Below are positions 1 to 64,000 of a stretch of 64,000 nt of DNA, piece after piece. Under the pieces are notes generated by a model. It made no database searches, was not told the origin of the DNA, and was given only the letters and a program-made list of their open reading frames with translations. The DNA lies in assembly GCA_000307935.1 (NCBI GenBank), contig AMWX01000012.1:1-64000 (forward strand), in the 5' to 3' direction. The translations under genes were made by a program, and so were the position numbers. Each line of letters opens with the position of its first letter. The stretch's first letter is position 1. The DNA is from SAR86 cluster bacterium SAR86E. GTDB lineage: Bacteria; Pseudomonadota; Gammaproteobacteria; Magnimaribacterales; D2472.

Positions 1-688
1 TTATTCTATACCTACTTGTAGGAATTACCTCAATCTTTTTAAAGTCTATAAATTTCTCGCAACTATCCATCATAATTTGCGCATGTTTTGCCAATAGCTC
101 TGGATTATTTTTGGCATCATAAAAGACCTCCGGATCTGACATGGCCTCAGACGGAAAGCACTCCTCGATAATTGCAATAAATGAAGGAGATGCTTTCTGC
201 AAAGGTCTTACAACTGTATTTTGAACATAAATAAAATTAGATTGGGTTTGAATGGCAATGTTTGTGTGATGATTGGTCCAGTGATCAAACCAGTCATATG
301 TAGACATTGATTCTGGCTTCTCTAAAAAAACAACTTGTGAAAACCCTTCTGATCTTGATCCCAAAGGACTTTTTTTGGAGCTGTCTAAAATGATTGATTC
401 GCTAACAACAAAGCCATGGATTTTATTTGTAATTTTTTTTAAATAGCTTTCAAGTGTATTGGCTAAAAAATAACTTTTTACTTTTATGAATATTATTGCA
501 TTTGGTGCGGGTGGATAGTTCGATTGTGCCAAATTATTTGCTGGCAAAACATCGGCATCAGCAATATTAATCTGTAAATCTGAAACTAACTCGCCAATAT
601 CTTTGCTGAGGTTCTTAAGAAGTAGTTCTTTAAAAGTTTCTAGACTATCATCATCTTTTTTCCAAAGCTGATAGGCTAGTTTTTCCAT
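1..688 (-). CDS. EthD-domain protein, partial (3' end cut by window edge)
   Basis: An open frame of 229 codons starts at an ATG directly after the TAG stop of the SDR gene and runs off position 1 without a stop. An AAGGG Shine-Dalgarno lies 5-6 bases before the ATG. Residues about 130-225 carry the EthD pattern seen in steroid-degradation clusters: a W-H-T-I-A-Q-T segment (WFDHWTNHHTNIAIQTQ), then EECFPSEAMSDPEVFYD, then the VIPTSRY end. EthD proteins are small ferredoxin-like-fold proteins of unclear catalytic role. Its place as last visible gene of the ring C/D operon suggests an accessory role there (inference). The first 120 residues look like a weakly similar second half. No in-frame stop was found. 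Confidence 0.75.
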   Translation of the reverse strand, partial: MEKLAYQLWKKDDDSLETFKELLLKNLSKDIGELVSDLQINIADADVLPANNLAQSNYPPAPNAIIFIKVKSYFLANTLESYLKKITNKIHGFVVSESIILDSSKKSPLGSRSEGFSQVVFLEKPESMSTYDWFDHWTNHHTNIAIQTQSNFIYVQNTVVRPLQKASPSFIAIIEECFPSEAMSDPEVFYDAKNNPELLAKHAQIMMDSCEKFIDFKKIEVIPTSRYRI

Positions 689-1471
689 CTATGCCCTTTG
701 AGATGATGCAGATATCACCTCACCAGTCATATATGAAGAGAGATCAGATGCCAGGAACAAAATAATGTTTGCTATTTCCCAAGGTTCAGCCCCTCTTCCA
801 AAAGCTTCTTTAGATTCTAATTCAGCTATCAATTCATCCGAACTAGTCTTTGACAGATGTGGATTCATGGCAAGACTTGGTGCAACTGCATTGATCCTAA
901 TTCCATGATTTACTGTTTCCAATGCAACGCATCTTGTTAAAGCCATTACTCCAGCCTTTGCAGCAGCATAATGAGATTGACCTGCTTGCGCTCTCCAACC
1001 CAATACGGACGCATTATTAACAATTACTCCTTGAGTTTCTTTAAGCACGGGAATAGCAGCTCTCATAATTTTCATGGCGCCGTTAAGGGTAACGTTCGTA
1101 ACAAGATCCCATGCTTCATTGCTCATATTTTCTAATAAAGATTCTCCGCCCAGCCCAGCATTATTGATTACACCATTTAAATTTGAGTAACAACTAAGCG
1201 CGTCTTTAAACATTGCTTCTATCTCTTCATCATTCGTAACATTGCAAAGACATCCATTGACTTCGCCCTTATTCATTAAACGCAAGCTATCTATTGCCTC
1301 ATCTAACCTGCCCTGATGAACATCAGAAATAAAAACATTAGCGCCTTCCTCAAGAAATCGCTTAGCGGTAGAAAAGCCAATTCCAGAGCCAGCTGCGGCA
1401 GTGATTAAGATATTTTGATCTTTAAAAAGATTTCTTCCCTCAGGATATTGAGGATTCATTAAATTATTCAT
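689..1471 (-). CDS. ipdF: IpdF-like short-chain dehydrogenase of steroid ring C/D degradation
   Basis: A 260-residue classical SDR. It has an N-terminal nucleotide-binding Gly-rich motif (TAAAGSGIG), NNAG, and the active-site block NNASVLGWRAQ followed by SHYAAAKAG with the catalytic Tyr and Lys. The block and the SSYMTGEVIS ending closely resemble mycobacterial IpdF, which oxidises a ring hydroxyl of the CoA-linked hydroindane intermediate (family knowledge). The start chosen is the ATG at 1471 because it forms an ATGA overlap with the stop of the upstream thiolase gene; a TTG at 1477 is possible. Neighbouring fadA6, echA20, ipdC and ipdAB support the specific call. Confidence 0.87.
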   Translation of the reverse strand: MNNLMNPQYPEGRNLFKDQNILITAAAGSGIGFSTAKRFLEEGANVFISDVHQGRLDEAIDSLRLMNKGEVNGCLCNVTNDEEIEAMFKDALSCYSNLNGVINNAGLGGESLLENMSNEAWDLVTNVTLNGAMKIMRAAIPVLKETQGVIVNNASVLGWRAQAGQSHYAAAKAGVMALTRCVALETVNHGIRINAVAPSLAMNPHLSKTSSDELIAELESKEAFGRGAEPWEIANIILFLASDLSSYMTGEVISASSQRA

Positions 1472-2622
1472 GAGCAATTCTCTAAAATCGTAACATTTGC
1501 CTGACCCCCACCCTCACACATTGTTTGAAGACCATATTTAATATTGTTTCTTTTCATATTATGAACCAAGGTAGTCATCAATCGTGCGCCGGTTGCTCCC
1601 AGTGGATGGCCAAGAGCAATTGCTCCTCCATTTATATTAATTTGATCCATTGGGTACTCCATTTCTTTCTGCCAAGCCATAGCAACAGATGCAAACGCTT
1701 CATTTATTTCAACCAAACCAATTTCATTTAATTGGATTCCTGACTTTTTAACTGCATATTCTGTTGCAGGCATAGGCGCGGTAAGCATCCAGATTGGATC
1801 ATCGGCTCTAACACTTATATGCGCTATTCTGGCTAAAGGAGAAAGGTTATGCTCTTTAAGAATTTTTTCTGAAACAATCAAAATAGCTGAAGATGCATCC
1901 GCATTCTGCGAAGAAATAGCGGCTGTAATATCATGACCATCAATCAGAGGATTTAAAGAGGCCATTTTTTCCAATGAAGTTTCTGCTCTGGGAGTCTCAT
2001 CAGTATTAAATCCTTCAACTGAAATAATTTCATCTTTAAATAAACCTTTCTCAATAGCGCACATGGCTTTTTGATGACTTTGGTATGCATAGTTTTCCAT
2101 CTCTAATCTGGATATATTCCATTTCTCTGCAATCATCTGCGCAGAATTAAACTGACTTACCTCTTTATTGCCATAGCGGTTGACCCAGCCTTTTGATCCA
2201 GAAAATGGATCGGCAAAACCAAGTGCCTGTCCTGCAATCATTGCATAAGATATAGGGATCAGGTTCATGTTTTGAACGCCTCCAGCGATAACTACATCAG
2301 ATGTACCAGACATAATCGCTTGAGCAGCAAAATGAACAGCTTGTTGGGATGAGCCGCATTGACGATCAACAGTTGTTCCTGGAACATGCTCAGGAAGTCC
2401 TGCCGCCAACCAACAAGTTCTTGCTATGTCACCAGCTTGAGGTCCAACTGTATCAACGCAACCGAAAATTACATCCTCAACTAATCCTGGATCTAAATCT
2501 ACTTGATCAAAGGTTGCAGAAAGAACTACAGCCCCTAAATCAGCAGGATGCATATTTGATAAAGTGCCTTTCTTCCTGCCTATTGGTGTTCTCAGTGCGC
2601 TAACTATGAATGCATCTTGCAT
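1468..2622 (-). CDS. fadA6: FadA6-like acetyl-CoA acyltransferase (thiolase)
   Basis: A 384-residue type II thiolase that cleaves 3-ketoacyl-CoA. The nucleophilic Cys lies in TVDRQCGSSQQA, the conserved His in EINEAFA and GGAIALGHPLGATGAR, and the second catalytic Cys in QTMCEGGGQANV near the C-terminus. These stretches closely follow Mycobacterium FadA6, the thiolase of HIP (steroid ring C/D) catabolism. Length is normal. The gene follows the acyl-CoA dehydrogenase pair by 11 bases and overlaps ipdF by 4 bases, so co-translation is likely. A general beta-oxidation thiolase is the alternative, but context and sequence favour FadA6. Confidence 0.87.
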   Translation of the reverse strand: MQDAFIVSALRTPIGRKKGTLSNMHPADLGAVVLSATFDQVDLDPGLVEDVIFGCVDTVGPQAGDIARTCWLAAGLPEHVPGTTVDRQCGSSQQAVHFAAQAIMSGTSDVVIAGGVQNMNLIPISYAMIAGQALGFADPFSGSKGWVNRYGNKEVSQFNSAQMIAEKWNISRLEMENYAYQSHQKAMCAIEKGLFKDEIISVEGFNTDETPRAETSLEKMASLNPLIDGHDITAAISSQNADASSAILIVSEKILKEHNLSPLARIAHISVRADDPIWMLTAPMPATEYAVKKSGIQLNEIGLVEINEAFASVAMAWQKEMEYPMDQININGGAIALGHPLGATGARLMTTLVHNMKRNNIKYGLQTMCEGGGQANVTILENCS

Positions 2623-2633
2623 ACCTTATCCCC

Positions 2634-3671
2634 CTAAAAAGTATATAAAACACCAAGCTCTTCACTAGTGGAAGACAGTGTCTTAAAAATTAACTCTAGT
2701 TGCTTGTCTTCATTACCCCAACAGGCCATCATCGACCAGGCTTTTCTCATATATATATGAAGATCCATCTCCCATGTATAGCCCATTGCTCCATGAGCCT
2801 GAATGCTGTTTTTACATGCAAGTTCAGCAGCTTGAGCACACATAAGTTTTGCGTGAGCACAATGTAAAGCAGATTTAGGGTTGTTTTCAGACAAAGAATA
2901 AGCTGCCCTATATACAGCAGGTTTTGCAAACTCAATTTTAACCGCCACATCAGCCAGCATATGTTTGACAGCCTGAAAGGAACCAATTGGCTTCCCAAAT
3001 TGAGTTCTATCTAAAACATAAATGGAGCTTAAATCTACCATTTTTTGAGCCAATCCAATTAACAAAGCAGCCGTCATTAACGAGCCTCTTGAAGAAACCG
3101 CAGAATTAAGCTCATCAAAATTTTTAGAAGTAGAAATAGCATCATTCATTGAGCTTACTTTGAAGAGCTCTCTAGAAGGATCATTAGAGGATATGATTTC
3201 GAAATCCATATCGTTTTTTGCAATGAACTTACATTCAGAATTATCAAGCAAAATAAGTCCAGCTGCATCGTTTAAAAACAGAGGATTCGGGGCTAAAGGA
3301 TGCGCAAGAGCAATGTATTGAGTGCCATCATTGAAATTGCTTTCAACAGCTTCAGTGACATTTTTAGGCAAAAAAGGAATTACATCGTTTACTAAAAAAA
3401 TTTGCTCTGCAACTGGTTCAGGCAGTCCCGCATAGCCCATTTCTTCGACCATCAAAGCTAATGTGACTTGATCCATGCCTAGGCCACCTTTTTTTTCAGG
3501 AAGATTTGAGCTCAAGACTCCTAACTCAATTAAATTTTTCCATCGTTCTAGATTAAAAGATTTATTTTTTTGCCAGCCATCTCTGATTGAAGCGGGAGCA
3601 CATTCTTCAGCTAAAAAAGATTTGATGGCATCCTTAAATTGGATTTGCTCTTCTGTAAAAATAAAGTTCAT
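2634..3671 (-). CDS. Acyl-CoA dehydrogenase, small/partner subunit type
   Basis: A 345-residue acyl-CoA dehydrogenase. The N-terminal helical domain (FTEEQIQFKDAIKSFL), a middle domain and a C-terminal domain with RTQFGKPIGSFQAVKHMLAD and QAHGAMGYTWEMDLHIYMRKA are visible. It lacks the GTNEIQ-type motif near the C-terminus that the neighbouring dehydrogenase keeps. This resembles the short subunits of the alpha2-beta2 dehydrogenases of bacterial steroid catabolism such as IpdE2/FadE33 (family knowledge). It starts 3 bases after the preceding dehydrogenase, which fits a heteromeric pair. The exact substrate cannot be read from the sequence. Confidence 0.82.
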   Translation of the reverse strand: MNFIFTEEQIQFKDAIKSFLAEECAPASIRDGWQKNKSFNLERWKNLIELGVLSSNLPEKKGGLGMDQVTLALMVEEMGYAGLPEPVAEQIFLVNDVIPFLPKNVTEAVESNFNDGTQYIALAHPLAPNPLFLNDAAGLILLDNSECKFIAKNDMDFEIISSNDPSRELFKVSSMNDAISTSKNFDELNSAVSSRGSLMTAALLIGLAQKMVDLSSIYVLDRTQFGKPIGSFQAVKHMLADVAVKIEFAKPAVYRAAYSLSENNPKSALHCAHAKLMCAQAAELACKNSIQAHGAMGYTWEMDLHIYMRKAWSMMACWGNEDKQLELIFKTLSSTSEELGVLYTF

Positions 3672-3674
3672 TTT

Positions 3675-4826
3675 TTACCTAGGAAGCCCCAATAATCTTT
3701 CAGCAATAATATTTTTTTGAATTTCATTGGTTCCAGCATAAATTGGCCCTGCATAAGAAAACATGAAGCCCTTTATCCATTTAGCCGCATCATTTTTAGA
3801 TTCTTGGGATAATTCTGCACTAGCTCCCAAGATTTTCAATGCTGTTTGATGCATCATATGATCAAGTTCAGACCAAAAAATCTTACCTAAACTTGATTCT
3901 GAGCCAATGGAGCCTCCAGCAAGCATTTTTGATGCAGTATGATAAATACTTAAGGCATATGACTCTGATTGGGACCAAGCCTCTACAACCTTAGCCTGAA
4001 TCATTGGAGAGCAATGGTCTTGGTTTGCAAGATAAAGTTCTAATAGTTTTGAAGCCGTTTGTTGAAAGCGTGCCGGGCTTCTTAGCATTAGACCTCTCTC
4101 AAATCCCGCTGTAGCCATAGCAATCTTCCAGCCCTCGCCATCACCACCAAGCAAATTTTCTACAGGAACTTTTACATCATCAAAATATATTTCTGCAAAA
4201 CCAGGCTCTCCATCTAATTGAGGTATGGGTCTGACAGTAATACCAGGTAAATTCAATGGGACTAATATAAAAGATAAACCTCTATGTCTTTCAGAATCTA
4301 AGTCTGTTCTAAATAGTCCAAAAGTCCAGTCAGCATATGCTGCTCTTGAAGACCAAGTTTTTTGACCATTAATTTTATAGTGATCATCTTCAAGCACTGC
4401 TGTTGTTCTAATAGCAGCCATATCACTTCCAGCACCTGGCTCTGACCAACCTTGAGCCCAGATGTGATCTCCAGTTGCCATAGCATTTAAAAATTTTGAT
4501 TTCTGCTCATGAGTACCAAATTCCATTAAGGTTGGTCCAAGCAAAAAGACTCCATTCTGATTTACTCTTGTTGGAGCTTCAGCACGATAATACTCCTCTT
4601 CAAAAATCAACCATTGAATTAGGTCTAGACCCCTTCCTCCATACTCCTTGGGCCAGGTAACCATTGACCAATTTCCTTGATTTAGTGTTTTTTCCCACTC
4701 TCTATGCTACTCAAAACCTTCTTTGGTATCTAATGATTTAAGTGGTGTCTTAGGAACATTACTCTCCAGCCAAGCGCGCACCTCATCTCTAAATACGTTT
4801 TGTTCATTTGTAAAATTAATTTTCAT
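3675..4826 (-). pseudogene. FadE30-like acyl-CoA dehydrogenase interrupted by an in-frame TAG
   Basis: The full frame is 384 codons from an ATG that overlaps the end of the echA20-like gene by 11 bases, the expected coupled start. Codon 40 (4707-4709) is TAG, between GFE and HREWEKTLNQGNWSMVTWP. Both sides read as acyl-CoA dehydrogenase: an N-terminal ...NVFRDEVRAWLESNVP segment before, and WPKEYGGRG, QGWSEPGAGSD, INGQKTWSS, MATAGFERGLMLRSP and YAGTNEIQKNIIAERLLGLP after. Without the stop the protein would be 383 residues, the usual size of FadE30, which dehydrogenates the HIP-CoA side chain. An internal ATG at 4664 would drop the N-terminal helices and is an unlikely natural start. The single C-to-T change (CAG to TAG) could be a real mutation or a sequence error. 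Confidence 0.8.
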
Positions 4827-5577
4827 CTTTAAAATCTGCGTCTCTTTTTTCAACGAATGCATCTCGAGCTTCTTGAGAATCCCTTGATTTATAAAGCTCT
4901 AGGGTAAAAGTTTGCTCTGACTTGTAATGCTCATCAACATTGCCATTCTCAATTTCATTCAATGCTTTTTTAGCTAAATTCATAGCTATAGGACTTTTGG
5001 AGGCTATGTCATTTGCAATAATAAGTGCTGCTTCACGCACAGAGTCTAGATCTGGATGCAAAGACTCAATTGAGCCATATTCATATGCTCTTTGAGCAGA
5101 AATAGGTTTTCCAGTAAACATCATTTTTCTAACTGCCTGAAGTGGGAACAGTCTGCTTAAATGCGCTCCACCGCCCAGCGCACCTCTATCAATTTCAGGC
5201 AACCCAAAATAAGAATCCTCGGTTGTTAAAACAATGTCAGACGCTCCAGCAAGCAAAATTCCTCCTCCAAGAATAAATCCATGACACGCTGATATTACAG
5301 GAACATTTGAAACATGGATTGCTCTCGCTGTTTTCCAACAACCATCATTAACATCTGTAATTTTTGTTGGATCCTCCTGCAACTCTTTGATGTCTGCGCC
5401 TGCACAAAAACCTTTACCCCTAGCTGATATCAAAATAACTCTAACATCGTTATTGTGAGCAAGATTATCAATGTTGGTTGCTAAATCTAGCCATTCAGTT
5501 GAAGTTAATGCATTAACGGGAGGGCAATCTAAAATTATTTCAGCAACATTATTACTTATGGAAGTTTCAACGCTCAT
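4816..5577 (-). CDS. echA20: EchA20-like crotonase-fold hydrolase (steroid ring D opening)
   Basis: A 253-residue crotonase-family protein. It shows the CoA-binding CAGADIKELQ loop, the oxyanion-hole GFILGGGILLAGASD segment and FGLPEIDRGALGGGAHLSRL, which is typical of EchA20 rather than ordinary enoyl-CoA hydratases. In the mycobacterial pathway EchA20 hydrolyses ring D of the bicyclic CoA thioester before IpdAB opens ring C (family knowledge). The ATG overlaps the ipdC stop as ATGA, and the 3' end overlaps the FadE30-like start, so the genes look translationally coupled. Confidence 0.82.
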   Translation of the reverse strand: MSVETSISNNVAEIILDCPPVNALTSTEWLDLATNIDNLAHNNDVRVILISARGKGFCAGADIKELQEDPTKITDVNDGCWKTARAIHVSNVPVISACHGFILGGGILLAGASDIVLTTEDSYFGLPEIDRGALGGGAHLSRLFPLQAVRKMMFTGKPISAQRAYEYGSIESLHPDLDSVREAALIIANDIASKSPIAMNLAKKALNEIENGNVDEHYKSEQTFTLELYKSRDSQEARDAFVEKRDADFKDEN

Positions 5578-6629
5578 GATTTCTCCTCAATCTTTTTAAA
5601 ATTTTTAGCAGCGATACAAAATTCTTCCATAATTTGATCTATCAACTCTTTACATGAAGGAAGATTTTTTATGATTCCTGCAACTTGACCAGATGGCATG
5701 GCGCCTTCATTAGGGGAACCTTCCACCATTGCCTTTTGAATAATTGCTGGGCTATTTGCAGACATAATTGATTGTGAAATAGTTAAATCGTCTCCTTTGA
5801 GCATTGCAAAGAAGGATTTAAGCAGGTCCCCAAATGATGCTTTAGTAATTTGCTTATATTTCCAAGCAGAAGTAACCGACATTAAAAATAATGAAATGGG
5901 GTTGGATCGATCTATTTTTTTTATATATTTATTGAAAATAAGCCTATGAGACAAACCATCAAATTTTTTTGTTATTTTGATTTCATCAACTTCTGCTGAA
6001 ATATATGCTTTCTTTGTTTTGCCTGGAACAGGGCTTTCTTGAGTCATCATAAAGCGTGTTCCCATTGCTATTCCACATGCACCCCATGCAAGAGATGCAG
6101 CTAGACCTGATCCATCTCGAAATCCACCTGCGGCGACTACTGGAATATCTACATGCTCTAAAACAGAACTAAGCAACAAAGTTGTGGGTGTTGATCCAGT
6201 ATGACCACCTCCCTCTGAGCCTTGTATAACAAGAGCATCAGCGCCTAACTGCTCTGCTTTTATTGCATGTTTAAGTGCGCCAACAGTCGGTATACAAATA
6301 ATCCCCTGCTCTTTGAAGGCTTTTATGTAGTCCGGCGTTGGGGATCTTGAATAACTAACTGCTTTAATTTTTTTATCTAAGATTGCTTGAACGATCTTAT
6401 CGGCTCCTGGTTGGAACATATGAAAATTTACGCCAAAGGGTTTGTTCGTCAAGCTCATTGTTTCATCTATCATTTCAATTGCTTCCTGAGGCCCTGCAGT
6501 AGCTAAAGCTAAGAATCCAAAAGCACCAGCATTTGAAGTTGCAGCAACTAGCTGAGGCATAGCCACCCAACCCATTGCTGTTTGAATAATTGGATAATCG
6601 CAACCTAAAATGTCAGTTAATTTATTAAT
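5574..6629 (-). CDS. ipdC: IpdC-like flavin reductase (nitronate monooxygenase family), ATT start
   Basis: A TIM-barrel protein of the nitronate monooxygenase/2-nitropropane dioxygenase family, about 351 residues. FMN-binding features include QGSEGGGHTG (about residues 136-145), PVVAAGGFRDG and AWGACGIAMGTRFMMT; ASGQVAG-like and IKNLPSCKELI near the end match IpdC. IpdC acts with IpdF to prepare the ring C/D intermediate for ring opening. The first ATG (6575) would cut off residues NKLTDILGCDYPIIQTA that align with the family N-terminus. Between the upstream TAG (6642-6644) and 6575 there is no ATG, GTG or TTG in frame. ATT at 6627-6629, 6 bases after an AGAAGAGA purine tract, is the best start. 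ipdC follows the hydratase gene by 12 bases. Confidence 0.85.
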   Translation of the reverse strand: MNKLTDILGCDYPIIQTAMGWVAMPQLVAATSNAGAFGFLALATAGPQEAIEMIDETMSLTNKPFGVNFHMFQPGADKIVQAILDKKIKAVSYSRSPTPDYIKAFKEQGIICIPTVGALKHAIKAEQLGADALVIQGSEGGGHTGSTPTTLLLSSVLEHVDIPVVAAGGFRDGSGLAASLAWGACGIAMGTRFMMTQESPVPGKTKKAYISAEVDEIKITKKFDGLSHRLIFNKYIKKIDRSNPISLFLMSVTSAWKYKQITKASFGDLLKSFFAMLKGDDLTISQSIMSANSPAIIQKAMVEGSPNEGAMPSGQVAGIIKNLPSCKELIDQIMEEFCIAAKNFKKIEEKS

Positions 6630-6641
6630 GATATTTCTCTT

Positions 6642-7553
6642 CTATTTTTTGTTCTTTTTTGTGGCAGTCTTTTTAGCTGCTGTTTTCTTTATGGGAGTCT
6701 TTTTGGTTTTAGTCCTCTGAGATTTAGCCATCTTCTTTGCATCAAAACCTGATAAAACATTACCTGTAGTTAAATCATTATGCGCATGAGAAAAATGATG
6801 CCATGCGAAAGCAGCTTCCATTCCATTGCGTTTACCTTGTAGATCTTCGACATGGTTAATAGCTTGTTTAGTTAACGTTAACCCCAGTCTTGGCATTGCA
6901 GATATTTTTTTGGCCATCTCCATAACAGTTGATTCAAGATTCTCTATAGGAACAACCTTATTAACCATGCCCATTTCATAAGCCCTTGATGAAGACATTC
7001 TCTCACCAAGAAATAAGAATTCTTTTGCGATTCTTGGATTTAACTCATATGGATGGGCAAAATATTCAACCCCTGGAATTCCCATACGTACAACAGGATC
7101 AGCAAAGAAAGCATCCTCAGAGGCAATAATAAGATCACAGACCCACGCCAACATACACCCGCCTGCAACACAAGCACCATGCACCATAGCAATGGTTGGT
7201 TTAGGCATATCTCTCCAGCGTCTACACATGTTCAAGTAAACTTCTTGCTCTCTGACATACCAAAACTCTCCACCAGGCTTATTTGTATGGTCGTACCACA
7301 TGGATTTTCGATCATACTCAACATCAACATCTCTTCCTGGTGTGCCAATATCATGACCTGCTGAAAAATGCTTGCCATTACCTTTTAGTACAATAACTTT
7401 AACCTCATCATCGTCTATTGCCCTTTTAAAAGCCTTATCTAGGTCATAAGTCATCTTGCCGTTTTGTGCATTGTTATATTCAGGCCTATTCATAGAAATG
7501 ATGGCAATTTCATCTTTCTTTTTGTATGTGATTGTGGGTTTACTTCTAGGCAT
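6642..7553 (-). CDS. Enoyl-CoA hydratase/isomerase with lysine-rich C-terminal tail
   Basis: A 303-residue crotonase-family protein: MNRPEYNNAQ, the FSAGHDIGTPGRD CoA/oxyanion loop, and HGACVAGGCMLAWVCDLIIASEDAFFADP. After about residue 270 comes a tail of KKT/KKA repeats (QRTKTKKTPIKKTAAKKTAT), unlike ordinary hydratases and similar in composition to histone H1-like tails. The ATG at 7553 is chosen because a longer TTG-type start would run back into ipdB and adds residues not seen in the family. Its place between ipdB and ipdC suggests it hydrates an enoyl-CoA of the side chain or ring remnant; the exact step is not known from sequence. Confidence 0.82.
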   Translation of the reverse strand: MPRSKPTITYKKKDEIAIISMNRPEYNNAQNGKMTYDLDKAFKRAIDDDEVKVIVLKGNGKHFSAGHDIGTPGRDVDVEYDRKSMWYDHTNKPGGEFWYVREQEVYLNMCRRWRDMPKPTIAMVHGACVAGGCMLAWVCDLIIASEDAFFADPVVRMGIPGVEYFAHPYELNPRIAKEFLFLGERMSSSRAYEMGMVNKVVPIENLESTVMEMAKKISAMPRLGLTLTKQAINHVEDLQGKRNGMEAAFAWHHFSHAHNDLTTGNVLSGFDAKKMAKSQRTKTKKTPIKKTAAKKTATKKNKK

Positions 7554-7557
7554 ATTG

Positions 7558-8313
7558 TTATTCTCCAAAAATTGAATTGCGAATACCTTGAGGATCAAGT
7601 ATTTCTCGGATACAAGCAAGCTCCTTATCCGTAGGCATTGGTGTGGCTTTATCTGAGTTTATAATTACATCAAAACCTGTATTTTCAATAACTTCATCAA
7701 CGCTTACACCAGGGTGTAAACTAAGGAGCTGAAAGCTATCATCTTTTCCATTGAAATCAAAAACACCCAGATTAGTGACCACAAGCTTAATCTCAAACTT
7801 CCCATTTGATAGGTCTTTGTTCTGGTAACCCATTCCGGAAACCATATCTACTGCGCTACTCACAAAGGTTTTTACAGAATGATTCGGGATGAAAATAGAA
7901 TTTTTATGATTGATAAAGTTTCCTGGAAAACCTCTTACACCGAGAAGCTGAACTTTTGGAGAATTATAATCTCCAATAGCGCTAATATTTGTTTGCCCAA
8001 ATGAATCTATTTGTGTTGGTGTGACCATGGCATGTCTTTTTCCTCCCCAAAGATTTTCAAACACACGGCTGTAACTCATGTAGCCCTCAACTAGATCATG
8101 AGAAATATCTCTTTTACCCATAGGTGCTGGTTGAGAGATTAAATAAGTCTCCCCGTCAGTCATCATCAGATCTGGATTATGGGTAAGCTTGGCTAGGCCT
8201 GCTGCAATTCTTGGTATCAAACCAATGCCTGTAGCAAGGATTTCTCCCTCACCCTCCCAAGCCTTAGAAGATGCGCTGATACAAATTTCCGATAATGTAA
8301 TAGATTCTGACAT
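7558..8313 (-). CDS. ipdB: IpdB-like CoA-transferase-family hydrolase, beta subunit
   Basis: A 251-residue class I CoA-transferase beta-type subunit. Key stretches are LMMTDGETYLI, ATGIG, RGFPGNFINHKNSIFIPNH, DMVSGMGY and LGVFDFNGKDD..LSLHPGV, all matching mycobacterial IpdB. IpdAB does not transfer CoA; it opens the last steroid ring (ring C) of COCHEA-CoA by hydrolysis (family knowledge). It starts 2 bases after ipdA, as expected for a two-subunit enzyme. Length is normal. Confidence 0.88.
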   Translation of the reverse strand: MSESITLSEICISASSKAWEGEGEILATGIGLIPRIAAGLAKLTHNPDLMMTDGETYLISQPAPMGKRDISHDLVEGYMSYSRVFENLWGGKRHAMVTPTQIDSFGQTNISAIGDYNSPKVQLLGVRGFPGNFINHKNSIFIPNHSVKTFVSSAVDMVSGMGYQNKDLSNGKFEIKLVVTNLGVFDFNGKDDSFQLLSLHPGVSVDEVIENTGFDVIINSDKATPMPTDKELACIREILDPQGIRNSIFGE

Positions 8314-8315
8314 TT

Positions 8316-9185
8316 TTAAAATTGCGGTAAAGGAATTTTTAGAATTGCGTCGGAGCCCCCAACAGCGTCAAGATAATCTTGATGAGTCCTGTTCAAATAC
8401 TTAGTACTGTATTCATCAAAAGATTTTGCTGCTTCTGAGTACTCTTTTAAATGTTTAATATCAAAACCATAGTTTGGAGCGCAAGATGTTGGATGAGCGC
8501 CACAAGGTGCATGCAAGACCCCCGTCACTAAACTTCTTTCGAACCGATTAAATATTGCGCCGTCTTTGCCACCTAAATCTTGTGTGGATACAACCTCTTC
8601 TGAGGATACAAAAGTTTTGCTAGCAGCTCTTGCAAAAAGTTCATCAAAAAACGGGTCGGGCCCAATGATTTGAGTATTACCTTTTTCATCAGATTTATTG
8701 ACATGAATTAATGCAACATCAAGTTTGAGTGCCGGCATTGCAACAAGTTTTTCAGCATCGCTGTATGGAGAGGTAACATATTCTAATTCAGAATTATGGG
8801 TTAAAACATCTGTGCCTAAGCCAACCCGAGTTGGCAAAAAAGGCAAGTTCATTGCAGCTGCTCGCAATCCCCATTGCACCATTCCCTCATCAAGCTCCAT
8901 GACTTCAATTTCATTTTTTTGACGCGCTTGACGAAAGTGAGATTCCAGCGGAATCATATCGAGTGAAACAAAACCAAAAATTAATTTTTTAACTTTTTTA
9001 TGAGCGCACAATAAGCCAACATCAGGACCCCCATAACTAACGACAGTTAAATCCTTAATATCTGATTGGCATATCTCTCTGATTAAAGACATTGGTTTTC
9101 TGCGAGCACCCCAACCGCCAACTCCGATGGTCATGCCATCAGACAGTTGATCAATAACATCTTTATATGAAATTATTTTATCCAT
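8316..9185 (-). CDS. ipdA: IpdA-like CoA-transferase-family hydrolase, alpha subunit
   Basis: A 289-residue alpha subunit. The N-terminal DGMTIGVGGWGARRKPM, YGGPDVGLLCAHKKVKKL, GFVSLD, the ELDEGMVQWGLRAA segment (about residues 97-110) holding conserved acidic residues, and LPFLPTRVGLGTDV all follow IpdA. Together with IpdB it hydrolyses ring C of the CoA thioester. Ordinary glutaconate or 3-oxoacid CoA-transferases are less similar and lack GWGARRKPM. Gaps of 2 bases on both sides place it firmly in the operon. Confidence 0.88.
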   Translation of the reverse strand: MDKIISYKDVIDQLSDGMTIGVGGWGARRKPMSLIREICQSDIKDLTVVSYGGPDVGLLCAHKKVKKLIFGFVSLDMIPLESHFRQARQKNEIEVMELDEGMVQWGLRAAAMNLPFLPTRVGLGTDVLTHNSELEYVTSPYSDAEKLVAMPALKLDVALIHVNKSDEKGNTQIIGPDPFFDELFARAASKTFVSSEEVVSTQDLGGKDGAIFNRFERSLVTGVLHAPCGAHPTSCAPNYGFDIKHLKEYSEAAKSFDEYSTKYLNRTHQDYLDAVGGSDAILKIPLPQF

Positions 9186-9187
9186 TT

Positions 9188-10090
9188 CTAGCTTTCTGGT
9201 GGTGAAAAAGCATGGCCCCAGAAACTAGGAATCTTACTTTTTTGCATCTCAAAATTATCCCAGTCAACCTGCCATCCATCATAACCAAATTCTAAATCAA
9301 AACCTGAGGGAGTCTGCATATAAAATGAAACCATCATATCGTTAGAATGCCTGCCCAGCGAAGATGAAATATGAACATTGTTCTGCATGGCTCTATCAAG
9401 ACCATGACCAACTTCGTCGATATTATTAACTTCAACCATAGTGTGTATCAGTCCTGACGGTGGTATTGGAGATTCATATAAAGCAACTGTGTGATGTCTA
9501 GGGTTATCGCAATGCATAAAATTTAATTTTACTTCAGGGGCATCTGGAGCTGGCCCCATTGGAAAGTTCATATAATCAGAATCTCCAAAACCTAAAATAT
9601 CAATATAAAATCTATGCGCAAGCTCTAGATTTGGTGCGGCAAAAACAACATGACCAAAGCCCAAGCCCTTTGTAATGAAACCTTTAATATCTTGCGTTGA
9701 TGCAAACGGTTCAGACGCATCTTTGCTCCCGTAGGACAGTTCAAGTCTATTACCTGCAGGATCATGAAGACCAATGCATTCCTCAACACATCGTAATTTT
9801 GCTATTTCATGACCTAGATCCTCATAATCCACCTTTGCTTTATCAAGTTCGCTTTTAGCATTATCAAAAGCAGCTTTATCTGATAATGAAAATCCTGCTG
9901 CAAGATACTTTTTTGAACTACCAGTTTTAATATGAAATCTGAAGGATTTTTCATCCATCCGAAGAAAAAGATTTTGTTCGTCGCTAAGAGAATCATTTTT
10001 CATTAAACCAACCACATCTTTTGCGTAATCAGCCCATTCCTGAAGGTCGGTTGTTTCTATAAGCAGATAACTTAAAGATTGTATTTTCAT
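9188..10090 (-). CDS. HsaC-like type I extradiol ring-cleavage dioxygenase
   Basis: A 300-residue two-domain vicinal-oxygen-chelate dioxygenase. The likely Fe(II) ligands are His147 (GFGHVVF), His216 (LIHTMVEV) and Glu267 (GFDLEFGYDG); NPRHHT at 197-201 and LGRHSNDMM supply active-site His residues. It resembles HsaC, which meta-cleaves the aromatised A ring of 3,4-DHSA, and the related dihydroxybiphenyl dioxygenases. It is first in the operon; the start ATG has a strong GAGGGAG ribosome site 4 bases before it (10095-10101). An A/B-ring enzyme heading a C/D-ring operon supports full steroid degradation, but the true substrate is not proven. Confidence 0.84.
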   Translation of the reverse strand: MKIQSLSYLLIETTDLQEWADYAKDVVGLMKNDSLSDEQNLFLRMDEKSFRFHIKTGSSKKYLAAGFSLSDKAAFDNAKSELDKAKVDYEDLGHEIAKLRCVEECIGLHDPAGNRLELSYGSKDASEPFASTQDIKGFITKGLGFGHVVFAAPNLELAHRFYIDILGFGDSDYMNFPMGPAPDAPEVKLNFMHCDNPRHHTVALYESPIPPSGLIHTMVEVNNIDEVGHGLDRAMQNNVHISSSLGRHSNDMMVSFYMQTPSGFDLEFGYDGWQVDWDNFEMQKSKIPSFWGHAFSPPES

Positions 10091-10245
10091 AATGCTCCCT
10101 CAAAAAAAATATCAATATCTTATGTTTTCATTATTAATTCTATCATTCAATTTATTTATACATAATTATTCATCTATTAATTACGAACTATCATCAAAAC
10201 CATAAAAGTATCCATTCTTGAAGAGAAATTATATAAAATAGATAC

Positions 10246-10902
10246 ATGTCTCTAATCAAAGCATTAATTCATCCCGTAACGCCTTTTCAGCAAAATGCTC
10301 CTATTTTATATTGTGAAGAATCAAAGAAATGTGCTTTTATTGATCCAGGTGGTGATATTGATATTCTTCTAGGTGCAGCAAAAGAAAATAATTTGATACC
10401 CGAAAAGATTTTTCTGACACACGGTCATGCTGATCACGCTGGAGCAGCAGCTGAACTTGCAAAGATTCTTTCACTGGAAATTGAAGGCCCGCATAGAGAG
10501 GATTTATTTCTTCTTGAGTCGCTTGAATCTCAAGGGAAAATGTTTGGAATGCAAGCTCAAAATTGCACTCCGGATAGATGGCTTGAGGATGGAGACGAAG
10601 TGAAGCTTGGCAACGAAATCCTAAAAGTTATTTTTTGTCCAGGGCATACGCCTGGACATATTATTTTTTATCACCCCGAATCAAAACTAGCCGCAGTTGG
10701 AGATGTGTTGTTTCGCGGATCAATTGGCAGAACTGATCTGCCTCGAGGAAACCATCAAGATTTGTTGAACTCGATCACAAAAAAACTTTGGCCTCTAGGA
10801 GAAGAAATATTATTCATTTCAGGTCATGGGCCTGTATCAACGTTTGGGCAAGAAAGAAAAGACAATGCTTTTGTGGCTGATTCAATTTTAAATCCAGCTT
10901 AA
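10246..10902 (+). CDS. YcbL-type metallo-beta-lactamase-fold hydrolase (glyoxalase II-like)
   Basis: A 218-residue single-domain MBL-fold protein. Metal ligands are in THGHADHAG (about residues 65-73), GHTPGHIIF, GDVLFRGSIGRTD and SGHGP. This order fits the YcbL group of short hydroxyacylglutathione hydrolase-like enzymes, which lack the C-terminal helical domain of classic glyoxalase II. Substrate is uncertain. A TATAAA/TAAAAT box at 10232-10239 ends six bases before the ATG and no Shine-Dalgarno is placed correctly, so a leaderless message is possible. Its stop interlocks with that of the convergent TM2 gene (shared TTAA). Confidence 0.85.
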   Translation: MSLIKALIHPVTPFQQNAPILYCEESKKCAFIDPGGDIDILLGAAKENNLIPEKIFLTHGHADHAGAAAELAKILSLEIEGPHREDLFLLESLESQGKMFGMQAQNCTPDRWLEDGDEVKLGNEILKVIFCPGHTPGHIIFYHPESKLAAVGDVLFRGSIGRTDLPRGNHQDLLNSITKKLWPLGEEILFISGHGPVSTFGQERKDNAFVADSILNPA

Positions 10903-11135
10903 TCAACCCATAATTTAACTAATTTTCCTTTATCGTCTTTCATTGAGCCGGTTACTATCAATATAAAATCTATAATCCACCAAATACCACAACCGCCAAT
11001 AGTTAAAATAAATAATATAGCTGAGGCATAACGTCTCAAAAAAAATCTGTGCGCTCCAAGTGGCCAAGATAAAACAAGAAATAACAAAAACGTTGGCAGA
11101 ATTCTTTTTTCTGAAATACTCATCGCCTCATTCAT
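10899..11135 (-). CDS. Small TM2-domain membrane protein
   Basis: A 78-residue protein with two hydrophobic segments (LPTFLLFLVLSWPLG and SAILFILTIGGCGIWWIIDFILIV) joined by a short AHRFFLRRY turn. This is the TM2 domain pattern (G-x-HRFYLGR-like turn, then GGxGIWWIIDLI). TM2 proteins have no assigned biochemical role. The gene starts inside the 3' end of the SDR gene, 8 bases overlapping; ATG at 11123 (MSISEK) is an alternative start. Short but well supported by domain and coding position. Confidence 0.78.
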   Translation of the reverse strand: MNEAMSISEKRILPTFLLFLVLSWPLGAHRFFLRRYASAILFILTIGGCGIWWIIDFILIVTGSMKDDKGKLVKLWVD

Positions 11136-11925
11136 ACCGACCGCCTGCTAAACTTGAGCTCATTTTAATAACAATACTCGTCGGCAATATATTGCAAAGA
11201 AATGCTAATAGTTTATTGAGTATTCCTGGCACCCAAACACTTCTACCTTTCATCAAAGCTTGAACAGCTCCGATAGCAACGGTTTTTGAATCTTTTTTCA
11301 TGAAAGCTGGAACCTTGTCCATAGCATCCTGCATCCCGCTAGCTGTGTGGAATTCAGTGACAGTGAATCCAGGACATACATTAGTAGCGGTAATTCCCTG
11401 AGAGCGGTAATTGATATTGATCGCATCCCCGAATCTATTAACAAATGTTTTTACAGGCCCGTATAGCGCACCCCACCCAGATGATGGGGGTGCAAAAGAT
11501 GCCAGCGAAGAAACCATCATTATCTTTCCATGCCTGTGTTCCAACATGCTAGGGACGAATTTTTTAGTGAGAGCAATGACTGCAATGCCTAATACTCTTA
11601 AAAATTTCTCTTCCTCATCTTCGCTAGTTTCATGGAACTTTTTATTTATACTGTAGCCAGCATTATTAACTAAGATTTCAACAATATAATTATTTTCTAA
11701 GCAGAAATTGTAAATTTTATCTGGAGCAGAGAATTGAGCTAAATCAGCGACGACATAATCACATTCAACCTTGAACTCATCTTTTAATAAAATAGAGATC
11801 TCCCTAAGCCTATCCTCTCTTCTCGCCGTCAAAATAATGTTTTTACCCTGACTAGCAAGCTCTTTTGCAATATCCAAACCTATACCAGCAGTCGCTCCTG
11901 TAACTAATGCATATTTAGTGCTCAT
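11128..11925 (-). CDS. SDR-family oxidoreductase
   Basis: A 265-residue classical short-chain dehydrogenase: TGATAGIGLDIAKEL nucleotide-binding motif, an Arg-Arg pair after the second strand (TARREDRL) suggesting NADPH, NNAGYS, catalytic Ser in MMVSSLASF and YGPVK with catalytic Tyr/Lys. The C-terminal hydrophobic segment (LLAFLCNILPTSIVIKMSS) is typical of the DltE/YciK-like group that may associate with membranes. Substrate cannot be told. It precedes the TM2 gene on the same strand. Confidence 0.82.
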   Translation of the reverse strand: MSTKYALVTGATAGIGLDIAKELASQGKNIILTARREDRLREISILLKDEFKVECDYVVADLAQFSAPDKIYNFCLENNYIVEILVNNAGYSINKKFHETSEDEEEKFLRVLGIAVIALTKKFVPSMLEHRHGKIMMVSSLASFAPPSSGWGALYGPVKTFVNRFGDAININYRSQGITATNVCPGFTVTEFHTASGMQDAMDKVPAFMKKDSKTVAIGAVQALMKGRSVWVPGILNKLLAFLCNILPTSIVIKMSSSLAGGRYE

Positions 11926-11949
11926 AAAATCTCCTTACTTAATTAAGCA

Positions 11950-12423
11950 TTACAAATCTTTAATTTTTAACCTTATATCATATGGCACTGGACCAGTTAG
12001 ATCATGCTCTTTCTTGATTGCCAAAACTTTAGCGAGACGCTCAGAATCCATTGGCGCAATTTTTCTTTGATTCATATCAATGTGGCCCTCAACCGTTTCA
12101 TACATTGCTGAAATAATTCCATCCTTATCAAACAAAGCACCTATCATATGAAAGAGCTTTTCATTTACGTTATAAAGCCTGAACGCGGGAAACACTTGAT
12201 CCCCTAATAAAAATTCTTTTTTAAATCTGTAGTTATCCTCAAGCGTGAAACTTGAAAATCCACTTTCAAGATATTCATCATTGAAACCAAACTCTTGGTT
12301 TGTAAATTCCCACCCCTGTTCAAATACTTCCTTTATGAAATTAACATTCATATGACCATTAAAATCACACATTTCTTCTGTAACTACTACAGGCTTGCCA
12401 ACATATGGAAATAGATTCTTCAT
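11950..12423 (-). CDS. Hotdog-fold acyl-CoA thioesterase-like protein
   Basis: A 157-residue hotdog protein. The EMCDFNGHMNVNFIKEVFEQGWE helix region is the 4-hydroxybenzoyl-CoA thioesterase-like DxxGHMN motif, with the aspartate as the likely catalytic residue, followed by the strands of one hotdog domain. Substrate unknown; the N-G-H-M-N form is also seen in betainyl-CoA-type thioesterases. Start placed at the ATG of MKNLFPYVG; a TTG 54 bases upstream would add 18 residues with no family support. Confidence 0.75.
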   Translation of the reverse strand: MKNLFPYVGKPVVVTEEMCDFNGHMNVNFIKEVFEQGWEFTNQEFGFNDEYLESGFSSFTLEDNYRFKKEFLLGDQVFPAFRLYNVNEKLFHMIGALFDKDGIISAMYETVEGHIDMNQRKIAPMDSERLAKVLAIKKEHDLTGPVPYDIRLKIKDL

Positions 12424-12550
12424 AATTAATTCATTATTAAAAGATTGGATTGTGGAGAAATAGGCACAATTTTGCAAATCAATATATATGTTTTTACCTT
12501 GATATTTCGTACAATTAAAATCTTCAATAGATAATTTAAATCCTTAAAAT

Positions 12551-13843
12551 TTGGAAAAAACTTCTCAACCAAAAGATCAAAGAGCAATAATTGTTTCAAT
12601 CGATTTATTAAGAGCTCATCAAGATCATCTTGAACAATTTAATTCAAATGAATTTATTGAGCTTGCTAAGTCATCTGGATTAAAAGTGGAGCATCACTTT
12701 TTTTCAAAGCAAAACTTTGTAGCAGCTAGTCATTTTCTTTCTAAGGGAAAGGCTGATGAGCTGAAGTATATCGTTGAGTCTGAAAACATTAAGCTAGTTG
12801 TTTTGGATTGTGAGCTCTCTCCATCTCAAGAAAGAAATTTAGAAAAATTATTGTGCGCACGTGTGCTGGATAGAACAGGTCTCATTCTAGATATATTTGC
12901 TGCAAGAGCTCAAAGTGATATTGGTAAACTACAAGTTGAACTCGCACAACTAAGTTTCTTATCAACTCGCTTGGTAAGAGGATGGAGTCATCTTGAAAGG
13001 CAAAAAGGAGGGATTGGGTTAAGGGGCCCAGGGGAAACACAGCTCGAAACTGATAGACGATTAATTAGCAATAGAATCAAGCAACTCAAAAAAAAATTAG
13101 ATAAGCAGCATAATCAAAAGAATTTAAATAGATACTCAAGAAAAAAAGGTAACAATAAATTAGTCGCATTGGTAGGCTATACGAATGCAGGAAAAACATC
13201 GCTTTTTAACCTATTAACAAAGGGTGGTCTCGATGCAGAAGATAAACTATTTGCTACATTGGATACAACAACTAGGCGCTCTAATTTTAAGTTTCAAACA
13301 TTTGAGACTGTTCTTTTTTCAGATACTGTTGGATTTATATCCAATCTTCCAACTAAATTGGTTGAATCCTTTAAAGCAACACTAGATGATTTGGCTTCTG
13401 CAGATCTTTTAATTCATGTGATCGATGCAGCAGACTCAAATAGGGATATTAAAACAAAAGAAGTGGATTTGATTCTTGATGAATTAGGAGTTAATTCTAT
13501 GCCTCAAATTAGAGCATTAAATAAAATTGATCTCATAAAAAATAAAGAAATTTGGCCTACAAACAACCTTCATCTAGAAATTAAAATATCAAGCGAAACT
13601 GGTGAAGGTCTTGAAGAGTTAAAAAATAAAGTTTCTGAGTGCCTTTTTGGAAATTTGTTACATGGCTGGGTTCAATTCTCTCCTGTTCAAGCATCCGTCC
13701 GCTCAAAATTATTTGATTCTGGCTGCATCATAGAAGAAAAATTGGATTCCAGCGGTCAACATCAATCATTAGTTTCAATCTCACAAAGCATGCTTGAACA
13801 ATTTGAAGAAATAGATATTTTCAAAAACTTAAAGCCCATCTAA
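12551..13843 (+). CDS. hflX: GTPase HflX
   Basis: A 430-residue ribosome-associated GTPase. The HflX N-terminal domain ends in the signature GGIGLRGPGETQLETDRR (about 153-170), then a coiled basic linker, then the G domain with P-loop GYTNAGKTS (209-217), DTTTRR, DTVGF and NKID. HflX binds the 50S subunit and splits stalled or heat-damaged ribosomes. The frame opens with TTG; no good Shine-Dalgarno was seen, so the exact start is uncertain. The usual partner hfq is not next to it. Confidence 0.93.
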   Translation: MEKTSQPKDQRAIIVSIDLLRAHQDHLEQFNSNEFIELAKSSGLKVEHHFFSKQNFVAASHFLSKGKADELKYIVESENIKLVVLDCELSPSQERNLEKLLCARVLDRTGLILDIFAARAQSDIGKLQVELAQLSFLSTRLVRGWSHLERQKGGIGLRGPGETQLETDRRLISNRIKQLKKKLDKQHNQKNLNRYSRKKGNNKLVALVGYTNAGKTSLFNLLTKGGLDAEDKLFATLDTTTRRSNFKFQTFETVLFSDTVGFISNLPTKLVESFKATLDDLASADLLIHVIDAADSNRDIKTKEVDLILDELGVNSMPQIRALNKIDLIKNKEIWPTNNLHLEIKISSETGEGLEELKNKVSECLFGNLLHGWVQFSPVQASVRSKLFDSGCIIEEKLDSSGQHQSLVSISQSMLEQFEEIDIFKNLKPI

Positions 13844-13848
13844 CCAAA

Positions 13849-13876
13849 AAAAAGAGCCGCATAAGCAGCTCTTTTT
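13849..13876. terminator. Bidirectional intrinsic terminator between hflX and the lipoprotein gene
   Basis: A perfect 9-bp inverted repeat AAAAAGAGC / GCTCTTTTT (13849-13857 and 13868-13876) with a 10-base loop. T-runs follow on either strand, so it can end transcription of both convergent genes. It is the only clear hairpin terminator found in the window. Confidence 0.85.
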
Positions 13877-13888
13877 GCAAGAAAAAAA

Positions 13889-14704
13889 CTAAGAGAAATC
13901 TGGCTTAGATGGATCTAGAAAGACTTGACCATTTGAAATCTCAGGCACACCGCATGTACTTACTGATTCTAGTGCAGCTTTTGCTTCTCCGCCTGTAGCT
14001 TCCCAAAGTTCATTGCCTGCATTCATAGTTTCAAGGTTTTCATGAAAGTTACCGAACCAAAAATCCTCTTCCATGTTCTGATCGTCAGGAATATAAATTC
14101 CATATGCATAAAAACCACTGACTTGAGATTGATCAATTCCATCTAACCAAGCGTTGTAGCCAATGATTGCCTGATTTAAATCATCCTGACCCATACCTTC
14201 ATTCAAAGTACATGGACTAAATGCCGCCGCAAAAGATCCGTCTGCAGGGGATTCGCCAAAAGCATATGGATCATATGGAAAAGTAAACTCATACCCATCT
14301 CTATTATCACCGTCACATTGAAGTATTGATGCTGATTGCTCACTCCAAGCTATAGCATCTTTATTTGCGACCCATTCCTCCCAAGCTGCATCAGCCTCTT
14401 CTTTTGAAGACCAGCTTAATTCCCAATAATTATTGAAAGAACTTTTATTTGGAGATACTGATACATAACCCCATCCACCAAGCAAAGATTTGGATAGTCC
14501 AAGCCCTCTCCAAGAGTCAATCATTTCATCTAGTGCTTCTTGGCTGTAGTCTTCTCCAGCCGTACACTGCATGAACTCGTTGTACATAGTGTAATTTGTA
14601 GCATCCCATGTTACTTTTAATTCCTGTGCCTCATTTGAATCAGAGCATGAAATTACGAATAAAAAAGGTACACATAGTAAAGCTAATTTTAATTTTATTT
14701 TCAT
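13889..14704 (-). CDS. Two-repeat secreted lipoprotein of unknown function
   Basis: A 271-residue protein not recognised. A signal peptide ends in a lipobox VISC with the lipidated Cys at 20. The rest contains two similar units, about 43-135 and 161-256: each starts with a Cys-Thr (C47, C165), then an L-x-x-x-I/M helix with a W, then a G-x-Y/W-x-Y strand, a P, a F/Y-W-x-x-x-W/F strand, a second Trp helix (AAWEEW, NELWEA) and a closing Cys (C130, C251). The Cys spacings are 83 and 86 residues, so one disulfide per unit is plausible. Many W, Y and acidic residues. Likely outer-membrane or periplasmic. Confidence 0.8.
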   Translation of the reverse strand: MKIKLKLALLCVPFLFVISCSDSNEAQELKVTWDATNYTMYNEFMQCTAGEDYSQEALDEMIDSWRGLGLSKSLLGGWGYVSVSPNKSSFNNYWELSWSSKEEADAAWEEWVANKDAIAWSEQSASILQCDGDNRDGYEFTFPYDPYAFGESPADGSFAAAFSPCTLNEGMGQDDLNQAIIGYNAWLDGIDQSQVSGFYAYGIYIPDDQNMEEDFWFGNFHENLETMNAGNELWEATGGEAKAALESVSTCGVPEISNGQVFLDPSKPDFS

Positions 14705-14778
14705 TTTATTTTTTACCTTAAAAAAAATGTATTTATTAACTAAATATACATTAATTATTTGTACTATTCATAGAAAGG

Positions 14779-14784
14779 TATAAT
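14779..14784 (+). promoter_or_regulatory. Candidate -10 box (TATAAT) for the flavoprotein gene
   Basis: A perfect TATAAT ends six bases before the ATG at 14791, which would put the transcription start at or near the A of the ATG. No convincing -35 hexamer lies 16-18 bases upstream, and a purine tract AGAAAGG at 14772-14778 is too far to be an ideal ribosome site. Suggestive only. Confidence 0.35.
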
Positions 14785-14790
14785 AGAGCT

Positions 14791-16386
14791 ATGTCTTATT
14801 CACAAAATTCAATTGATGCAATCATTATTGGTGCTGGTCATAATGGTCTAGTTTGCGCCTATTATTTGGCAAAAAAGGGTTTGAATGTTCATGTTTATGA
14901 AAAGAGATCAATTGTAGGAGGTGCAGCAGTTACTGAGGAGTTTCATCCTGGATTTAGAAACTCAGTTGCAAGTTATACAGTTAGTCTGCTAAATCCAGAA
15001 ATTATTAAAGATATGAATCTCAAGGAATATGGTTTAGAGGTTGTAAAGCGCCCTATTTCAAATTTTTTGCCAATAGATCAAACAACATATTTAAAACTAG
15101 GTGGTGGCCTGGAGAGAACTCAGGAGGAATTTAAAAAATTTTCTGCAAAGGATGCTGCACGATTGCCTGAATATTATGATCGAATCGAAGCAGTTGCTGA
15201 TGTTCTAAGAGACCTTTCAATCAAAACGCCGCCAAATCCAAAACAAGGCATAAGAGCAGCATTAAATGCTGCTTTGCAACTTTGGCCAATAGCAACCAAA
15301 GGCAATCAAGTTCATAGAGACGTGTATGATCTTTTTACCAAAAGTGCACGATCCTTTCTTGATTCATGGTTTGAAAATGAGCATATAAAAGCTGCCTTTG
15401 GTTTTGATTCAATTGTTGGAAATTATGCCAGCCCAGATACACCTGGCTCAGCATATGTATTACTCCACCATGTGTTTGGCGAGGTTGATGGGGAAAAAGG
15501 TGCTTGGGGACATGCTATCGGTGGTATGGGTGCAATCACTCAAGCCATGGAAAAAGCATGCAAAGATAATGGAGTTGAAATTTATACTAGTGCATCGGTC
15601 AGCAAAGTAATAATTGAAGATGGTGCCGCTACTGGAATTCAATTAGATGATGGAAGCGCAATAAAAGCTAAAAAAATAATCTCAAATCTAAACCCCAAGC
15701 TCCTATATAAAAAATTAATTGATGAAAGTGAGTTAGATTCAGAATTTAATCGCAGTATGGATGGATATAAGTGTGGGTCTGGGACGTTTAGGATGAATGT
15801 TGCTCTCTCTGAATTGCCAGATTTTTGTGCTCTACCTGGTAAAGAAATAGCTGAACATCATCAAAGCGGTATTGTGATAGCTCCTACACTTGATTACATG
15901 GACAAAGCCTATATTGATGCTAAGTCTCATGGCTGGTCTTCTGCGCCAATTGTGGAAATGTTAATTCCTTCAACCATGGATAATACTTTAGCTCCAGAGG
16001 GCCAGCATGTTGCATCCCTATTTTGCCAGCAATTCTCTCCGCATCTAGCAGATGGAGCCTCCTGGCATGATCATCGATTGGCTGCTGCCGATACTATTAT
16101 TGAAACCGTAACAAAGCATGCGCCTAATTTTAGAGAGTCTATTTTGGGGATGATGATTTTGTCGCCACTGGACTTAGAGGAAAAATTTGGACTCATTGGC
16201 GGAGATATTATGCATGGGCAGATGTCTCTCGATCAAATGTGGGCTGCAAGACCCTTAATGAACTATGGAAACTATAGAGGGCCGCTAAAATCATTGTATA
16301 TGTGCGGCTCAGGCACTCATCCTGGTGGCGGTGTGACAGGTCTTCCAGGAAAAAATGCAGCTAGAGAGATTCTAAAAGACGGATAA
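14791..16386 (+). CDS. PYROXD2-like FAD-dependent oxidoreductase (phytoene desaturase superfamily)
   Basis: A 531-residue flavoprotein. The N-terminal Rossmann motif is IIGAGHNGLVCAYYLAKKG followed by an acidic YEKR; the C-terminal FAD motif is MCGSGTHPGGGVTGLPGKNAA. The overall pattern (VGGAAVTEEFHPGFRNS, GGMGAITQAMEKA, a second GS-rich insert) matches PYROXD2/CrtI-like proteins rather than true carotenoid desaturases. Substrate is unknown; no carotenoid genes lie nearby. Convergent with the symporter gene, with only two bases between stops. Confidence 0.87.
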   Translation: MSYSQNSIDAIIIGAGHNGLVCAYYLAKKGLNVHVYEKRSIVGGAAVTEEFHPGFRNSVASYTVSLLNPEIIKDMNLKEYGLEVVKRPISNFLPIDQTTYLKLGGGLERTQEEFKKFSAKDAARLPEYYDRIEAVADVLRDLSIKTPPNPKQGIRAALNAALQLWPIATKGNQVHRDVYDLFTKSARSFLDSWFENEHIKAAFGFDSIVGNYASPDTPGSAYVLLHHVFGEVDGEKGAWGHAIGGMGAITQAMEKACKDNGVEIYTSASVSKVIIEDGAATGIQLDDGSAIKAKKIISNLNPKLLYKKLIDESELDSEFNRSMDGYKCGSGTFRMNVALSELPDFCALPGKEIAEHHQSGIVIAPTLDYMDKAYIDAKSHGWSSAPIVEMLIPSTMDNTLAPEGQHVASLFCQQFSPHLADGASWHDHRLAAADTIIETVTKHAPNFRESILGMMILSPLDLEEKFGLIGGDIMHGQMSLDQMWAARPLMNYGNYRGPLKSLYMCGSGTHPGGGVTGLPGKNAAREILKDG

Positions 16387-16388
16387 AC

Positions 16389-17759
16389 TTAAGCAGATGA
16401 AGTCTCGGAATCCAAAGTTGTAAAATAATCTTTTGCCTTTTCAATCACCTTAGGTGCCAACCAAACCGATGAAATTAATGTTGGTATTGCCATAAATGCA
16501 AATGAAAGATCAATAACAGCAATAGCGGTCTTTACAGGTATTACCGCAAAGACGACAACAAAGAAAATAATGACCCACTGATAAACCTTTACTCCTTTTT
16601 TACCAAATAAAAATTGAGCGCAAGCAGAGCCATAAAATGAGTAAGTAAAGATAGTGCTAGCTCCAAAGCTGACTACACAGGTAAGCAAAATTGCATATCC
16701 TACTGGGCCGAGAAGAACGCTAAATGCTTCTGCAGTTAATTTAACACCCTCAACACCTGAGCCTATATTTAACCAAACGCCTGAAATAATAATTAACAAT
16801 GCGGTAGATGTACACATTATCAAAGTATCAAAAATAGGTCCAAGCATGGCAACTAAACCCTGTTTTACTGGATTTGAGGTCTTGGCGGCACCATGAACAA
16901 GTGACTCTGTTCCTATGCCTGCTTCATTAGAATGAGCGCTTCTTTTAACACCCATGATAATTACAGCTATAACACTTCCCCCAGCAACTGCTGAGCCTGT
17001 AAAAGCATCTTTGATAATAATTTGAAATGCAGGAATGACCGCGTCAAAATTTAATATTAGAGCAACCATGATAGAACCAAAATATAAGATGCTCATAAAA
17101 GGTACAAGCCATTGAGAAACCTTTGCTATTCTCACCAATCCACCAAAAATTATAGCTCCCGTGATTGCAGCCAATACTGTTCCAGCTATTAAATTAAAAT
17201 ATTTGAAATCAAATATTGGTATGGTTTCAAGCATTTGAACCATTTGATTGCTTTGAAATCCTGGTAAAGCACCTATTAAACCGGCGGCTGCAAAAAAATA
17301 TGCCAATGGCATCATAGACTTAGGAAGTGCATTTTTAATAATGTACATAGGCCCGCTACGAACTGTGCCATCTTCATCCACATCTCGATACATTACAGAT
17401 AAAGTGCAGGTAAAAAATTTAGTTGCTATGCCAACAATTGCAGTCACCCACATCCAAAAAATTACTCCTGGGCCACCATAACCAATAGCAAGAGCAACAC
17501 CAGAAATATTTCCTAGCCCAATGGTGCCGGATAATGCTGTAGTTAAAGCTTGAAAATGCGTAACTTCTCCAATGTCTTCTTGTTTTGTATGCTTGCCTCT
17601 AATTAAGTCGAAAGCATGACGGATATATTTAAAAGGGGTAAGTTTTGAAAAGATAAGAAAGTATATTCCTGCCCCAACTAAAAATGGAGCATTCCACTCC
17701 CAAACAAAATCAGAAAATTTAATTATTAATTCAGAAATATGAGATATCAGATTTTCCAT
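16389..17759 (-). CDS. Alanine or glycine:cation symporter (AGCS family)
   Basis: A 456-residue inner-membrane protein with about 10-11 hydrophobic segments. The family signature is clear: TALSGTIGLGNISGVALAIGYGGPGVIFWMW near residue 75-105 and the HSNEAGIGTESLVHGAAKT region that binds substrate and sodium. It imports alanine or glycine with sodium. No dedicated regulator is adjacent. Length is normal for the family. Confidence 0.93.
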   Translation of the reverse strand: MENLISHISELIIKFSDFVWEWNAPFLVGAGIYFLIFSKLTPFKYIRHAFDLIRGKHTKQEDIGEVTHFQALTTALSGTIGLGNISGVALAIGYGGPGVIFWMWVTAIVGIATKFFTCTLSVMYRDVDEDGTVRSGPMYIIKNALPKSMMPLAYFFAAAGLIGALPGFQSNQMVQMLETIPIFDFKYFNLIAGTVLAAITGAIIFGGLVRIAKVSQWLVPFMSILYFGSIMVALILNFDAVIPAFQIIIKDAFTGSAVAGGSVIAVIIMGVKRSAHSNEAGIGTESLVHGAAKTSNPVKQGLVAMLGPIFDTLIMCTSTALLIIISGVWLNIGSGVEGVKLTAEAFSVLLGPVGYAILLTCVVSFGASTIFTYSFYGSACAQFLFGKKGVKVYQWVIIFFVVVFAVIPVKTAIAVIDLSFAFMAIPTLISSVWLAPKVIEKAKDYFTTLDSETSSA

Positions 17760-17794
17760 GCACTCAATTAGAAAAGTAAAATTCTATTGTAGAA

Positions 17795-19102
17795 CTATCC
17801 AAAGTGTTCTGCATGAAAATCTTGAATATCTGGATCAACCAAAGCATCTCTGACTTTGAGTTCTCTATATAAGTTTAAAGAGTCTAAGGTTTTGCATCTA
17901 CTAAGAGCTACATATGCTTGACCGGTAGCAAAAGCTCCGTCTCCTAAGTCTACAGAGCAACTTTCAAGAGTTAAACCTTGAGCCTTGTGGATAGTAACCG
18001 CCCAACCTAATTTAAGAGGAAATTGCTTAAAAGATGAGACAACTTCTTCTTCCATTTCATCATTAAATTCGTCATAGACGTATCTAACTTTATTCCATTC
18101 TTCCCTTTTAACCTTGAATACTTCTTTCCCAACTTTTACCTTAATCACTTTCTTGTTTTTATCCGAACAATCAATCACCACCCCAATTGTTCCATTGACC
18201 CATCTTCCATCAGGATCATTTTTAATAAACATGACCTTGGCATCCTCTTTAACACGGAGCTCTCTTGGAGCAGGCAGATCATTTTCATTTAGCTCACCTT
18301 GCTCTTTTGATTTTGCAGCAGTTGCGGGACCATCTATTAAATTCAACATTTCTTCATTGATTTGTTCTGCTCGATATTTTCTTGAGGTAATAATAAGTGA
18401 TGACTCAGTGTCAAACTCTGGATTATGACAAGTTTGATTAATTGTCTTAATAGACTTCTCAAGGTTTTGTCCAAGGCGAACATTATTAAGCAAGTCATAA
18501 AATTCTTTGTCATCCTGCTGCCTGAAAGAGCTAACTAACTCAAAAAATGAAGGGCTTTCAATCGCTTGGAAATTATCTGCACTAAAAAAATAGACCGATT
18601 CATATCTTTCAAAAATTGCAGTTTCTTCATTCTCTTTTACCACTGGCGGTAACTGAAACAAATCACCACATGCCAGCACATGTATACCGCCAAATGGCTT
18701 GGATGAATTACGGTGTATTTGAAGAGTTTCAGAAATAGCATCAAGCATGGGTGCTCGAACCATAGAAATTTCATCGATGATGAGTAGCTCTAGATTCTTT
18801 AATAATTTTTTAAAGCGTGGGTCTTTTGATTCTTGGATAACCGGAAAGGTATCAAAACCAATTCTAAAGGCTGAATTAATCGTGCTACCACCAATATTTA
18901 ATGCCGCAACACCAGTAGGGGCTACTACCATTTTTTTTAACAAGCACTCATCCTTAACGCGCTCAATCAATGTTGTTTTGCCCGTACCGGCTGCGCCAGT
19001 TAGGTAGATAAAATGCTGAGTATCCTCTTCGAGCAACTCCAAAATATCCTCAAGCGTATCATCAAATGCAGACGCAGGATTTTCTGAATTTGATCGACTC
19101 AT
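17795..19102 (-). CDS. Pif1/RecD-like superfamily 1B helicase
   Basis: A 435-residue ATPase. Walker A is YLTGAAGTGKTTLIERV (about 33-49), Walker B LLIIDEISMVRAP, sensor CGDLFQLPPV, and the C-terminal UvrD_C_2-type motif GWAVTIHKAQGLTLESCSVDL followed by QAYVALSRCK. This order is that of Pif1/TraA/RecD2-like 5'-to-3' DNA helicases. Compact, with no extra nuclease domain. Its role in the cell cannot be told from position. Confidence 0.88.
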   Translation of the reverse strand: MSRSNSENPASAFDDTLEDILELLEEDTQHFIYLTGAAGTGKTTLIERVKDECLLKKMVVAPTGVAALNIGGSTINSAFRIGFDTFPVIQESKDPRFKKLLKNLELLIIDEISMVRAPMLDAISETLQIHRNSSKPFGGIHVLACGDLFQLPPVVKENEETAIFERYESVYFFSADNFQAIESPSFFELVSSFRQQDDKEFYDLLNNVRLGQNLEKSIKTINQTCHNPEFDTESSLIITSRKYRAEQINEEMLNLIDGPATAAKSKEQGELNENDLPAPRELRVKEDAKVMFIKNDPDGRWVNGTIGVVIDCSDKNKKVIKVKVGKEVFKVKREEWNKVRYVYDEFNDEMEEEVVSSFKQFPLKLGWAVTIHKAQGLTLESCSVDLGDGAFATGQAYVALSRCKTLDSLNLYRELKVRDALVDPDIQDFHAEHFG

Positions 19103-19181
19103 ATAATTATTGGATTAGAGAAATTTATAAAAAGATTTTAACAGTTACTATAATAATCATGGAGATTAAAATTTAGAAAAT

Positions 19182-19715
19182 ATGAATGAATTTACCCACA
19201 AAATCGCAACTCTAGGTGATATCCCAGCCATTGAAAAATTAATGACACTCTCGATTAATCAACTATTAGGACCCCTTCTCACTAAAGATCAATTAGAGGC
19301 CTCTTTTGACAGCATGGGTTTAGATGATCAGCTAATTAAAGATGAAACATACTTCATGATCTACAGCAAAAATATATTCGTAGGGTGCGGTGGATGGAGC
19401 AATAGAGAAACTTTGTTTGGCGGTAATCATACACCCAACAGAGATGATCAATTTCTAGATCCTAAAAAGGATTCTGCTCGCATAAGAGCCATGTACACCC
19501 ATCCTGACTGGACGAGAAAAGGTGTTGGTTCATTGGTAATGAGTTTGGGAGAAGAAGCTGCAAAAAAACTTGGATTTAAAAAGTGTGAACTTATGGCCAC
19601 CCAATCCGGGATACTCCTCTATAAAACTCAAGGATATGAACCAATCGAGGATGTTCTTTATAAGGCAAAATCCGGCAAAACAGTGCCAATGGTTCGAATG
19701 GAAAAAGATATTTAG
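19182..19715 (+). CDS. GNAT-family N-acetyltransferase
   Basis: A 177-residue protein with the GNAT acetyl-CoA motif A at RAMYTHPDWTRKGVGSLVMS (about residues 108-127; R-x-x-G-x-G-S) followed by the motif B helix and LLYKTQGYEP. Substrate unknown. A TATAAT lies at 19149-19154, about 28 bases before the ATG, with no clear -35. Ends 3 bases before the 3' end of the tRNA-Ser gene on the other strand. Confidence 0.8.
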   Translation: MNEFTHKIATLGDIPAIEKLMTLSINQLLGPLLTKDQLEASFDSMGLDDQLIKDETYFMIYSKNIFVGCGGWSNRETLFGGNHTPNRDDQFLDPKKDSARIRAMYTHPDWTRKGVGSLVMSLGEEAAKKLGFKKCELMATQSGILLYKTQGYEPIEDVLYKAKSGKTVPMVRMEKDI

Positions 19716-19718
19716 AAC

Positions 19719-19808
19719 TGGCGGAGAGTGAGGGATTCGAACCCTCGATACAGTTGCCCGTATACCTCCTTAGCAGGGAGGCGCTTTCGACCACTCAGCC
19801 AACTCTCC
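19719..19808 (-). tRNA. tRNA-Ser (anticodon GCU)
   Basis: The reverse complement folds as a tRNA: acceptor GGAGAGT paired with ACTCTCC, discriminator G and encoded CCA. The anticodon stem CCTCC/GGAGG encloses loop CTGCTAA with anticodon GCT. A long variable arm between anticodon and T arms and GGTTCGAATCC in the T arm are typical for serine. It reads AGC/AGU codons. In pseudomonads the same tRNA sits downstream of alaS-lysC-csrA. Confidence 0.95.
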
Positions 19809-19853
19809 GAATTTTGGACAGGAATTATAACGCTTTAAAACAAGAAAATAATA

Positions 19854-21188
19854 CTATCTATCGAATTCTATTTGCATGCCAAAAGGCAGATTCTTGCTTA
19901 CCATTCCATCTTGAAAAGCAATGTTGCCATTAACAATTGTCATAAATATAGAGGATTTAAAACTATGTCCCTCAAATGGTGACCATCCGCACTTATATAA
20001 AATATTATCTTTAGAAACTTCATAGGGCTTTTCATGATCTAGGATTGCTAAATCAGCATAATATCCCTCTCTAATATAGCCCCTGTCTTTTACTTGAAAT
20101 CTTTTGGCAATGTTGTGACTTGTCTTTTCAACTATGGTCTCAAGAGATAAAACATCCTGATGATAAAGATCCATTAGAATCTGGAGACCATGTTGAACTA
20201 AAGGTAAACCTGCTGGCGCTTCAATGTAAGCTCTACTCTTTTCCTCCCATGTATGGGGAGCATGATCAGTGGCAATGATATCAATTTTATTTTCTAAAAG
20301 TGCTTTAATTAATGCCTGACGATCTGATTCTTGTTTGATGGATGGATTGCATTTAATTTGGTTACCAAGCTCAGCATAATATGAGTTATTGAAGTACATG
20401 TGATGCACACAAACCTCTGCTGTAATCTTCTTTTGATCTGCCTCACCAGCAGAAAATAACTCCATTTCTTTTTCAGTGGTTAAATGAAACACATGAAGAT
20501 CGGCATCATATTTTTTAGCTAGACCAACGGCTAGAGAACTAGAGATATAGCAGCTTTCAACATCCCGAATTAAATGATGATGCTCAGGAGAAACACCTTC
20601 ACCATACTTCTCATGAAATAATTGCTCATTTCTTTCAACTGTTTTTTGATCTTCGCAGTGAGTTACAACTATCAGTGGAGAATAGTGAAAAATGTCGTCT
20701 AATGCATCTAGATCATCAACCAACATGTGGCCGGTTGAAGCGCCCATAAAAACTTTTAATCCTGCAGCTTGATGAATATCTGCTTTTTTAATTTCTTCAA
20801 TGTTAGTATTGCTTGCTCCAAGATGAAATGAGTAATTTGAAACTGATTTGGTGCTGGCTAGCTGAAATTTTTTCGTCAAATTCTCATTCGTTGTGGTGGT
20901 TGGATTAACATTAGGCATTTCAAAGTAACTGGTAACGCCTCCTGCAAGACCAGCTGTTGATTCTGTTGCAATTTCACCTTTATGGGTCAAACCAGGTTCT
21001 CTGAAGTGAACTTGATCATCAATTAACCCTGGGATAACGTATTTACCATTAAGATCAACAATACTTTTAGATTCTGCATCTATCGAAGATGCAATTTTTT
21101 CAATTCTATTTCCTTTAATTGCAATATCAGATTCAAAAATTTGCCCCTCATTGATCAAGGTCCCATTTTTTAATATTAAGTCGTACAT
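19854..21188 (-). CDS. pyrC: Dihydroorotase-type amidohydrolase
   Basis: A 444-residue cyclic amidohydrolase. Metal-site motifs are DDQVHFREPG (about 57-66), THCED, FHLTTEKE and ATDHAPHT with the catalytic Asp; GLPLVQHGL follows. This is the class I dihydroorotase pattern, which closes carbamoyl-aspartate to dihydroorotate in pyrimidine synthesis. Allantoinase or hydantoinase are close relatives, so the call is likely, not certain. It overlaps lysC by one base and so belongs to the alaS-lysC run, in the place where csrA is found in relatives. Confidence 0.82.
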   Translation of the reverse strand: MYDLILKNGTLINEGQIFESDIAIKGNRIEKIASSIDAESKSIVDLNGKYVIPGLIDDQVHFREPGLTHKGEIATESTAGLAGGVTSYFEMPNVNPTTTTNENLTKKFQLASTKSVSNYSFHLGASNTNIEEIKKADIHQAAGLKVFMGASTGHMLVDDLDALDDIFHYSPLIVVTHCEDQKTVERNEQLFHEKYGEGVSPEHHHLIRDVESCYISSSLAVGLAKKYDADLHVFHLTTEKEMELFSAGEADQKKITAEVCVHHMYFNNSYYAELGNQIKCNPSIKQESDRQALIKALLENKIDIIATDHAPHTWEEKSRAYIEAPAGLPLVQHGLQILMDLYHQDVLSLETIVEKTSHNIAKRFQVKDRGYIREGYYADLAILDHEKPYEVSKDNILYKCGWSPFEGHSFKSSIFMTIVNGNIAFQDGMVSKNLPFGMQIEFDR

Positions 21189-22399
21189 TAATCTCCTAAT
21201 TTGAAAGCTGAATGCAAGGTTTTCACTGCTTCTTCAAGTTGGTCGCCTGAAATAACAATTGTGATTTTAATTTCTGATGTGCTGATCATTTGAATATTTA
21301 TACCAGCATCTGCCAATGTATTAAATGCAGTGCTTGCAATTCCGGCATGTGAACGCATGCCAACACCCACTAGAGAAACTTTGCCGATGCCTTCATCAAT
21401 AATTAATTCATCATATGAAATACCCTGCATTTTTTTTGTCAGCACTGACTCAACCTCAGCTCTATCAGCATTCCCAACTGTAAACGTAAAATCTGTTTTT
21501 CCAGAAACACTTACATTTTGCACAATAACATCTACTTCAATGCCTGAATCACTAACTGGGCTTAAAATCCCAGAAGCAATTCCGGGAGTGTCAACAACTC
21601 CATGCAGAGTAAATTTTGTTTGATCTTTTTGAGAGGCTATACCCGTAATGACAGCATCTTCCATTCCCTCTTCCTCCTGTAAAATAAGCGTTCCAGAGCC
21701 TGGTTCGAAACTTGATAAAACTCTTACTAAAACCTTATATTTATTTGCAAACTCAACCGCGCGTATCTGCATAACTTTAGCACCCTGACCAGCTAGTTCC
21801 AACATTTCTTCCATGCTGATTAAATCAAGTTTTTTTGCATTTGGAACAATTCTAGGATCTGTTGTATAGATACCATCAACATCAGTGTAAATATCGCAGC
21901 GCTTTGATTTAATTGCAGCAGCTATAGCTACTGCTGTGGTATCACTCCCACCTCTTCCCATGGTGGTAGTATCACCATCGTTGTTGACTCCCTGAAATCC
22001 AGTAATAATAGGAATGTATCCATCTTCAATAGTTTTTAAAATCACGTCCTTATCTAGATCAAGGATTTTTGCTCTTGAAAAATTAGAGGTAGTCTTCATG
22101 CCAAATTGAGCTGCAGAAAGTGATTTAGCTTTTAAGCCTAATTGATTTAAGGCGATGGAAACCAAGGAGGCACTAACTTGTTCACCAGTTGAAACTAATG
22201 CATCAAATTCTCTTTTATTTGGTTCAGTACCAAAGGATTTAGCTAAATCAATCAAACGATTAGTTTCTCCGCTCATGGCAGAAACCACAACAACAGGCGA
22301 AGCTTCATTGCATGCAGTTTTAATTAAATCAGCAACCGCAGATATTCTGTCAGTTGATCCAACTGATGTACCGCCAAATTTTAATACTATTGTTTCCAT
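21188..22399 (-). CDS. lysC: Aspartokinase
   Basis: A 403-residue monofunctional aspartate kinase: KFGGTSVGS at the N-terminus, STGEQVSASL, GRGGSDTTAVAIAAA and YTDVDGIYTTDPR in the kinase domain, then two ACT regulatory domains (residues about 265-400, with VGVGMRSHAGIASTAF). It makes aspartyl phosphate for lysine, threonine and methionine and is probably feedback-inhibited through the ACT domains. Lies 16 bases after alaS. Confidence 0.95.
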   Translation of the reverse strand: METIVLKFGGTSVGSTDRISAVADLIKTACNEASPVVVVSAMSGETNRLIDLAKSFGTEPNKREFDALVSTGEQVSASLVSIALNQLGLKAKSLSAAQFGMKTTSNFSRAKILDLDKDVILKTIEDGYIPIITGFQGVNNDGDTTTMGRGGSDTTAVAIAAAIKSKRCDIYTDVDGIYTTDPRIVPNAKKLDLISMEEMLELAGQGAKVMQIRAVEFANKYKVLVRVLSSFEPGSGTLILQEEEGMEDAVITGIASQKDQTKFTLHGVVDTPGIASGILSPVSDSGIEVDVIVQNVSVSGKTDFTFTVGNADRAEVESVLTKKMQGISYDELIIDEGIGKVSLVGVGMRSHAGIASTAFNTLADAGINIQMISTSEIKITIVISGDQLEEAVKTLHSAFKLGD

Positions 22400-22415
22400 C
22401 GTTAATGCTCAGATA

Positions 22416-24986
22416 TTAAGCGATGGATTGTACGATATCAGGAATAGAATTAACAAATACTTCAAGATTATCAGCTGTACATGCTCCTTGAGCAAAATCC
22501 TTTCGGCCTCCACCTTTTCCATTTGAGGCTTTAGCGATTGCTTGAATCACATCATTGGCACTAAGAGATTCTTGAATATCATCAGTCACTCCGCAAACCA
22601 TGACAACTTTAGAATCTTGATGGCTCAAGATTAAAATACATCTCTCCGATTGTCCTTTTTTAGAACTATCCACCAGCTGTCGTAAGTCTTGAATATTTTG
22701 GGTATCTGCCTCTATTAAAACCAAATCAAAGTTATTGATTTTATGGATTATCTCTTTTAGATCTACTTTAGATTTTCCACTAGTTTTACTACCTTTTTTA
22801 AGGGATTTATTTTCTTTAACTAAGTCCTCGACTTTAGAGCCAACTTGAGAAGCTCCAACATTTAATATTCCTTGAACAACTTGAAGTTGAGATCGTATCT
22901 CAAATGCCAATTCTACGGCCATAGAACCAGTAACAGCTTCAATTCTTCGAACTCCAGATGAAACACTAGATTCACTTAGGATTATAAACATACCGATATC
23001 ACCGGTCCTAGTAACATGGGTTCCGCCACAGAGCTCTACGGAGAAACCATCACTCATAGATAAAACTCTAACTTCATCATCATATTTTTCTCCAAACATC
23101 GCCTCAGCACCAGATGCGATTGCATCATCAAGCTTCATTAATTCAGTTTTTACTTCAGCATTGTTCAAGGTATGTTGGTTAACTAATAATTCTATTTGTT
23201 TAATCTCATCTTTTGTTACGGCTTTAGGATGTGAAAAATCGAAACGTAGCTTAGATGCATCAACTAGTGAGCCCTTTTGCTCAACATGACTTCCGAGAAC
23301 GTGTTTCAAGGCAGCATGCATTAAGTGAGTTGCAGAATGATTAGAAGCTGCAGCAGCTCTCTTATCAGGTTCAACTGCAAGTTTTAATTTATCACCCAAT
23401 TTAACTGCACCTTCATCAATTTTAATTGTATGAAGAGAGATTTTTCCTTGTTTAATACAATCTAATATCTGTCCACTTCCGCTAGAACAAGAGAATGTAC
23501 CCTGATCTCCAACCTGGCCACCTGATTCTGCATAAAAAGGAGTTTGATCTAATGCAAGGAAATATTCTTTATCATCACTTACAGAATCAACTCGCAGATC
23601 ATCATTCCATAAACCCAAGATCTTACCTTCAGCATTTAATCTGTCATAGCCTAGAAATTTGGTTTCATCAATTGATGACAGGTCTAATCGAGTACCTTTA
23701 AACTTACTGGCTGATTTCGAATTTTTTACTTGCTCTTCCATACATTTATTAAAACCTGCTTCATCCAACTTTAAATCTTGTTCACGGGCAATATCCGCGG
23801 TTAGGTCAAATGGGAACCCAAATGTATCATGAAGTTTGAACACAACGTCCCCAGGAATAACCTTTGAATCCATGTTAGAAATTTCTTTTTCCAATATTTC
23901 AATTCCTTTATCTAGAGTTTCAAGAAATTTTTTCTCTTCGTTGTGAATGATTTCTTCAATTTGCTTTTGATTGGAGGCAAGCATAGGAAATGCAGACTCC
24001 ATCTCTCTTACTAATGATTCCACCAACGAATACAAAAATGGCTCTTTAGCTCCAAGCTTGTACCCATGTCGGATACCTCTTCGCATGATCCTTCTAAGGA
24101 CATATCCCCTGCCTTCATTCGACGGAGTTATGCCATCAGCAATTAAAAAGCTTACACTTCTAATATGGTCTGCAATTACTTTATGCGATGCCTCGCCAGG
24201 AGATTTAATTACCTCCTCAGAGGCCTTGATGAGATTACGGAAAAGATCCGTTTCATAATTTGAATTCACACCCTGCATCACAGCAGCAACCCTCTCCAAT
24301 CCCATACCAGTATCAACGGAGGGCTTTGGCAGAGGTGTTAATTCACCATTAGCATCCCTATTAAACTGCATAAAAACTAGGTTCCAGATTTCTACAAACC
24401 TATCTCCCTCGTCACCCGGTGATCCAGGCGGAGTTCCTTCATATTGTTCACCGTGATCATAGTAAATTTCTGAGCAAGGTCCGCATGGGCCTGTTTCACC
24501 CATTGACCAAAAATTATCTTCTTCATCTAATCGAACGATTCTCTCAGGACCAATACCAATTATTGATGACCAAATTTCTGCTGCTTCATCATCTTCCCTA
24601 AATACAGAAATCCATAACCTTTCTTTGTCTAGATTTAGCTCATTGGTTAAAAAGTTCCAAGCAAGCTTAATTGCTTCTTCCTTAAAATAGTCACCAAAAC
24701 TAAAGTTACCCAACATTTCAAAAAAGGTATGATGCCTTAGGGTGTAACCTACATTTTCTAAATCGTTGTGTTTTCCACCAGCTCGAATACATCTTTGAGT
24801 TGTTGTGGCTCTCTTGTATGGGCGCTTTTCTGATCCCAGAAATACATCTTTAAATTGAACCATCCCAGCATTAGTAAATAAAAGTGTATCGTCATTTGCC
24901 GGAATTAATGGACTAGAATCAACCACTTCATGGTCATTTTTATCAAAGTAGTCTAAAAACTTAGCTCTTAGTTCACTTGTTAACAT
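22416..24986 (-). CDS. alaS: Alanyl-tRNA synthetase
   Basis: An 856-residue class II synthetase. The catalytic domain opens with FTNAGMVQFKDVFLG and TTTQRCIRAGGKHNDLENVGYT; the editing domain has NHSATHLMHAALKHVLGSHVEQKG and CGGTHVTRTGDIG; the C-terminal C-Ala domain ends in GGGRKDFAQGA. Complete, near the usual 860-880 residues. Starts inside the 3' end of the preceding hydrolase gene (14-base overlap). Confidence 0.97.
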   Translation of the reverse strand: MLTSELRAKFLDYFDKNDHEVVDSSPLIPANDDTLLFTNAGMVQFKDVFLGSEKRPYKRATTTQRCIRAGGKHNDLENVGYTLRHHTFFEMLGNFSFGDYFKEEAIKLAWNFLTNELNLDKERLWISVFREDDEAAEIWSSIIGIGPERIVRLDEEDNFWSMGETGPCGPCSEIYYDHGEQYEGTPPGSPGDEGDRFVEIWNLVFMQFNRDANGELTPLPKPSVDTGMGLERVAAVMQGVNSNYETDLFRNLIKASEEVIKSPGEASHKVIADHIRSVSFLIADGITPSNEGRGYVLRRIMRRGIRHGYKLGAKEPFLYSLVESLVREMESAFPMLASNQKQIEEIIHNEEKKFLETLDKGIEILEKEISNMDSKVIPGDVVFKLHDTFGFPFDLTADIAREQDLKLDEAGFNKCMEEQVKNSKSASKFKGTRLDLSSIDETKFLGYDRLNAEGKILGLWNDDLRVDSVSDDKEYFLALDQTPFYAESGGQVGDQGTFSCSSGSGQILDCIKQGKISLHTIKIDEGAVKLGDKLKLAVEPDKRAAAASNHSATHLMHAALKHVLGSHVEQKGSLVDASKLRFDFSHPKAVTKDEIKQIELLVNQHTLNNAEVKTELMKLDDAIASGAEAMFGEKYDDEVRVLSMSDGFSVELCGGTHVTRTGDIGMFIILSESSVSSGVRRIEAVTGSMAVELAFEIRSQLQVVQGILNVGASQVGSKVEDLVKENKSLKKGSKTSGKSKVDLKEIIHKINNFDLVLIEADTQNIQDLRQLVDSSKKGQSERCILILSHQDSKVVMVCGVTDDIQESLSANDVIQAIAKASNGKGGGRKDFAQGACTADNLEVFVNSIPDIVQSIA

Positions 24987-25692
24987 TGCTAAAAACTTCC
25001 TCTAAAAAATTAGACATAGCAGTCCAGGATCTTACATCACTATCATGATTATAAACTGTTCCCATTTCAATATCCTTAGCTGCAGGATTGGTAAAAGCAT
25101 GGTATGTGTTGCCATAACTAATAAATTGCCAATCAGCATCAGATTCTGTCATTTCATCCTGCAAAGCCAATATTTGCTCAGAAGAAACCATGGGATCTTT
25201 GTCTCCATGCAAAACCAATAATTTAGTATTCACTTTTTGGAACGGCTCATCGGACTGATTTAACAGGCCATGAAAACTAACACATCCTGAGAGTTCATAG
25301 CCTGAGCGAGCAAGTTCTATAGCCGCAAGGCCACCAAAACAAAATCCAATCAATGCTATTTTTGATGCATCAATACCTTCAATAGTTTTACCAAACTCAA
25401 CCGCACTAATAAGACGCTGTCGAAATATCTGTCTATCTTTTATAAAAGGTTCAATTAATGTCTGATTCTCCTCAACACTGCCTCCATTAACACCACTGCC
25501 AAAGATATCAATCGACATGGCAGCATATCCTAGGCTATTAATTGATATCACTTTTTGATCTTCAAACTCAGATCTACCTTTCCAAGTATGAGCAACCAAA
25601 ACCAATGGCATAGATTTTGAAGATTCAGGGAGCGAAAGATAGCCTTTACACTCTATTGAGTCGTCATAATAATTTACTACTCTTCCTGACAT
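24973..25692 (-). CDS. Dienelactone hydrolase-family protein
   Basis: A 239-residue alpha/beta hydrolase. The nucleophile is Cys118 in GFCFGGLAA, with acid in LHGDKDPM (164-166) and base His198 in YGNTYHAFTNP. The Cys instead of Ser nucleophile is typical of dienelactone hydrolases. Substrate unknown. It takes the place before alaS usually held by recA-recX in relatives. Confidence 0.85.
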   Translation of the reverse strand: MSGRVVNYYDDSIECKGYLSLPESSKSMPLVLVAHTWKGRSEFEDQKVISINSLGYAAMSIDIFGSGVNGGSVEENQTLIEPFIKDRQIFRQRLISAVEFGKTIEGIDASKIALIGFCFGGLAAIELARSGYELSGCVSFHGLLNQSDEPFQKVNTKLLVLHGDKDPMVSSEQILALQDEMTESDADWQFISYGNTYHAFTNPAAKDIEMGTVYNHDSDVRSWTAMSNFLEEVFSNVNK

Positions 25693-25696
25693 GAGA

Positions 25697-26212
25697 TTAA
25701 CCTAGCTCAGCCTTATACCTTTTGTAATTTTCAATGTAATGATGTGCATTTAAAGATGGGATTGCTTGCTCTTCAGGAGTAAGCTCTTTTTTAATCTTTG
25801 CAGGAATACCCAATACCATTGAACCATCAGGCACCACCATGCCTTCTGTAATCAAGGCTTTTGCTCCGATAATGCAATTTTTTCCTATTTTAGCTCCATT
25901 TAGAATAACTGAACCTATACCAATAAGTGTGCCATCTCCTATTTCACATCCGTGAAGCATAGCCATATGACCAACTGTAACAAATTTACCAATATTGCAT
26001 GCGAATCCTGGATCTGTATGGATCACTGAGTTATCTTGAATATTTGTTCCTTCCCCTAAAATAATTGGTTCATTGTCTCCTCTGACAGTGCAATGAAACC
26101 ATATGCTTGTATCTTTAGCCATTTGCACATCTCCAATCACAGTTGCATCTGGAGCAATCCAAAAATCGTCATTCTCGGTCTTTAAACTTTTATTATTGAT
26201 ATTTATGATCAT
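25697..26212 (-). CDS. Gamma-carbonic-anhydrase-like hexapeptide protein (YrdA type)
   Basis: A 171-residue left-handed beta-helix protein with hexapeptide repeats. The zinc-ligand His positions are seen in VIHTDPGF, VGHMAMLHGCEIGDG. YrdA/PaaY-type proteins bind metal; carbonic anhydrase activity is often absent or unproven. Starts 6 bases after nudL and ends 4 bases before the hydrolase gene. Confidence 0.87.
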   Translation of the reverse strand: MIININNKSLKTENDDFWIAPDATVIGDVQMAKDTSIWFHCTVRGDNEPIILGEGTNIQDNSVIHTDPGFACNIGKFVTVGHMAMLHGCEIGDGTLIGIGSVILNGAKIGKNCIIGAKALITEGMVVPDGSMVLGIPAKIKKELTPEEQAIPSLNAHHYIENYKRYKAELG

Positions 26213-26218
26213 GGAACA

Positions 26219-26797
26219 TTAACCCTCCAGTATCTCTATATTCGCATCAAAACATGCATTTAAAAAGTTTACTGTAATCATGGCAGTTAATCCCCATATC
26301 TTTTGATTTTTAATATTCCAAGATGGAACCTGCCATACGCCACCTTGTCTTTCAATGATTTCTCTTTGGATGTTTGCTGGATTAAGTAAAAAATCTAATG
26401 GTACGGTAAAAATCTCTTGTATCTCTTCATTGGGTGTTAAAACTTGAGGGTGATCAACCGTTGCTACAAATGGATTGACCTCGATTTTGTGACGAGAGAT
26501 AAGATAGTTTAATTTACCTAACTCAGTAACATCTTTACTGTTAAGACTTATCTCTTCATTAGATTCTCGCAAGGCTGTTCCAAAAAGATTTAAGTCTATT
26601 TCATCTACTTTTCCTCCAGGGAAACTTACTTCACCTGAATGAGTTGAAAGATGGCTAGACCGCTGAGTATAAATTAATTCCGGAGATTCGATGTATTTAC
26701 CAAAATTTAAGATAGCTATTAAAACCGAAGCTTGAGGTCGACCACTTGGCTTTTCAGAATTAAGCAAATTTAGTTTATACTTGATGTCTTCAATCAT
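26219..26797 (-). CDS. nudL: Nudix CoA pyrophosphatase-like protein (NudL/YeaB type)
   Basis: A 192-residue Nudix hydrolase. The Nudix box is GGKVDEIDLNLFGTALRESNEEI (G-x5-E-x7-REx-x-EE pattern, positions about 75-98). The RSSHLSTHSGEVSFPGG segment just before it matches the NuCoA signature of CoA diphosphatases such as NudL, which cleave CoA and CoA esters. First gene of the minus-strand run toward alaS. Confidence 0.84.
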   Translation of the reverse strand: MIEDIKYKLNLLNSEKPSGRPQASVLIAILNFGKYIESPELIYTQRSSHLSTHSGEVSFPGGKVDEIDLNLFGTALRESNEEISLNSKDVTELGKLNYLISRHKIEVNPFVATVDHPQVLTPNEEIQEIFTVPLDFLLNPANIQREIIERQGGVWQVPSWNIKNQKIWGLTAMITVNFLNACFDANIEILEG

Positions 26798-26848
26798 TGC
26801 GTAAGTTTAACTTCTTACGACATTTTATTCTCTAAGAAAGGAGCACTT

Positions 26849-27385
26849 TTGAGATATTGTTCAAAATGCGGAAGCGATCAAATTGAGTTTAAAGTTCCGG
26901 CTGATGACAATTTAAAGCGGTATATTTGTTCTGCCTGCGATTCAATTTTTTATACCAATCCAAATCTTATTGTTGGCACTATATGCATTAAAGATGAGCG
27001 CGTCCTTTTGTGCAAAAGAAATATAGAGCCTCGCTTCGGTCGATGGACATTGCCTGCAGGGTTTATGGAAAATGCAGAGACGCTCCAAGAAGGAGCGCTA
27101 AGAGAAACCAAAGAAGAAACTCAAGCATCACCAAAAATTATTTCGCCCTATACTGCATTTAGTTTGACTCATATCAGTCAGGTACATTTTTTTTATTTAG
27201 CTGATTTAGGTGATGAAGAATTTGGTCCCACCTCAGAAAGCTCTGAAGTAAAGCTATTTAAGAAGGATGAAATACCTTGGGATGAGATTGCATTTCCAAC
27301 AGTAACCAAGACATTAGAATATTATTTTGACGATGTTATTTCTGGCAAGTTCCCATTCAGAGAGGAAGCTCTAAAACTCTGGTAA
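26849..27385 (+). CDS. Nudix hydrolase with N-terminal zinc ribbon
   Basis: A 178-residue protein. Two Cys pairs (CSKCG at 4-8 and CSACD) form a zinc ribbon; the Nudix box is GFMENAETLQEGALRETKEET. Similar to NudC-like and ADP-ribose-type Nudix proteins. The start is TTG, supported by a strong AAGGAG site at 26838-26843 five bases upstream and by the zinc-ribbon Cys immediately after. Substrate not identified. Confidence 0.85.
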   Translation: MRYCSKCGSDQIEFKVPADDNLKRYICSACDSIFYTNPNLIVGTICIKDERVLLCKRNIEPRFGRWTLPAGFMENAETLQEGALRETKEETQASPKIISPYTAFSLTHISQVHFFYLADLGDEEFGPTSESSEVKLFKKDEIPWDEIAFPTVTKTLEYYFDDVISGKFPFREEALKLW

Positions 27386-27400
27386 TTCAAAAAATTACAT

Positions 27401-30400
27401 TTATTGGCTGAACTTATAGGCATTTAAAAAGATTTGCATCCAAGGTGAATACTCCTTCCACTCTGATGATTTCCAAGATAGTTGCTGAGATCTGAACACT
27501 CTTTCTGGATGCGGCATCATAATTGTTGCTCTTCCATCTTTAGAAGTTAGGCCAGTGATGCCCTCAGGAGATCCATTTGGATTCAGTGGATAGGTAGAAG
27601 CGACATCACCTTTGTGATCAGTGAACTGAACTGCTATCTGATTGTGCTTTGAAAGATTTTTTAATGCCTCTCCTTCAAAGGAAGCTCTACCCTCCCCATG
27701 AGCAACAGCAACAGGAATTTGCCATCCGTCCATCCCTGTCAACAAAACAGAATTAGATCGAGCTATAGTAACTTGAGATAATCGTGCCTCAAATTGATCA
27801 GATTCATTCCATAAAAATTCTGGCCAATTTTCTGCACCTGGAATTAAATCTTTAATATTGGAGAGCATTTGGCATCCGTTACAGACTCCAAAAGTAAATG
27901 TTTCATCTCGATTAAAAAACTTCTCAAATGAATCCCTAACAGCATTATTATAGCTAATACTTGATGACCAGCCCCCTCCAGCTCCGAGCACGTCGCCATA
28001 AGAAAACCCACCGCAAGCTGCCAAGCCTTGAAATTTTGAAAGCAGGCTAGGATCATCAAGCAGGTCTTGCATATGAACATCAAATGCATCAAAGCCTGCT
28101 AACATAAATGCTGCTGCCATTTCATTTTGACCATTAACTCCCTGCTCTCTAAAAATTGCTACTTTTGGCTTTAAATTTTTATTAAATGCAGGTAATTGGG
28201 CAGAAAATTTAAAATTATCTTTTGCAACCAAGCCTTGATCATCAAATCTTTCAATGAGATCGTACTCTGCTTTAGCGCTTTCAGGATTATCTCTGGAAGA
28301 CTTGATTGAGTATGAGGTCTCACTCCAGACCTTCTCTAAATTTATTACTGAATCGGTAAATTTAATTTTATTGTTTAAAGAAATTGAAATTTGCGCGTCA
28401 GATTTTTGCGTCGCACACTTTCGATATTCGATGTTTTTTTGTTTCAGAAAATCTAATGCCTGTTCTTCAAATTCATTATGAAATTGGATAATGGCGCCTG
28501 TTTCTTCGGCAAAAAGATATTGCATCTCGCGGTCATTATGAAAGTTCTCTGGAACAAAAATCTCCACCCCAATCTTATTTGTGAATGATAATTCTGCTGC
28601 TGCAGTAAATAATCCCCCATCAGAAATGTCATGCAACGCAACAATCCAACCTCGCTCTATTAGATCCTGAATAGAGTTAAAGAGGGCTTTAAATACTTCA
28701 ACATTGTCAATATCGGGAACCTTTTGAATGCATGATGAAGTGACTTCCTCAAAAATAGAGCCGCCCAATCTAGACTGATCATTCAAAAATAAATGATATA
28801 GATCTTTTGAACCATTTTCTTTAAATTCAGTAGTTATGGCTATTGATACGTCTTCAACTGGAGCCATGGCTGTGATGACGCCTGACAAGGGACTTTTCAC
28901 TTGAAGCTCTTGATCGTCTTCTTTCCACTTTGTTCTCATGGACAAAGAATCTTTGCCAACAGGTATAACTATTCCTAGCTCAATACAAATATCAGAAAGT
29001 GCTTGAACTCCTTCTCTTAAGGCATAATCCTCTTCTTCATCCCCGCAGGCTGCCATCCAATTTGCAGAAAGTCTAACTAGATCTAAATTTTTAACTGGAG
29101 CAGAGATTAAGTTCATTAATGCTTCAGCTAAAGCCATCCTCATAGAGGCTGCCGGATTCTTAAGTGCTAGTGTTGGTTTTTCTCCAATTGATAAAACATC
29201 TCCCTCATTGCTAAGAAATGATTTAGTGGACATTGCATAGTTTGAAGTAGGTATTTGATATCTTCCTACCAATTGATCGCGGGCAACTAACCCGCCTACT
29301 GTTCTATCTCCAATAGTAATTAAAAAAGATTTCGAAGCTACCGAGGGATGGGAAAGCACTCTCTGAATTACATCAGATAACTCAAAATCCCTAGGAAAAG
29401 AATCAATTTCTTCCTTTGTTTTTAAATAATTGACTTCCATATTAGAAATAGGTAAGTCACCAAAAAGCATTGATAATGGAACTTTAATAGGGAATTCATC
29501 CCTTTCAGAATCATATACTTCTACTGAATCTGATAAGGTGGTTTGGCCCACAAAAGCAACTGGACATCGTTCCCTTCGACATATATTTTCAAAAATAACT
29601 TTATTTGATTTTTTGATTGCCAGGACATAGCGCTCTTGAGATTCATTTGACCAAACTTCCATAGGAGAAAGGCTAGGATCGGCAACAGGTATCAAGCTTA
29701 AATCAATATCAACACCTAAACTACAGTCTTTTGCTAATTCAGGAATTGCATTTGAAAGACCGCCAGCTCCAACATCGTGAATAAATTCAATAATATTTGG
29801 TGATTCAAAGGCACATTGATTAATCACCTCCTGGCATCTTCTTTCCATTTCAGCGTTTTCCCTCTGAACAGAGGCAAAATCTAGATCCTCATCGCTTTCT
29901 CCAGAAGACATAGATGAGGCTGCCCCACCTCCCAATCCTATAAGCATTGATGGGCCACCCAAAACAACAACCAAATCACCAGCTTCTATAGGGTTTTTAA
30001 TACTATTTCTATCTTTTACTTCTCCAATTCCTCCGGCCAACATAATTGGTTTGTGGTATCCATAAGTTTGATTATTAGCAAAGGGTTGCTCAAAAACTCT
30101 GAAGTAACCAACTGTGCTTGGTCGTCCAAACTCATTATTAAATGCTGCAGCACCAATAGGTCCCTCAATCATAATTTGGAGAGGAGAGGCAATTCTTGAA
30201 GGTATGTGCGGAGCATGTTCCCACGCACGAGGAAAATCTTCCAATCTAAGATTAGAGACATTAAAACCAACCAGCCCCATTTTAGGCTTTGCACCAGAGC
30301 CTGTTGCACCCTCATCTCTTATTTCTCCCCCAGAACCAGTTGCTGCTCCCGGAAAAGGAGAGATAGCTGTAGGATGGTTATGAGTTTCAACTTTTAAAGT

Positions 30401-31249
30401 TGAATTTATTTTTTCAGAAGAAAAACTATAATAATTATTTAAATTTCTATTCAGCGTAATCACTGAAGCGCCTGAAATAACAGCAGCGTTATCTTTGTAT
30501 GCTGAAATCAAATCTGGTTTATCTCCTTTGCTTGTTTTTTTGATAAGATCAAATAAAGATTCCTCTTGAGAAATAGAATTTATTATCCAGGCAGCATTAA
30601 ATATTTTGTGTCGACAATGCTCAGAATTAGCTTGAGCAAACATCATTAACTCAGCATCTGTAGGATTGCGAGAGGTTGATGAGTAGAAATGATCTAAATA
30701 ACTTATTTCATCCCTAGACAATGCTAATCCCAAGTCTTGATTTGCTGCAATTAAGGAGTCTTTTGCACCGTTTGTAATATCAATTTGTATTAGAGGTTTT
30801 CTTTTAGGTGCTGAGCCAATTGAAGGGATATCTATTGGGCTGATAAAAACTTCTTGGGTCATGCGATCAAATAAACTTAATAAGTTCAAATTAGCCACAG
30901 AAGTGCTGCCATCAAAAAAATAGCCTGCATACTTTTCAATTCTATTAACGCCTTGAATGCCAACATTAGCAATTATTTCACTTGTTTTAGACGCCCATGG
31001 ACTAATAGTTCCAGATCTCGGTCCAATAAAAAAATTAGGTAAATTTGTTGATTCTCTGCAGCTTAATAACTTAAATAATTTTGCCTGATCAGAAAAATCT
31101 TGATTTATATCCACTGAGTAATATTCATAGCTAGCCAACTCTTCAATTGAGCAATCATTAGTTGAATTAAAAACAGATCTGATAGATGAAATTTTTGACG
31201 GCGAAAAAGTAGAGGGACCTTGAAGCAGCAAATTAAGATTTTTTGACAC
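27401..31249 (-). CDS. purL: Phosphoribosylformylglycinamidine synthase
   Basis: A 1282-residue single-chain PurL. Visible are the N-terminal PurS-like domain, the ETHNHPTAISPFPGAATGSGGEIRDEGATG active-site region, VGKDSLSMR, the second ATP-binding half (HDISDGGLF), and a C-terminal glutaminase with nucleophile FGVCNGCQML and PHPERVFR. It forms FGAM from FGAR, glutamine and ATP in purine synthesis. Divergent from the mltF-like gene as in other gammaproteobacteria. Confidence 0.97.
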   Translation of the reverse strand: MSKNLNLLLQGPSTFSPSKISSIRSVFNSTNDCSIEELASYEYYSVDINQDFSDQAKLFKLLSCRESTNLPNFFIGPRSGTISPWASKTSEIIANVGIQGVNRIEKYAGYFFDGSTSVANLNLLSLFDRMTQEVFISPIDIPSIGSAPKRKPLIQIDITNGAKDSLIAANQDLGLALSRDEISYLDHFYSSTSRNPTDAELMMFAQANSEHCRHKIFNAAWIINSISQEESLFDLIKKTSKGDKPDLISAYKDNAAVISGASVITLNRNLNNYYSFSSEKINSTLKVETHNHPTAISPFPGAATGSGGEIRDEGATGSGAKPKMGLVGFNVSNLRLEDFPRAWEHAPHIPSRIASPLQIMIEGPIGAAAFNNEFGRPSTVGYFRVFEQPFANNQTYGYHKPIMLAGGIGEVKDRNSIKNPIEAGDLVVVLGGPSMLIGLGGGAASSMSSGESDEDLDFASVQRENAEMERRCQEVINQCAFESPNIIEFIHDVGAGGLSNAIPELAKDCSLGVDIDLSLIPVADPSLSPMEVWSNESQERYVLAIKKSNKVIFENICRRERCPVAFVGQTTLSDSVEVYDSERDEFPIKVPLSMLFGDLPISNMEVNYLKTKEEIDSFPRDFELSDVIQRVLSHPSVASKSFLITIGDRTVGGLVARDQLVGRYQIPTSNYAMSTKSFLSNEGDVLSIGEKPTLALKNPAASMRMALAEALMNLISAPVKNLDLVRLSANWMAACGDEEEDYALREGVQALSDICIELGIVIPVGKDSLSMRTKWKEDDQELQVKSPLSGVITAMAPVEDVSIAITTEFKENGSKDLYHLFLNDQSRLGGSIFEEVTSSCIQKVPDIDNVEVFKALFNSIQDLIERGWIVALHDISDGGLFTAAAELSFTNKIGVEIFVPENFHNDREMQYLFAEETGAIIQFHNEFEEQALDFLKQKNIEYRKCATQKSDAQISISLNNKIKFTDSVINLEKVWSETSYSIKSSRDNPESAKAEYDLIERFDDQGLVAKDNFKFSAQLPAFNKNLKPKVAIFREQGVNGQNEMAAAFMLAGFDAFDVHMQDLLDDPSLLSKFQGLAACGGFSYGDVLGAGGGWSSSISYNNAVRDSFEKFFNRDETFTFGVCNGCQMLSNIKDLIPGAENWPEFLWNESDQFEARLSQVTIARSNSVLLTGMDGWQIPVAVAHGEGRASFEGEALKNLSKHNQIAVQFTDHKGDVASTYPLNPNGSPEGITGLTSKDGRATIMMPHPERVFRSQQLSWKSSEWKEYSPWMQIFLNAYKFSQ

Positions 31250-31288
31250 TAGCTCTCTAGTAAAATATTGTAATAATTAATTATAAGG

Positions 31289-32008
31289 ATGTTTAAAATT
31301 AAAAAAATAAAAACTATGCAATTCCTTGCAAAAAACTCAATTATTTTCATCCTGATTTTTGGCCTTTATGGGTGTACTAAGGATCCTGTTAACACGCCTT
31401 TATCAGTCTATTGCAGCGTTATTAATGAAAAATTATATTCCTTTTCAAGGCTTAGTGATTTTGAAAAAAAGAGATTTAATGAACTAAAAGAATCAAGATT
31501 CTTAAAATATAAAGGTGATTTTATTGAAGCTGCTCAAACATTTGATATTGAATGGGAGCTTCTTGCTGCAGTAGCTTTTCAGGAATCACAATGGAATCCA
31601 AAAGCTCGATCAGCAACTCAAGTTAAGGGCATGATGATGTTAACTCTTCCCACAGCAGCATCGGTAGGTGTTACGAATCGCTTGGATCCAATTCAAAGTA
31701 TTTATGGTGGGGCACAATATATTTCTGATCTCAAATTAAACACCAACTATGGAACCTCTTCAGGTGACAAGATTGCTTTTGTATTAGCTTCATACAACTT
31801 AGGCACTACAAACATAAGAAATGCTATTGATGCAATAGATAAAAAAGCTATTGAAGTAACTTGGTTAGATTTGGAGGGATATTTACTAAATTTAAAAACC
31901 TCTATGGATTCGGAAAACTATTCTAGAGGTCAACAAACCGTTGATTTTGTAGAAAGGGTAAGAGATTATTATTATCTTTTATTGTCTCAAAATTGCAGTG
32001 ATAGCTAA
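31289..32008 (+). CDS. MltF-like lytic transglycosylase lacking the substrate-binding domain
   Basis: A 239-residue lipoprotein: signal and lipobox GLYGC with Cys29, then one SLT domain with catalytic Glu in AVAFQESQW, VKGMMMLTLPTAA, DPIQSIYGGAQY and LASYNLG. The GMMMLT form is that of MltF, which cuts peptidoglycan glycan chains. Normal MltF (about 450-520 residues) has an N-terminal ABC-type solute-binding domain, absent here. The position beside purL is the standard mltF locus. An ATG at 31316 is a possible shorter start but keeps the lipobox. Confidence 0.85.
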   Translation: MFKIKKIKTMQFLAKNSIIFILIFGLYGCTKDPVNTPLSVYCSVINEKLYSFSRLSDFEKKRFNELKESRFLKYKGDFIEAAQTFDIEWELLAAVAFQESQWNPKARSATQVKGMMMLTLPTAASVGVTNRLDPIQSIYGGAQYISDLKLNTNYGTSSGDKIAFVLASYNLGTTNIRNAIDAIDKKAIEVTWLDLEGYLLNLKTSMDSENYSRGQQTVDFVERVRDYYYLLLSQNCSDS

Positions 32009-32009
32009 A

Positions 32010-34019
32010 TCAAGAGTTTAGAAGCTGCCACTTTAGATTTTTGATTTGATCTCTGCAAAATGCAGCTTTTTCATACTCAGTTTCTTTGGCATAAATATAC
32101 ATTTGTTCTTCTAATTTTTTAATTGAGTTAGAAATCGCGTCAGGTGATTCACTTTTAATTTTAAAAGGTAGTTCTTTTTCAAAATACTGAGGTTTGGTTT
32201 TCTTGGCTTGTTTGGTGACTCTAGCCCCTTCCATCACATCTTTAATATCTTTTACAATTGATTTAGGGATAATCTTATTATCTTTATTGAATTGCACTTG
32301 AATTTCTCTTCTCCGAGACATCTCATCCATAGCTCTTTGCATAGAACCCGTAACCTTATCAGCATACATGATAGCCATGCCTCGAATATTTCTTGCTGCT
32401 CTACCAACTGTTTGAATAAGAGTAACTTCTGATCTTAAAAATCCCTCTTTATCAGCATCTAGTATGGCGACCAAGCTGACTTCGGGTATATCTAGACCCT
32501 CTCTTAATAAATTTATTCCAACTAAAACATCGAAATGGCCTAGCCTTAAATCTCGAATAATCTCTGTTCTCTCTACTGTATCTACATCAGAATGCATATA
32601 GCGAGTCCTTATTCCATTTTCTTCTAAATAGTCAGTTAAATCCTCAGCCATACGTTTTGTTAAAGTTGTTATTAACACTCTTTCTTTTAAAGCTGCTCTT
32701 TCATTGCATTCACCAATAACATCATCAATTTGAGAAGTTGCAGGTCTAATTTCAATTTCTGGGTCGATCAGCCCGGTTGGTCTAACTAATAACTCAGCCA
32801 TATTATCGGCATGCTCCATCTCATACTTACCAGGAGTTGCAGATACGTATATTTTTTGAGGAGTAACATCCTCCCATTCTTCAAATCTTAATGGGCGATT
32901 ATCTAAAGCTGACGGTAATCTGAATCCATAATCTACAAGCGTTTCTTTTCGAGATCGATCTCCCTTATACATCCCTCCAATTTGAGGGACTGAGACATGA
33001 GACTCATCCATAAAAACTATTGCATTTTTAGGCAAGTAATCAAAAAGGCATGGGGGTGGTTCTCCTGGATTTCGACCTGAAAGATAGCGAGAATAATTTT
33101 CTATCCCTTGGCAATATCCTAGTTCCTGCATCATTTCTAAGTCATAAGTTGTTCTCTCCTGCAACCTTTGCGCCTCAACCAACTTATCATTATCTTTCAA
33201 GTACTTAATCCTATCTTTCAATTCTTCACGAACTGTTTTTAAACAATCCAGAACGGTTTCTTTAGGTGTTACATAATGAGTTTTTGGATAAATTGTTGCC
33301 CGAGGTGTTTCGTGGATGGCTTCGCCTGTTAATGGGTCTATCCAAAGCAAACGTTCTACCTCATCTCCAAATAATTCAATTCTTAGTGCATCACGCTCGG
33401 AATCAGCAGGATATATATCAATCACATCTCCACGCACCCTGAAAGTCGCGCGCCTAAAATCAATATCATTTCGCGTATACTGCATTGAAGACAAGCGACG
33501 CAGAATGCTTCTTTGATCAATGATATCTCCTCTGCCCAAATGCAAAATCATATTTAGATAAGATTCAGGAGCGCCCAAACCATATATAGCTGATACAGTA
33601 GCAACAACAATGGTGTCATTTCTTTCAAGTAAAGCCTTGGTGGCAGATAGACGCATTTGTTCAATATGTTCGTTTACGGATGCGTCTTTAGCGATATAAG
33701 TATCTGATGTCGGAACATATGCTTCAGGCTGATAGTAATCATAATAAGAAACGAAATACTCGACAGAATTTTTTGGAAAAAAATCTTTGAGTTCTCCGTA
33801 TAATTGTGCAGCTAATGTTTTGTTTGGAGCCATAACCACAGCGGGTCTTTGAGTTGATTCAATAATTTTGGCCATGGTATAAGTCTTTCCAGACCCTGTT
33901 ACACCAAGCAACACTTGATGAAGCAATCCATCATTTAAACCATTTACAAGAGTCTTTATTGCCGTTGGCTGACTGCCAGCAGGCTCAAACGGAGATGTAA
34001 CAGTTAAATTTTTTGTCAT
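32010..34019 (-). CDS. uvrB: Excinuclease ABC subunit B
   Basis: A 669-residue UvrB. P-loop [10 protein letters not shown] (about 41-50), the [16 protein letters not shown] hairpin, helicase motifs [43 protein letters not shown], and a C-terminal UVR motif ([15 protein letters not shown]) that contacts UvrC. Damage verification in nucleotide-excision repair. No LexA-like operator was seen just upstream. Its stop is one base from the mltF-like stop. Confidence 0.97.
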
Positions 34020-34048
34020 TATCTTGTTTTACTTTATGAATTTTAATT

Positions 34049-34054
34049 TATAAT
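34049..34054 (+). promoter_or_regulatory. Candidate -10 box for tRNA-Asn
   Basis: TATAAT lies 11 bases before the first base of the tRNA. Upstream candidates for -35 are TTGTTT (34024-34029, spacer 19) or TTTTAC (34027-34032, spacer 16). The distance to the mature 5' end is as expected for a short precursor leader. Confidence 0.5.
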
Positions 34055-34065
34055 TCTCAACTTGT

Positions 34066-34140
34066 TCCCTGATAGCTCAGCGGTAGAGCAGTTGACTGTT
34101 AATCAATTGGTCCGTGGTTCGATCCCACGTCAGGGAGCCA
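34066..34140 (+). tRNA. tRNA-Asn (anticodon GUU)
   Basis: Acceptor TCCCTGA pairs with TCAGGGA; discriminator G and CCA are encoded. The D arm reads AGCTCAGCGGTAGAGC, the anticodon loop CTGTTAA gives GTT, and the T arm has GGTTCGATCC. A complete 75-base tRNA. Confidence 0.96.
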
Positions 34141-34247
34141 TTCTTTTAGCCAATCCTCGATTTTAATCTATTTACCCTATTCATGCATGATGTCTTTTTG
34201 GTAGAACTTTATTTTTATTTTGATACGCTTTCAGTAATAATTATTAA

Positions 34248-35117
34248 ATGAAAAGATTACAAAATAAGGTTGCAATTGTAACCGGCGCTGGAAGCGGCAT
34301 TGGCAAAGAAACTGCGCTATTGTTTTTGGAGCATGGCGCTAAGGTTATTTTAGCCGATATTAATAATGAGACCCTTGAGGAAACTTTTGAAATCATTAAA
34401 CAAAAAAAATTAGATTCTAATGCGTCCATATCTGTCGTCGATGTTTCATTAGAAAATGATATTGAAAGCATGATCAATCATACTGTTGATCATTTTGGTG
34501 GTTTAAATATTCTTTTTAATAACGCAGGTATTGGTGGCGCAGTTGGACCCATTACGCACATTAATGGTGATGAGTGGGATAAAACATTTCAAATACTACT
34601 AAAGTCTGTTTTTCTTGGTACAAAATATGCAGCTAGAGTCATGAAAAAAAATATGTCTGGAGGCTCTATCATCAATACTGCATCAATTGCAGGCATGGGA
34701 GGTGGGTCTGGCCCCCTTGCTTACTCTGCAGCAAAAGCTGGAGTCATCAATTTTTGTAAAAATGCTGCTATTGAATTGGGTGAATTCAAAGTAAGAGTAA
34801 ATGCAATTTCACCAGGAACAATAAATACACCTCTTTTGGCAACCGCCATTGAAGACAGCAAGCTTGAACAACCCATAAAAGATTTTGGTATGCCTATTGA
34901 TATTGCATATACAGCGTTATTCCTTGCATCAGATGAATCAAGGTTTATTACAGGAATTAATCTTTGTGTTGATGGCGGACTAACTTTGGACAATTCAGGG
35001 CTAATGGTAGATGCGGCTGAGCATTATTCAAAAATGGGAATAGAAAGGGTTGTTGGTATGAATATGGGGTCAACAGGCATTGAGTCTGTTATTGAGGACT
35101 TGCCAGAAGATAGTTAA
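34248..35117 (+). CDS. SDR-family oxidoreductase with C-terminal extension
   Basis: A 289-residue short-chain dehydrogenase: TGAGSGIGKETA, an Asp after the second strand (LADINN) suggesting NAD, NNAGIGG, TASIAGMGGGSGPLAYSAAKAG with catalytic Ser, Tyr and Lys, and the DGG end of the core near residue 243. About 45 residues follow the core, longer than usual. Substrate unknown. Its stop interlocks with the cysS stop (TTAA). Confidence 0.83.
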   Translation: MKRLQNKVAIVTGAGSGIGKETALLFLEHGAKVILADINNETLEETFEIIKQKKLDSNASISVVDVSLENDIESMINHTVDHFGGLNILFNNAGIGGAVGPITHINGDEWDKTFQILLKSVFLGTKYAARVMKKNMSGGSIINTASIAGMGGGSGPLAYSAAKAGVINFCKNAAIELGEFKVRVNAISPGTINTPLLATAIEDSKLEQPIKDFGMPIDIAYTALFLASDESRFITGINLCVDGGLTLDNSGLMVDAAEHYSKMGIERVVGMNMGSTGIESVIEDLPEDS

Positions 35118-36484
35118 GATTTTTTCCAACTAGTCCCATCGCTAGAGTCATCAAGCAAAATACCTTGTGATACCAATTCATCTCTTATTTGATCAGCTTT
35201 GAGAAAATCTTTATTATTTCTTGCCTGATTTCTTTCCTCTATTTTTTGGCTAATCTCTTCATCAGTTAAATCTGCACCATACTGAAGAAAAGCTTCAGAA
35301 CTATCATTGAGCAGCCCTAAGACTTTGCCTAACTCTTTCATGGTTGACGCATACATGCTCTGATCTTGTGCATCCTGGGTACTGTTAATAGATTTCGCTA
35401 ATCCAAACAGAATGCTTAATGCCTCAGGGGTATTTAAATCATCATTCATTGAATCTATAAACCCCTTAACACTATCTTCATGCAAATCTGACTCTTGTAA
35501 TGGTACAAGCGATGCAGCCTGATAAAGTCTTGTTAAAGCTGATCGCGCTTGATCAAGAGAGTCGCTATCAAAATTTAAAGAGCTTTTATAGTGACTAGAG
35601 ATTAAGTAATATCGAATGACTTCTGGATGATAGGAAACAAATAAATCTTTCAGCATTGCAAAATTACCTAAAGATTTTGACATCTTCTCGCCATTAATTT
35701 TTAACAGTCCTGAATGCATCCAATAGTTTGCAAATTTATGATCAGAAGCACATTCAGATTGCGCTATTTCGTTCTCATGATGAGGGAATAATAAATCTGG
35801 ACCCCCTCCATGGATATCAAAATGCTTACCTAAATTTTCCAGTGACATAACTGAACACTCAATATGCCATCCAGGCCTTCCAGGGCCCCATGGTGAATCC
35901 CATGATGGCTCGTTTGGCTTAGCGCTTTTCCAAAGCACAAAATCCAACGGATCTTTTTTTGATTCATCCTCTGCAATTCTAGAGCCTGGATTTAAATCGT
36001 CGATATTTTTATTTGATAGTTTTCCATACTCAGGAAATGTTCGTACTGCAAAAAAAACGTCCCCACCTGCCGAGTGATAAGCATGCCCTTTATCAATAAG
36101 CGTGCCAATCATTTTAATCATGCCCTCAATATGATCAGTTGCACGAGGTTCATGCGTGGGAAGTTCCAATCCAAGCATGGCAAAATCTTCTTGCATGCTC
36201 GCAATTGTTCTTCCTGTAAGAGCATCTATTGTCTCTTTATTTTCGTTAGCTCTTTCAATAATTTTGTCATCTATATCAGTAATATTGCGAATAAAATTTA
36301 CTTTATAGTTTTGAAATCGAAGGTAGCGCGCAAGAATGTCAAAAGCCATCATCGCTCTTGCATGACCTAAATGGCAATTATCGTATACCGTCATTCCACA
36401 GACATATATCCCAACCTCGCCCTCGCGTATAGGTATAAAATCTTCCTTCTGATTAGTTAAGGAGTTATAAAACTTAATTGCCAT
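35114..36484 (-). CDS. cysS: Cysteinyl-tRNA synthetase
   Basis: A 456-residue class I synthetase: CGMTVYDNCHLGHARAM holds the first zinc Cys and the HIGH-like HLGH, GWHIECSVM and HGGGPDLLFPHHENE complete the zinc site, and GEKMSKSLGN is the KMSKS loop. Charges tRNA-Cys. Divergent from the cyclophilin gene, as in pseudomonads and enterobacteria. Confidence 0.97.
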   Translation of the reverse strand: MAIKFYNSLTNQKEDFIPIREGEVGIYVCGMTVYDNCHLGHARAMMAFDILARYLRFQNYKVNFIRNITDIDDKIIERANENKETIDALTGRTIASMQEDFAMLGLELPTHEPRATDHIEGMIKMIGTLIDKGHAYHSAGGDVFFAVRTFPEYGKLSNKNIDDLNPGSRIAEDESKKDPLDFVLWKSAKPNEPSWDSPWGPGRPGWHIECSVMSLENLGKHFDIHGGGPDLLFPHHENEIAQSECASDHKFANYWMHSGLLKINGEKMSKSLGNFAMLKDLFVSYHPEVIRYYLISSHYKSSLNFDSDSLDQARSALTRLYQAASLVPLQESDLHEDSVKGFIDSMNDDLNTPEALSILFGLAKSINSTQDAQDQSMYASTMKELGKVLGLLNDSSEAFLQYGADLTDEEISQKIEERNQARNNKDFLKADQIRDELVSQGILLDDSSDGTSWKKS

Positions 36485-36545
36485 CTATTATTTGATATAT
36501 GAATCACTTATTATAAAGAACTTAATTGGAATGTAGGTTTTATTA

Positions 36546-37166
36546 ATGTCAAAAATACAAATTAGTGCCTTAATAATGATTGTAACCGCAGTTGCATCAA
36601 TCTTCTTCCTATCACTCATTAGTCAAAAAGATCAGACTGAATATTATCCAGAGGAGGATCAAATGTCACTTGTTACTATTTCTACTTCAGCCGGAGACAT
36701 CCATTTAGAGCTTGATGCTGATAACGCACCTATAACCGTAGCAAACTTTTTAAAATTAGCTGAAGATGGCTATTATTCAGGCACAATTTTTCATAGAATT
36801 ATTGAAGGATTTATGGTGCAAGGTGGCGGTCTAGATGAAAATATGACTCCTAAACCAACAAATACTGATCCAATTCAAAATGAGGCCAATAATGGATTAA
36901 AGAATGATCGTGGTTCTATTGCGATGGCCAGAACTATGGATCCTCATTCTGCTACTGGTCAATTTTTCATCAATCACAAAGATAACGACTTTCTAAATCA
37001 TACAGCTGAAACCTCTCAAGGCTGGGGCTATGCAGTTTTTGGCTCAGTTATAGATGGCATGGATGTGGTGGATCAAATAGCTCTGAGCACAACCTCTACT
37101 GTTGGCGGCTATGCTGATGCTCCTCTTGAGCCAACAGTTATTAACTCAGTTACAGTGAGTGAATGA
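36546..37166 (+). CDS. Cyclophilin-type peptidyl-prolyl isomerase with N-terminal membrane anchor
   Basis: A 206-residue protein. Residues 6-26 are a hydrophobic segment (ALIMIVTAVASIFFLSLI) that anchors or exports the protein; the cyclophilin domain begins near 41 with MSLVTISTSAGDI and has FHRIIEGFMVQGGG, the ATGQFFIN core and WGYAVFGSVIDGMDVV. It catalyses prolyl isomerisation, here probably in the periplasm. The cytoplasmic PpiB of relatives at this locus lacks the anchor; a start at the internal ATG 36663 would give that form. Confidence 0.88.
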   Translation: MSKIQISALIMIVTAVASIFFLSLISQKDQTEYYPEEDQMSLVTISTSAGDIHLELDADNAPITVANFLKLAEDGYYSGTIFHRIIEGFMVQGGGLDENMTPKPTNTDPIQNEANNGLKNDRGSIAMARTMDPHSATGQFFINHKDNDFLNHTAETSQGWGYAVFGSVIDGMDVVDQIALSTTSTVGGYADAPLEPTVINSVTVSE

Positions 37167-37873
37167 AGTTAGGGTTTATATCTGATCTTCATTTATCTGA
37201 AAATATGCCCTCTGTAACAGAGGGCTTTTTTGAATTTTTAAAAACTGCTGCCCAGGAACTATCTCATCTATACATATTAGGCGATTTATTTGAGGCATGG
37301 GTTGGAGATGACGATAACTCTGAGCTAGCCACCGGTGTGATGCAAAAATTAAATCATGCCACTCGCAATGGATTAGAAATATTTTTTATGCATGGCAATA
37401 GAGATTTTTTATGCGGTCAAAAATTTGCTGAGCAATCTAACCTCACGCTTCTTCCAGATCCATTCTTTTTAAACTTCTTTGATCTAAAGATTGCTCTCTC
37501 TCATGGAGATAGCTTTTGTACCGAAGATCTTGAATACATGAAATTTAAAAAAGAAGTTAGGTCAGATGAATGGCAACAGGAATTTTTGCAAAAACCCTTA
37601 CATGATCGTCTAAATATTGCATCAAACATGCGTGATGCTAGTCAAAAAAATAACAATGACAAAGATGTTTCTATTATGGATGTCACTCCTGCTTCCATTG
37701 ATAACTTTTTTAATGAACACCACATAGATTTACTAATTCACGGCCATACTCATAGACCAAATACTCATCAAATGAATACTGGTATTCGAATCGTATTAGG
37801 TGACTGGCATGAAACTGGTTGGTGCCTAATGCTTGATGAACAGCAGCAAGAATTAAGAGAATTTACACTGTAA
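37163..37873 (+). CDS. lpxH: UDP-2,3-diacylglucosamine pyrophosphatase
   Basis: A 236-residue calcineurin-like phosphoesterase with FISDLHLS (5-12), LGDLFEAWVGDD, HGNRDFL, SHGDSFCT and HGHTHRP, the two-metal site. LpxH cleaves UDP-diacylglucosamine to lipid X in lipid A synthesis, so the cell makes LPS. Starts with ATGA overlap on the cyclophilin gene, so both are likely one unit. Confidence 0.95.
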   Translation: MKLGFISDLHLSENMPSVTEGFFEFLKTAAQELSHLYILGDLFEAWVGDDDNSELATGVMQKLNHATRNGLEIFFMHGNRDFLCGQKFAEQSNLTLLPDPFFLNFFDLKIALSHGDSFCTEDLEYMKFKKEVRSDEWQQEFLQKPLHDRLNIASNMRDASQKNNNDKDVSIMDVTPASIDNFFNEHHIDLLIHGHTHRPNTHQMNTGIRIVLGDWHETGWCLMLDEQQQELREFTL

Positions 37874-37896
37874 AACTATTGTTTGTCAGTAAATAA

Positions 37897-37916
37897 TACT
37901 GTATAAATATACAGTA
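37897..37916. promoter_or_regulatory. LexA operator (SOS box) for umuDC
   Basis: A near-perfect palindrome, CTG-N10-CAG (CTGTATAAATATACAG inside flanking TA/TA), equal to the gammaproteobacterial LexA consensus. It lies 11 bases before the umuD ATG, overlapping the expected promoter; TTGTCA at 37883-37888 is a possible -35. Predicts DNA-damage induction. Confidence 0.9.
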
Positions 37917-37927
37917 TTTTAAATCCT

Positions 37928-38359
37928 ATGACTATTAATTACATCGGTTCAATATCGGCAAATGATCTGCCTGCCACTTTTACAAAATTTTTTGTAGAAC
38001 CAGTATCTGTGGGTTTTCCAAGTCCGGCCAATGATTACCTAGAAAGCCCCATTGATCTGAATCAATACCTTATCAAAAATGGTGCGGCCACTTTCTTGGT
38101 TAGAGTCTCTGGAGATTCGATGCTAAATGCAAATATTGCAGATCAAGCTATTTTAATTGTTGACCGAAGTCTTAAACCAAAGCATGGAAGCATAGTAGTT
38201 GCTTCTCTAGATGGCGACTTTGTATGCAAGCGACTGCAACTCAAGCCTCGACTATGTTTGCTACCAGAAAATCCAAAATATGAACCCATCTACATTCAGC
38301 ATGGTCAAAATCTAGATATTATGGGTACTGTAACTGCAGCTATTAATAAATTTGAATGA
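37928..38359 (+). CDS. umuD: Polymerase V subunit UmuD (S24 peptidase)
   Basis: A 143-residue LexA/UmuD-type protein. The GFPSPANDYLE..DLNQYLIKN block matches UmuD. The catalytic dyad is Ser64 (SGDSM) and Lys101 (VCKRL). RecA-stimulated self-cleavage is expected between Val28 and Gly29; E. coli has Cys-Gly there. Makes UmuD' for translesion polymerase V. Preceded by a LexA box. Confidence 0.94.
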   Translation: MTINYIGSISANDLPATFTKFFVEPVSVGFPSPANDYLESPIDLNQYLIKNGAATFLVRVSGDSMLNANIADQAILIVDRSLKPKHGSIVVASLDGDFVCKRLQLKPRLCLLPENPKYEPIYIQHGQNLDIMGTVTAAINKFE

Positions 38360-39624
38360 AATTTTTAGCTTTAGTTGATTGTGATAATTTCTATGCTTCA
38401 TGCGAAAGAGTCTTTCGACCCGATCTAAAAGAAGTGCCTATCGTTGTGCTATCCAACAATGATGGATGTGTCATTGCTAGAAGCAAAGAAGCCAAAGCTA
38501 TGGGTATCAAAATGGGTGTTCCTTGGTTCCAAGTTAAAGAAGCGTATTTATCTCAAGGAGGTAAGGTATTTTCATCTAACTTTGCCCTGTATGGTGACTT
38601 ATCTAAAAGAGTTATGAATATCCTTGATGGAATGGTAAAAAGAATTGAGATTTATAGTATCGATGAAGCTTTTTTAGATCTAGAACATATCTCAAATTTA
38701 GATCATGCGCATGAATTCGGAATTTATTGCAGAAATATAATCAAACAATGGGTTGGTATTCCTGTGCGTATTGGTATTGCGCCAACAAAAACTCTTACTA
38801 AAGTTGCTAGTCATATTGCAAAAAAGAAAAATGGTGATGCGGGCGTCTTCTGTCTAAGTAATCAAGGGCATATAGCTCATATTCTTAAGGCATTACCCAT
38901 TAGAGAGGTTTGGGGTATTGGCCATAATCTTTCAAAGCATTTGAATCAATTAGGCATATATTCTGCTTATGAACTCATGAAAACGGATATTAGATTTATT
39001 AGAAAAAAGTTTGGTGTTGTTTTGGAGCGAACAGTTAGGGAATTAAGAGGAGAGTCATGCATTCAAATAGAAGACAAAATTGAGCCAAAGAAGCAAATTG
39101 TAGTAAGTCGTAGCTTTAAAGAGAGAATTGATAGCTTAGAATCACTCAAACCACTAATTAGTAATTTTGCAGTGCGCGCAGGAGAGAAGCTTAGGCATGA
39201 AAAACAGAAATGCTCTAAGGTATCAATATTTATTTCAACTAGTAGATTTAATAAGCAGTTACATCATCGAGGATTTAATACTTTTCATTTTCCCTATCCT
39301 GTAGATGATACAAGAAGCATTTTGATGGGCGCAGATAGAGCCCTAAATATAATCTTTAAAAAAGGCTATCCATATGCAAAGGCAGGAGTATTACTTAGTC
39401 AGTTTTCACATCCAACATTTATTCAACACTCTCTTTTTGATTCAAAGAGCCAAGATCAATTAAAGCAAGATACAAATTTAATGCAAGCCATTGATGCGCT
39501 CAATAGCTCTCAAACTCAGATTTACTATGCATCACAACTCTCTTTAGGAGAATCGCCTATACAAAAAAAAATGGTATCACCTAGATACACAACTAACTGG
39601 TGGGAATTACCAACAACTAAGTAA
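38356..39624 (+). CDS. umuC: Polymerase V catalytic subunit UmuC
   Basis: A 422-residue Y-family polymerase: ALVDCDNFYASCERVF (N-terminal Asp), SIDEAFLDLE (catalytic Asp-Glu), then the helix-hairpin-helix region (ILKALPIREVWGIG) and little-finger domain. Performs error-prone synthesis past lesions with UmuD'. Overlaps umuD by 4 bases. The tail overlaps the convergent DUF1289 gene by 8 bases. Confidence 0.96.
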   Translation: MKFLALVDCDNFYASCERVFRPDLKEVPIVVLSNNDGCVIARSKEAKAMGIKMGVPWFQVKEAYLSQGGKVFSSNFALYGDLSKRVMNILDGMVKRIEIYSIDEAFLDLEHISNLDHAHEFGIYCRNIIKQWVGIPVRIGIAPTKTLTKVASHIAKKKNGDAGVFCLSNQGHIAHILKALPIREVWGIGHNLSKHLNQLGIYSAYELMKTDIRFIRKKFGVVLERTVRELRGESCIQIEDKIEPKKQIVVSRSFKERIDSLESLKPLISNFAVRAGEKLRHEKQKCSKVSIFISTSRFNKQLHHRGFNTFHFPYPVDDTRSILMGADRALNIIFKKGYPYAKAGVLLSQFSHPTFIQHSLFDSKSQDQLKQDTNLMQAIDALNSSQTQIYYASQLSLGESPIQKKMVSPRYTTNWWELPTTK

Positions 39625-40051
39625 GAAAATATCTTTCATAATGAGCTTCAGAAAGCTCTAAAAACTCAGAATATATCTGATCTTTAAGATCAGCTAGATC
39701 AGAGTCAACGTGACACAAAATTCCAAATTGACTGAGATCTAACTCCTGAGAACCGGCAGCCCTAAGAAGATCAAATATCCAAGTCATCGGATCTAAAGAA
39801 TCATTGAAATTAATCCCTTTTTCATTAAGTCGAGCAGCCAATAACTCAGCATTTGTGATTGAAAACCGATCATCCAAAACAGTTAATTTAAATTTTTCTA
39901 ACCTCTGGTTTACTAATTCTTTTTCTGAAATCGCATACTTATTCCAATTGATAACTTCATGAACAAACCTCTTGCAACCCTTACAAACATTATCTCCATA
40001 GGTCGTAGAGCAAATTCCAAGACAGGGTGTAGATGCTTTGTTTTTCTTCAT
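39617..40051 (-). CDS. DUF1289-domain protein with extended C-terminus
   Basis: About 144 residues. The N-terminus has a metal-binding-like pattern PCLGICSTTYGDNVCKGCKR with Cys at 10, 14, 23 and 26, then a helix ending EVINW: the DUF1289 signature. The following 110 residues are acidic and helical, ending in a YSEFLELSEAHYERYF segment; DUF1289 proteins are often much shorter. ATG 40078 or GTG 40117 are alternative starts; 40117 would put the acnB promoter inside the gene. Function unknown. Confidence 0.7.
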   Translation of the reverse strand: MKKNKASTPCLGICSTTYGDNVCKGCKRFVHEVINWNKYAISEKELVNQRLEKFKLTVLDDRFSITNAELLAARLNEKGINFNDSLDPMTWIFDLLRAAGSQELDLSQFGILCHVDSDLADLKDQIYSEFLELSEAHYERYFLT

Positions 40052-40096
40052 AGATTGGATAATACAATAATTCGACATGGTAAATATAGAATGTGC

Positions 40097-40125
40097 TTGG
40101 GGATTTAGAAATAGCACAGTAAAAT
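40097..40125 (+). promoter_or_regulatory. Candidate sigma-70 promoter of acnB
   Basis: TTGGGG (40097-40102) and TAAAAT (40120-40125) are 17 bases apart. A start near 40132 would leave a short leader with AGGGAGA (40134-40140) as ribosome site before the ATG. The -35 matches consensus in three of six positions. Confidence 0.45.
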
Positions 40126-40145
40126 GAGGTCCCAGGGAGAAAATT

Positions 40146-42725
40146 ATGCTGCAAGATTACAAAAAACATTGCGAAGAGCGAAAAGAGCAAGGGATACCAC
40201 CACTACCACTCTCAGCTCAACAAACGTCAGACTTGGTTGAATTGCTTAAGTCAGAACATGAAGAGTCGGAACTGCTAATAGAATTATTAAAAGAAAGAAT
40301 ACCAGCAGGAGTTGATCAGGCAGCTTATGTAAAAGCTGGATTCTTAGCTGATATTACAACAGGGGAAGCAGTCAGCCCTTACATCTCAAAGATGGAAGCT
40401 GTGGCAATTTTAGGCACTATGCTAGGTGGTTACAATATTCAGCCTTTAATCAACTGTTTAGAAGATGGTGAGCTAGGTGCAGCAGCCGCAGATGCATTGA
40501 GTACCACCTTGTTAATTTTTGATGCATTTAATGAGGTGTTAAAACTTTCAGAAACTAATGAAAATGCAAAAACCGTTATCAATGCCTGGGCTGAGGGAAA
40601 ATGGTTTCAAGAAAAAGATGAAATTGCGGAACAAATTAAATTAACCGTGTATAAGGTTCCTGGTGAAATTAACACTGATGACTTATCTCCAGCAACAGAC
40701 GCTTGGTCTAGACCAGACATTCCACTGCATGCACTGGCAATGTTCAAAATGCCCAGAGAGGGTCTTGAAAATCCTTTGGAAACAATTGAAGAACTAAAGA
40801 AGAAAGGTAATCCGCTTGTATTTGTTGGGGATGTTGTGGGAACTGGGTCGTCAAGAAAATCAGCGACAAACTCGGTACTCTGGCACATGGGTGATGAAAT
40901 CCCATGTATTCCCAATAAAAAAGAAGGTGGCTTTTGTTTTGGTGGAAAAATCGCTCCTATCTTTTTTAATACACTTGAAGATTCTGGGGCTTTCCCAGTG
41001 GAGTGCGATGTCTCAAAATTAAATATGGGGCAAGAAATTATTTTTGAGCCCTTTGCCGGCAGAATACTAGATGCTGAAAGCAATGAGTTGATATCCTCAT
41101 TTGAACTCAAGACTCCTGTTCTTTTGGATGAGGTAAGAGCGAACGGTCGTATACCGTTAATTATTGGAAGACAATTAACAGATAAAACAAGGGAGGCAAT
41201 TGGTCTCGAACCAACTGATATTTTTACACGACCAGATGCAGATGATACTTCAGAGAAAGGATTTACATTGGCGCAAAAAATGGTTGGTAAAGCCTGCGGA
41301 GTCAAGGGCGTTAGACCAGGAACGTATTGTGAACCGAGAATGACAACGGTTGGCTCTCAAGATACTACCGGACCAATGACACGGGATGAATTAAAGGAAC
41401 TTGCTTGCTTAGGATTTTCTGCCGACCTAGTGATGCAATCCTTTTGCCATACTGCTGCCTATCCTAAACCGGTAGATATCGATACACAGCATACACTCCC
41501 AGAATTTATTATGAACAGAGGGGGGGTATCTTTAAAACCGGGGGATGGCATTATTCACTCATGGCTTAACAGGATGTTATTACCTGATGGAGTAGGTACT
41601 GGTGGAGACAGCCATACGCGATTTCCATTGGGTATAAGTTTTCCTGCAGGATCAGGCTTGGTTGCCTTTGCTGCAGCACTGGGAGTTATGCCTCTTGATA
41701 TGCCAGAATCAGTACTTGTTAGATTTAAAGGAGAAATGCAGCCAGGCATAACTCTAAGAGATCTTGTGAATGCCATTCCTTATGCAGCGATTCAAAAAGG
41801 TCTATTAACTGTGGCTAAAGAGGGAAAGAAAAATATTTTTTCTGGACGTTGCCTTGAGATAGAAGGCTTGCCTGATCTTAAAGTAGAACAAGCCTTTGAG
41901 CTATCTGATGCTTCTGCAGAAAGATCTGCATCAGGATGCACTGTTAGGTTGAATAAAGAGCCAATCATTGAATATTTGAAATCAAATATTGTAATGTTGC
42001 GATGGATGATTGAAGGTGGATATGGTGATGCAAAAACCTTAGAAAGAAGAGCTCAAGCAATGGAAGCATGGATTAAAAATCCTGAGTTATTAGTGCCAGA
42101 TGAGGATGCTGAATATGCTGAAATTATTGAAATAGACCTTAATGAAATAAAAGAACCTCTATTAGCCTGCCCTAATGATCCTGATGACATTAAGCCATTA
42201 TCTCAGGTAGCAGAAACAAATATCGATGAGGTATTTATTGGTTCATGCATGACAAATATTGGTCACTTTAGGGCAGCAGGCCATTTATTAAAAAAATATA
42301 ATGGAACAAAAGCTAGGTTATGGGTGGTTCCACCCACAAAGATGGATGAGAAGCAGCTCATGGAAGAAGGTATTTATAATGTCTTTGGAACATCGGGCGC
42401 TAGAACAGAATTACCCGGCTGCTCTCTTTGTATGGGAAATCAAGCAAGGGTATTAGCAAACTCTACGGTGGTTTCTACCTCTACCAGAAATTTTCCTAAT
42501 AGATTGGGAGATGGTGCGGACGTTTTCTTAGCATCAGCAGAACTTGCTGCAATTGCTTCAGTTATTGGAAAATTGCCAACGCCCGAGGAATATAAAAAGT
42601 ATATGCAAGAAATTGACCCACTTGCAGATGATATTTATAAGTATTTAAATTTCAATGAAATAGATCAATACGTAGATAGCGCGAATGCTGCAGAAATTCC
42701 TGCAGTAAATATTGTGAATGTCTAA
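40146..42725 (+). CDS. acnB: Aconitate hydratase B
   Basis: An 859-residue AcnB: N-terminal helical HEAT-like domain, swivel domain ([18 protein letters not shown]), then the catalytic domains with [4Fe-4S] ligand cysteines in GSCMTN and [11 protein letters not shown]. It isomerises citrate and also hydrates 2-methyl-cis-aconitate made by PrpD, linking it to the methylcitrate genes downstream. Good ribosome site AGGGAGA. Stop interlocks with that of purF. Confidence 0.97.
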
Positions 42726-44203
42726 CTAGACTTTTCTCTAGCAGCTTTTTGGTTATCTCCTCTAGATAATTCAAGAGCTTCAAGATAGTCTGCACTAATT
42801 GAGGTTGGATATTTGCCATCAAAAATCGACATTTCAAATCTCTTGATCGCTGGATTACCCTCTTTCGCTGAATCAATTAGGTCAATTAGGTCTTGATAAA
42901 TTAGCCAATCAGCTCCGATTTCTTTAGCAACTTCTTCATCTGTTCTGCCTGAAGCAATTAATTCATTGGTTGCTGCCATATCAATGCCGTAAAGGTTCTG
43001 GAATTTGACAGGAGGTGCTGCAGATGAAAAATAAACTTTATTTGCGCCAGCCTCTCTGGCCATTTCTATAATTCTTTTGCTAGTGGTACCTCGAACAATG
43101 GAGTCATCTACCAAAAGAACATTTTTTCCTTTAAATTCAAGGTCTAGAATATTTAATTTTCGCCGAACTGATTTTTTTCTTTCCTCTTGATTGGGCATTA
43201 TAAAAGTTCTGCCAACGTATCTATTTTTAACAAAACCTTGCCTGTAAGGCAGATTCAAAGCAGCTGCAAGTTGTAATGCAGCTGTTGTAGAGCTGTCTGG
43301 AATTGGAATTACAACATCAATATCATGATTGGGATTTAACTTAAGAATTTTTTTTGCTAATTTTTGACCCATTCTCATTCTAGCTTTGTAAACTGAAATT
43401 TCATCTAGGGTTGAGTCAGGTCTAGCTAGATAAACATATTCAAATATACATGGAGTAGATTCAATATTCTCTGAGCATTGGTCACTATGTAAGTTTCCTT
43501 CAACGTCAATAAAAACTGCTTCACCTGGATGCACATCTCGCAATGTTTTAAAACCCAGAGCTGTAAAGGAAGCATTCTCAGAGGCAACAATATATTCTTT
43601 TTTGGTTGAGCCATCTTTTATACCAATAACCAATGGGCGTATACCTCTGGGATCTCTAAAAGCAAGTAATCCAAAACCAGTAATTAATGCAACAACTGCA
43701 TAAGCTCCTTGGCATCTGATGTGTGTTTTCCTAACTGCTTTAAAAAAATGTTTTTTTGAGGGCAAAATTGCTCTTTGCTTTCCAAGTTCATGAGCAAAGA
43801 TGTTTAGCAAAACTTCTGAGTCTGAATCTGTATTTAGATGGCGCATTTCAGCATGAAATAATTCACGAGCTAGCTCTTTGGAATTAGTTAGATTTCCATT
43901 ATGCGCTAGACTAATACCGTAAGGTGAGTTTACATACATTGGTTGAGCAAACTCTTTTCCAGCTCCTCCAGCTGTTGGATATCGGACATGGCCTATACCG
44001 TAATTTCCAAGCAATTTATTCATGTGTCTTTGCTGAAATGTATCTCGCACATAACCCATAGATTTTCTGCTATTTAGCCTGCCGGTCTGATCACAAACAA
44101 CCATCCCAGCAGCATCCTGACCTCTGTGTTGAAGCATTAATAATGAATCATAAATTGAGCTGGCTACATGATTTTCAGAATATATTCCTACTATCCCACA
44201 CAT
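42722..44203 (-). CDS. purF: Amidophosphoribosyltransferase
   Basis: A 493-residue PurF with N-terminal nucleophile Cys2 (MCGIVGIY), glutaminase motifs [12 protein letters not shown] and [11 protein letters not shown], and the PRPP-binding [15 protein letters not shown]. First committed step of purine synthesis. Last gene of the long biosynthetic run, one base overlapping cvpA, the usual partner. Confidence 0.97.
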
Positions 44204-44742
44204 TATGTTGTCTCTAAGATTGGATCGATGTTAGGTTTCAGCATAACTGAATTTTTATCTAAGATCATATTTTTAAAAAATTTTTCAGCCATTGGAGCAT
44301 ATTTATTTAAATAACTGGCAGATTGTGAATCAGTAATGAATGGAGATTCCTTGATATTGTTTGGAAGAATAATAAAAATTATCAAAATTAAAATTGTTCC
44401 TCTTAAAAACCCAAATAAAACACCTAAAAGCCTATCCAAACCACCCATTCCAGACCAGTGAACAAGGCTGCGTAACAATTTGATTAATAGTCCGCCTAAA
44501 AAAATAATACCGACAAATACAATAAGAATTGTGAGGATTCTTCTCAATTCAGGGTTGGTTATGTACTCTGCCAAATATGGATCTAGGTACACATTCAAGA
44601 ATATGGATGCGATGAAGGCAAAAGCCCATAATAATAGAGAGAGAACCTCCTGAATAAAGCCTCTAAAAAGGGCAATAATGCCAGAAAGTGCAACTATCCC
44701 AATTACAATGTAATCAAATTGAGATAATGCTAGGGATTCCAA
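44203..44742 (-). CDS. cvpA: CvpA family membrane protein
   Basis: A 179-residue inner-membrane protein with four hydrophobic segments (about 10-28, 31-50, 66-86, 101-123) and the GFIQEVLSLLLWAFAFIAS segment typical of CvpA. Role in colicin V release and membrane stress; exact function unclear. Directly before purF, overlapping the SPOR-domain gene by 13 bases. Confidence 0.9.
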   Translation of the reverse strand: MESLALSQFDYIVIGIVALSGIIALFRGFIQEVLSLLLWAFAFIASIFLNVYLDPYLAEYITNPELRRILTILIVFVGIIFLGGLLIKLLRSLVHWSGMGGLDRLLGVLFGFLRGTILILIIFIILPNNIKESPFITDSQSASYLNKYAPMAEKFFKNMILDKNSVMLKPNIDPILETT

Positions 44743-45218
44743 GTGAGAACCTCTCCCGCTTGAATGCCTGCAATTTGATTAAGCAATTCTTGATTCGCCT
44801 TGATATCTCCCTCAGATGCAAATGGACCTACTAAAATATTTGTAAGATTTTTATTTGTTTTATTTTTTTGAGTAAAAGCTGGAAAGCCTGCATTATTGTA
44901 TGCCTCAACTAAATTCGAAACAGTAACTGGGGCCCCAAATGCTCCAATTTTGTATACATAAAAATTTAAATCTAAACCTGTGACCTGATCTTTTGCAGAA
45001 GGAATTTTATCATTTGTATCAACTTCAAGATCTATATCTTTTACTTCCATTAATTTGATATCAGGAGAATCCACTATGATCACATCAGACTGAGAGATTT
45101 TAGGAATAGTTATATTATTAATTGCTTGATACTTTGGCTGGGGAGAAAGTGCAAATATTAATGTCCACGCTAAAAGAGTTAAAGAAATAATGATTCCATA
45201 TATCCTATTAAAATTCAT
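44730..45218 (-). CDS. SPOR-domain protein (DedD-like)
   Basis: A 162-residue single-pass membrane protein: one N-terminal segment (residues 7-23) and a C-terminal SPOR domain (about 85-160; FYVYKIGAFG..VSNLVEAYNNAGFPAF..ILVGPF). SPOR domains bind denuded septal peptidoglycan; DedD acts in division. Sits where dedD-like genes are found in pseudomonads, but folC, usually before it, is missing. Confidence 0.86.
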   Translation of the reverse strand: MNFNRIYGIIISLTLLAWTLIFALSPQPKYQAINNITIPKISQSDVIIVDSPDIKLMEVKDIDLEVDTNDKIPSAKDQVTGLDLNFYVYKIGAFGAPVTVSNLVEAYNNAGFPAFTQKNKTNKNLTNILVGPFASEGDIKANQELLNQIAGIQAGEVLTWNP

Positions 45219-46075
45219 TAGACTGGATAGAGCTTTGAAAGAATACTATGAACCTTAGTTCTCAAATCTTTTCTGTGTACTATCATATCAATCGCACCGT
45301 GTTCTAATAAGAATTCTGATTTTTGGAAGTCGTCAGGTAAATCTACTCTGACTGTTTGTTCAATAACTCGCCTTCCTGCAAAACCAACAAGAGCTTTTGG
45401 TTCGGCAATATTAATATCTCCAAGCATTGCTATGCTTGCTGATACGCCACCATAAATAGGATCAATCATTACAGAAATATATGGCAATTTTGCCTCTTTG
45501 AGTTTTTCTAATGCTGCTGATGTTTTTGCCATCTGCATTAACGACACCATTGACTCTTGCATTCTTGCTCCACCACTCGTTGAGAAGCAAATTAACGGAG
45601 ATTTATTAACTATTGCAGCGTCCACAGCATGGACAAATTTTGTACCAACTGCTCCTCCCATAGATCCACCCATATAACGAAACTCAAAAGCAGCAACAAT
45701 AACTTCAGCTCCCTCAAGTTTTCCTTGACCAATGACTATTGCTTCTTCCTCCCCAGTAATCGATACAGCTTCCTTGATGCGCTGACTGTATGACTTGGTG
45801 TCTTTGAATTTAAGCACATCAGTTGTAGTGATTTTTGTAGCTAATTCTGTAAAACTGCCACCATCAAAAAATATAGACATCCTCGTTCTTGCTCCAATGC
45901 GAAGGTGATGATCGCATTTTGGACAAACAAACAGGGATCTCTCTAGCTCAGGTTGATAAAGAATAGCCTCGCATGCAGGGCAGTTATTCCATAGACCATC
46001 TGGCACCTTGCTTTTAGGTGATGCTGGATCATCATTAGATCCTATAGAGGGGATTAACCTTGTCAGCCAATTCAT
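45218..46075 (-). CDS. accD: Acetyl-CoA carboxylase carboxyltransferase subunit beta
   Basis: A 285-residue AccD with the zinc ribbon Cys32/35 and Cys51/54 (CPAC, CPKC), and the carboxyltransferase core RMQESMVSLMQM, GGVSASIAMLGD and GFAGRRVIEQT. Forms malonyl-CoA with AccA. Overlaps trpA by 4 bases. Confidence 0.96.
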   Translation of the reverse strand: MNWLTRLIPSIGSNDDPASPKSKVPDGLWNNCPACEAILYQPELERSLFVCPKCDHHLRIGARTRMSIFFDGGSFTELATKITTTDVLKFKDTKSYSQRIKEAVSITGEEEAIVIGQGKLEGAEVIVAAFEFRYMGGSMGGAVGTKFVHAVDAAIVNKSPLICFSTSGGARMQESMVSLMQMAKTSAALEKLKEAKLPYISVMIDPIYGGVSASIAMLGDINIAEPKALVGFAGRRVIEQTVRVDLPDDFQKSEFLLEHGAIDMIVHRKDLRTKVHSILSKLYPV

Positions 46076-46872
46076 CTATTTATAGCCTCAGATATTGTTT
46101 TTAAATAATTATATATTTTTTTGAATTCTTTTTGACTAGATTGATCATTGATCATTTGAACTAAACTTGAACCAATAACTATCCCATCTGATATTTTACT
46201 TAAATTATAAGCATCATCTGGCGTTTTGATGCCAAAGCCAGCAAAAATAGCAAGAGGAGTTTGAGTGCGTATATAAGAAATATTGCTCTCTGCTTCATCA
46301 ATATCTAAATGAGATGAGCCAGTAACTCCTCTCAGAGTAACGTAATATATAAACCCTGAACTGCTATTACATATTTGGGATATTCTATCTTTGCTTGTGG
46401 TTGGGGCAATGAGTGAGATAGATGCAAGTTTTTTATTCTCAATTCCTAGATCATCCAAATTACTTTCTCCTGGAATATCAACGATCAACACTGCATCCAC
46501 TCCAAAATTATAGGACTCATTTAAAGTAAGGGAGTTGGCTAAAAAAGTATTTGTGTAGCCCATCAATATAATAGGTGTTTCTTTATCTTTATCTCTAAAT
46601 TTTTTAACAAGCTCAAAGATATCATTTAATGAGGTATTATTTTTTAAAGCTCGATCATGGGCAGCTTGGATTGTTGGCCCCTCAGCTATAGGGTCAGTGA
46701 AAGGAACTCCTAATTCCAAGATATTTACTCCTGAATCAACAAATCCATGCATAAGTTCCAATGTCGAGTCCAAATCTGGGTCTCCAGCAACTAAATATGC
46801 AACCAAAGCTTTCTTTGAAGATTGTTTTAGAGATTGAATTTTTTCATCTAACCTAGTCAAGGGATATCCCAT
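46072..46872 (-). CDS. trpA: Tryptophan synthase alpha subunit
   Basis: A 266-residue TIM barrel with the catalytic Glu in [19 protein letters not shown] and Asp in that same loop, and the phosphate-binding [10 protein letters not shown] and GIVIGSSLV. Splits indoleglycerol phosphate. Overlaps trpB by 20 bases; the two subunits form a complex. Confidence 0.96.
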
Positions 46873-48058
46873 CCATGGTAGCTACTGTGTTTATATCTTT
46901 GTCCCCTCTCCCGGAAACATTTATTACAAGGTATTGATTAGAACTATAGTTTTTTACAATATGATCTAAGGCTGCAAATGCATGAGCAGTTTCAAGCGCA
47001 GGCATAATACCCTCAAGCTTTGTAACCTGGTGAAATGAGGTTAGAACTTCATCATCATCTACGGCGATATAATTTGCCCTGCCAGCGTCTTTCAAATTTG
47101 AATGTTCAGGGCCAACACCTGGATAATCTAAACCAGCTGATATTGAATGAGTGTCAACAACCTGACCATTGGTATCTTGCATTAAATAACTCTTTGCGCC
47201 ATGAAGAATACCTGGCTTACCATCATTGAGTGGAGCTGCATGCTCTCCACTTTGCAGCCCTCTTCCAGCCGCTTCAACGCCAATCAAGTCCACATCTTCA
47301 TCCTGCAAAAAAGGGTAGAATATCCCCATTGCGTTCGAGCCTCCCCCAACACAAGCAATAATTGCATCTGGGTATTGAGAAAATAATGAAAGAGATTGCT
47401 CTTTTAATTCCCTGCCAACAATGGCATTAAAATCTCTTACTATCATTGGATAAGGGTGAGGACCGGTAACACTTCCTATGATGTAGTAAGTATCCTCAAT
47501 ATTTGTAACCCAATCTCTCATCGCTTCATTTAAAGCATCTTTGAGAGTTGCAGTTCCAGAGTCTACAGCATGAACTTTAGCTCCGAGAAGTTTTATTCTA
47601 TATACGTTTAAAGATTGTCTTTTAACATCTGCTGCTCCCATGTAAATATGGCACTCAAGACCAAGCCTAGCAGCAACTGTTGCAGTAGCAACACCATGTT
47701 GACCTGCTCCAGTTTCAGCAATAATTCTTTTCTTGCCCATCGCTTTTGCAAGGAGAATCTGACCAACAGTATTATTAATTTTGTGAGCACCCGTATGATT
47801 TAAATCCTCTCTTTTAAGCCAAATCTGAGGCCCTGAATAATGGTCAGTTAATCGCTTTGCAAAATATAACGGAGATGGACGCCCAACAAATTGAACTAAA
47901 TCTTGATCTATTTCTTTTAAGAACTTTGGATCATTCTTAAGTTTTGCATAAATTTCATCTAATTCTTTCAAGGCATACATTAATGTCTCAGGAACAAACT
48001 TGCCTCCATAGTTGCCAAAGAAACCGTCAGGATTTGGTAAATTACTTAAATTATCCAT
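46853..48058 (-). CDS. trpB: Tryptophan synthase beta subunit
   Basis: A 401-residue PLP enzyme: [26 protein letters not shown] with the PLP lysine, [12 protein letters not shown] and the GGGSNAMG phosphate-binding loop. Joins indole and serine. Overlaps trpF by 8 bases. Confidence 0.97.
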
Positions 48059-48659
48059 TATTAAAAATATCTATAATTTGATTGATAAGAGTTATGTCTT
48101 TCAATGCGATTGATGATTCTACCCCAGAGTTGATATCAATACACCATGGATTCAAGGACATTGCTTTCTTTATATTCTCAGCATTAATTCCACCAGCAAG
48201 TATAGAATGTTGATCTAATTTAATATCTTCAAGTAGCCCCCAGTCAAATACTTTTCCAGTTCCGCCATAAAAACCAGGAGAAAATGTCTCAAACAAATAA
48301 GCATCCGCTGAAGGGAAGTCATTAATTGATTGATATGAAAGTGAATCTTTGACTCTAATTGTTTTCCAAAAACCTTGATTAAACTGCCGACAAAAATGAT
48401 CTGTTTCATCGCCATGAAATTGAAGAATTGAGCTGTCCACTCTTTCTAAAATTTTTTTAACCTCATCAATGGAAGGGTTTACAAATACAAAAACTGGTTT
48501 AGTTTCTTGAAAGTTAAAATTTTCAAGTAAATATAGAAAATCTTCAGAAGCTTTTCTTGGGCTCTGATCGGCCATTATAAATCCAGCAAAATGAACACCT
48601 TTATCGCATACAAATTTCAAAGTTTCGATATCCCGTATTCCGCAAATTTTTAATTTCAT
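48051..48659 (-). CDS. trpF: Phosphoribosylanthranilate isomerase
   Basis: A 202-residue TIM barrel with the catalytic Cys in KICGIRD, LQFHGDE, the [22 protein letters not shown] catalytic-Asp region, and [10 protein letters not shown]. Third-last step of tryptophan synthesis. Overlaps truA by one base, a conserved pairing. Confidence 0.95.
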
Positions 48660-49447
48660 TATTGTGGACCTAATATAAAACTTAGAGGATTGGAGTTGAT
48701 ACCGATCTTCAGATCAACATTTTTGTAGTTGGCACCAGTAAAAAATAGACCTTGAGCTTGAGCAGTTTTGCCAGCCATTTTTCTATCAAGAGCAGTAATG
48801 ACAGTAATCATATCCTTGCTTGAACCCCTCGAAATATCTAATAATGTACCGACAATTATTCTTACCATGTTGTATAAGTATGCATTTGCGCACAACTTGA
48901 TGATAACAAAATTATCTTTTTGAATAATATCTATACTCTCTATCGTTCGCACCGAGTTTTTTGCCGTGCACTTAGAGCCTCTGAATGAGTGAAAATTATG
49001 CGTGCCAAGTAAATACAATGCCTGCTCTTTCATTGCTTTTAAATCAATTTTATTTTTTTCCCAATACACATAATCTCTTAAAAAAATTGGCCGTCTTTTA
49101 CCTGTGTATATCACGTATGAATAGGTCCTATTTAAAGCAGCAAATCTTGAATGAAAATTATCTGGAGCTTCCTGGATGGAGGTCACTACAATATCATTTG
49201 GAAGAAGAGAATTTAGACCATTTAGCCATTGTTCTGTTTCTCTATAATCGCTAGTTAAAAAATCAAAACATTGAGCTGTAGCATGAACTCCAGCATCTGT
49301 TCTGCCTGCATAATTAATTCTTTCATTAAGCATACCTATAGACGAGATAGCTTTTTCTAGCTCGTCTTGAATAGAAGGAGCATTTTTTTGAGATTGAAAT
49401 CCAGAATATCTTGATCCATCATACTGACAAACACCTACTAATCTCAC
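48659..49447 (-). CDS. truA: tRNA pseudouridine synthase A
   Basis: A 262-residue TruA: YDGSRYSGFQSQ, catalytic Asp in GRTDAGVHATAQ, and the NSVRTIES and YNMVRIIVGTLLD blocks. Modifies uridines 38-40 of tRNA anticodon arms. Three bases after the fimV-like gene. Confidence 0.96.
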   Translation of the reverse strand: MRLVGVCQYDGSRYSGFQSQKNAPSIQDELEKAISSIGMLNERINYAGRTDAGVHATAQCFDFLTSDYRETEQWLNGLNSLLPNDIVVTSIQEAPDNFHSRFAALNRTYSYVIYTGKRRPIFLRDYVYWEKNKIDLKAMKEQALYLLGTHNFHSFRGSKCTAKNSVRTIESIDIIQKDNFVIIKLCANAYLYNMVRIIVGTLLDISRGSSKDMITVITALDRKMAGKTAQAQGLFFTGANYKNVDLKIGINSNPLSFILGPQ

Positions 49448-49450
49448 GAG

Positions 49451-50809
49451 TTATTTATTTTTTTGTAAAAGTTTTCTTGCTTCCGAGACAATCGAATCAT
49501 TTTTTGAATTAGAAATTAATTTATCAAGAATATTTTTTGCGCCTTCAATATCTCCCATATCAGTATAAGTTCTTGCCAAATCTAATTCTTGTGTCTCAAT
49601 ATCATTAGAAATACTTAGATTAGTTTGAAAGGTATAATTGTCATCCAGCATATCTTCTTCAACTGCTGCTTTTGTGAATACTGGTTTCTTATTTGACCTA
49701 ATAAGCATAAAGGCAATTGCAAAACCTAAAAGCAATGATAAAAAAGCCGCCCATAACAAATCTTTAACATCAAAACCCTGAGAATCATTTGATAAATTAT
49801 CTTGCTGAGAAAAGTCAGAATCTGAGTTTAAATTAATAATTGAAGTATTTTGTGAAACTATCTCTGACGCACTCAAATTCTTTTTATCTTCATTAGATAT
49901 TCTTGGCTTTGAATCTGTGTAAGGTTTTTCTTCTACCGGATTAATCCACTCGATTGAATCAACAGATTTTATTGGGGCGGTTAATTTTAAGACAGGTTTC
50001 TCTATTGACGCTTGAATCTCAACCAGCTTGTCATCCATAAATGCAATTGACTTTTTGGCATCAAGCGAAGTTGTGGATTCAACTAAATCCTGTGATGGCA
50101 TTGCTAGATCAACATCCCCTCTGACAATATTTATATTCTCATCAATAAATGCATTTGGATTTTCAAGATAAAACGCCCACATAATTTGATAGATAGAAGC
50201 TTCATAATTTTGACTGACTGATTTGGAGACGCTCCATATGGTCTCTACTTCAGCACTGGGAATAATCTTGGGTTCTTCAAGTCTTACATTATCATTATTA
50301 TTGGACTTTATAAGAGAGAATGTATTAGAGTTCTCAGTTTCAGAATCTTCATAATCAAGCTCTTCGGAAAGTATTTTTGCTATGTCGTATCGTTGCGATT
50401 CCCCATAAATCTTCTTTGCCGGTAACTTAAAAGAAACTTGTGATTTTGCTTTTCGAGTAACATCATTTTGTGGGAGAAATATAAATATATCTTTTTTTAA
50501 TTCTTTTCCAATATTTAACCTAAAAGAAATATAGTCCTCTAAATAATCTCCAGGTATAGCTAAGGTAAGGCGTTTGTACTCTTGCAGATTCTCAAAGATT
50601 TTATAATCAAAATTAAAATCAGATAGTTCATTATCTGATTTAAAATCAGTGATAGAAATATCATCCTCCTTAAGATTGCTGGTAGAACTGATCTTTATCT
50701 GAACTAAATATGATCCCTCTGAATTAATCTCTACATTAGGACTGCCTATTATTGTTATTGCAAAAAGACTGTGGCTGATCAGAGCAAAGGAAAGAAAAAT
50801 TTTTTTCAT
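49451..50809 (-). CDS. FimV-like peptidoglycan-binding polarity protein
   Basis: A 452-residue protein: signal peptide (MKKIFLSFALISHSLFA), a FimV N-terminal domain, a LysM-like region about 205-250 (SVSQNYEASIYQIMWAFYLENPNAF), an acidic linker, one transmembrane segment (about 355-377) and a short FimV C-terminal domain (LDLARTYTDMGDIEGAKNILDKLI). FimV guides polar assembly of pili and signalling proteins. Much shorter than the Pseudomonas form (about 900 residues). Start ATG at 50809 gives ATGA overlap with asd. Confidence 0.84.
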   Translation of the reverse strand: MKKIFLSFALISHSLFAITIIGSPNVEINSEGSYLVQIKISSTSNLKEDDISITDFKSDNELSDFNFDYKIFENLQEYKRLTLAIPGDYLEDYISFRLNIGKELKKDIFIFLPQNDVTRKAKSQVSFKLPAKKIYGESQRYDIAKILSEELDYEDSETENSNTFSLIKSNNNDNVRLEEPKIIPSAEVETIWSVSKSVSQNYEASIYQIMWAFYLENPNAFIDENINIVRGDVDLAMPSQDLVESTTSLDAKKSIAFMDDKLVEIQASIEKPVLKLTAPIKSVDSIEWINPVEEKPYTDSKPRISNEDKKNLSASEIVSQNTSIINLNSDSDFSQQDNLSNDSQGFDVKDLLWAAFLSLLLGFAIAFMLIRSNKKPVFTKAAVEEDMLDDNYTFQTNLSISNDIETQELDLARTYTDMGDIEGAKNILDKLISNSKNDSIVSEARKLLQKNK

Positions 50810-51828
50810 CTCAAAATGCCAGTGCTTAGAAGTTCTTCGCAAATCTGAACCGCATTCAAGGCAGCCCCTTTGCCATAAACATTATCTGCAACTATCCACA
50901 TCGAAATCCATGACTCACCAGCAAGATTCTGTGAACGAATTCTTCCAACATAAACATCCTCAGTATCAGATGCATTTTCAACAGGAGTAGGATACAAACC
51001 TGCCTGGGGATCATCAAGCACTTTTATACCAGGAGAATTTTCTAAAATTTCTATAATTTCTTCTCGAGATATTTCTTTTGACACCCTAAAGAATACAGCC
51101 TCAGAATGCCCATTAATCACTGGTACTCTTACGCAGGTAGCCTGAATCGCAATATTTGGATCAAGAATTTTATGAGTCTCCCAAGTTAATTTCATTTCTT
51201 CTTTTGTAAAATTATTCTCCAAAAAAATATCGCATTGCGGAATAACATTGAAAGCTATTTGTTTTGGGTAAACAGTTGATTGGCTTGCTGAATCACCGGA
51301 ATATGTTTGATCATGGAGCTCCTCTAACGCAGCTTTTCCAGTTCCTGAAACTGCTTGATATGTGGCTATGTTTAAAAGCTTGATTTCTGCTTGGTCATGA
51401 ATTGGTTTTAAAGCCATAAGTAGTTGTGCAGTAGAGCAGTTCGGGTTAGCTATAAGAGATGGCTTTGACAGGCTCTTGAGAACCTCTCCATTAATTTCGG
51501 GAATAATCAAAGGAACATCATCCTGATATCTAAAATTAGAAGATAGATCAATAACAAAACATCCTTCAGCAACAAACTTTCTTGCATATTTCTCTGCAAC
51601 ACTTGAGCCAGCAGAAAATATTATAAATTGTCCTTTTTCTGCATTAAATTCTTCAAGTGATGAAACACGATATTCCTTATTTTTAAATTGAATCGAAGAT
51701 CCAACGGTTGAATTACCAAGAGGAATAAATTTATCTACAGGAAATTCTCTTTTTTCTAGCAATTGAATAATTTTTGTTCCAACAACACCGGATGCGCCGA
51801 TCAAAGCAAGAGAAACTCCTTTATTCAT
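50806..51828 (-). CDS. asd: Aspartate-semialdehyde dehydrogenase
   Basis: About 340 residues: GASGVVGTKIIQLL nucleotide site, NPNCSTAQLL with the catalytic Cys, YQAVSGTGKAALEEL and RVPVINGHSEAVF. Reduces aspartyl phosphate from LysC for lysine, threonine and methionine. ATG at 51828 has AGGA five bases upstream; ATG 51834 is also possible. Overlaps leuB. Confidence 0.95.
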   Translation of the reverse strand: MNKGVSLALIGASGVVGTKIIQLLEKREFPVDKFIPLGNSTVGSSIQFKNKEYRVSSLEEFNAEKGQFIIFSAGSSVAEKYARKFVAEGCFVIDLSSNFRYQDDVPLIIPEINGEVLKSLSKPSLIANPNCSTAQLLMALKPIHDQAEIKLLNIATYQAVSGTGKAALEELHDQTYSGDSASQSTVYPKQIAFNVIPQCDIFLENNFTKEEMKLTWETHKILDPNIAIQATCVRVPVINGHSEAVFFRVSKEISREEIIEILENSPGIKVLDDPQAGLYPTPVENASDTEDVYVGRIRSQNLAGESWISMWIVADNVYGKGAALNAVQICEELLSTGILR

Positions 51829-52903
51829 GTTCATCCTGTAGGATACGAATTATAGATGGAGCAACTTCTTCTGTTTTCATGAATTTATTTGAAGTAGAAA
51901 GATCTTTCGTTCTATAGCCTTTACTTATAAAGGTTTTTATTGCTGATTCAATTCTTCTGGCAAGATCAACTCTCTCAAGTGAGTATTCAAAAGCCATGGC
52001 AAGAGAGGCAATCATAGCAATTGGATTAGCAATACCCAGGCCAGCGATATCTGGTGCACTACCGTGACATGGTTCATACATGCCTTGAGAGGAACTATTT
52101 AAAGATGCGGAAGGAAGCATTCCAATTGAGCCACTTAATGTAGCTGCAATATCAGAAAGTATATCTCCAAAAAGATTTCCCGAAACAATCACATCATATT
52201 GATTTGGATTTAGTACTAACTGCATAGCAGTATTATCTGCAAGCTGATGTGAGAGCTCAACCTCGGGATACTCAGCACTCATTTCGGTAACCACGCCTCT
52301 CCAAAATTTTGAAACTTCCAAAACATTAGCTTTTTCAACAGAACATAACTTTTTGTCCCTATTCATTGCAGCCTCAAAAGCAACCTTAGCAATTCTTCGA
52401 ATTTCATCTTCATTATATATCATTGTATTAAAGCCATATTTAGGAGTTTCATTATCAACAATTCCTCTAGGCTCTCCAAAATAAACTCCGCCAGTTAACT
52501 CCCTTACTATAAGAATATCTAAATTTTCAATAATATGATTTTTCAGTGGAGATGCAGATGCAAGCTCATTAAATAAAAAAGCAGGTCTTAAATTAGCAAA
52601 CAAACCAAGAGATTTGCGTAGCCCAAGCAAAGCTTGTTCTGGTCGGTCGTCCCAACCCAGACCATCCCATTCGGGTCCACCAACGGCACCGAATAAAATA
52701 GCATCGGAGTTTTTTGCCATATCCAATGTTTCTTCAGTCAAAGGTTTTCCAAATTCATCGAAGGATGAGCCGCCAACTTTTCTTTCAGAAAGCTGAAAAT
52801 CTAAATTTTGTTCGTCAATAAGATACTGCAGAACTTCACTCATAGAAGAAGTTACCTCTTGACCGATCCCATCTCCTGGAAGAATTAATATTTTTTTTGC
52901 CAT
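51821..52903 (-). CDS. leuB: 3-isopropylmalate dehydrogenase
   Basis: About 360 residues: ILILPGDGIGQEV start, ARG-like VRELTGGVYFGEPRG substrate loop, and SGNLFGDILSDIAATLSGSIGMLPSAS with metal-binding Asp residues, then EPCHGSAPDIAGLGIANP. Third enzyme of leucine synthesis. ATG at 52903 preferred over a TTG at 52915 that overlaps leuD. Confidence 0.96.
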   Translation of the reverse strand: MAKKILILPGDGIGQEVTSSMSEVLQYLIDEQNLDFQLSERKVGGSSFDEFGKPLTEETLDMAKNSDAILFGAVGGPEWDGLGWDDRPEQALLGLRKSLGLFANLRPAFLFNELASASPLKNHIIENLDILIVRELTGGVYFGEPRGIVDNETPKYGFNTMIYNEDEIRRIAKVAFEAAMNRDKKLCSVEKANVLEVSKFWRGVVTEMSAEYPEVELSHQLADNTAMQLVLNPNQYDVIVSGNLFGDILSDIAATLSGSIGMLPSASLNSSSQGMYEPCHGSAPDIAGLGIANPIAMIASLAMAFEYSLERVDLARRIESAIKTFISKGYRTKDLSTSNKFMKTEEVAPSIIRILQDEHE

Positions 52904-52911
52904 TCTTATAC

Positions 52912-53553
52912 TCAATTACTGTAATCAAAAAGCCAGGGTCTCTGGGTTCTTCTGGTTTGCTCAAAAGCTTCAATATGATTTTTATGCTTCAGCGTAATGT
53001 CTACGTCATCTAAATTATTAACAATGCGATCAAGCAAACTTTCCTTTACATCAAATGAATAAGAAGATTCATCATCAAACATAATATTTTTTTTCATCAA
53101 ATCAATTTCAAAATTGGTTGGTGATGAGCTGCAAATTTCAAAAAGATGATTAATTTCATCTTTGGTCAAAATAATTGGTAGAACTGAGTTCTTAAAACAG
53201 TTGTTGTAAAAGATATCTCCGAATGAGCTTGCTATAACTGCCTTGAAACCAAAATCTCTTAGGGCCCATACAGCATGTTCTCTGCTTGAACCGCAACCAA
53301 AATTATCTCTAGTTAAAAGAATCTCAGAGTTGGTATAAGGTTCTTTATTTAAAATGAATTCATGATTTTTAGATCTTTCATCTGAAACCATATCCAATCT
53401 ACCTTCATCTAGATATCTCCAACCATCAAATAGAAAGTCTCCAAAGCCAAATTTTTTAATAGATTTTAGATACTCAGTTGGAATAATCTGATCAGTATCA
53501 ATATTATCTCTATCAAAAGTTGCTACGATGCCTGTGATAATTGGATTAGTCAT
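52912..53553 (-). CDS. leuD: 3-isopropylmalate dehydratase small subunit
   Basis: A 213-residue swivel-domain subunit: [27 protein letters not shown], and [19 protein letters not shown]. Pairs with LeuC. Its start overlaps the leuC stop by 4 bases. Confidence 0.96.
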
Positions 53554-54953
53554 GATAGTGGATCAATTATTTTACCGTTTATCGCTGTTAATGCTGCCAT
53601 TAGTGGGCTCATTAGGTGGGTTCTGCCAAGATTACCTTGTCTACCTTCAAAGTTTCTATTCGAAGTTGATGCACAACGTTCATAGGGTTGAAGCTGATCG
53701 GGGTTCATACCTAAACACATTGAGCAACCTGGATCGCGCCACAAAAAACCTGCATTAATAAAAATTTTGTCTAAGCCCTCTGCTTCTGCTTGAGCTTTTA
53801 CCATGCCTGAGCCAGGTACGACAATAGCTTCGGTAATATCTTCTGAAACTTGCTTACCATTTATAACGGAGGCAGCATCTCGAAGGTCTTCAATTCTTGA
53901 ATTAGTGCAAGAGCCAATAAAAACCCTATCGAAACTTAAATCTTGAAGAGTTTTTGAATCATCGAGACCCATATAAGTTTTTGCAAGTAATAAATTTTCA
54001 TGACTTGCCTCATCAACATCCTCTTGAGTAGGAATATTGGCATCAAAATCTATAGTCATTTCAGGTGAAGTGCCCCAAGTAATCTGAGGTTTTATCTCAG
54101 AAACATCGATGTTAATTGTTTTATCAAAATTTGCATCTAGATCTGATTTTAATGTCTTCCAATATTCACTAGCTTGATGAAACATTGAATCAGATAGATT
54201 GGAATGATGTTTAACATAATCAAGCGTAGTTGAATCGACCTCAATAAGACCAACCTTTGCGCCGGCCTCAATGGCCATATTGCAAATTGTCATTCTGGAT
54301 TCCATTGATAAAGATGATATATATGAGCCTGAAAACTCTATAGCATGGCCTGTGCCTCCAGCAGTTCCGATTAATTTAATTAAATGTAAAACAATGTCTT
54401 TAGAAGTAACTCCTCTTTGAGGGATACCATTAAAATTAACTTGCATGTTTTTTAGTTTGGTAATTTTCAAACACTGAGTTGCTAGAACGTGCTCAACCTC
54501 AGAAGTTCCTATTCCCATGGCCAAACATCCAAATGCTCCATGAGTTGAAGTATGAGAGTCACCGCACACAATTGTCATACCTGGCAATGTATATCCTAAC
54601 TCTGGACCAATTACATGAACAATACCCTGTTTGTTTGAAGTTATGTCAAATTGATGGATGCCAAAGCTGTTGCAGTTTTTATCCAGTTCAACTACCTGAA
54701 TTTTAGCTACCTCATCTTTGATTGACGCTGCATCAAATTCGTTACCTCTATCAGTAGGAACATTATGGTCAGGAGTTGCAATGTTTGCATCCAATCGCCA
54801 TGGTTTTAAGTTTTTATGTCTTAGACCTTCAAAAGCTTGAGGTGAAGTCACCTCATGGAGGTAATGTCTATCAATATAAATGAGTGACTCATTGGTATCG
54901 TCAGTCTGGACTAGATGCTCATTCCAGAGCTTGTCATATAAAGTAAGAGGCAT
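53550..54953 (-). CDS. leuC: 3-isopropylmalate dehydratase large subunit
   Basis: A 467-residue [4Fe-4S] subunit. Cluster cysteines are seen in [11 protein letters not shown] and [35 protein letters not shown] and [10 protein letters not shown] are typical. Start ATG at 54953 ([10 protein letters not shown]), just after the aroC stop; an upstream start would overlap aroC and is not supported. Confidence 0.96.
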
Positions 54954-54954
54954 G

Positions 54955-56040
54955 CTATTTTTTGAATGGCGAAGCTTGATCAATCATTCCGCACTGAGCT
55001 TCATTTCTTAATAAATGATCCATGACAACTAAATTGACCATCGCTTCTGCAATGGGAACAGCCCTAATTCCAACGCAGGGATCATGCCTACCAGTTACTT
55101 CAACCTCGACTTCTTCTCCGTCCGCATTAATTGTCTGACCTTTTGATTTGATGCTAGATGTTGGCTTAATAATAAATTCAAGCTCTATCAAGTCGCCATT
55201 TGTAATTCCGCCCAAGATACCCCCAGCGTTATTTGATTTAAAGCCAGCTGTTGTCATTTCATCTCGGACCTCAGAACCTTTTAAATCAAGCATGTTGTGA
55301 GTATTTCCAATGCTGACAGATTTCACAGCATTTATACTCATAATAGCTTTTGCTAAATCTGCATCAAACTTGTCAAAAACAGGCTCGCCAAGGCCTATCG
55401 GGCAATTTGTTACTCTCACACCAAGTTTTGCTCCCACTGAATTACCCTCTTCAATTAGCTCAGCAAACATAATATCTAAATCTTCCAGTTTGGACTCGTC
55501 TGCAAAAAAATACTTGTTCGATTTAGCATTTGATACATCTATTTCATCTGCTGAGATAGAGCCTATTTGACTAACATAGCCATCGACATGAATTCCTTTT
55601 AAGTTAAGATATTTTTTAGCTATTGCACCAGCTGCAACTCTCATTGCAGTTTCCCTTGCGCTTGATCGACCTCCACCTCTGTAGTCTCGATGACCATATT
55701 TAGCTTGATACGTAATATCAGCATGATTAGGACGGAAAACATCTTTAATGTTTGAATAATCTTTTGATCTTTGATCTTGATTAAAAATAATTAAACTTAT
55801 TGGGGTTCCAAGGGTCTTGCCCTCAAATACTCCTGACAAAATCTCCACAACATCATCTTCTTTTCTTTGTGTAGTTACATCGGACTGACCAGGTTTTCTG
55901 CGGTTGAGTTCAAATTGAATATCATCAGTTGAAATTTCTAATTGGGGCGGACAACCATCAATAATACACCCGAGCGCCTTCCCATGGCTTTCTCCATAAG
56001 TTGTAACTTGAAATAATTTTCCAAATGTATTGCCTGACAT
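54955..56040 (-). CDS. aroC: Chorismate synthase
   Basis: A 361-residue Aro[60 protein letters not shown] and the [11 protein letters not shown] loop, which with FMN convert EPSP to chorismate. Supplies the tryptophan branch in the same run. Next to leuC with one base between. Confidence 0.97.
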
Positions 56041-56074
56041 ACGCAGAATTATAGACTAAAAAGCTAATTAGAGC

Positions 56075-56764
56075 CTATCTAAGGCTTGACAATCCCCCAT
56101 CAATGCTAATTGTTTGGCCAGTAATCCAATCCTCTTTAGCAGAAAAAAGGTTATATATAACCTTGGCAATTCTTTCAGGATCTCCAATGGCATTCAGTGG
56201 ATGCCTTTCTTCAGAAGATCGTAATTTTTTTTCATTATCAAGGAGGTGTTCAGCCATTGGAGTATTGGTTAAGGACGGAGCAACACAATTTACAGCTACT
56301 CTTGGTGCAAGTTCAGAGGCGAGACTTCTAGCAAAGCCTTCGAGTGCCGCCTTTGATGCTGCAATGGAAGAATGAAATGTCATTCCACTCTTGGCAGCTA
56401 CAGAGGAAATGAATACAACTGAAGCTCCATCACCTTTTTTGAGATTGGGTAAAACTTTTTTGATAATATTGAAAGCACCCTCAACATTGATTCTAAAATC
56501 ATCCCTGAAATCAGAAATATCCATTCTTTGAATTGATTTAAGTGAGATAGAGCCCGGGCAATAAAGTAATGCATCAATAGAGTCTGGCAAAGTATCTAAC
56601 CCAGATAGATCTTCATTTGGATCTAAATGAATAAAATTCTTTAGAGGTATATCAATTGTCGATCTCGAGGTTGCAAAAACGCTATCACCCTTTGAGTTGG
56701 CAAGTTTAATTACCTCCTGACCAATTACAGAATTACCACCTACTACCAAGATATTTTTTTGCAT
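56075..56764 (-). CDS. SDR-fold protein without the catalytic tyrosine
   Basis: A 229-residue Rossmann SDR: VVGGNSVIGQEVIKLA, CPGSISL in place of NNAG, SSVAAKSG with the catalytic Ser, then SSIAASKAALEGFARSLASEL. In the usual YxxxK motif the Tyr position is Ile, though the Lys is kept; the C-terminus has TGQTISIDGGLSSLR. A bacterial subgroup with this SIAAxK form is known to me, so it is likely a true variant. Substrate unknown. Confidence 0.8.
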   Translation of the reverse strand: MQKNILVVGGNSVIGQEVIKLANSKGDSVFATSRSTIDIPLKNFIHLDPNEDLSGLDTLPDSIDALLYCPGSISLKSIQRMDISDFRDDFRINVEGAFNIIKKVLPNLKKGDGASVVFISSVAAKSGMTFHSSIAASKAALEGFARSLASELAPRVAVNCVAPSLTNTPMAEHLLDNEKKLRSSEERHPLNAIGDPERIAKVIYNLFSAKEDWITGQTISIDGGLSSLR

Positions 56765-56808
56765 GATTAAGAAATATTTTTATCAGAAACTATTACAATA
56801 TATTTGTG

Positions 56809-58809
56809 ATGATAAAAAAAATTTCAAGTGCTTGTTTACTCTTTACTATCCTAAGCCTAGTCCTAAGTTCTTGCTCAATGCTTGAAAAGAGCTCGACTTT
56901 TGAAATTGGTAATCAATATGATGTCTCCATTCATAGAGATTTTTGGGGGGTTCCATATATCAAAGGTCAAACAGATCAAGATGTTGCATACGGCATAGGT
57001 CTGGTTCATGCAGAAGATGCATATGAAGATCTTGTAGAATTGATGCCATTATATCGAGGACAAAATGCCATTTACAATGGCCTTGGTAGCATTGAGACTG
57101 ACTACCTTGTTAGATTATTAAAAGTTCATTCAAATGTGAGAAACATTGGGAAGAAACAACTTTCTCAAAATATTCTTGCCATGGCTCAAGCATATGCGGA
57201 TGGTGTAAACGCATTTGCAAATAAACATCCCGATAAAGTGAATCCTTCCCTTCATCCAATAACTCAAGAAGATGTTCTTGCTGGATCGTATATTCAGCAT
57301 CTTTTTTTTGCAGGCTTAGATAGAGACTTATCTCAGATGGCTGCAAAGGATAAAACATCAATTCCAACTGGGTCAAATGCAATAGCTATTAACTCAATAA
57401 AAGCAGATTCAAATGCTGCGTACCTTCTGATTAATTCACATCAACCTTTATCTGGTCCAGTTGGTTGGTATGAATTAAATATAGAAAGTAAATCAGGATG
57501 GCATGGACATGGTGGTAACTTTCCTGGATCTTTTTTAATAAATGTTGGCTTTAACAAAGATATTGGCTGGGGCGCTACTGTAAATCGCCCTGATGTGATG
57601 GATATATTTGAACTTACAATTAATCCAGAGAATTCAAATCAATATCTGCTGGATGATAGATGGGAATCTTTTGAGATTGAAAAGGATTATTTGGCATTTA
57701 AGCTTTTTGGTTTTTTAAAATTACGTACAAAGCAAGAATTTAGATACTCAAAGTTTGGTCCTGTTTTGGAAATGAAGGGAAGGTATTTTGCTCTGAGACA
57801 TATAAATCAGAACTCTTTTAATGAGATAGAGGGGTGGTATGAAATTAGTAACTCAACCGACGTGTATGAATTTGAAAAACAACTTGCAAAAAGAAAAATT
57901 CCTAGTTTTAACTTTGTAACAATGGATTCTAAAAGGAATATTGGATATTTTTATAATGGTAGAATTCCTGTCAGAGCCGACGCTTTAAAAGCAAGGCAAG
58001 TTCTAAGAAGTTCAAGCTCTAATGATATTTGGGATGGTAGTAAACTAGTTCGTGATCTGCCTAAGTTTATCAATCCCTCCAATGGATGGATTCAAAGCAC
58101 TAATCAAAATCCATATTCTGTGATGGGAAATCATTCCCTAGCAATGAAATCGATGAAAAAAAACGTTCATTTTGAACAGAGACTAACAAATAGGTCCTAT
58201 GTAGCGAATGAGCTTCTTTCTTCAAATGAAAGCATTGATTTGGACCGATTTATTGAAATCAAATTTGATAACTCATACTCAAAAAATTCAAGGCAATATA
58301 AATATCTGGAATCAGTTGCTAAAAATGACATAAATCTTGAGCTGATATTGCAAAATTGGAATAGAAAAACCGATCTTAATAATACCGAAGCTGCCTTGGG
58401 AATGTGCTTGATGGCACAAGAGTGGATTTCAGAAATGAATAGTAAACCTACCCCCTCATACAAATCAGCAAAACAAGAATGCGATAGTCTTTTTCAGAAA
58501 ATTCAAAGAAACTATTTTGATCGATGGGGCATAGTTAATACTATTTCTAGAGGCTCAAGAACCTTTCCAATTCAAGGCTCGGTTGATACCTTGAGAGCTG
58601 TTTATGGAACGCCTGATGCAAAAACCAAGAGTTTAAAGATGTCTGGAGGTGATGGTTTGTTCTTTATTATTGCTGAAGACGACAACGGTAAAACAATTTA
58701 CGGCATGCATAATTATGGATCATCTAGAAATGAGTCTTCTGTCCATTATTCTGACCAAACATTCTTATTTAGCCAAGAAGCGCTTAGGTTTATTCCAACG
58801 AGCCTTTAA
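56809..58809 (+). CDS. Penicillin acylase-family lipoprotein
   Basis: A 666-residue Ntn hydrolase. A signal with lipobox LSSC (Cys22) makes it a lipoprotein. The alpha part has [22 protein letters not shown] and VHAEDAY; the autoprocessing site is TGSNAIAI with nucleophile Ser189; the beta part has [17 protein letters not shown] and [13 protein letters not shown]. Such acylases cut amides of acyl groups, e.g. beta-lactams or acyl-homoserine lactones; the substrate here is unknown. GTG at 56806 is an alternative start. Stop interlocks with prpD. Confidence 0.88.
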
Positions 58810-60266
58810 AAAGAATTCTTTTCTACTGTAAATAACTCTTGAAAATCTAGGACACTCATAGACTCAAGCACATCTTGATCAAGACACTTAGATAAAATAG
58901 CGGTAACTTTTTCATTTTCAAAAATTTTACCGAGATTATTCTCAAATTTCTTTTCTAAAACAGGAATTCCTTCCTCTCTTCGACGCTTGTGACCTATTGG
59001 GTACTCGACTTCAATAGCTTCTGTTGAAGAGCCATCATTAAAAAATATCTGTATTTTATTAGCTATAGATCTTTTATCAGCTTCTAAGTACTCATCTGTA
59101 TATCTCTTATCCTCTTTGATGGTCATCTTTTCTCTAAGCTGATCAACTCTTGGGTCACTAGCAACATCATCCTCATAATGCTCTGCAATAAGATCCCCGT
59201 GAATTAAACCTATTGCAATCATGTATTGCAAACAATGATCTCTATCAGCCGGATTATTTAGCTGTCCTGATTTAGAGATAATTCTAATTGCAGATTCATG
59301 AGTCGTGACCTCAATATTAGCTATTTCGTCAAGCCGATCTTTGATTTGAGGATGCAATGTAACTGCAGCCTCTACAGCTGTTTGTGCGTGAAACTCCGCA
59401 GGGAAGCTGATTTTAAAAAGAACATTCTCCATAACATAAGAACCAAACGGTTGGCTCAGAGATAATTTTTCTCCCTTAAAAGAAACATCTTCAAAGCCCC
59501 ATGTTGGAGCTGATAAAACGCTTGGATATCCCATTTCACCAGAAAGAGTTATTAGCGCAAGTCTAACCGCTCGACTGGTCGCATCACCTGCTGCCCAACT
59601 TTTTCTAGAACCAGCATTCGGTGCATGACGATATGTCCTAAGACTTTGACCATCCACCCAAGCTTGACTTACCGCATCCATAATTTGATCAGTGTTTCCA
59701 CCAAGCAATTTCGTGACAACTGCTGTTGATGCAACTTTTACAAGTACAACGTGATCCAAACCAACTCTATTAAAGCTATTTGTTAGAGCCAACACTCCTT
59801 GGATTTCGTGAGCCATTATCATGCACTCCAAAACGTCTCTCATTGTTAGAGGGTCTTTGCCAGCTGCAACATTTTCCTGAGAAACATAGTCTGCTATTGA
59901 TAGAATCGCACCAAGATTATCTGAGGGATGACCCCACTCAGCAGCCAACCATGTATCGTTATAGTCTAGCCATCTAATAATACAGCCTATGTCAAAAGCA
60001 CCTTTTACTGGATCAAGTAAAAAATTAGTCCCAGGAACTCTTACTCCATTGGGTACATTAGTGCCTGGAACAATGGGACCAAGCATTTTTGTGCATGCAG
60101 GAAAAGTTAATGCCAATAACCCACAACCAATAGTATCTATTAAACAATTTCGAGCGGTTGAAAGAGCTAGCTCCGAGTTAATATCCTGCTTTGAAACATA
60201 TTCTGCAATTTCTACAAGCAAAGAGTCAGGACCTGACCTTATATTCAGTTCAACATTATTTGACAT
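58806..60266 (-). CDS. prpD: 2-methylcitrate dehydratase
   Basis: A 486-residue MmgE/PrpD-family protein: [38 protein letters not shown] with active-site His/Asp, and [16 protein letters not shown]. Dehydrates 2-methylcitrate to 2-methyl-cis-aconitate in propionate use. Three bases after prpC. Confidence 0.94.
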
Positions 60267-60269
60267 GAT

Positions 60270-61391
60270 TTACTCCCTATCTTCGAGTTCAACCCAAGCA
60301 GAAGTCTCAGGACCTGTATATTCTGCGCTTGGTCTAATAATTCTATTATTTGCCCTTTGCTCCATGCAGTGAGCTGTCCAGCCTGTAACTCGTGACATTA
60401 CAAAGATTGGAGTAAAAAGTTTTGTTGGAATTCCTAAATAAAAATATGCTGAGGCATGAAAAAAATCTGCATTTGGAAATAATTTTTTTTCATCCCACAT
60501 TACCTGCTCAACCTCTTCAGAGACCTGATACAAGGAGTCATCTCCATATTCTTGAGATAACTCTTTTGAGAATTCTTTGATAACAGCATTTCTTGGATCT
60601 CTTTCGGAGTAAATCGCATGTCCAAAGCCCATAATTTTTCCTTTATTAGTAAGCATATCCAAGATGTTTACCCTTGCTTCATCTCTGGTCTTCCAGTTTT
60701 CAATCATTTCCATTGCAGCCTCATTAGCGCCTCCATGCAGAGGACCTTTTAAGGAGCCAATAGCAGCAACAACACAAGAAAATATATCTGACATTGTTGA
60801 AGCGCAAACCCTAGCAGTAAATGTTGATGCATTAAATTCATGCTCAGCATATAAAACTAATGAAGCATCCATAACTCGTCTATGAAGATCTGATGGAGTT
60901 TTGCCATGAAGAATATGTAAAAAATGGCCAGCCATCGTATCTTCATCATTTACAAGATTAATATCTTTGCCATCATGAGAAAATTTATACCAATAAGTAA
61001 CGATTGATGGCATTGTTGCAACCATGCGGTTAATAGAGTCCATCTGCGCTTCCATTGACTCCTCAGGCTCAAGATTTCCTAGCATTGAGCATCCAGTTGC
61101 CATCACTGCCATTGGATGGGCTGATGCAGGTATTTCTCTGAGAACCTTTTTTAAGGAATCTGGAAGATCTCTTAAACCTTTCAGTAAAGATTTATAATCT
61201 GTGAGCTCTGATTTGTTGGGTAATTTACCGTATAGAAGAAGGTAAGCAACCTCTTCAAATGTTCCTTTTTCAGCCAATGTCTCAATTTTGTGACCCCTGT
61301 AGGCCAGGCCTTCTTCTTGTCCAACGGTGCATAGTGATGTTTCCCCTGCTACTTGACCACGCAGTCCAGCGCCTTCTAACTTCTTAACCAT
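60270..61391 (-). CDS. prpC: 2-methylcitrate synthase
   Basis: A 373-residue citrate-synthase-fold enzyme: VAGETSLCTVGQEEGLAYRGHKIETL, LHGGANEAAM, MGFGHAIYSERDPR and SRVTGWTAHCMEQ. The active-site His and Asp are in LYAEHEFNAS and GHAIYSERDPR. Short length and placement beside prpB fit PrpC rather than GltA. Joins propionyl-CoA and oxaloacetate. Confidence 0.95.
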   Translation of the reverse strand: MVKKLEGAGLRGQVAGETSLCTVGQEEGLAYRGHKIETLAEKGTFEEVAYLLLYGKLPNKSELTDYKSLLKGLRDLPDSLKKVLREIPASAHPMAVMATGCSMLGNLEPEESMEAQMDSINRMVATMPSIVTYWYKFSHDGKDINLVNDEDTMAGHFLHILHGKTPSDLHRRVMDASLVLYAEHEFNASTFTARVCASTMSDIFSCVVAAIGSLKGPLHGGANEAAMEMIENWKTRDEARVNILDMLTNKGKIMGFGHAIYSERDPRNAVIKEFSKELSQEYGDDSLYQVSEEVEQVMWDEKKLFPNADFFHASAYFYLGIPTKLFTPIFVMSRVTGWTAHCMEQRANNRIIRPSAEYTGPETSAWVELEDRE

Positions 61392-62273
61392 TTACTTATT
61401 CTCCTTCCTTTTAAATAATTCATCTAGCTTTTGCTCAAACGAATGATAGTTTAAATATTCATACAGTTCATCTCTTGTCTGCATCTTTTCAACTGAATTT
61501 GATTGTGATCCATTAACAGCGATATCTTTATAAACAGACTCTGCTGCTTTATTCATTGCTCTAAAAGCTGATAATGGAAATAGCATTATATCAACTCCAA
61601 CTGATGCTAGTTCCTCTGCAGTAAACAGTGGTGTTTTTCCAAACTCAGTAATATTTGCAAGAACAGGAACTTGTAATGCATCTTTCAGTTGCTTGTAATC
61701 TTCTAAACTTGAAACAGCTTCTAAAAATAAACCATCTGCTCCTGCTGCAATATATTCTCTACATCTCTCAATCGCACCATTCATTCCTTCAGTTGCATAT
61801 GAATCTGTTCTAGCCATGATAAAAAAACTTTCATCAGTTCGACCATCAACAGCAGCTTTAATACGATCACTCATTTCAATTTTATCTACAAGACTTTTAT
61901 TAGGCCTATGGCCACACCGTTTTTGAGTGACCTGATCCTCTATATGGACTGCTGCAACATCCGCGGCAATCATCTCCTTTATAGTTCGGCTGATACTGAA
62001 TGCGCCGCCAAAACCGGTATCGATATCGATTAAAAGAGGAAGGTTTGTAGCTTGAGTAATTCTTCTTGAGTCCTCAGCTACATCATTGAGGGTCGTAATA
62101 GCTAAATCTGGCAATCCAAAAGATGCGTTTGCAACTCCGGCCCCAGAAAGATAAAGAGCTTTGTGACCAGCCTTCTCAGCCATCTTTGCACAATAAGCAT
62201 TTACTGCACCGACAACCATCAAAGGATTGTTATCGGCTATAGCTTGTCTGAACTTATTCCCCGGAGTATTCAT
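61392..62273 (-). CDS. prpB: 2-methylisocitrate lyase
   Basis: A 293-residue isocitrate-lyase superfamily enzyme: [27 protein letters not shown] (Mg site), [13 protein letters not shown] with the catalytic Cys, and the IMARTDSYA strand. Splits 2-methylisocitrate to pyruvate and succinate. First gene of prpBCD; a TATAAT at 62316-62321 on this strand, inside the last codons of queH, may be its -10 box. Confidence 0.96.
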
Positions 62274-62312
62274 TGGTCAGTATTGTACTTTGCCAAAGGT
62301 ATGTTTCCCAAA

Positions 62313-62975
62313 TTAATTATAGAATTTAATTCCTCTAATAATTCGATCTTTCTTATTTTCTTGGCGCCATTTGTTTGTATCTCTCAAGCTGTATACGCAA
62401 CCACAGTATTCTTGTTGATAAAACTCTTCTCTTTTTGAGATTTCAATCATTCGGGAAGAGCCACCTTTTTTTCGCCAATTAAAATCCCAATAATGGATGT
62501 CTTCGTAACGCAGCGCAGCTCTATTGCCCGAATCATTTATTTGTTCCATATTTTTCCAGCGAGAAATTCCTAGCGTTGTCCCATATACCTTAAAACCATT
62601 TTCATGAGCGTATAGAGCAGACCTTTCAAACCTCATATCAAAACATTGAGTACATCTTTTACCTCTTTCAGGCTCATTTTCTAATCCTTTTATTCTCTCA
62701 AACCAATTTTCTTTATCATAATCAGCATCAACAAAATCAAATCCAAGCTTGTCACAAAATCTTTTATTTTCATCCTTGCGAATCTCATACTCTTCCTTTG
62801 GATGAATGTTTGGATTATAAAAATAAACGGTTGTCTGGATCTCTGATGCTGCCACAGCCTCCATAATCTCTCCCGCACATGGAGCACAGCAACTGTGAAG
62901 CAAAAGTTTTTTTTCATTTTCAGGCATCTCCAGCTTTGGCCTAGAAAAGTTATTAAGTGAAAAGGGATTATCCAT
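62313..62975 (-). CDS. queH: Epoxyqueuosine reductase QueH
   Basis: A 220-residue DUF208 protein with the metal/cluster cysteines HSCCAPC (29, 30, 33), CTQC (108, 111) and YCGC (191, 193), plus [16 protein letters not shown]. It makes queuosine in tRNA from epoxyqueuosine, replacing QueG. Ends 39 bases before prpB. Confidence 0.92.
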
Positions 62976-62980
62976 AAGTA

Positions 62981-63580
62981 TTAATTAAAATCCTTTAAAG
63001 CACTTAAGAGGTTTGAATATTCATCAAAAGATGGGATCTCAGGCATTGAACTGGATATAGCTTCAGGCGCATTGATAAAGAAACCTTGATCTGCAACCTC
63101 AAACATCTGTAAATCATTGAACGAATCTCCGGCAGCTAAACATCTATAACCCATAGACTGAAAACCTAAGATTGCTTGTTTTTTTGCCTGTAGATCTCTT
63201 AATTTATAGCTAAGAATATTGCCCTCAGAATCAACATTAAGAGTGTGACAGAGCAAAAGAGGATAGCCAAGTTTTTCCATTAAAGGATAGGCAATCTCAT
63301 GGAAAGTATCAGATAAAATTACTACTTGAAATTCTTGCCTGACCTGATTTAAAAAATCTAGAGCTCCATCCAGCAAATCCAATTTCTTTGTTGCTTCAAC
63401 TATATCAGCAAGTTTTAGATTATGCTTTTTCATTATTTCTAACCTATAGTCCATAAGATCAGAATATGATGGAATATCTCTTGTGGTCTTATTTAACGCA
63501 GAGATACCAGAATCAAGAGCAACCTGTTCCCATATTTCGGGAGTGAGAGTACCTTCCATATCAAAACAAACTATGTCCAT
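62981..63580 (-). CDS. thrH: ThrH-like phosphoserine phosphatase / homoserine kinase
   Basis: A 199-residue HAD protein. The first motif is [11 protein letters not shown] (Asp7, with Glu9 in place of the second Asp), VILSDTFHE is motif II and [11 protein letters not shown] motif III. The DMEG/DLEG variant and [16 protein letters not shown] match ThrH, which dephosphorylates phosphoserine and can pass the phosphate to homoserine. Five bases before queH. Confidence 0.9.
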
Positions 63581-63582
63581 GG

Positions 63583-64000
63583 TTAATTCCTATTTTTAAT
63601 TCCGAATGGTACATGAGCTGAGGTCACTTTTGCAGAGGCATCTTTAATATTTTGCTGCTGATCATCAAAAAAAATATCAGCCTCGAATGATTTCAAAAAC
63701 TCAGACTTATTCATGCCTCCTAAAAAAAGAGACTCATCGATTCTTACTCCCCATTTTCTAAGAGTTTTAATTACCCGCTTGTGAGATGGAGCTGATCTTG
63801 CTGTGACAAGTGCAGTTCTTATAGGGTTTATTTTTGGATCTAACTCAGATTGCAATTTATTAAGCTCCACTAGAAATGATTTAAAGGGCCCAGCCTTTAA
63901 CATTGATTTTTTCTTTCGTTCATTGTCTAGAAAAGCTTTGAGACCTTCTTTTTCAAAAACTTTTTCAGATTCGTCAGAAAAGATTACTGAATCGCCATCA
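63583..64000 (-). CDS. 5'-nucleotidase (partial, start beyond the window)
   Basis: The frame stays open from the window edge, 138 codons plus stop. It matches the bacterial 5'-nucleotidase family: DGDSVIFSDESEKVF, AGPFKSFLVEL, ALVTARSAPSHKRVIKTLRKWGVRIDE, FLGGMNKSEFL and IFFDDQQQN with the HAD-type Asp pair. Removes phosphate from nucleoside monophosphates. Two bases before thrH, so probably one operon. The N-terminus is not seen. Confidence 0.88.
   Translation of the reverse strand, partial: DGDSVIFSDESEKVFEKEGLKAFLDNERKKKSMLKAGPFKSFLVELNKLQSELDPKINPIRTALVTARSAPSHKRVIKTLRKWGVRIDESLFLGGMNKSEFLKSFEADIFFDDQQQNIKDASAKVTSAHVPFGIKNRN

Follow-up and report, generated by a model that had tools for sequence, protein, structure and literature searches.

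The first 10,090 nucleotides of the analysed stretch of SAR86 cluster bacterium SAR86E (the window: 64,000 nucleotides of contig AMWX01000012.1) carry eleven collinear minus-strand ORFs (2-10090) that, by the ORF listing, overlap or lie a few bases apart. This block is very probably the steroid C/D-ring (HIP) operon of SAR86, with a nearly complete gene set. We identified it as the 5' half of a locus for aerobic 9,10-seco steroid catabolism whose 24 genes all point the same way and which is probably a single operon. The initial annotation proposed ten or more collinear HIP-pathway genes, and both the proteins and the conserved order of the eleven fit the Ipd families. It also took the tight spacing to mean one operon, which we grade as probable. 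The genes, from the operon's 5' end, are as follows.

9188..10090, minus strand: hsaC/tesB-like extradiol dioxygenase, leading the operon; closest PDB entry 2zi8 (E 2.7e-56)
8316..9185, minus strand: ipdA (scdL1), predicted COCHEA-CoA hydrolase alpha subunit; PDB 6co6_A, E 1.1e-78
7558..8313, minus strand: ipdB (scdL2), predicted beta subunit; PDB 6co6_B, E 2e-57
6642..7553, minus strand: scdN-like crotonase whose C-terminal tail is Lys-rich, in the ScdN position; NCBIfam PRK08290, 446 bits, cut-off 280
5574..6629, minus strand: ipdC (scdK), NMO/FabK-like flavoprotein; Pfam NMO; start predicted from 24 genomes
6627..6629, minus strand: predicted ipdC start codon ATT; SD-like AGAAGAGA 6 nt upstream
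4816..5577, minus strand: echA20 (scdY), predicted ring-D hydrolase, in the ScdY position; NCBIfam PRK07938, 304.5 bits, cut-off 260
3675..4826, minus strand: acyl-CoA dehydrogenase, FadE31/ORF21 position; interrupted by TAG at 4709-4707
2634..3671, minus strand: acyl-CoA dehydrogenase, FadE32/ORF22 position; best NCBIfam IpdE2, 116 bits, cut-off 450
1468..2622, minus strand: fadA6 (scdF) thiolase; NCBIfam PRK07801, 643 bits, cut-off 591
689..1477, minus strand: ipdF (scdG) SDR; NCBIfam PRK07831, 374.7 bits, cut-off 336
2..688, minus strand: EthD-domain protein, cut by the contig start; Pfam EthD

Searches of HMM and structure databases, a check proposed in the initial annotation, placed the block proteins with the Ipd families by sequence and order. 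In the PDB search, IpdA and IpdB match the solved IpdAB (E 1e-78 and 2e-57) far ahead of the next CoA-transferases (3.6e-27 and 9.8e-17). They are of the hydrolase type, with 6co6 chains as best PDB matches and the Glu in DEGM present; the IpdA stretch ELDEGMVQ keeps the Glu that entry 6coj has as Ala. The thiolase, the SDR and both crotonases score above the cut-offs of their best NCBIfam families, and HsaC, HsaD, HsaE, HsaA, KstD and both FadEs fall below the NCBIfam equivalog cut-offs. The closest structure to HsaC, 2zi8, is one that we take to be HsaC, while the entry itself is titled BphC. IpdC, EchA20, IpdF and FadA6 are all present and collinear.

FadA6 shares 60-64% identity with the thiolase at the same place in five other clusters, and IpdF shares 53-57% with an SDR in five of seven, at the scdG/ipdF place or nearby. 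Assignment of the SDR at 689..1477 as ScdE was rejected, given these values against 26-31% to the other SDRs there; in the stretch compared, loci L048 and L024 have SDRs of the weaker-similarity kind only. The labels first given to the named HIP genes stand, except that for EchA20. The crotonase adjoining ipdB (6642-7553) was rejected for this role because, in the available part of PMC8399759, the known cluster has ScdN first and ScdY/EchA20 second; thus, 4816-5577 is assigned as EchA20 and 6642-7553 as ScdN. A structural model of the EthD protein is an alpha+beta barrel (pLDDT 87) whose matches among known structures, alpha+beta barrel enzymes at TM about 0.4-0.5, are weak and give no function.

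The operon and its EthD gene run off the contig start, at the window's left edge. At a locus where IpdA is 99% identical (L002), EthD is followed by the genes that close another contig of the same SAR86E genome, C5, which encodes a P450, hsaD, hsaE, hsaG, hsaF, kshA and fadD3. In genome G072, 24 ORFs form one minus-strand run, in which neighbouring genes, with the ORF starts adopted, are separated by -50 to 86 bases. Two Lrp/AsnC-type regulators lie inside the SAR86 locus. On C5, the FadD3 HIP-CoA ligase scores 677 bits with NF005801 (cut-off 657); HsaF and HsaG are above their NCBIfam cut-offs, and HsaE and HsaD are below. HsaA is encoded at C12:125677 (PDB 2rfq, 3-HSA hydroxylase, E 3.4e-79) and KstD at C1:201005 (PDB 7p18, E 4.4e-138). 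The genome thereby holds the 9,10-seco A/B-ring set KstD, HsaA, HsaC, HsaD and HsaEFG.

The genome-wide search for A/B-ring and HIP-entry genes that had been suggested yielded KstD, HsaA, HsaD, FadD3 and a split KshA. For a KshB-like reductase, one query, run with no positive control, gave no match in this genome. The HsaB candidate is weak (46 bits, cut-off 230), scores better as RutF, and belongs to a family that also scored in 9 of 14 control genomes. The acyl-CoA dehydrogenase pair for the HIP side chain (ScdC1/C2) was not identified: a single query from the ScdC2 position gave seven matches in the genome (29-40%), none clearly orthologous, the best being the window's FadE31. According to the initial annotation, the steroid reading would fall if the proteins placed best with generic families and A/B-ring genes were absent elsewhere. 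HsaA and KstD, along with the C5 genes, do occur elsewhere in the genome, and that objection therefore fails. Judged from sequence, the reading as a steroid-degrading pathway is supported by the placement of the Ipd proteins together with these A/B-ring genes.

Relatives of IpdA were found at 35 loci in named genomes, 23 of them in SAR86 (21 so named; L018 and L020 assigned by similarity). All eleven genes occur in the same order at 19 of the 23, and the remaining four (L005, L007, L016, L022) are truncated where a contig or locus ends. Two of the 19 complete loci have one gene in two overlapping, frameshift-like pieces (ipdF in L011, the first acyl-CoA dehydrogenase in L012). In a tree of 35 loci, the IpdAB of 24 SAR86 loci form a single clade with support 1.0. 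Thus, recent transfer of the block, for which the initial annotation had proposed a phylogeny, is not needed; the ipd genes may have reached the SAR86 ancestor by an ancient transfer.

We predict the pathway by applying HIP-pathway chemistry (from the available part of PMC5380842) through homology and gene order. HsaC would cleave ring A; after HsaD, FadD3 would activate HIP, and the side chain would then be shortened. IpdF and IpdC are predicted to convert 5-OH-HIC-CoA to HIEC-CoA, EchA20 to hydrolyse ring D and IpdAB to hydrolyse ring C. FadA6 and the FadE pair would complete breakdown of the chain.

That the block serves generic beta-oxidation or aromatic catabolism is hardly credible. HsaC does score higher with the NCBIfam BphC model (276.8 bits, cut-off 366) than with the HsaC model (253.7 bits, cut-off 450), and the FadEs are under their cut-offs, but IpdA and IpdB match IpdAB by a wide margin, the order equals that of known HIP clusters, and KstD, HsaA and FadD3 are encoded in the same genome. 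A cell that only scavenges HIP excreted by others would fit a genome that has FadD3 and most of the C/D-ring set but in which KshB and a clear HsaB were not located. This is a very slim prospect, however, as hsaDEGF, both parts of kshA, hsaA and kstD are present and hsaC heads the same operon. Decay of the steroid locus in this genome deserves somewhat more weight. The acyl-CoA dehydrogenase ORF at 3675-4664 belongs to a longer gene starting at 4826, of which it forms the 3' portion, and the in-frame TAG (4709-4707) that interrupts this gene is private to the window's genome, with 22 relatives having Gln (21/22) or Leu (1/22) there; if real, it would inactivate one step in this cell. Against decay, the other ten ORFs of the block show no interruption over the length present, L002 has no stop at this site, and assemblies of this kind do contain single-base or frameshift errors (L011 and L012 have apparent frameshifts in other block genes). 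We consider decay unlikely and retain the interpretation as a steroid C/D-ring operon.

The start of ipdC is unusual. No ATG, GTG or TTG start suitably spaced from an SD-like site was identified in any of 24 genomes of the same genus. Codon -14 is ATT in 21 of the 24 and ATC in three. Codons -19 to -15 vary mostly non-synonymously, stops included, and variation from codon -14 on is mostly synonymous. The lack of a canonical SD-spaced start and the coding-like change beginning at ATT/ATC behind an SD-like site imply AUU/AUC initiation, which we regard as highly likely (ATT 6629-6627 in the window); the preceding codon, ATC (6632-6630), might serve instead. An A-rich leader with weak structure, 12 nt past the scdN stop, most likely aids initiation at AUU. 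An ATG occurs six codons after the ATT in 9 of the 24 genomes, and a TTG seven after in three. Gene callers limited to ATG/GTG/TTG, including the ORF listing used here, miss the first 18 residues of IpdC.

The frame's first ATG/GTG/TTG in the window is an internal ATG at 6575, from which IpdC might begin if the upstream similarity were incidental; the protein would then have 333 aa, against 351 aa from the ATT. That is very improbable: the stretch LGCxYP(I/V)IQTA is conserved upstream with synonymous change, genomes of g6, g10, g18 and g20 have a GTG or ATG further upstream, and in 24 of 24 genomes the ATT site has the better SD-like match and weaker structure, an SD-like match being absent and structure stronger at the internal ATG. 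In the window and in the g1 loci listed, the stop that ends scdN shares the frame of ipdC, as readthrough to a ScdN-IpdC fusion would require. Yet this stop is either TAG or TAA, L019/L080 have it doubled, L011/L065 carry one more in-frame TAG, and the scdN-ipdC linker is hypervariable, making a fusion extremely unlikely. AUU/AUC initiation is the start that we favour; it looks unreported in the literature searched, in which subscription journals were mostly beyond reach.

A genome-wide AUU-start habit is not supported. In a scan in which 73 of 88 ORFs were matched to genome G079, in nine the alignment extends 5' of the first canonical start in each genome, and ipdC alone is clear by eye (6/7 residues identical before a TTG in G079). 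Of the other eight, four contain stops and four are 5-11 residues long (2/8, 7/8, 5/11 and 5/5 identical); the two well-conserved short matches may be further non-canonical starts. In the same scan against G072 the sequences are too close to discriminate. As a positive control infC is ambiguous, its frame opening GTC ATC GCT TTG.

KshA is encoded on C5 by two ORFs, a Rieske-only protein of 145 aa and a catalytic protein of 281 aa. Pfam identifies KshA_C without a Rieske domain in the latter and Rieske alone in the former; as a control, the paralogue at C1:219858 carries both. The Rieske ORF adjoins the catalytic ORF at 28 of 29 loci, and the remaining locus is cut by its contig. The 2His-1Asp iron-site motif is found in 29/29 catalytic ORFs, and the CxH/CxxH Rieske motif at 27/29 loci (exceptions L118, which is cut, and L123). 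A frameshift origin was rejected, given that the catalytic ORF retains the first barrel strands in a copy of its own (this piece aligns only weakly, 15.9 bits), that spacing and frame vary between loci, and that fused KshA-type proteins occur at L122, L137, L138 and C1:219858. A class-wide draw of 369 genomes yielded only SAR86E itself and one genome with fused KshA-type proteins. We conclude that KshA in SAR86 probably works as two proteins, an arrangement for which we found no earlier report, again with subscription journals mostly beyond reach of the search. The two probably assemble with the Rieske cluster facing the non-heme iron, in parallel with neighbouring subunits of ordinary KshA trimers.

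Both features can be joined in a speculative proposal, which as a whole we think rather doubtful. The AUU might be an IF3-sensitive brake on IpdC, set against the strong A-rich leader and coupling to the preceding gene, so that ribosome capacity would govern how much flux enters the CoA-trapping part of ring breakdown. The 9-alpha-hydroxylase would be a heteromer whose catalytic subunit, having lost its own cluster, is served by a free Rieske carrier.

These results support steroid-ring catabolism, in one long co-directional locus, in an abundant, streamlined ocean lineage. The AUU/AUC start of ipdC, in all 24 genomes of its genus that were compared, would be one of few natural examples of a non-canonical start kept over a long time, and the split KshA a two-part Rieske oxygenase useful for the study of electron transfer. 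In Escherichia coli, infC and pcnB start with AUU. Initiation at AUU would be common to these and ipdC, which differs in being a catabolic gene with AUU/AUC in 24/24 genomes of one SAR86 genus.

In Comamonas testosteroni the tes/scd order is TesB-ScdL1-ScdL2-ScdN-ScdK-ScdY-ORF21-ORF22-ScdF, and by consecutive locus tags this nine-gene order equals hsaC to fadA6 in the window (available part of PMC8399759). In contrast to that cluster, no ScdC1, ScdC2, ScdD or ORF33 was identified in the SAR86 run, and ScdE has no clear counterpart there; ipdF is followed by EthD, a second SDR and the P450, and the strand also carries hsaDEGF, split kshA and fadD3 further on. Equivalents of FadD3, IpdF, IpdC, EchA20, IpdAB, FadA6 and FadE31/32 are shared with the actinobacterial KstR2 regulon, as described in the part of PMC5380842 available, but the gene order differs and the SAR86 locus has its Lrp/AsnC-type regulators. 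A Vibrio alfacsensis plasmid (NZ_CP140104, L048) has the same order from hsaC to the thiolase (IpdA 59%); there, ipdC is annotated from ATG, a different SDR and an amidase lie downstream, and an HsaA-like oxygenase and reductase are nearby.

Publications of 2016 and 2024 have already described steroid catabolism in SAR86, including the larger locus in outline: the available portions of PMC4810484 and PMC11582366 report the pathway in three SAR86 drafts and, for several genomes of the Suzuki family, A/B-ring genes. Those portions contain no description of the operon, of where ipdC starts or of the KshA split, and they state that other SAR86 families are without A/B genes. Contrary to this, two genomes of a second family (f3) carry ipdC and split kshA. 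NdmCDE resembles SAR86 KshA in having its Rieske and non-heme-iron parts on separate polypeptides, but the substrates are other and the Rieske domain is fused to a reductase rather than being a free 145-aa protein (PMC4408171, part available). Likewise, the chlorophyllide a oxygenase of Micromonas divides Rieske and non-heme-iron functions between two chains, with a different substrate, the SAR86 enzyme being a KshA (part available of PMC9615114).

The eleven ORFs running from position 10090 to position 2 of the window are all on the minus strand, the last being interrupted by the contig start. Their initial annotation as a steroid C/D-ring degradation operon is correct and, in outline, already known, as SAR86 is among the steroid degraders in the part of PMC4810484 available. 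IpdA and IpdB both have the solved IpdAB as top PDB match (1.1e-78 and 2e-57, with the next kind of CoA-transferase at 3.6e-27 and 9.8e-17, respectively), and the Glu mutated to Ala in PDB entry 6coj is retained in the window IpdA. The first match of the HsaC protein is PDB 2zi8, which we take to be HsaC (the entry title says BphC). For this protein the NCBIfam BphC model outscores the HsaC model (276.8 vs 253.7 bits), each under its own cut-off. Against their respective best NCBIfam families, the thiolase, the SDR and both crotonases score above the cut-off and both acyl-CoA dehydrogenases below it.

An excerpt of PMC8399759 gives consecutive locus tags in C. testosteroni for TesB (the HsaC equivalent), ScdL1, ScdL2, ScdN, ScdK/IpdC, ScdY/EchA20, ORF21, ORF22 and ScdF, and the window has the same order from TesB to ScdF. 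By this order EchA20 is the gene at 4816-5577, and 6642-7553 encodes a ScdN-like crotonase. In 5 of 7 other clusters compared there is an SDR with 53-57% identity to that of the window; in proteobacterial clusters the matching SDR comes after the ScdC1/C2 pair, the scdG/ipdF place. A single ScdC2-position query gave seven matches in the SAR86E genome (29-40%), the best being FadE31, the operon's first acyl-CoA dehydrogenase (3675..4826, minus strand). An in-frame TAG in the FadE31 gene (4709-4707) is private to the window: 22 relatives encode Gln (21) or Leu (1) at this position and none has TAG. An error in sequencing or amplification may account for it, or else a recent loss. An EthD-domain protein (2-688; predicted alpha+beta barrel) is kept in the SAR86 operon. 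The ScdN-like crotonase has a Lys-rich, low-complexity C-terminal tail (6642-6720) in the SAR86 sequences inspected, lacking in those of Vibrio and Novosphingobium; because the tail is encoded there, the ipdC leader is A-rich (66% A).

The alternative, that these are generic families in a genome without A/B-ring genes, fails because such genes were found elsewhere in the genome (1.40 Mb, 13 contigs, estimated completeness 87.8%). HsaA is at C12:125677, on the contig whose opening 64 kb make up the window (PDB 2rfq, 3.4e-79), and KstD at C1:201005 (PDB 7p18, 4.4e-138). Contig C5 encodes hsaD and hsaE (scores below cut-off), hsaG, hsaF and fadD3 (above cut-off), a split kshA, an LLM-type oxidoreductase and two Lrp/AsnC-type regulators. 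Of the genes proposed for this search, HsaB has a weak candidate (46 bits vs a cut-off of 230) that scores better as RutF, in a family search that also matched 9 of 14 control genomes, and a single KshB query, run without a positive control, had no match. The LLM-type (F420/luciferase-like) gene (C5:19424-20311) is flanked by hsaF and kshA, and the top PDB matches of the locus P450 (C5:23849-25198) are an unnamed P450, CYP120 and CYP51. Contigs C5 and C12 are most likely adjacent, since the SDR and P450 genes that come after EthD at locus L002 are also those found at the right end of C5. In genome G072, 24 ORFs (gaps of -50 to 86 bases) form a single minus-strand run that extends from hsaC to fadD3 and also holds a 2-hydroxyacid dehydrogenase-like gene.

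An IpdA scan of named genomes gave 35 loci, 23 of them SAR86 (21 so named, 2 by similarity), the closest 99% identical. The complete eleven-gene set, in unchanged order, occurs at 19 of the 23, and the remaining four loci are cut. At two of the 19 (L011 and L012) one gene is split into two overlapping pieces. Apparent frameshifts lie in ipdF (L011:17710-18496) and the first acyl-CoA dehydrogenase (L012:14357-15506) of these two other assemblies. Among 203 genomes from the order, IpdC was detected (E <= 1e-60) in 35. Of these, 24 are from SAR86E's own genus (g1; 26 genomes listed) and 7, 2, 1 and 1 from genera g6, g10, g18 and g20, the last two belonging to another family than the others. In the proposed phylogeny (IpdA plus IpdB, 35 loci) the 24 SAR86 loci form one clade with support 1.0, adjacent to a Vibrio alfacsensis plasmid. 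Tree and distribution fit a single origin inside SAR86, followed by losses. In the portion of PMC11582366 available, several genomes of the Suzuki family are reported to carry A/B-ring genes, with none detected in other families; in contrast, we found ipdC and split kshA in two genomes of a second family (f3, a working label; the published family name may differ).

Two features look new: ipdC most likely starts at a conserved AUU or AUC codon, and KshA is split. The first canonical start of ipdC (5574..6629, minus strand) is the ATG of MGWVA at 6575, yet the frame is open upstream to the scdN stop and the product matches the family upstream of this ATG too. The 5' regions of 24 g1 genomes, all distinct, were compared with the internal ATG numbered as codon 4. 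Changes at codons -19 to -15 are mostly non-synonymous, stops included; from -14 onward they are mostly synonymous, with residue changes at -12, -9, -8, -4 and -1. In all 24, codon -14 is Ile (ATT 21, ATC 3), -13 is Asn, -11 is TTA and -10 is Thr, the last by four codons. Codon -15 is also Ile in 14, including the window, and here the first Ile codon may be an alternative start. An ATG at -8 (9 genomes) and a TTG at -7 (3) are both distant from the SD-like site, and one sequence at two loci (L011, L065) has TAG immediately before ATT-ATT. In all 24, the SD-like match is better at ATT/ATC than at the internal ATG (means -4.1 vs +2.2 kcal/mol) and local structure is weaker (-4.1 vs -19.3). Among 73 ORFs compared with genome G079, 9 have some upstream match and by eye only ipdC is clear. 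Codon constraint, SD-like match and structure strongly support, at the sequence level, initiation of ipdC translation at AUU (AUC). Possible canonical starts occur in other genera (GTG in g6 and g10, ATG in g18 and g20). The AUU start might have a regulatory effect; given the strong context, it may just as well be neutral. An excerpt of PMC5380842 reports CoA trapping when ipdC is lost, so a reduced IpdC level would carry a cost. The infC frame of the same genome (L136, C12:166382-166873) begins GTC ATC GCT TTG, and its start may also be non-canonical.

The second feature is on contig C5:

L050:18047-19345 (contig C5), split KshA, Rieske ORF plus catalytic ORF

The 145-aa ORF, preceding the catalytic ORF, aligns to residues 24-142 of KshA (4qdc) and has only the Pfam Rieske domain. 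The 281-aa catalytic ORF, with KshA_C only, aligns to residues 120-353 and, weakly, to 25-66, skipping the cluster-binding part. A fused KshA-type paralogue with both domains is at C1:219858-220853 (L053:9858-10853). Twenty-nine genomes exceeded the threshold for the catalytic ORF; G066, where only the fused paralogue matched, was dropped, leaving the split type in 28 of 203. The Rieske ORF adjoins the catalytic ORF at 28 of 29 loci, the 29th being cut by the contig; the iron motif is present at all 29 and the Rieske motif at 27. The split is kept across five SAR86 genera. Relatives were found in 37 plasmid records, with 27-35% identity among the 20 matches listed. Where the alignment starts at the N-terminus, the match covers more codons than there are aligned query residues (in H31, 323 codons for 273 residues), as a fused enzyme would.

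According to the available text of PMC4064121, the Rieske cluster of one subunit in an ordinary KshA trimer donates electrons to the iron of its neighbour. Because electrons there cross between subunits, a two-protein SAR86 heteromer could, by analogy, function likewise. Precedents for split Rieske oxygenases, from partial texts, are NdmCDE (PMC4408171) and the Micromonas CAO (PMC9615114).
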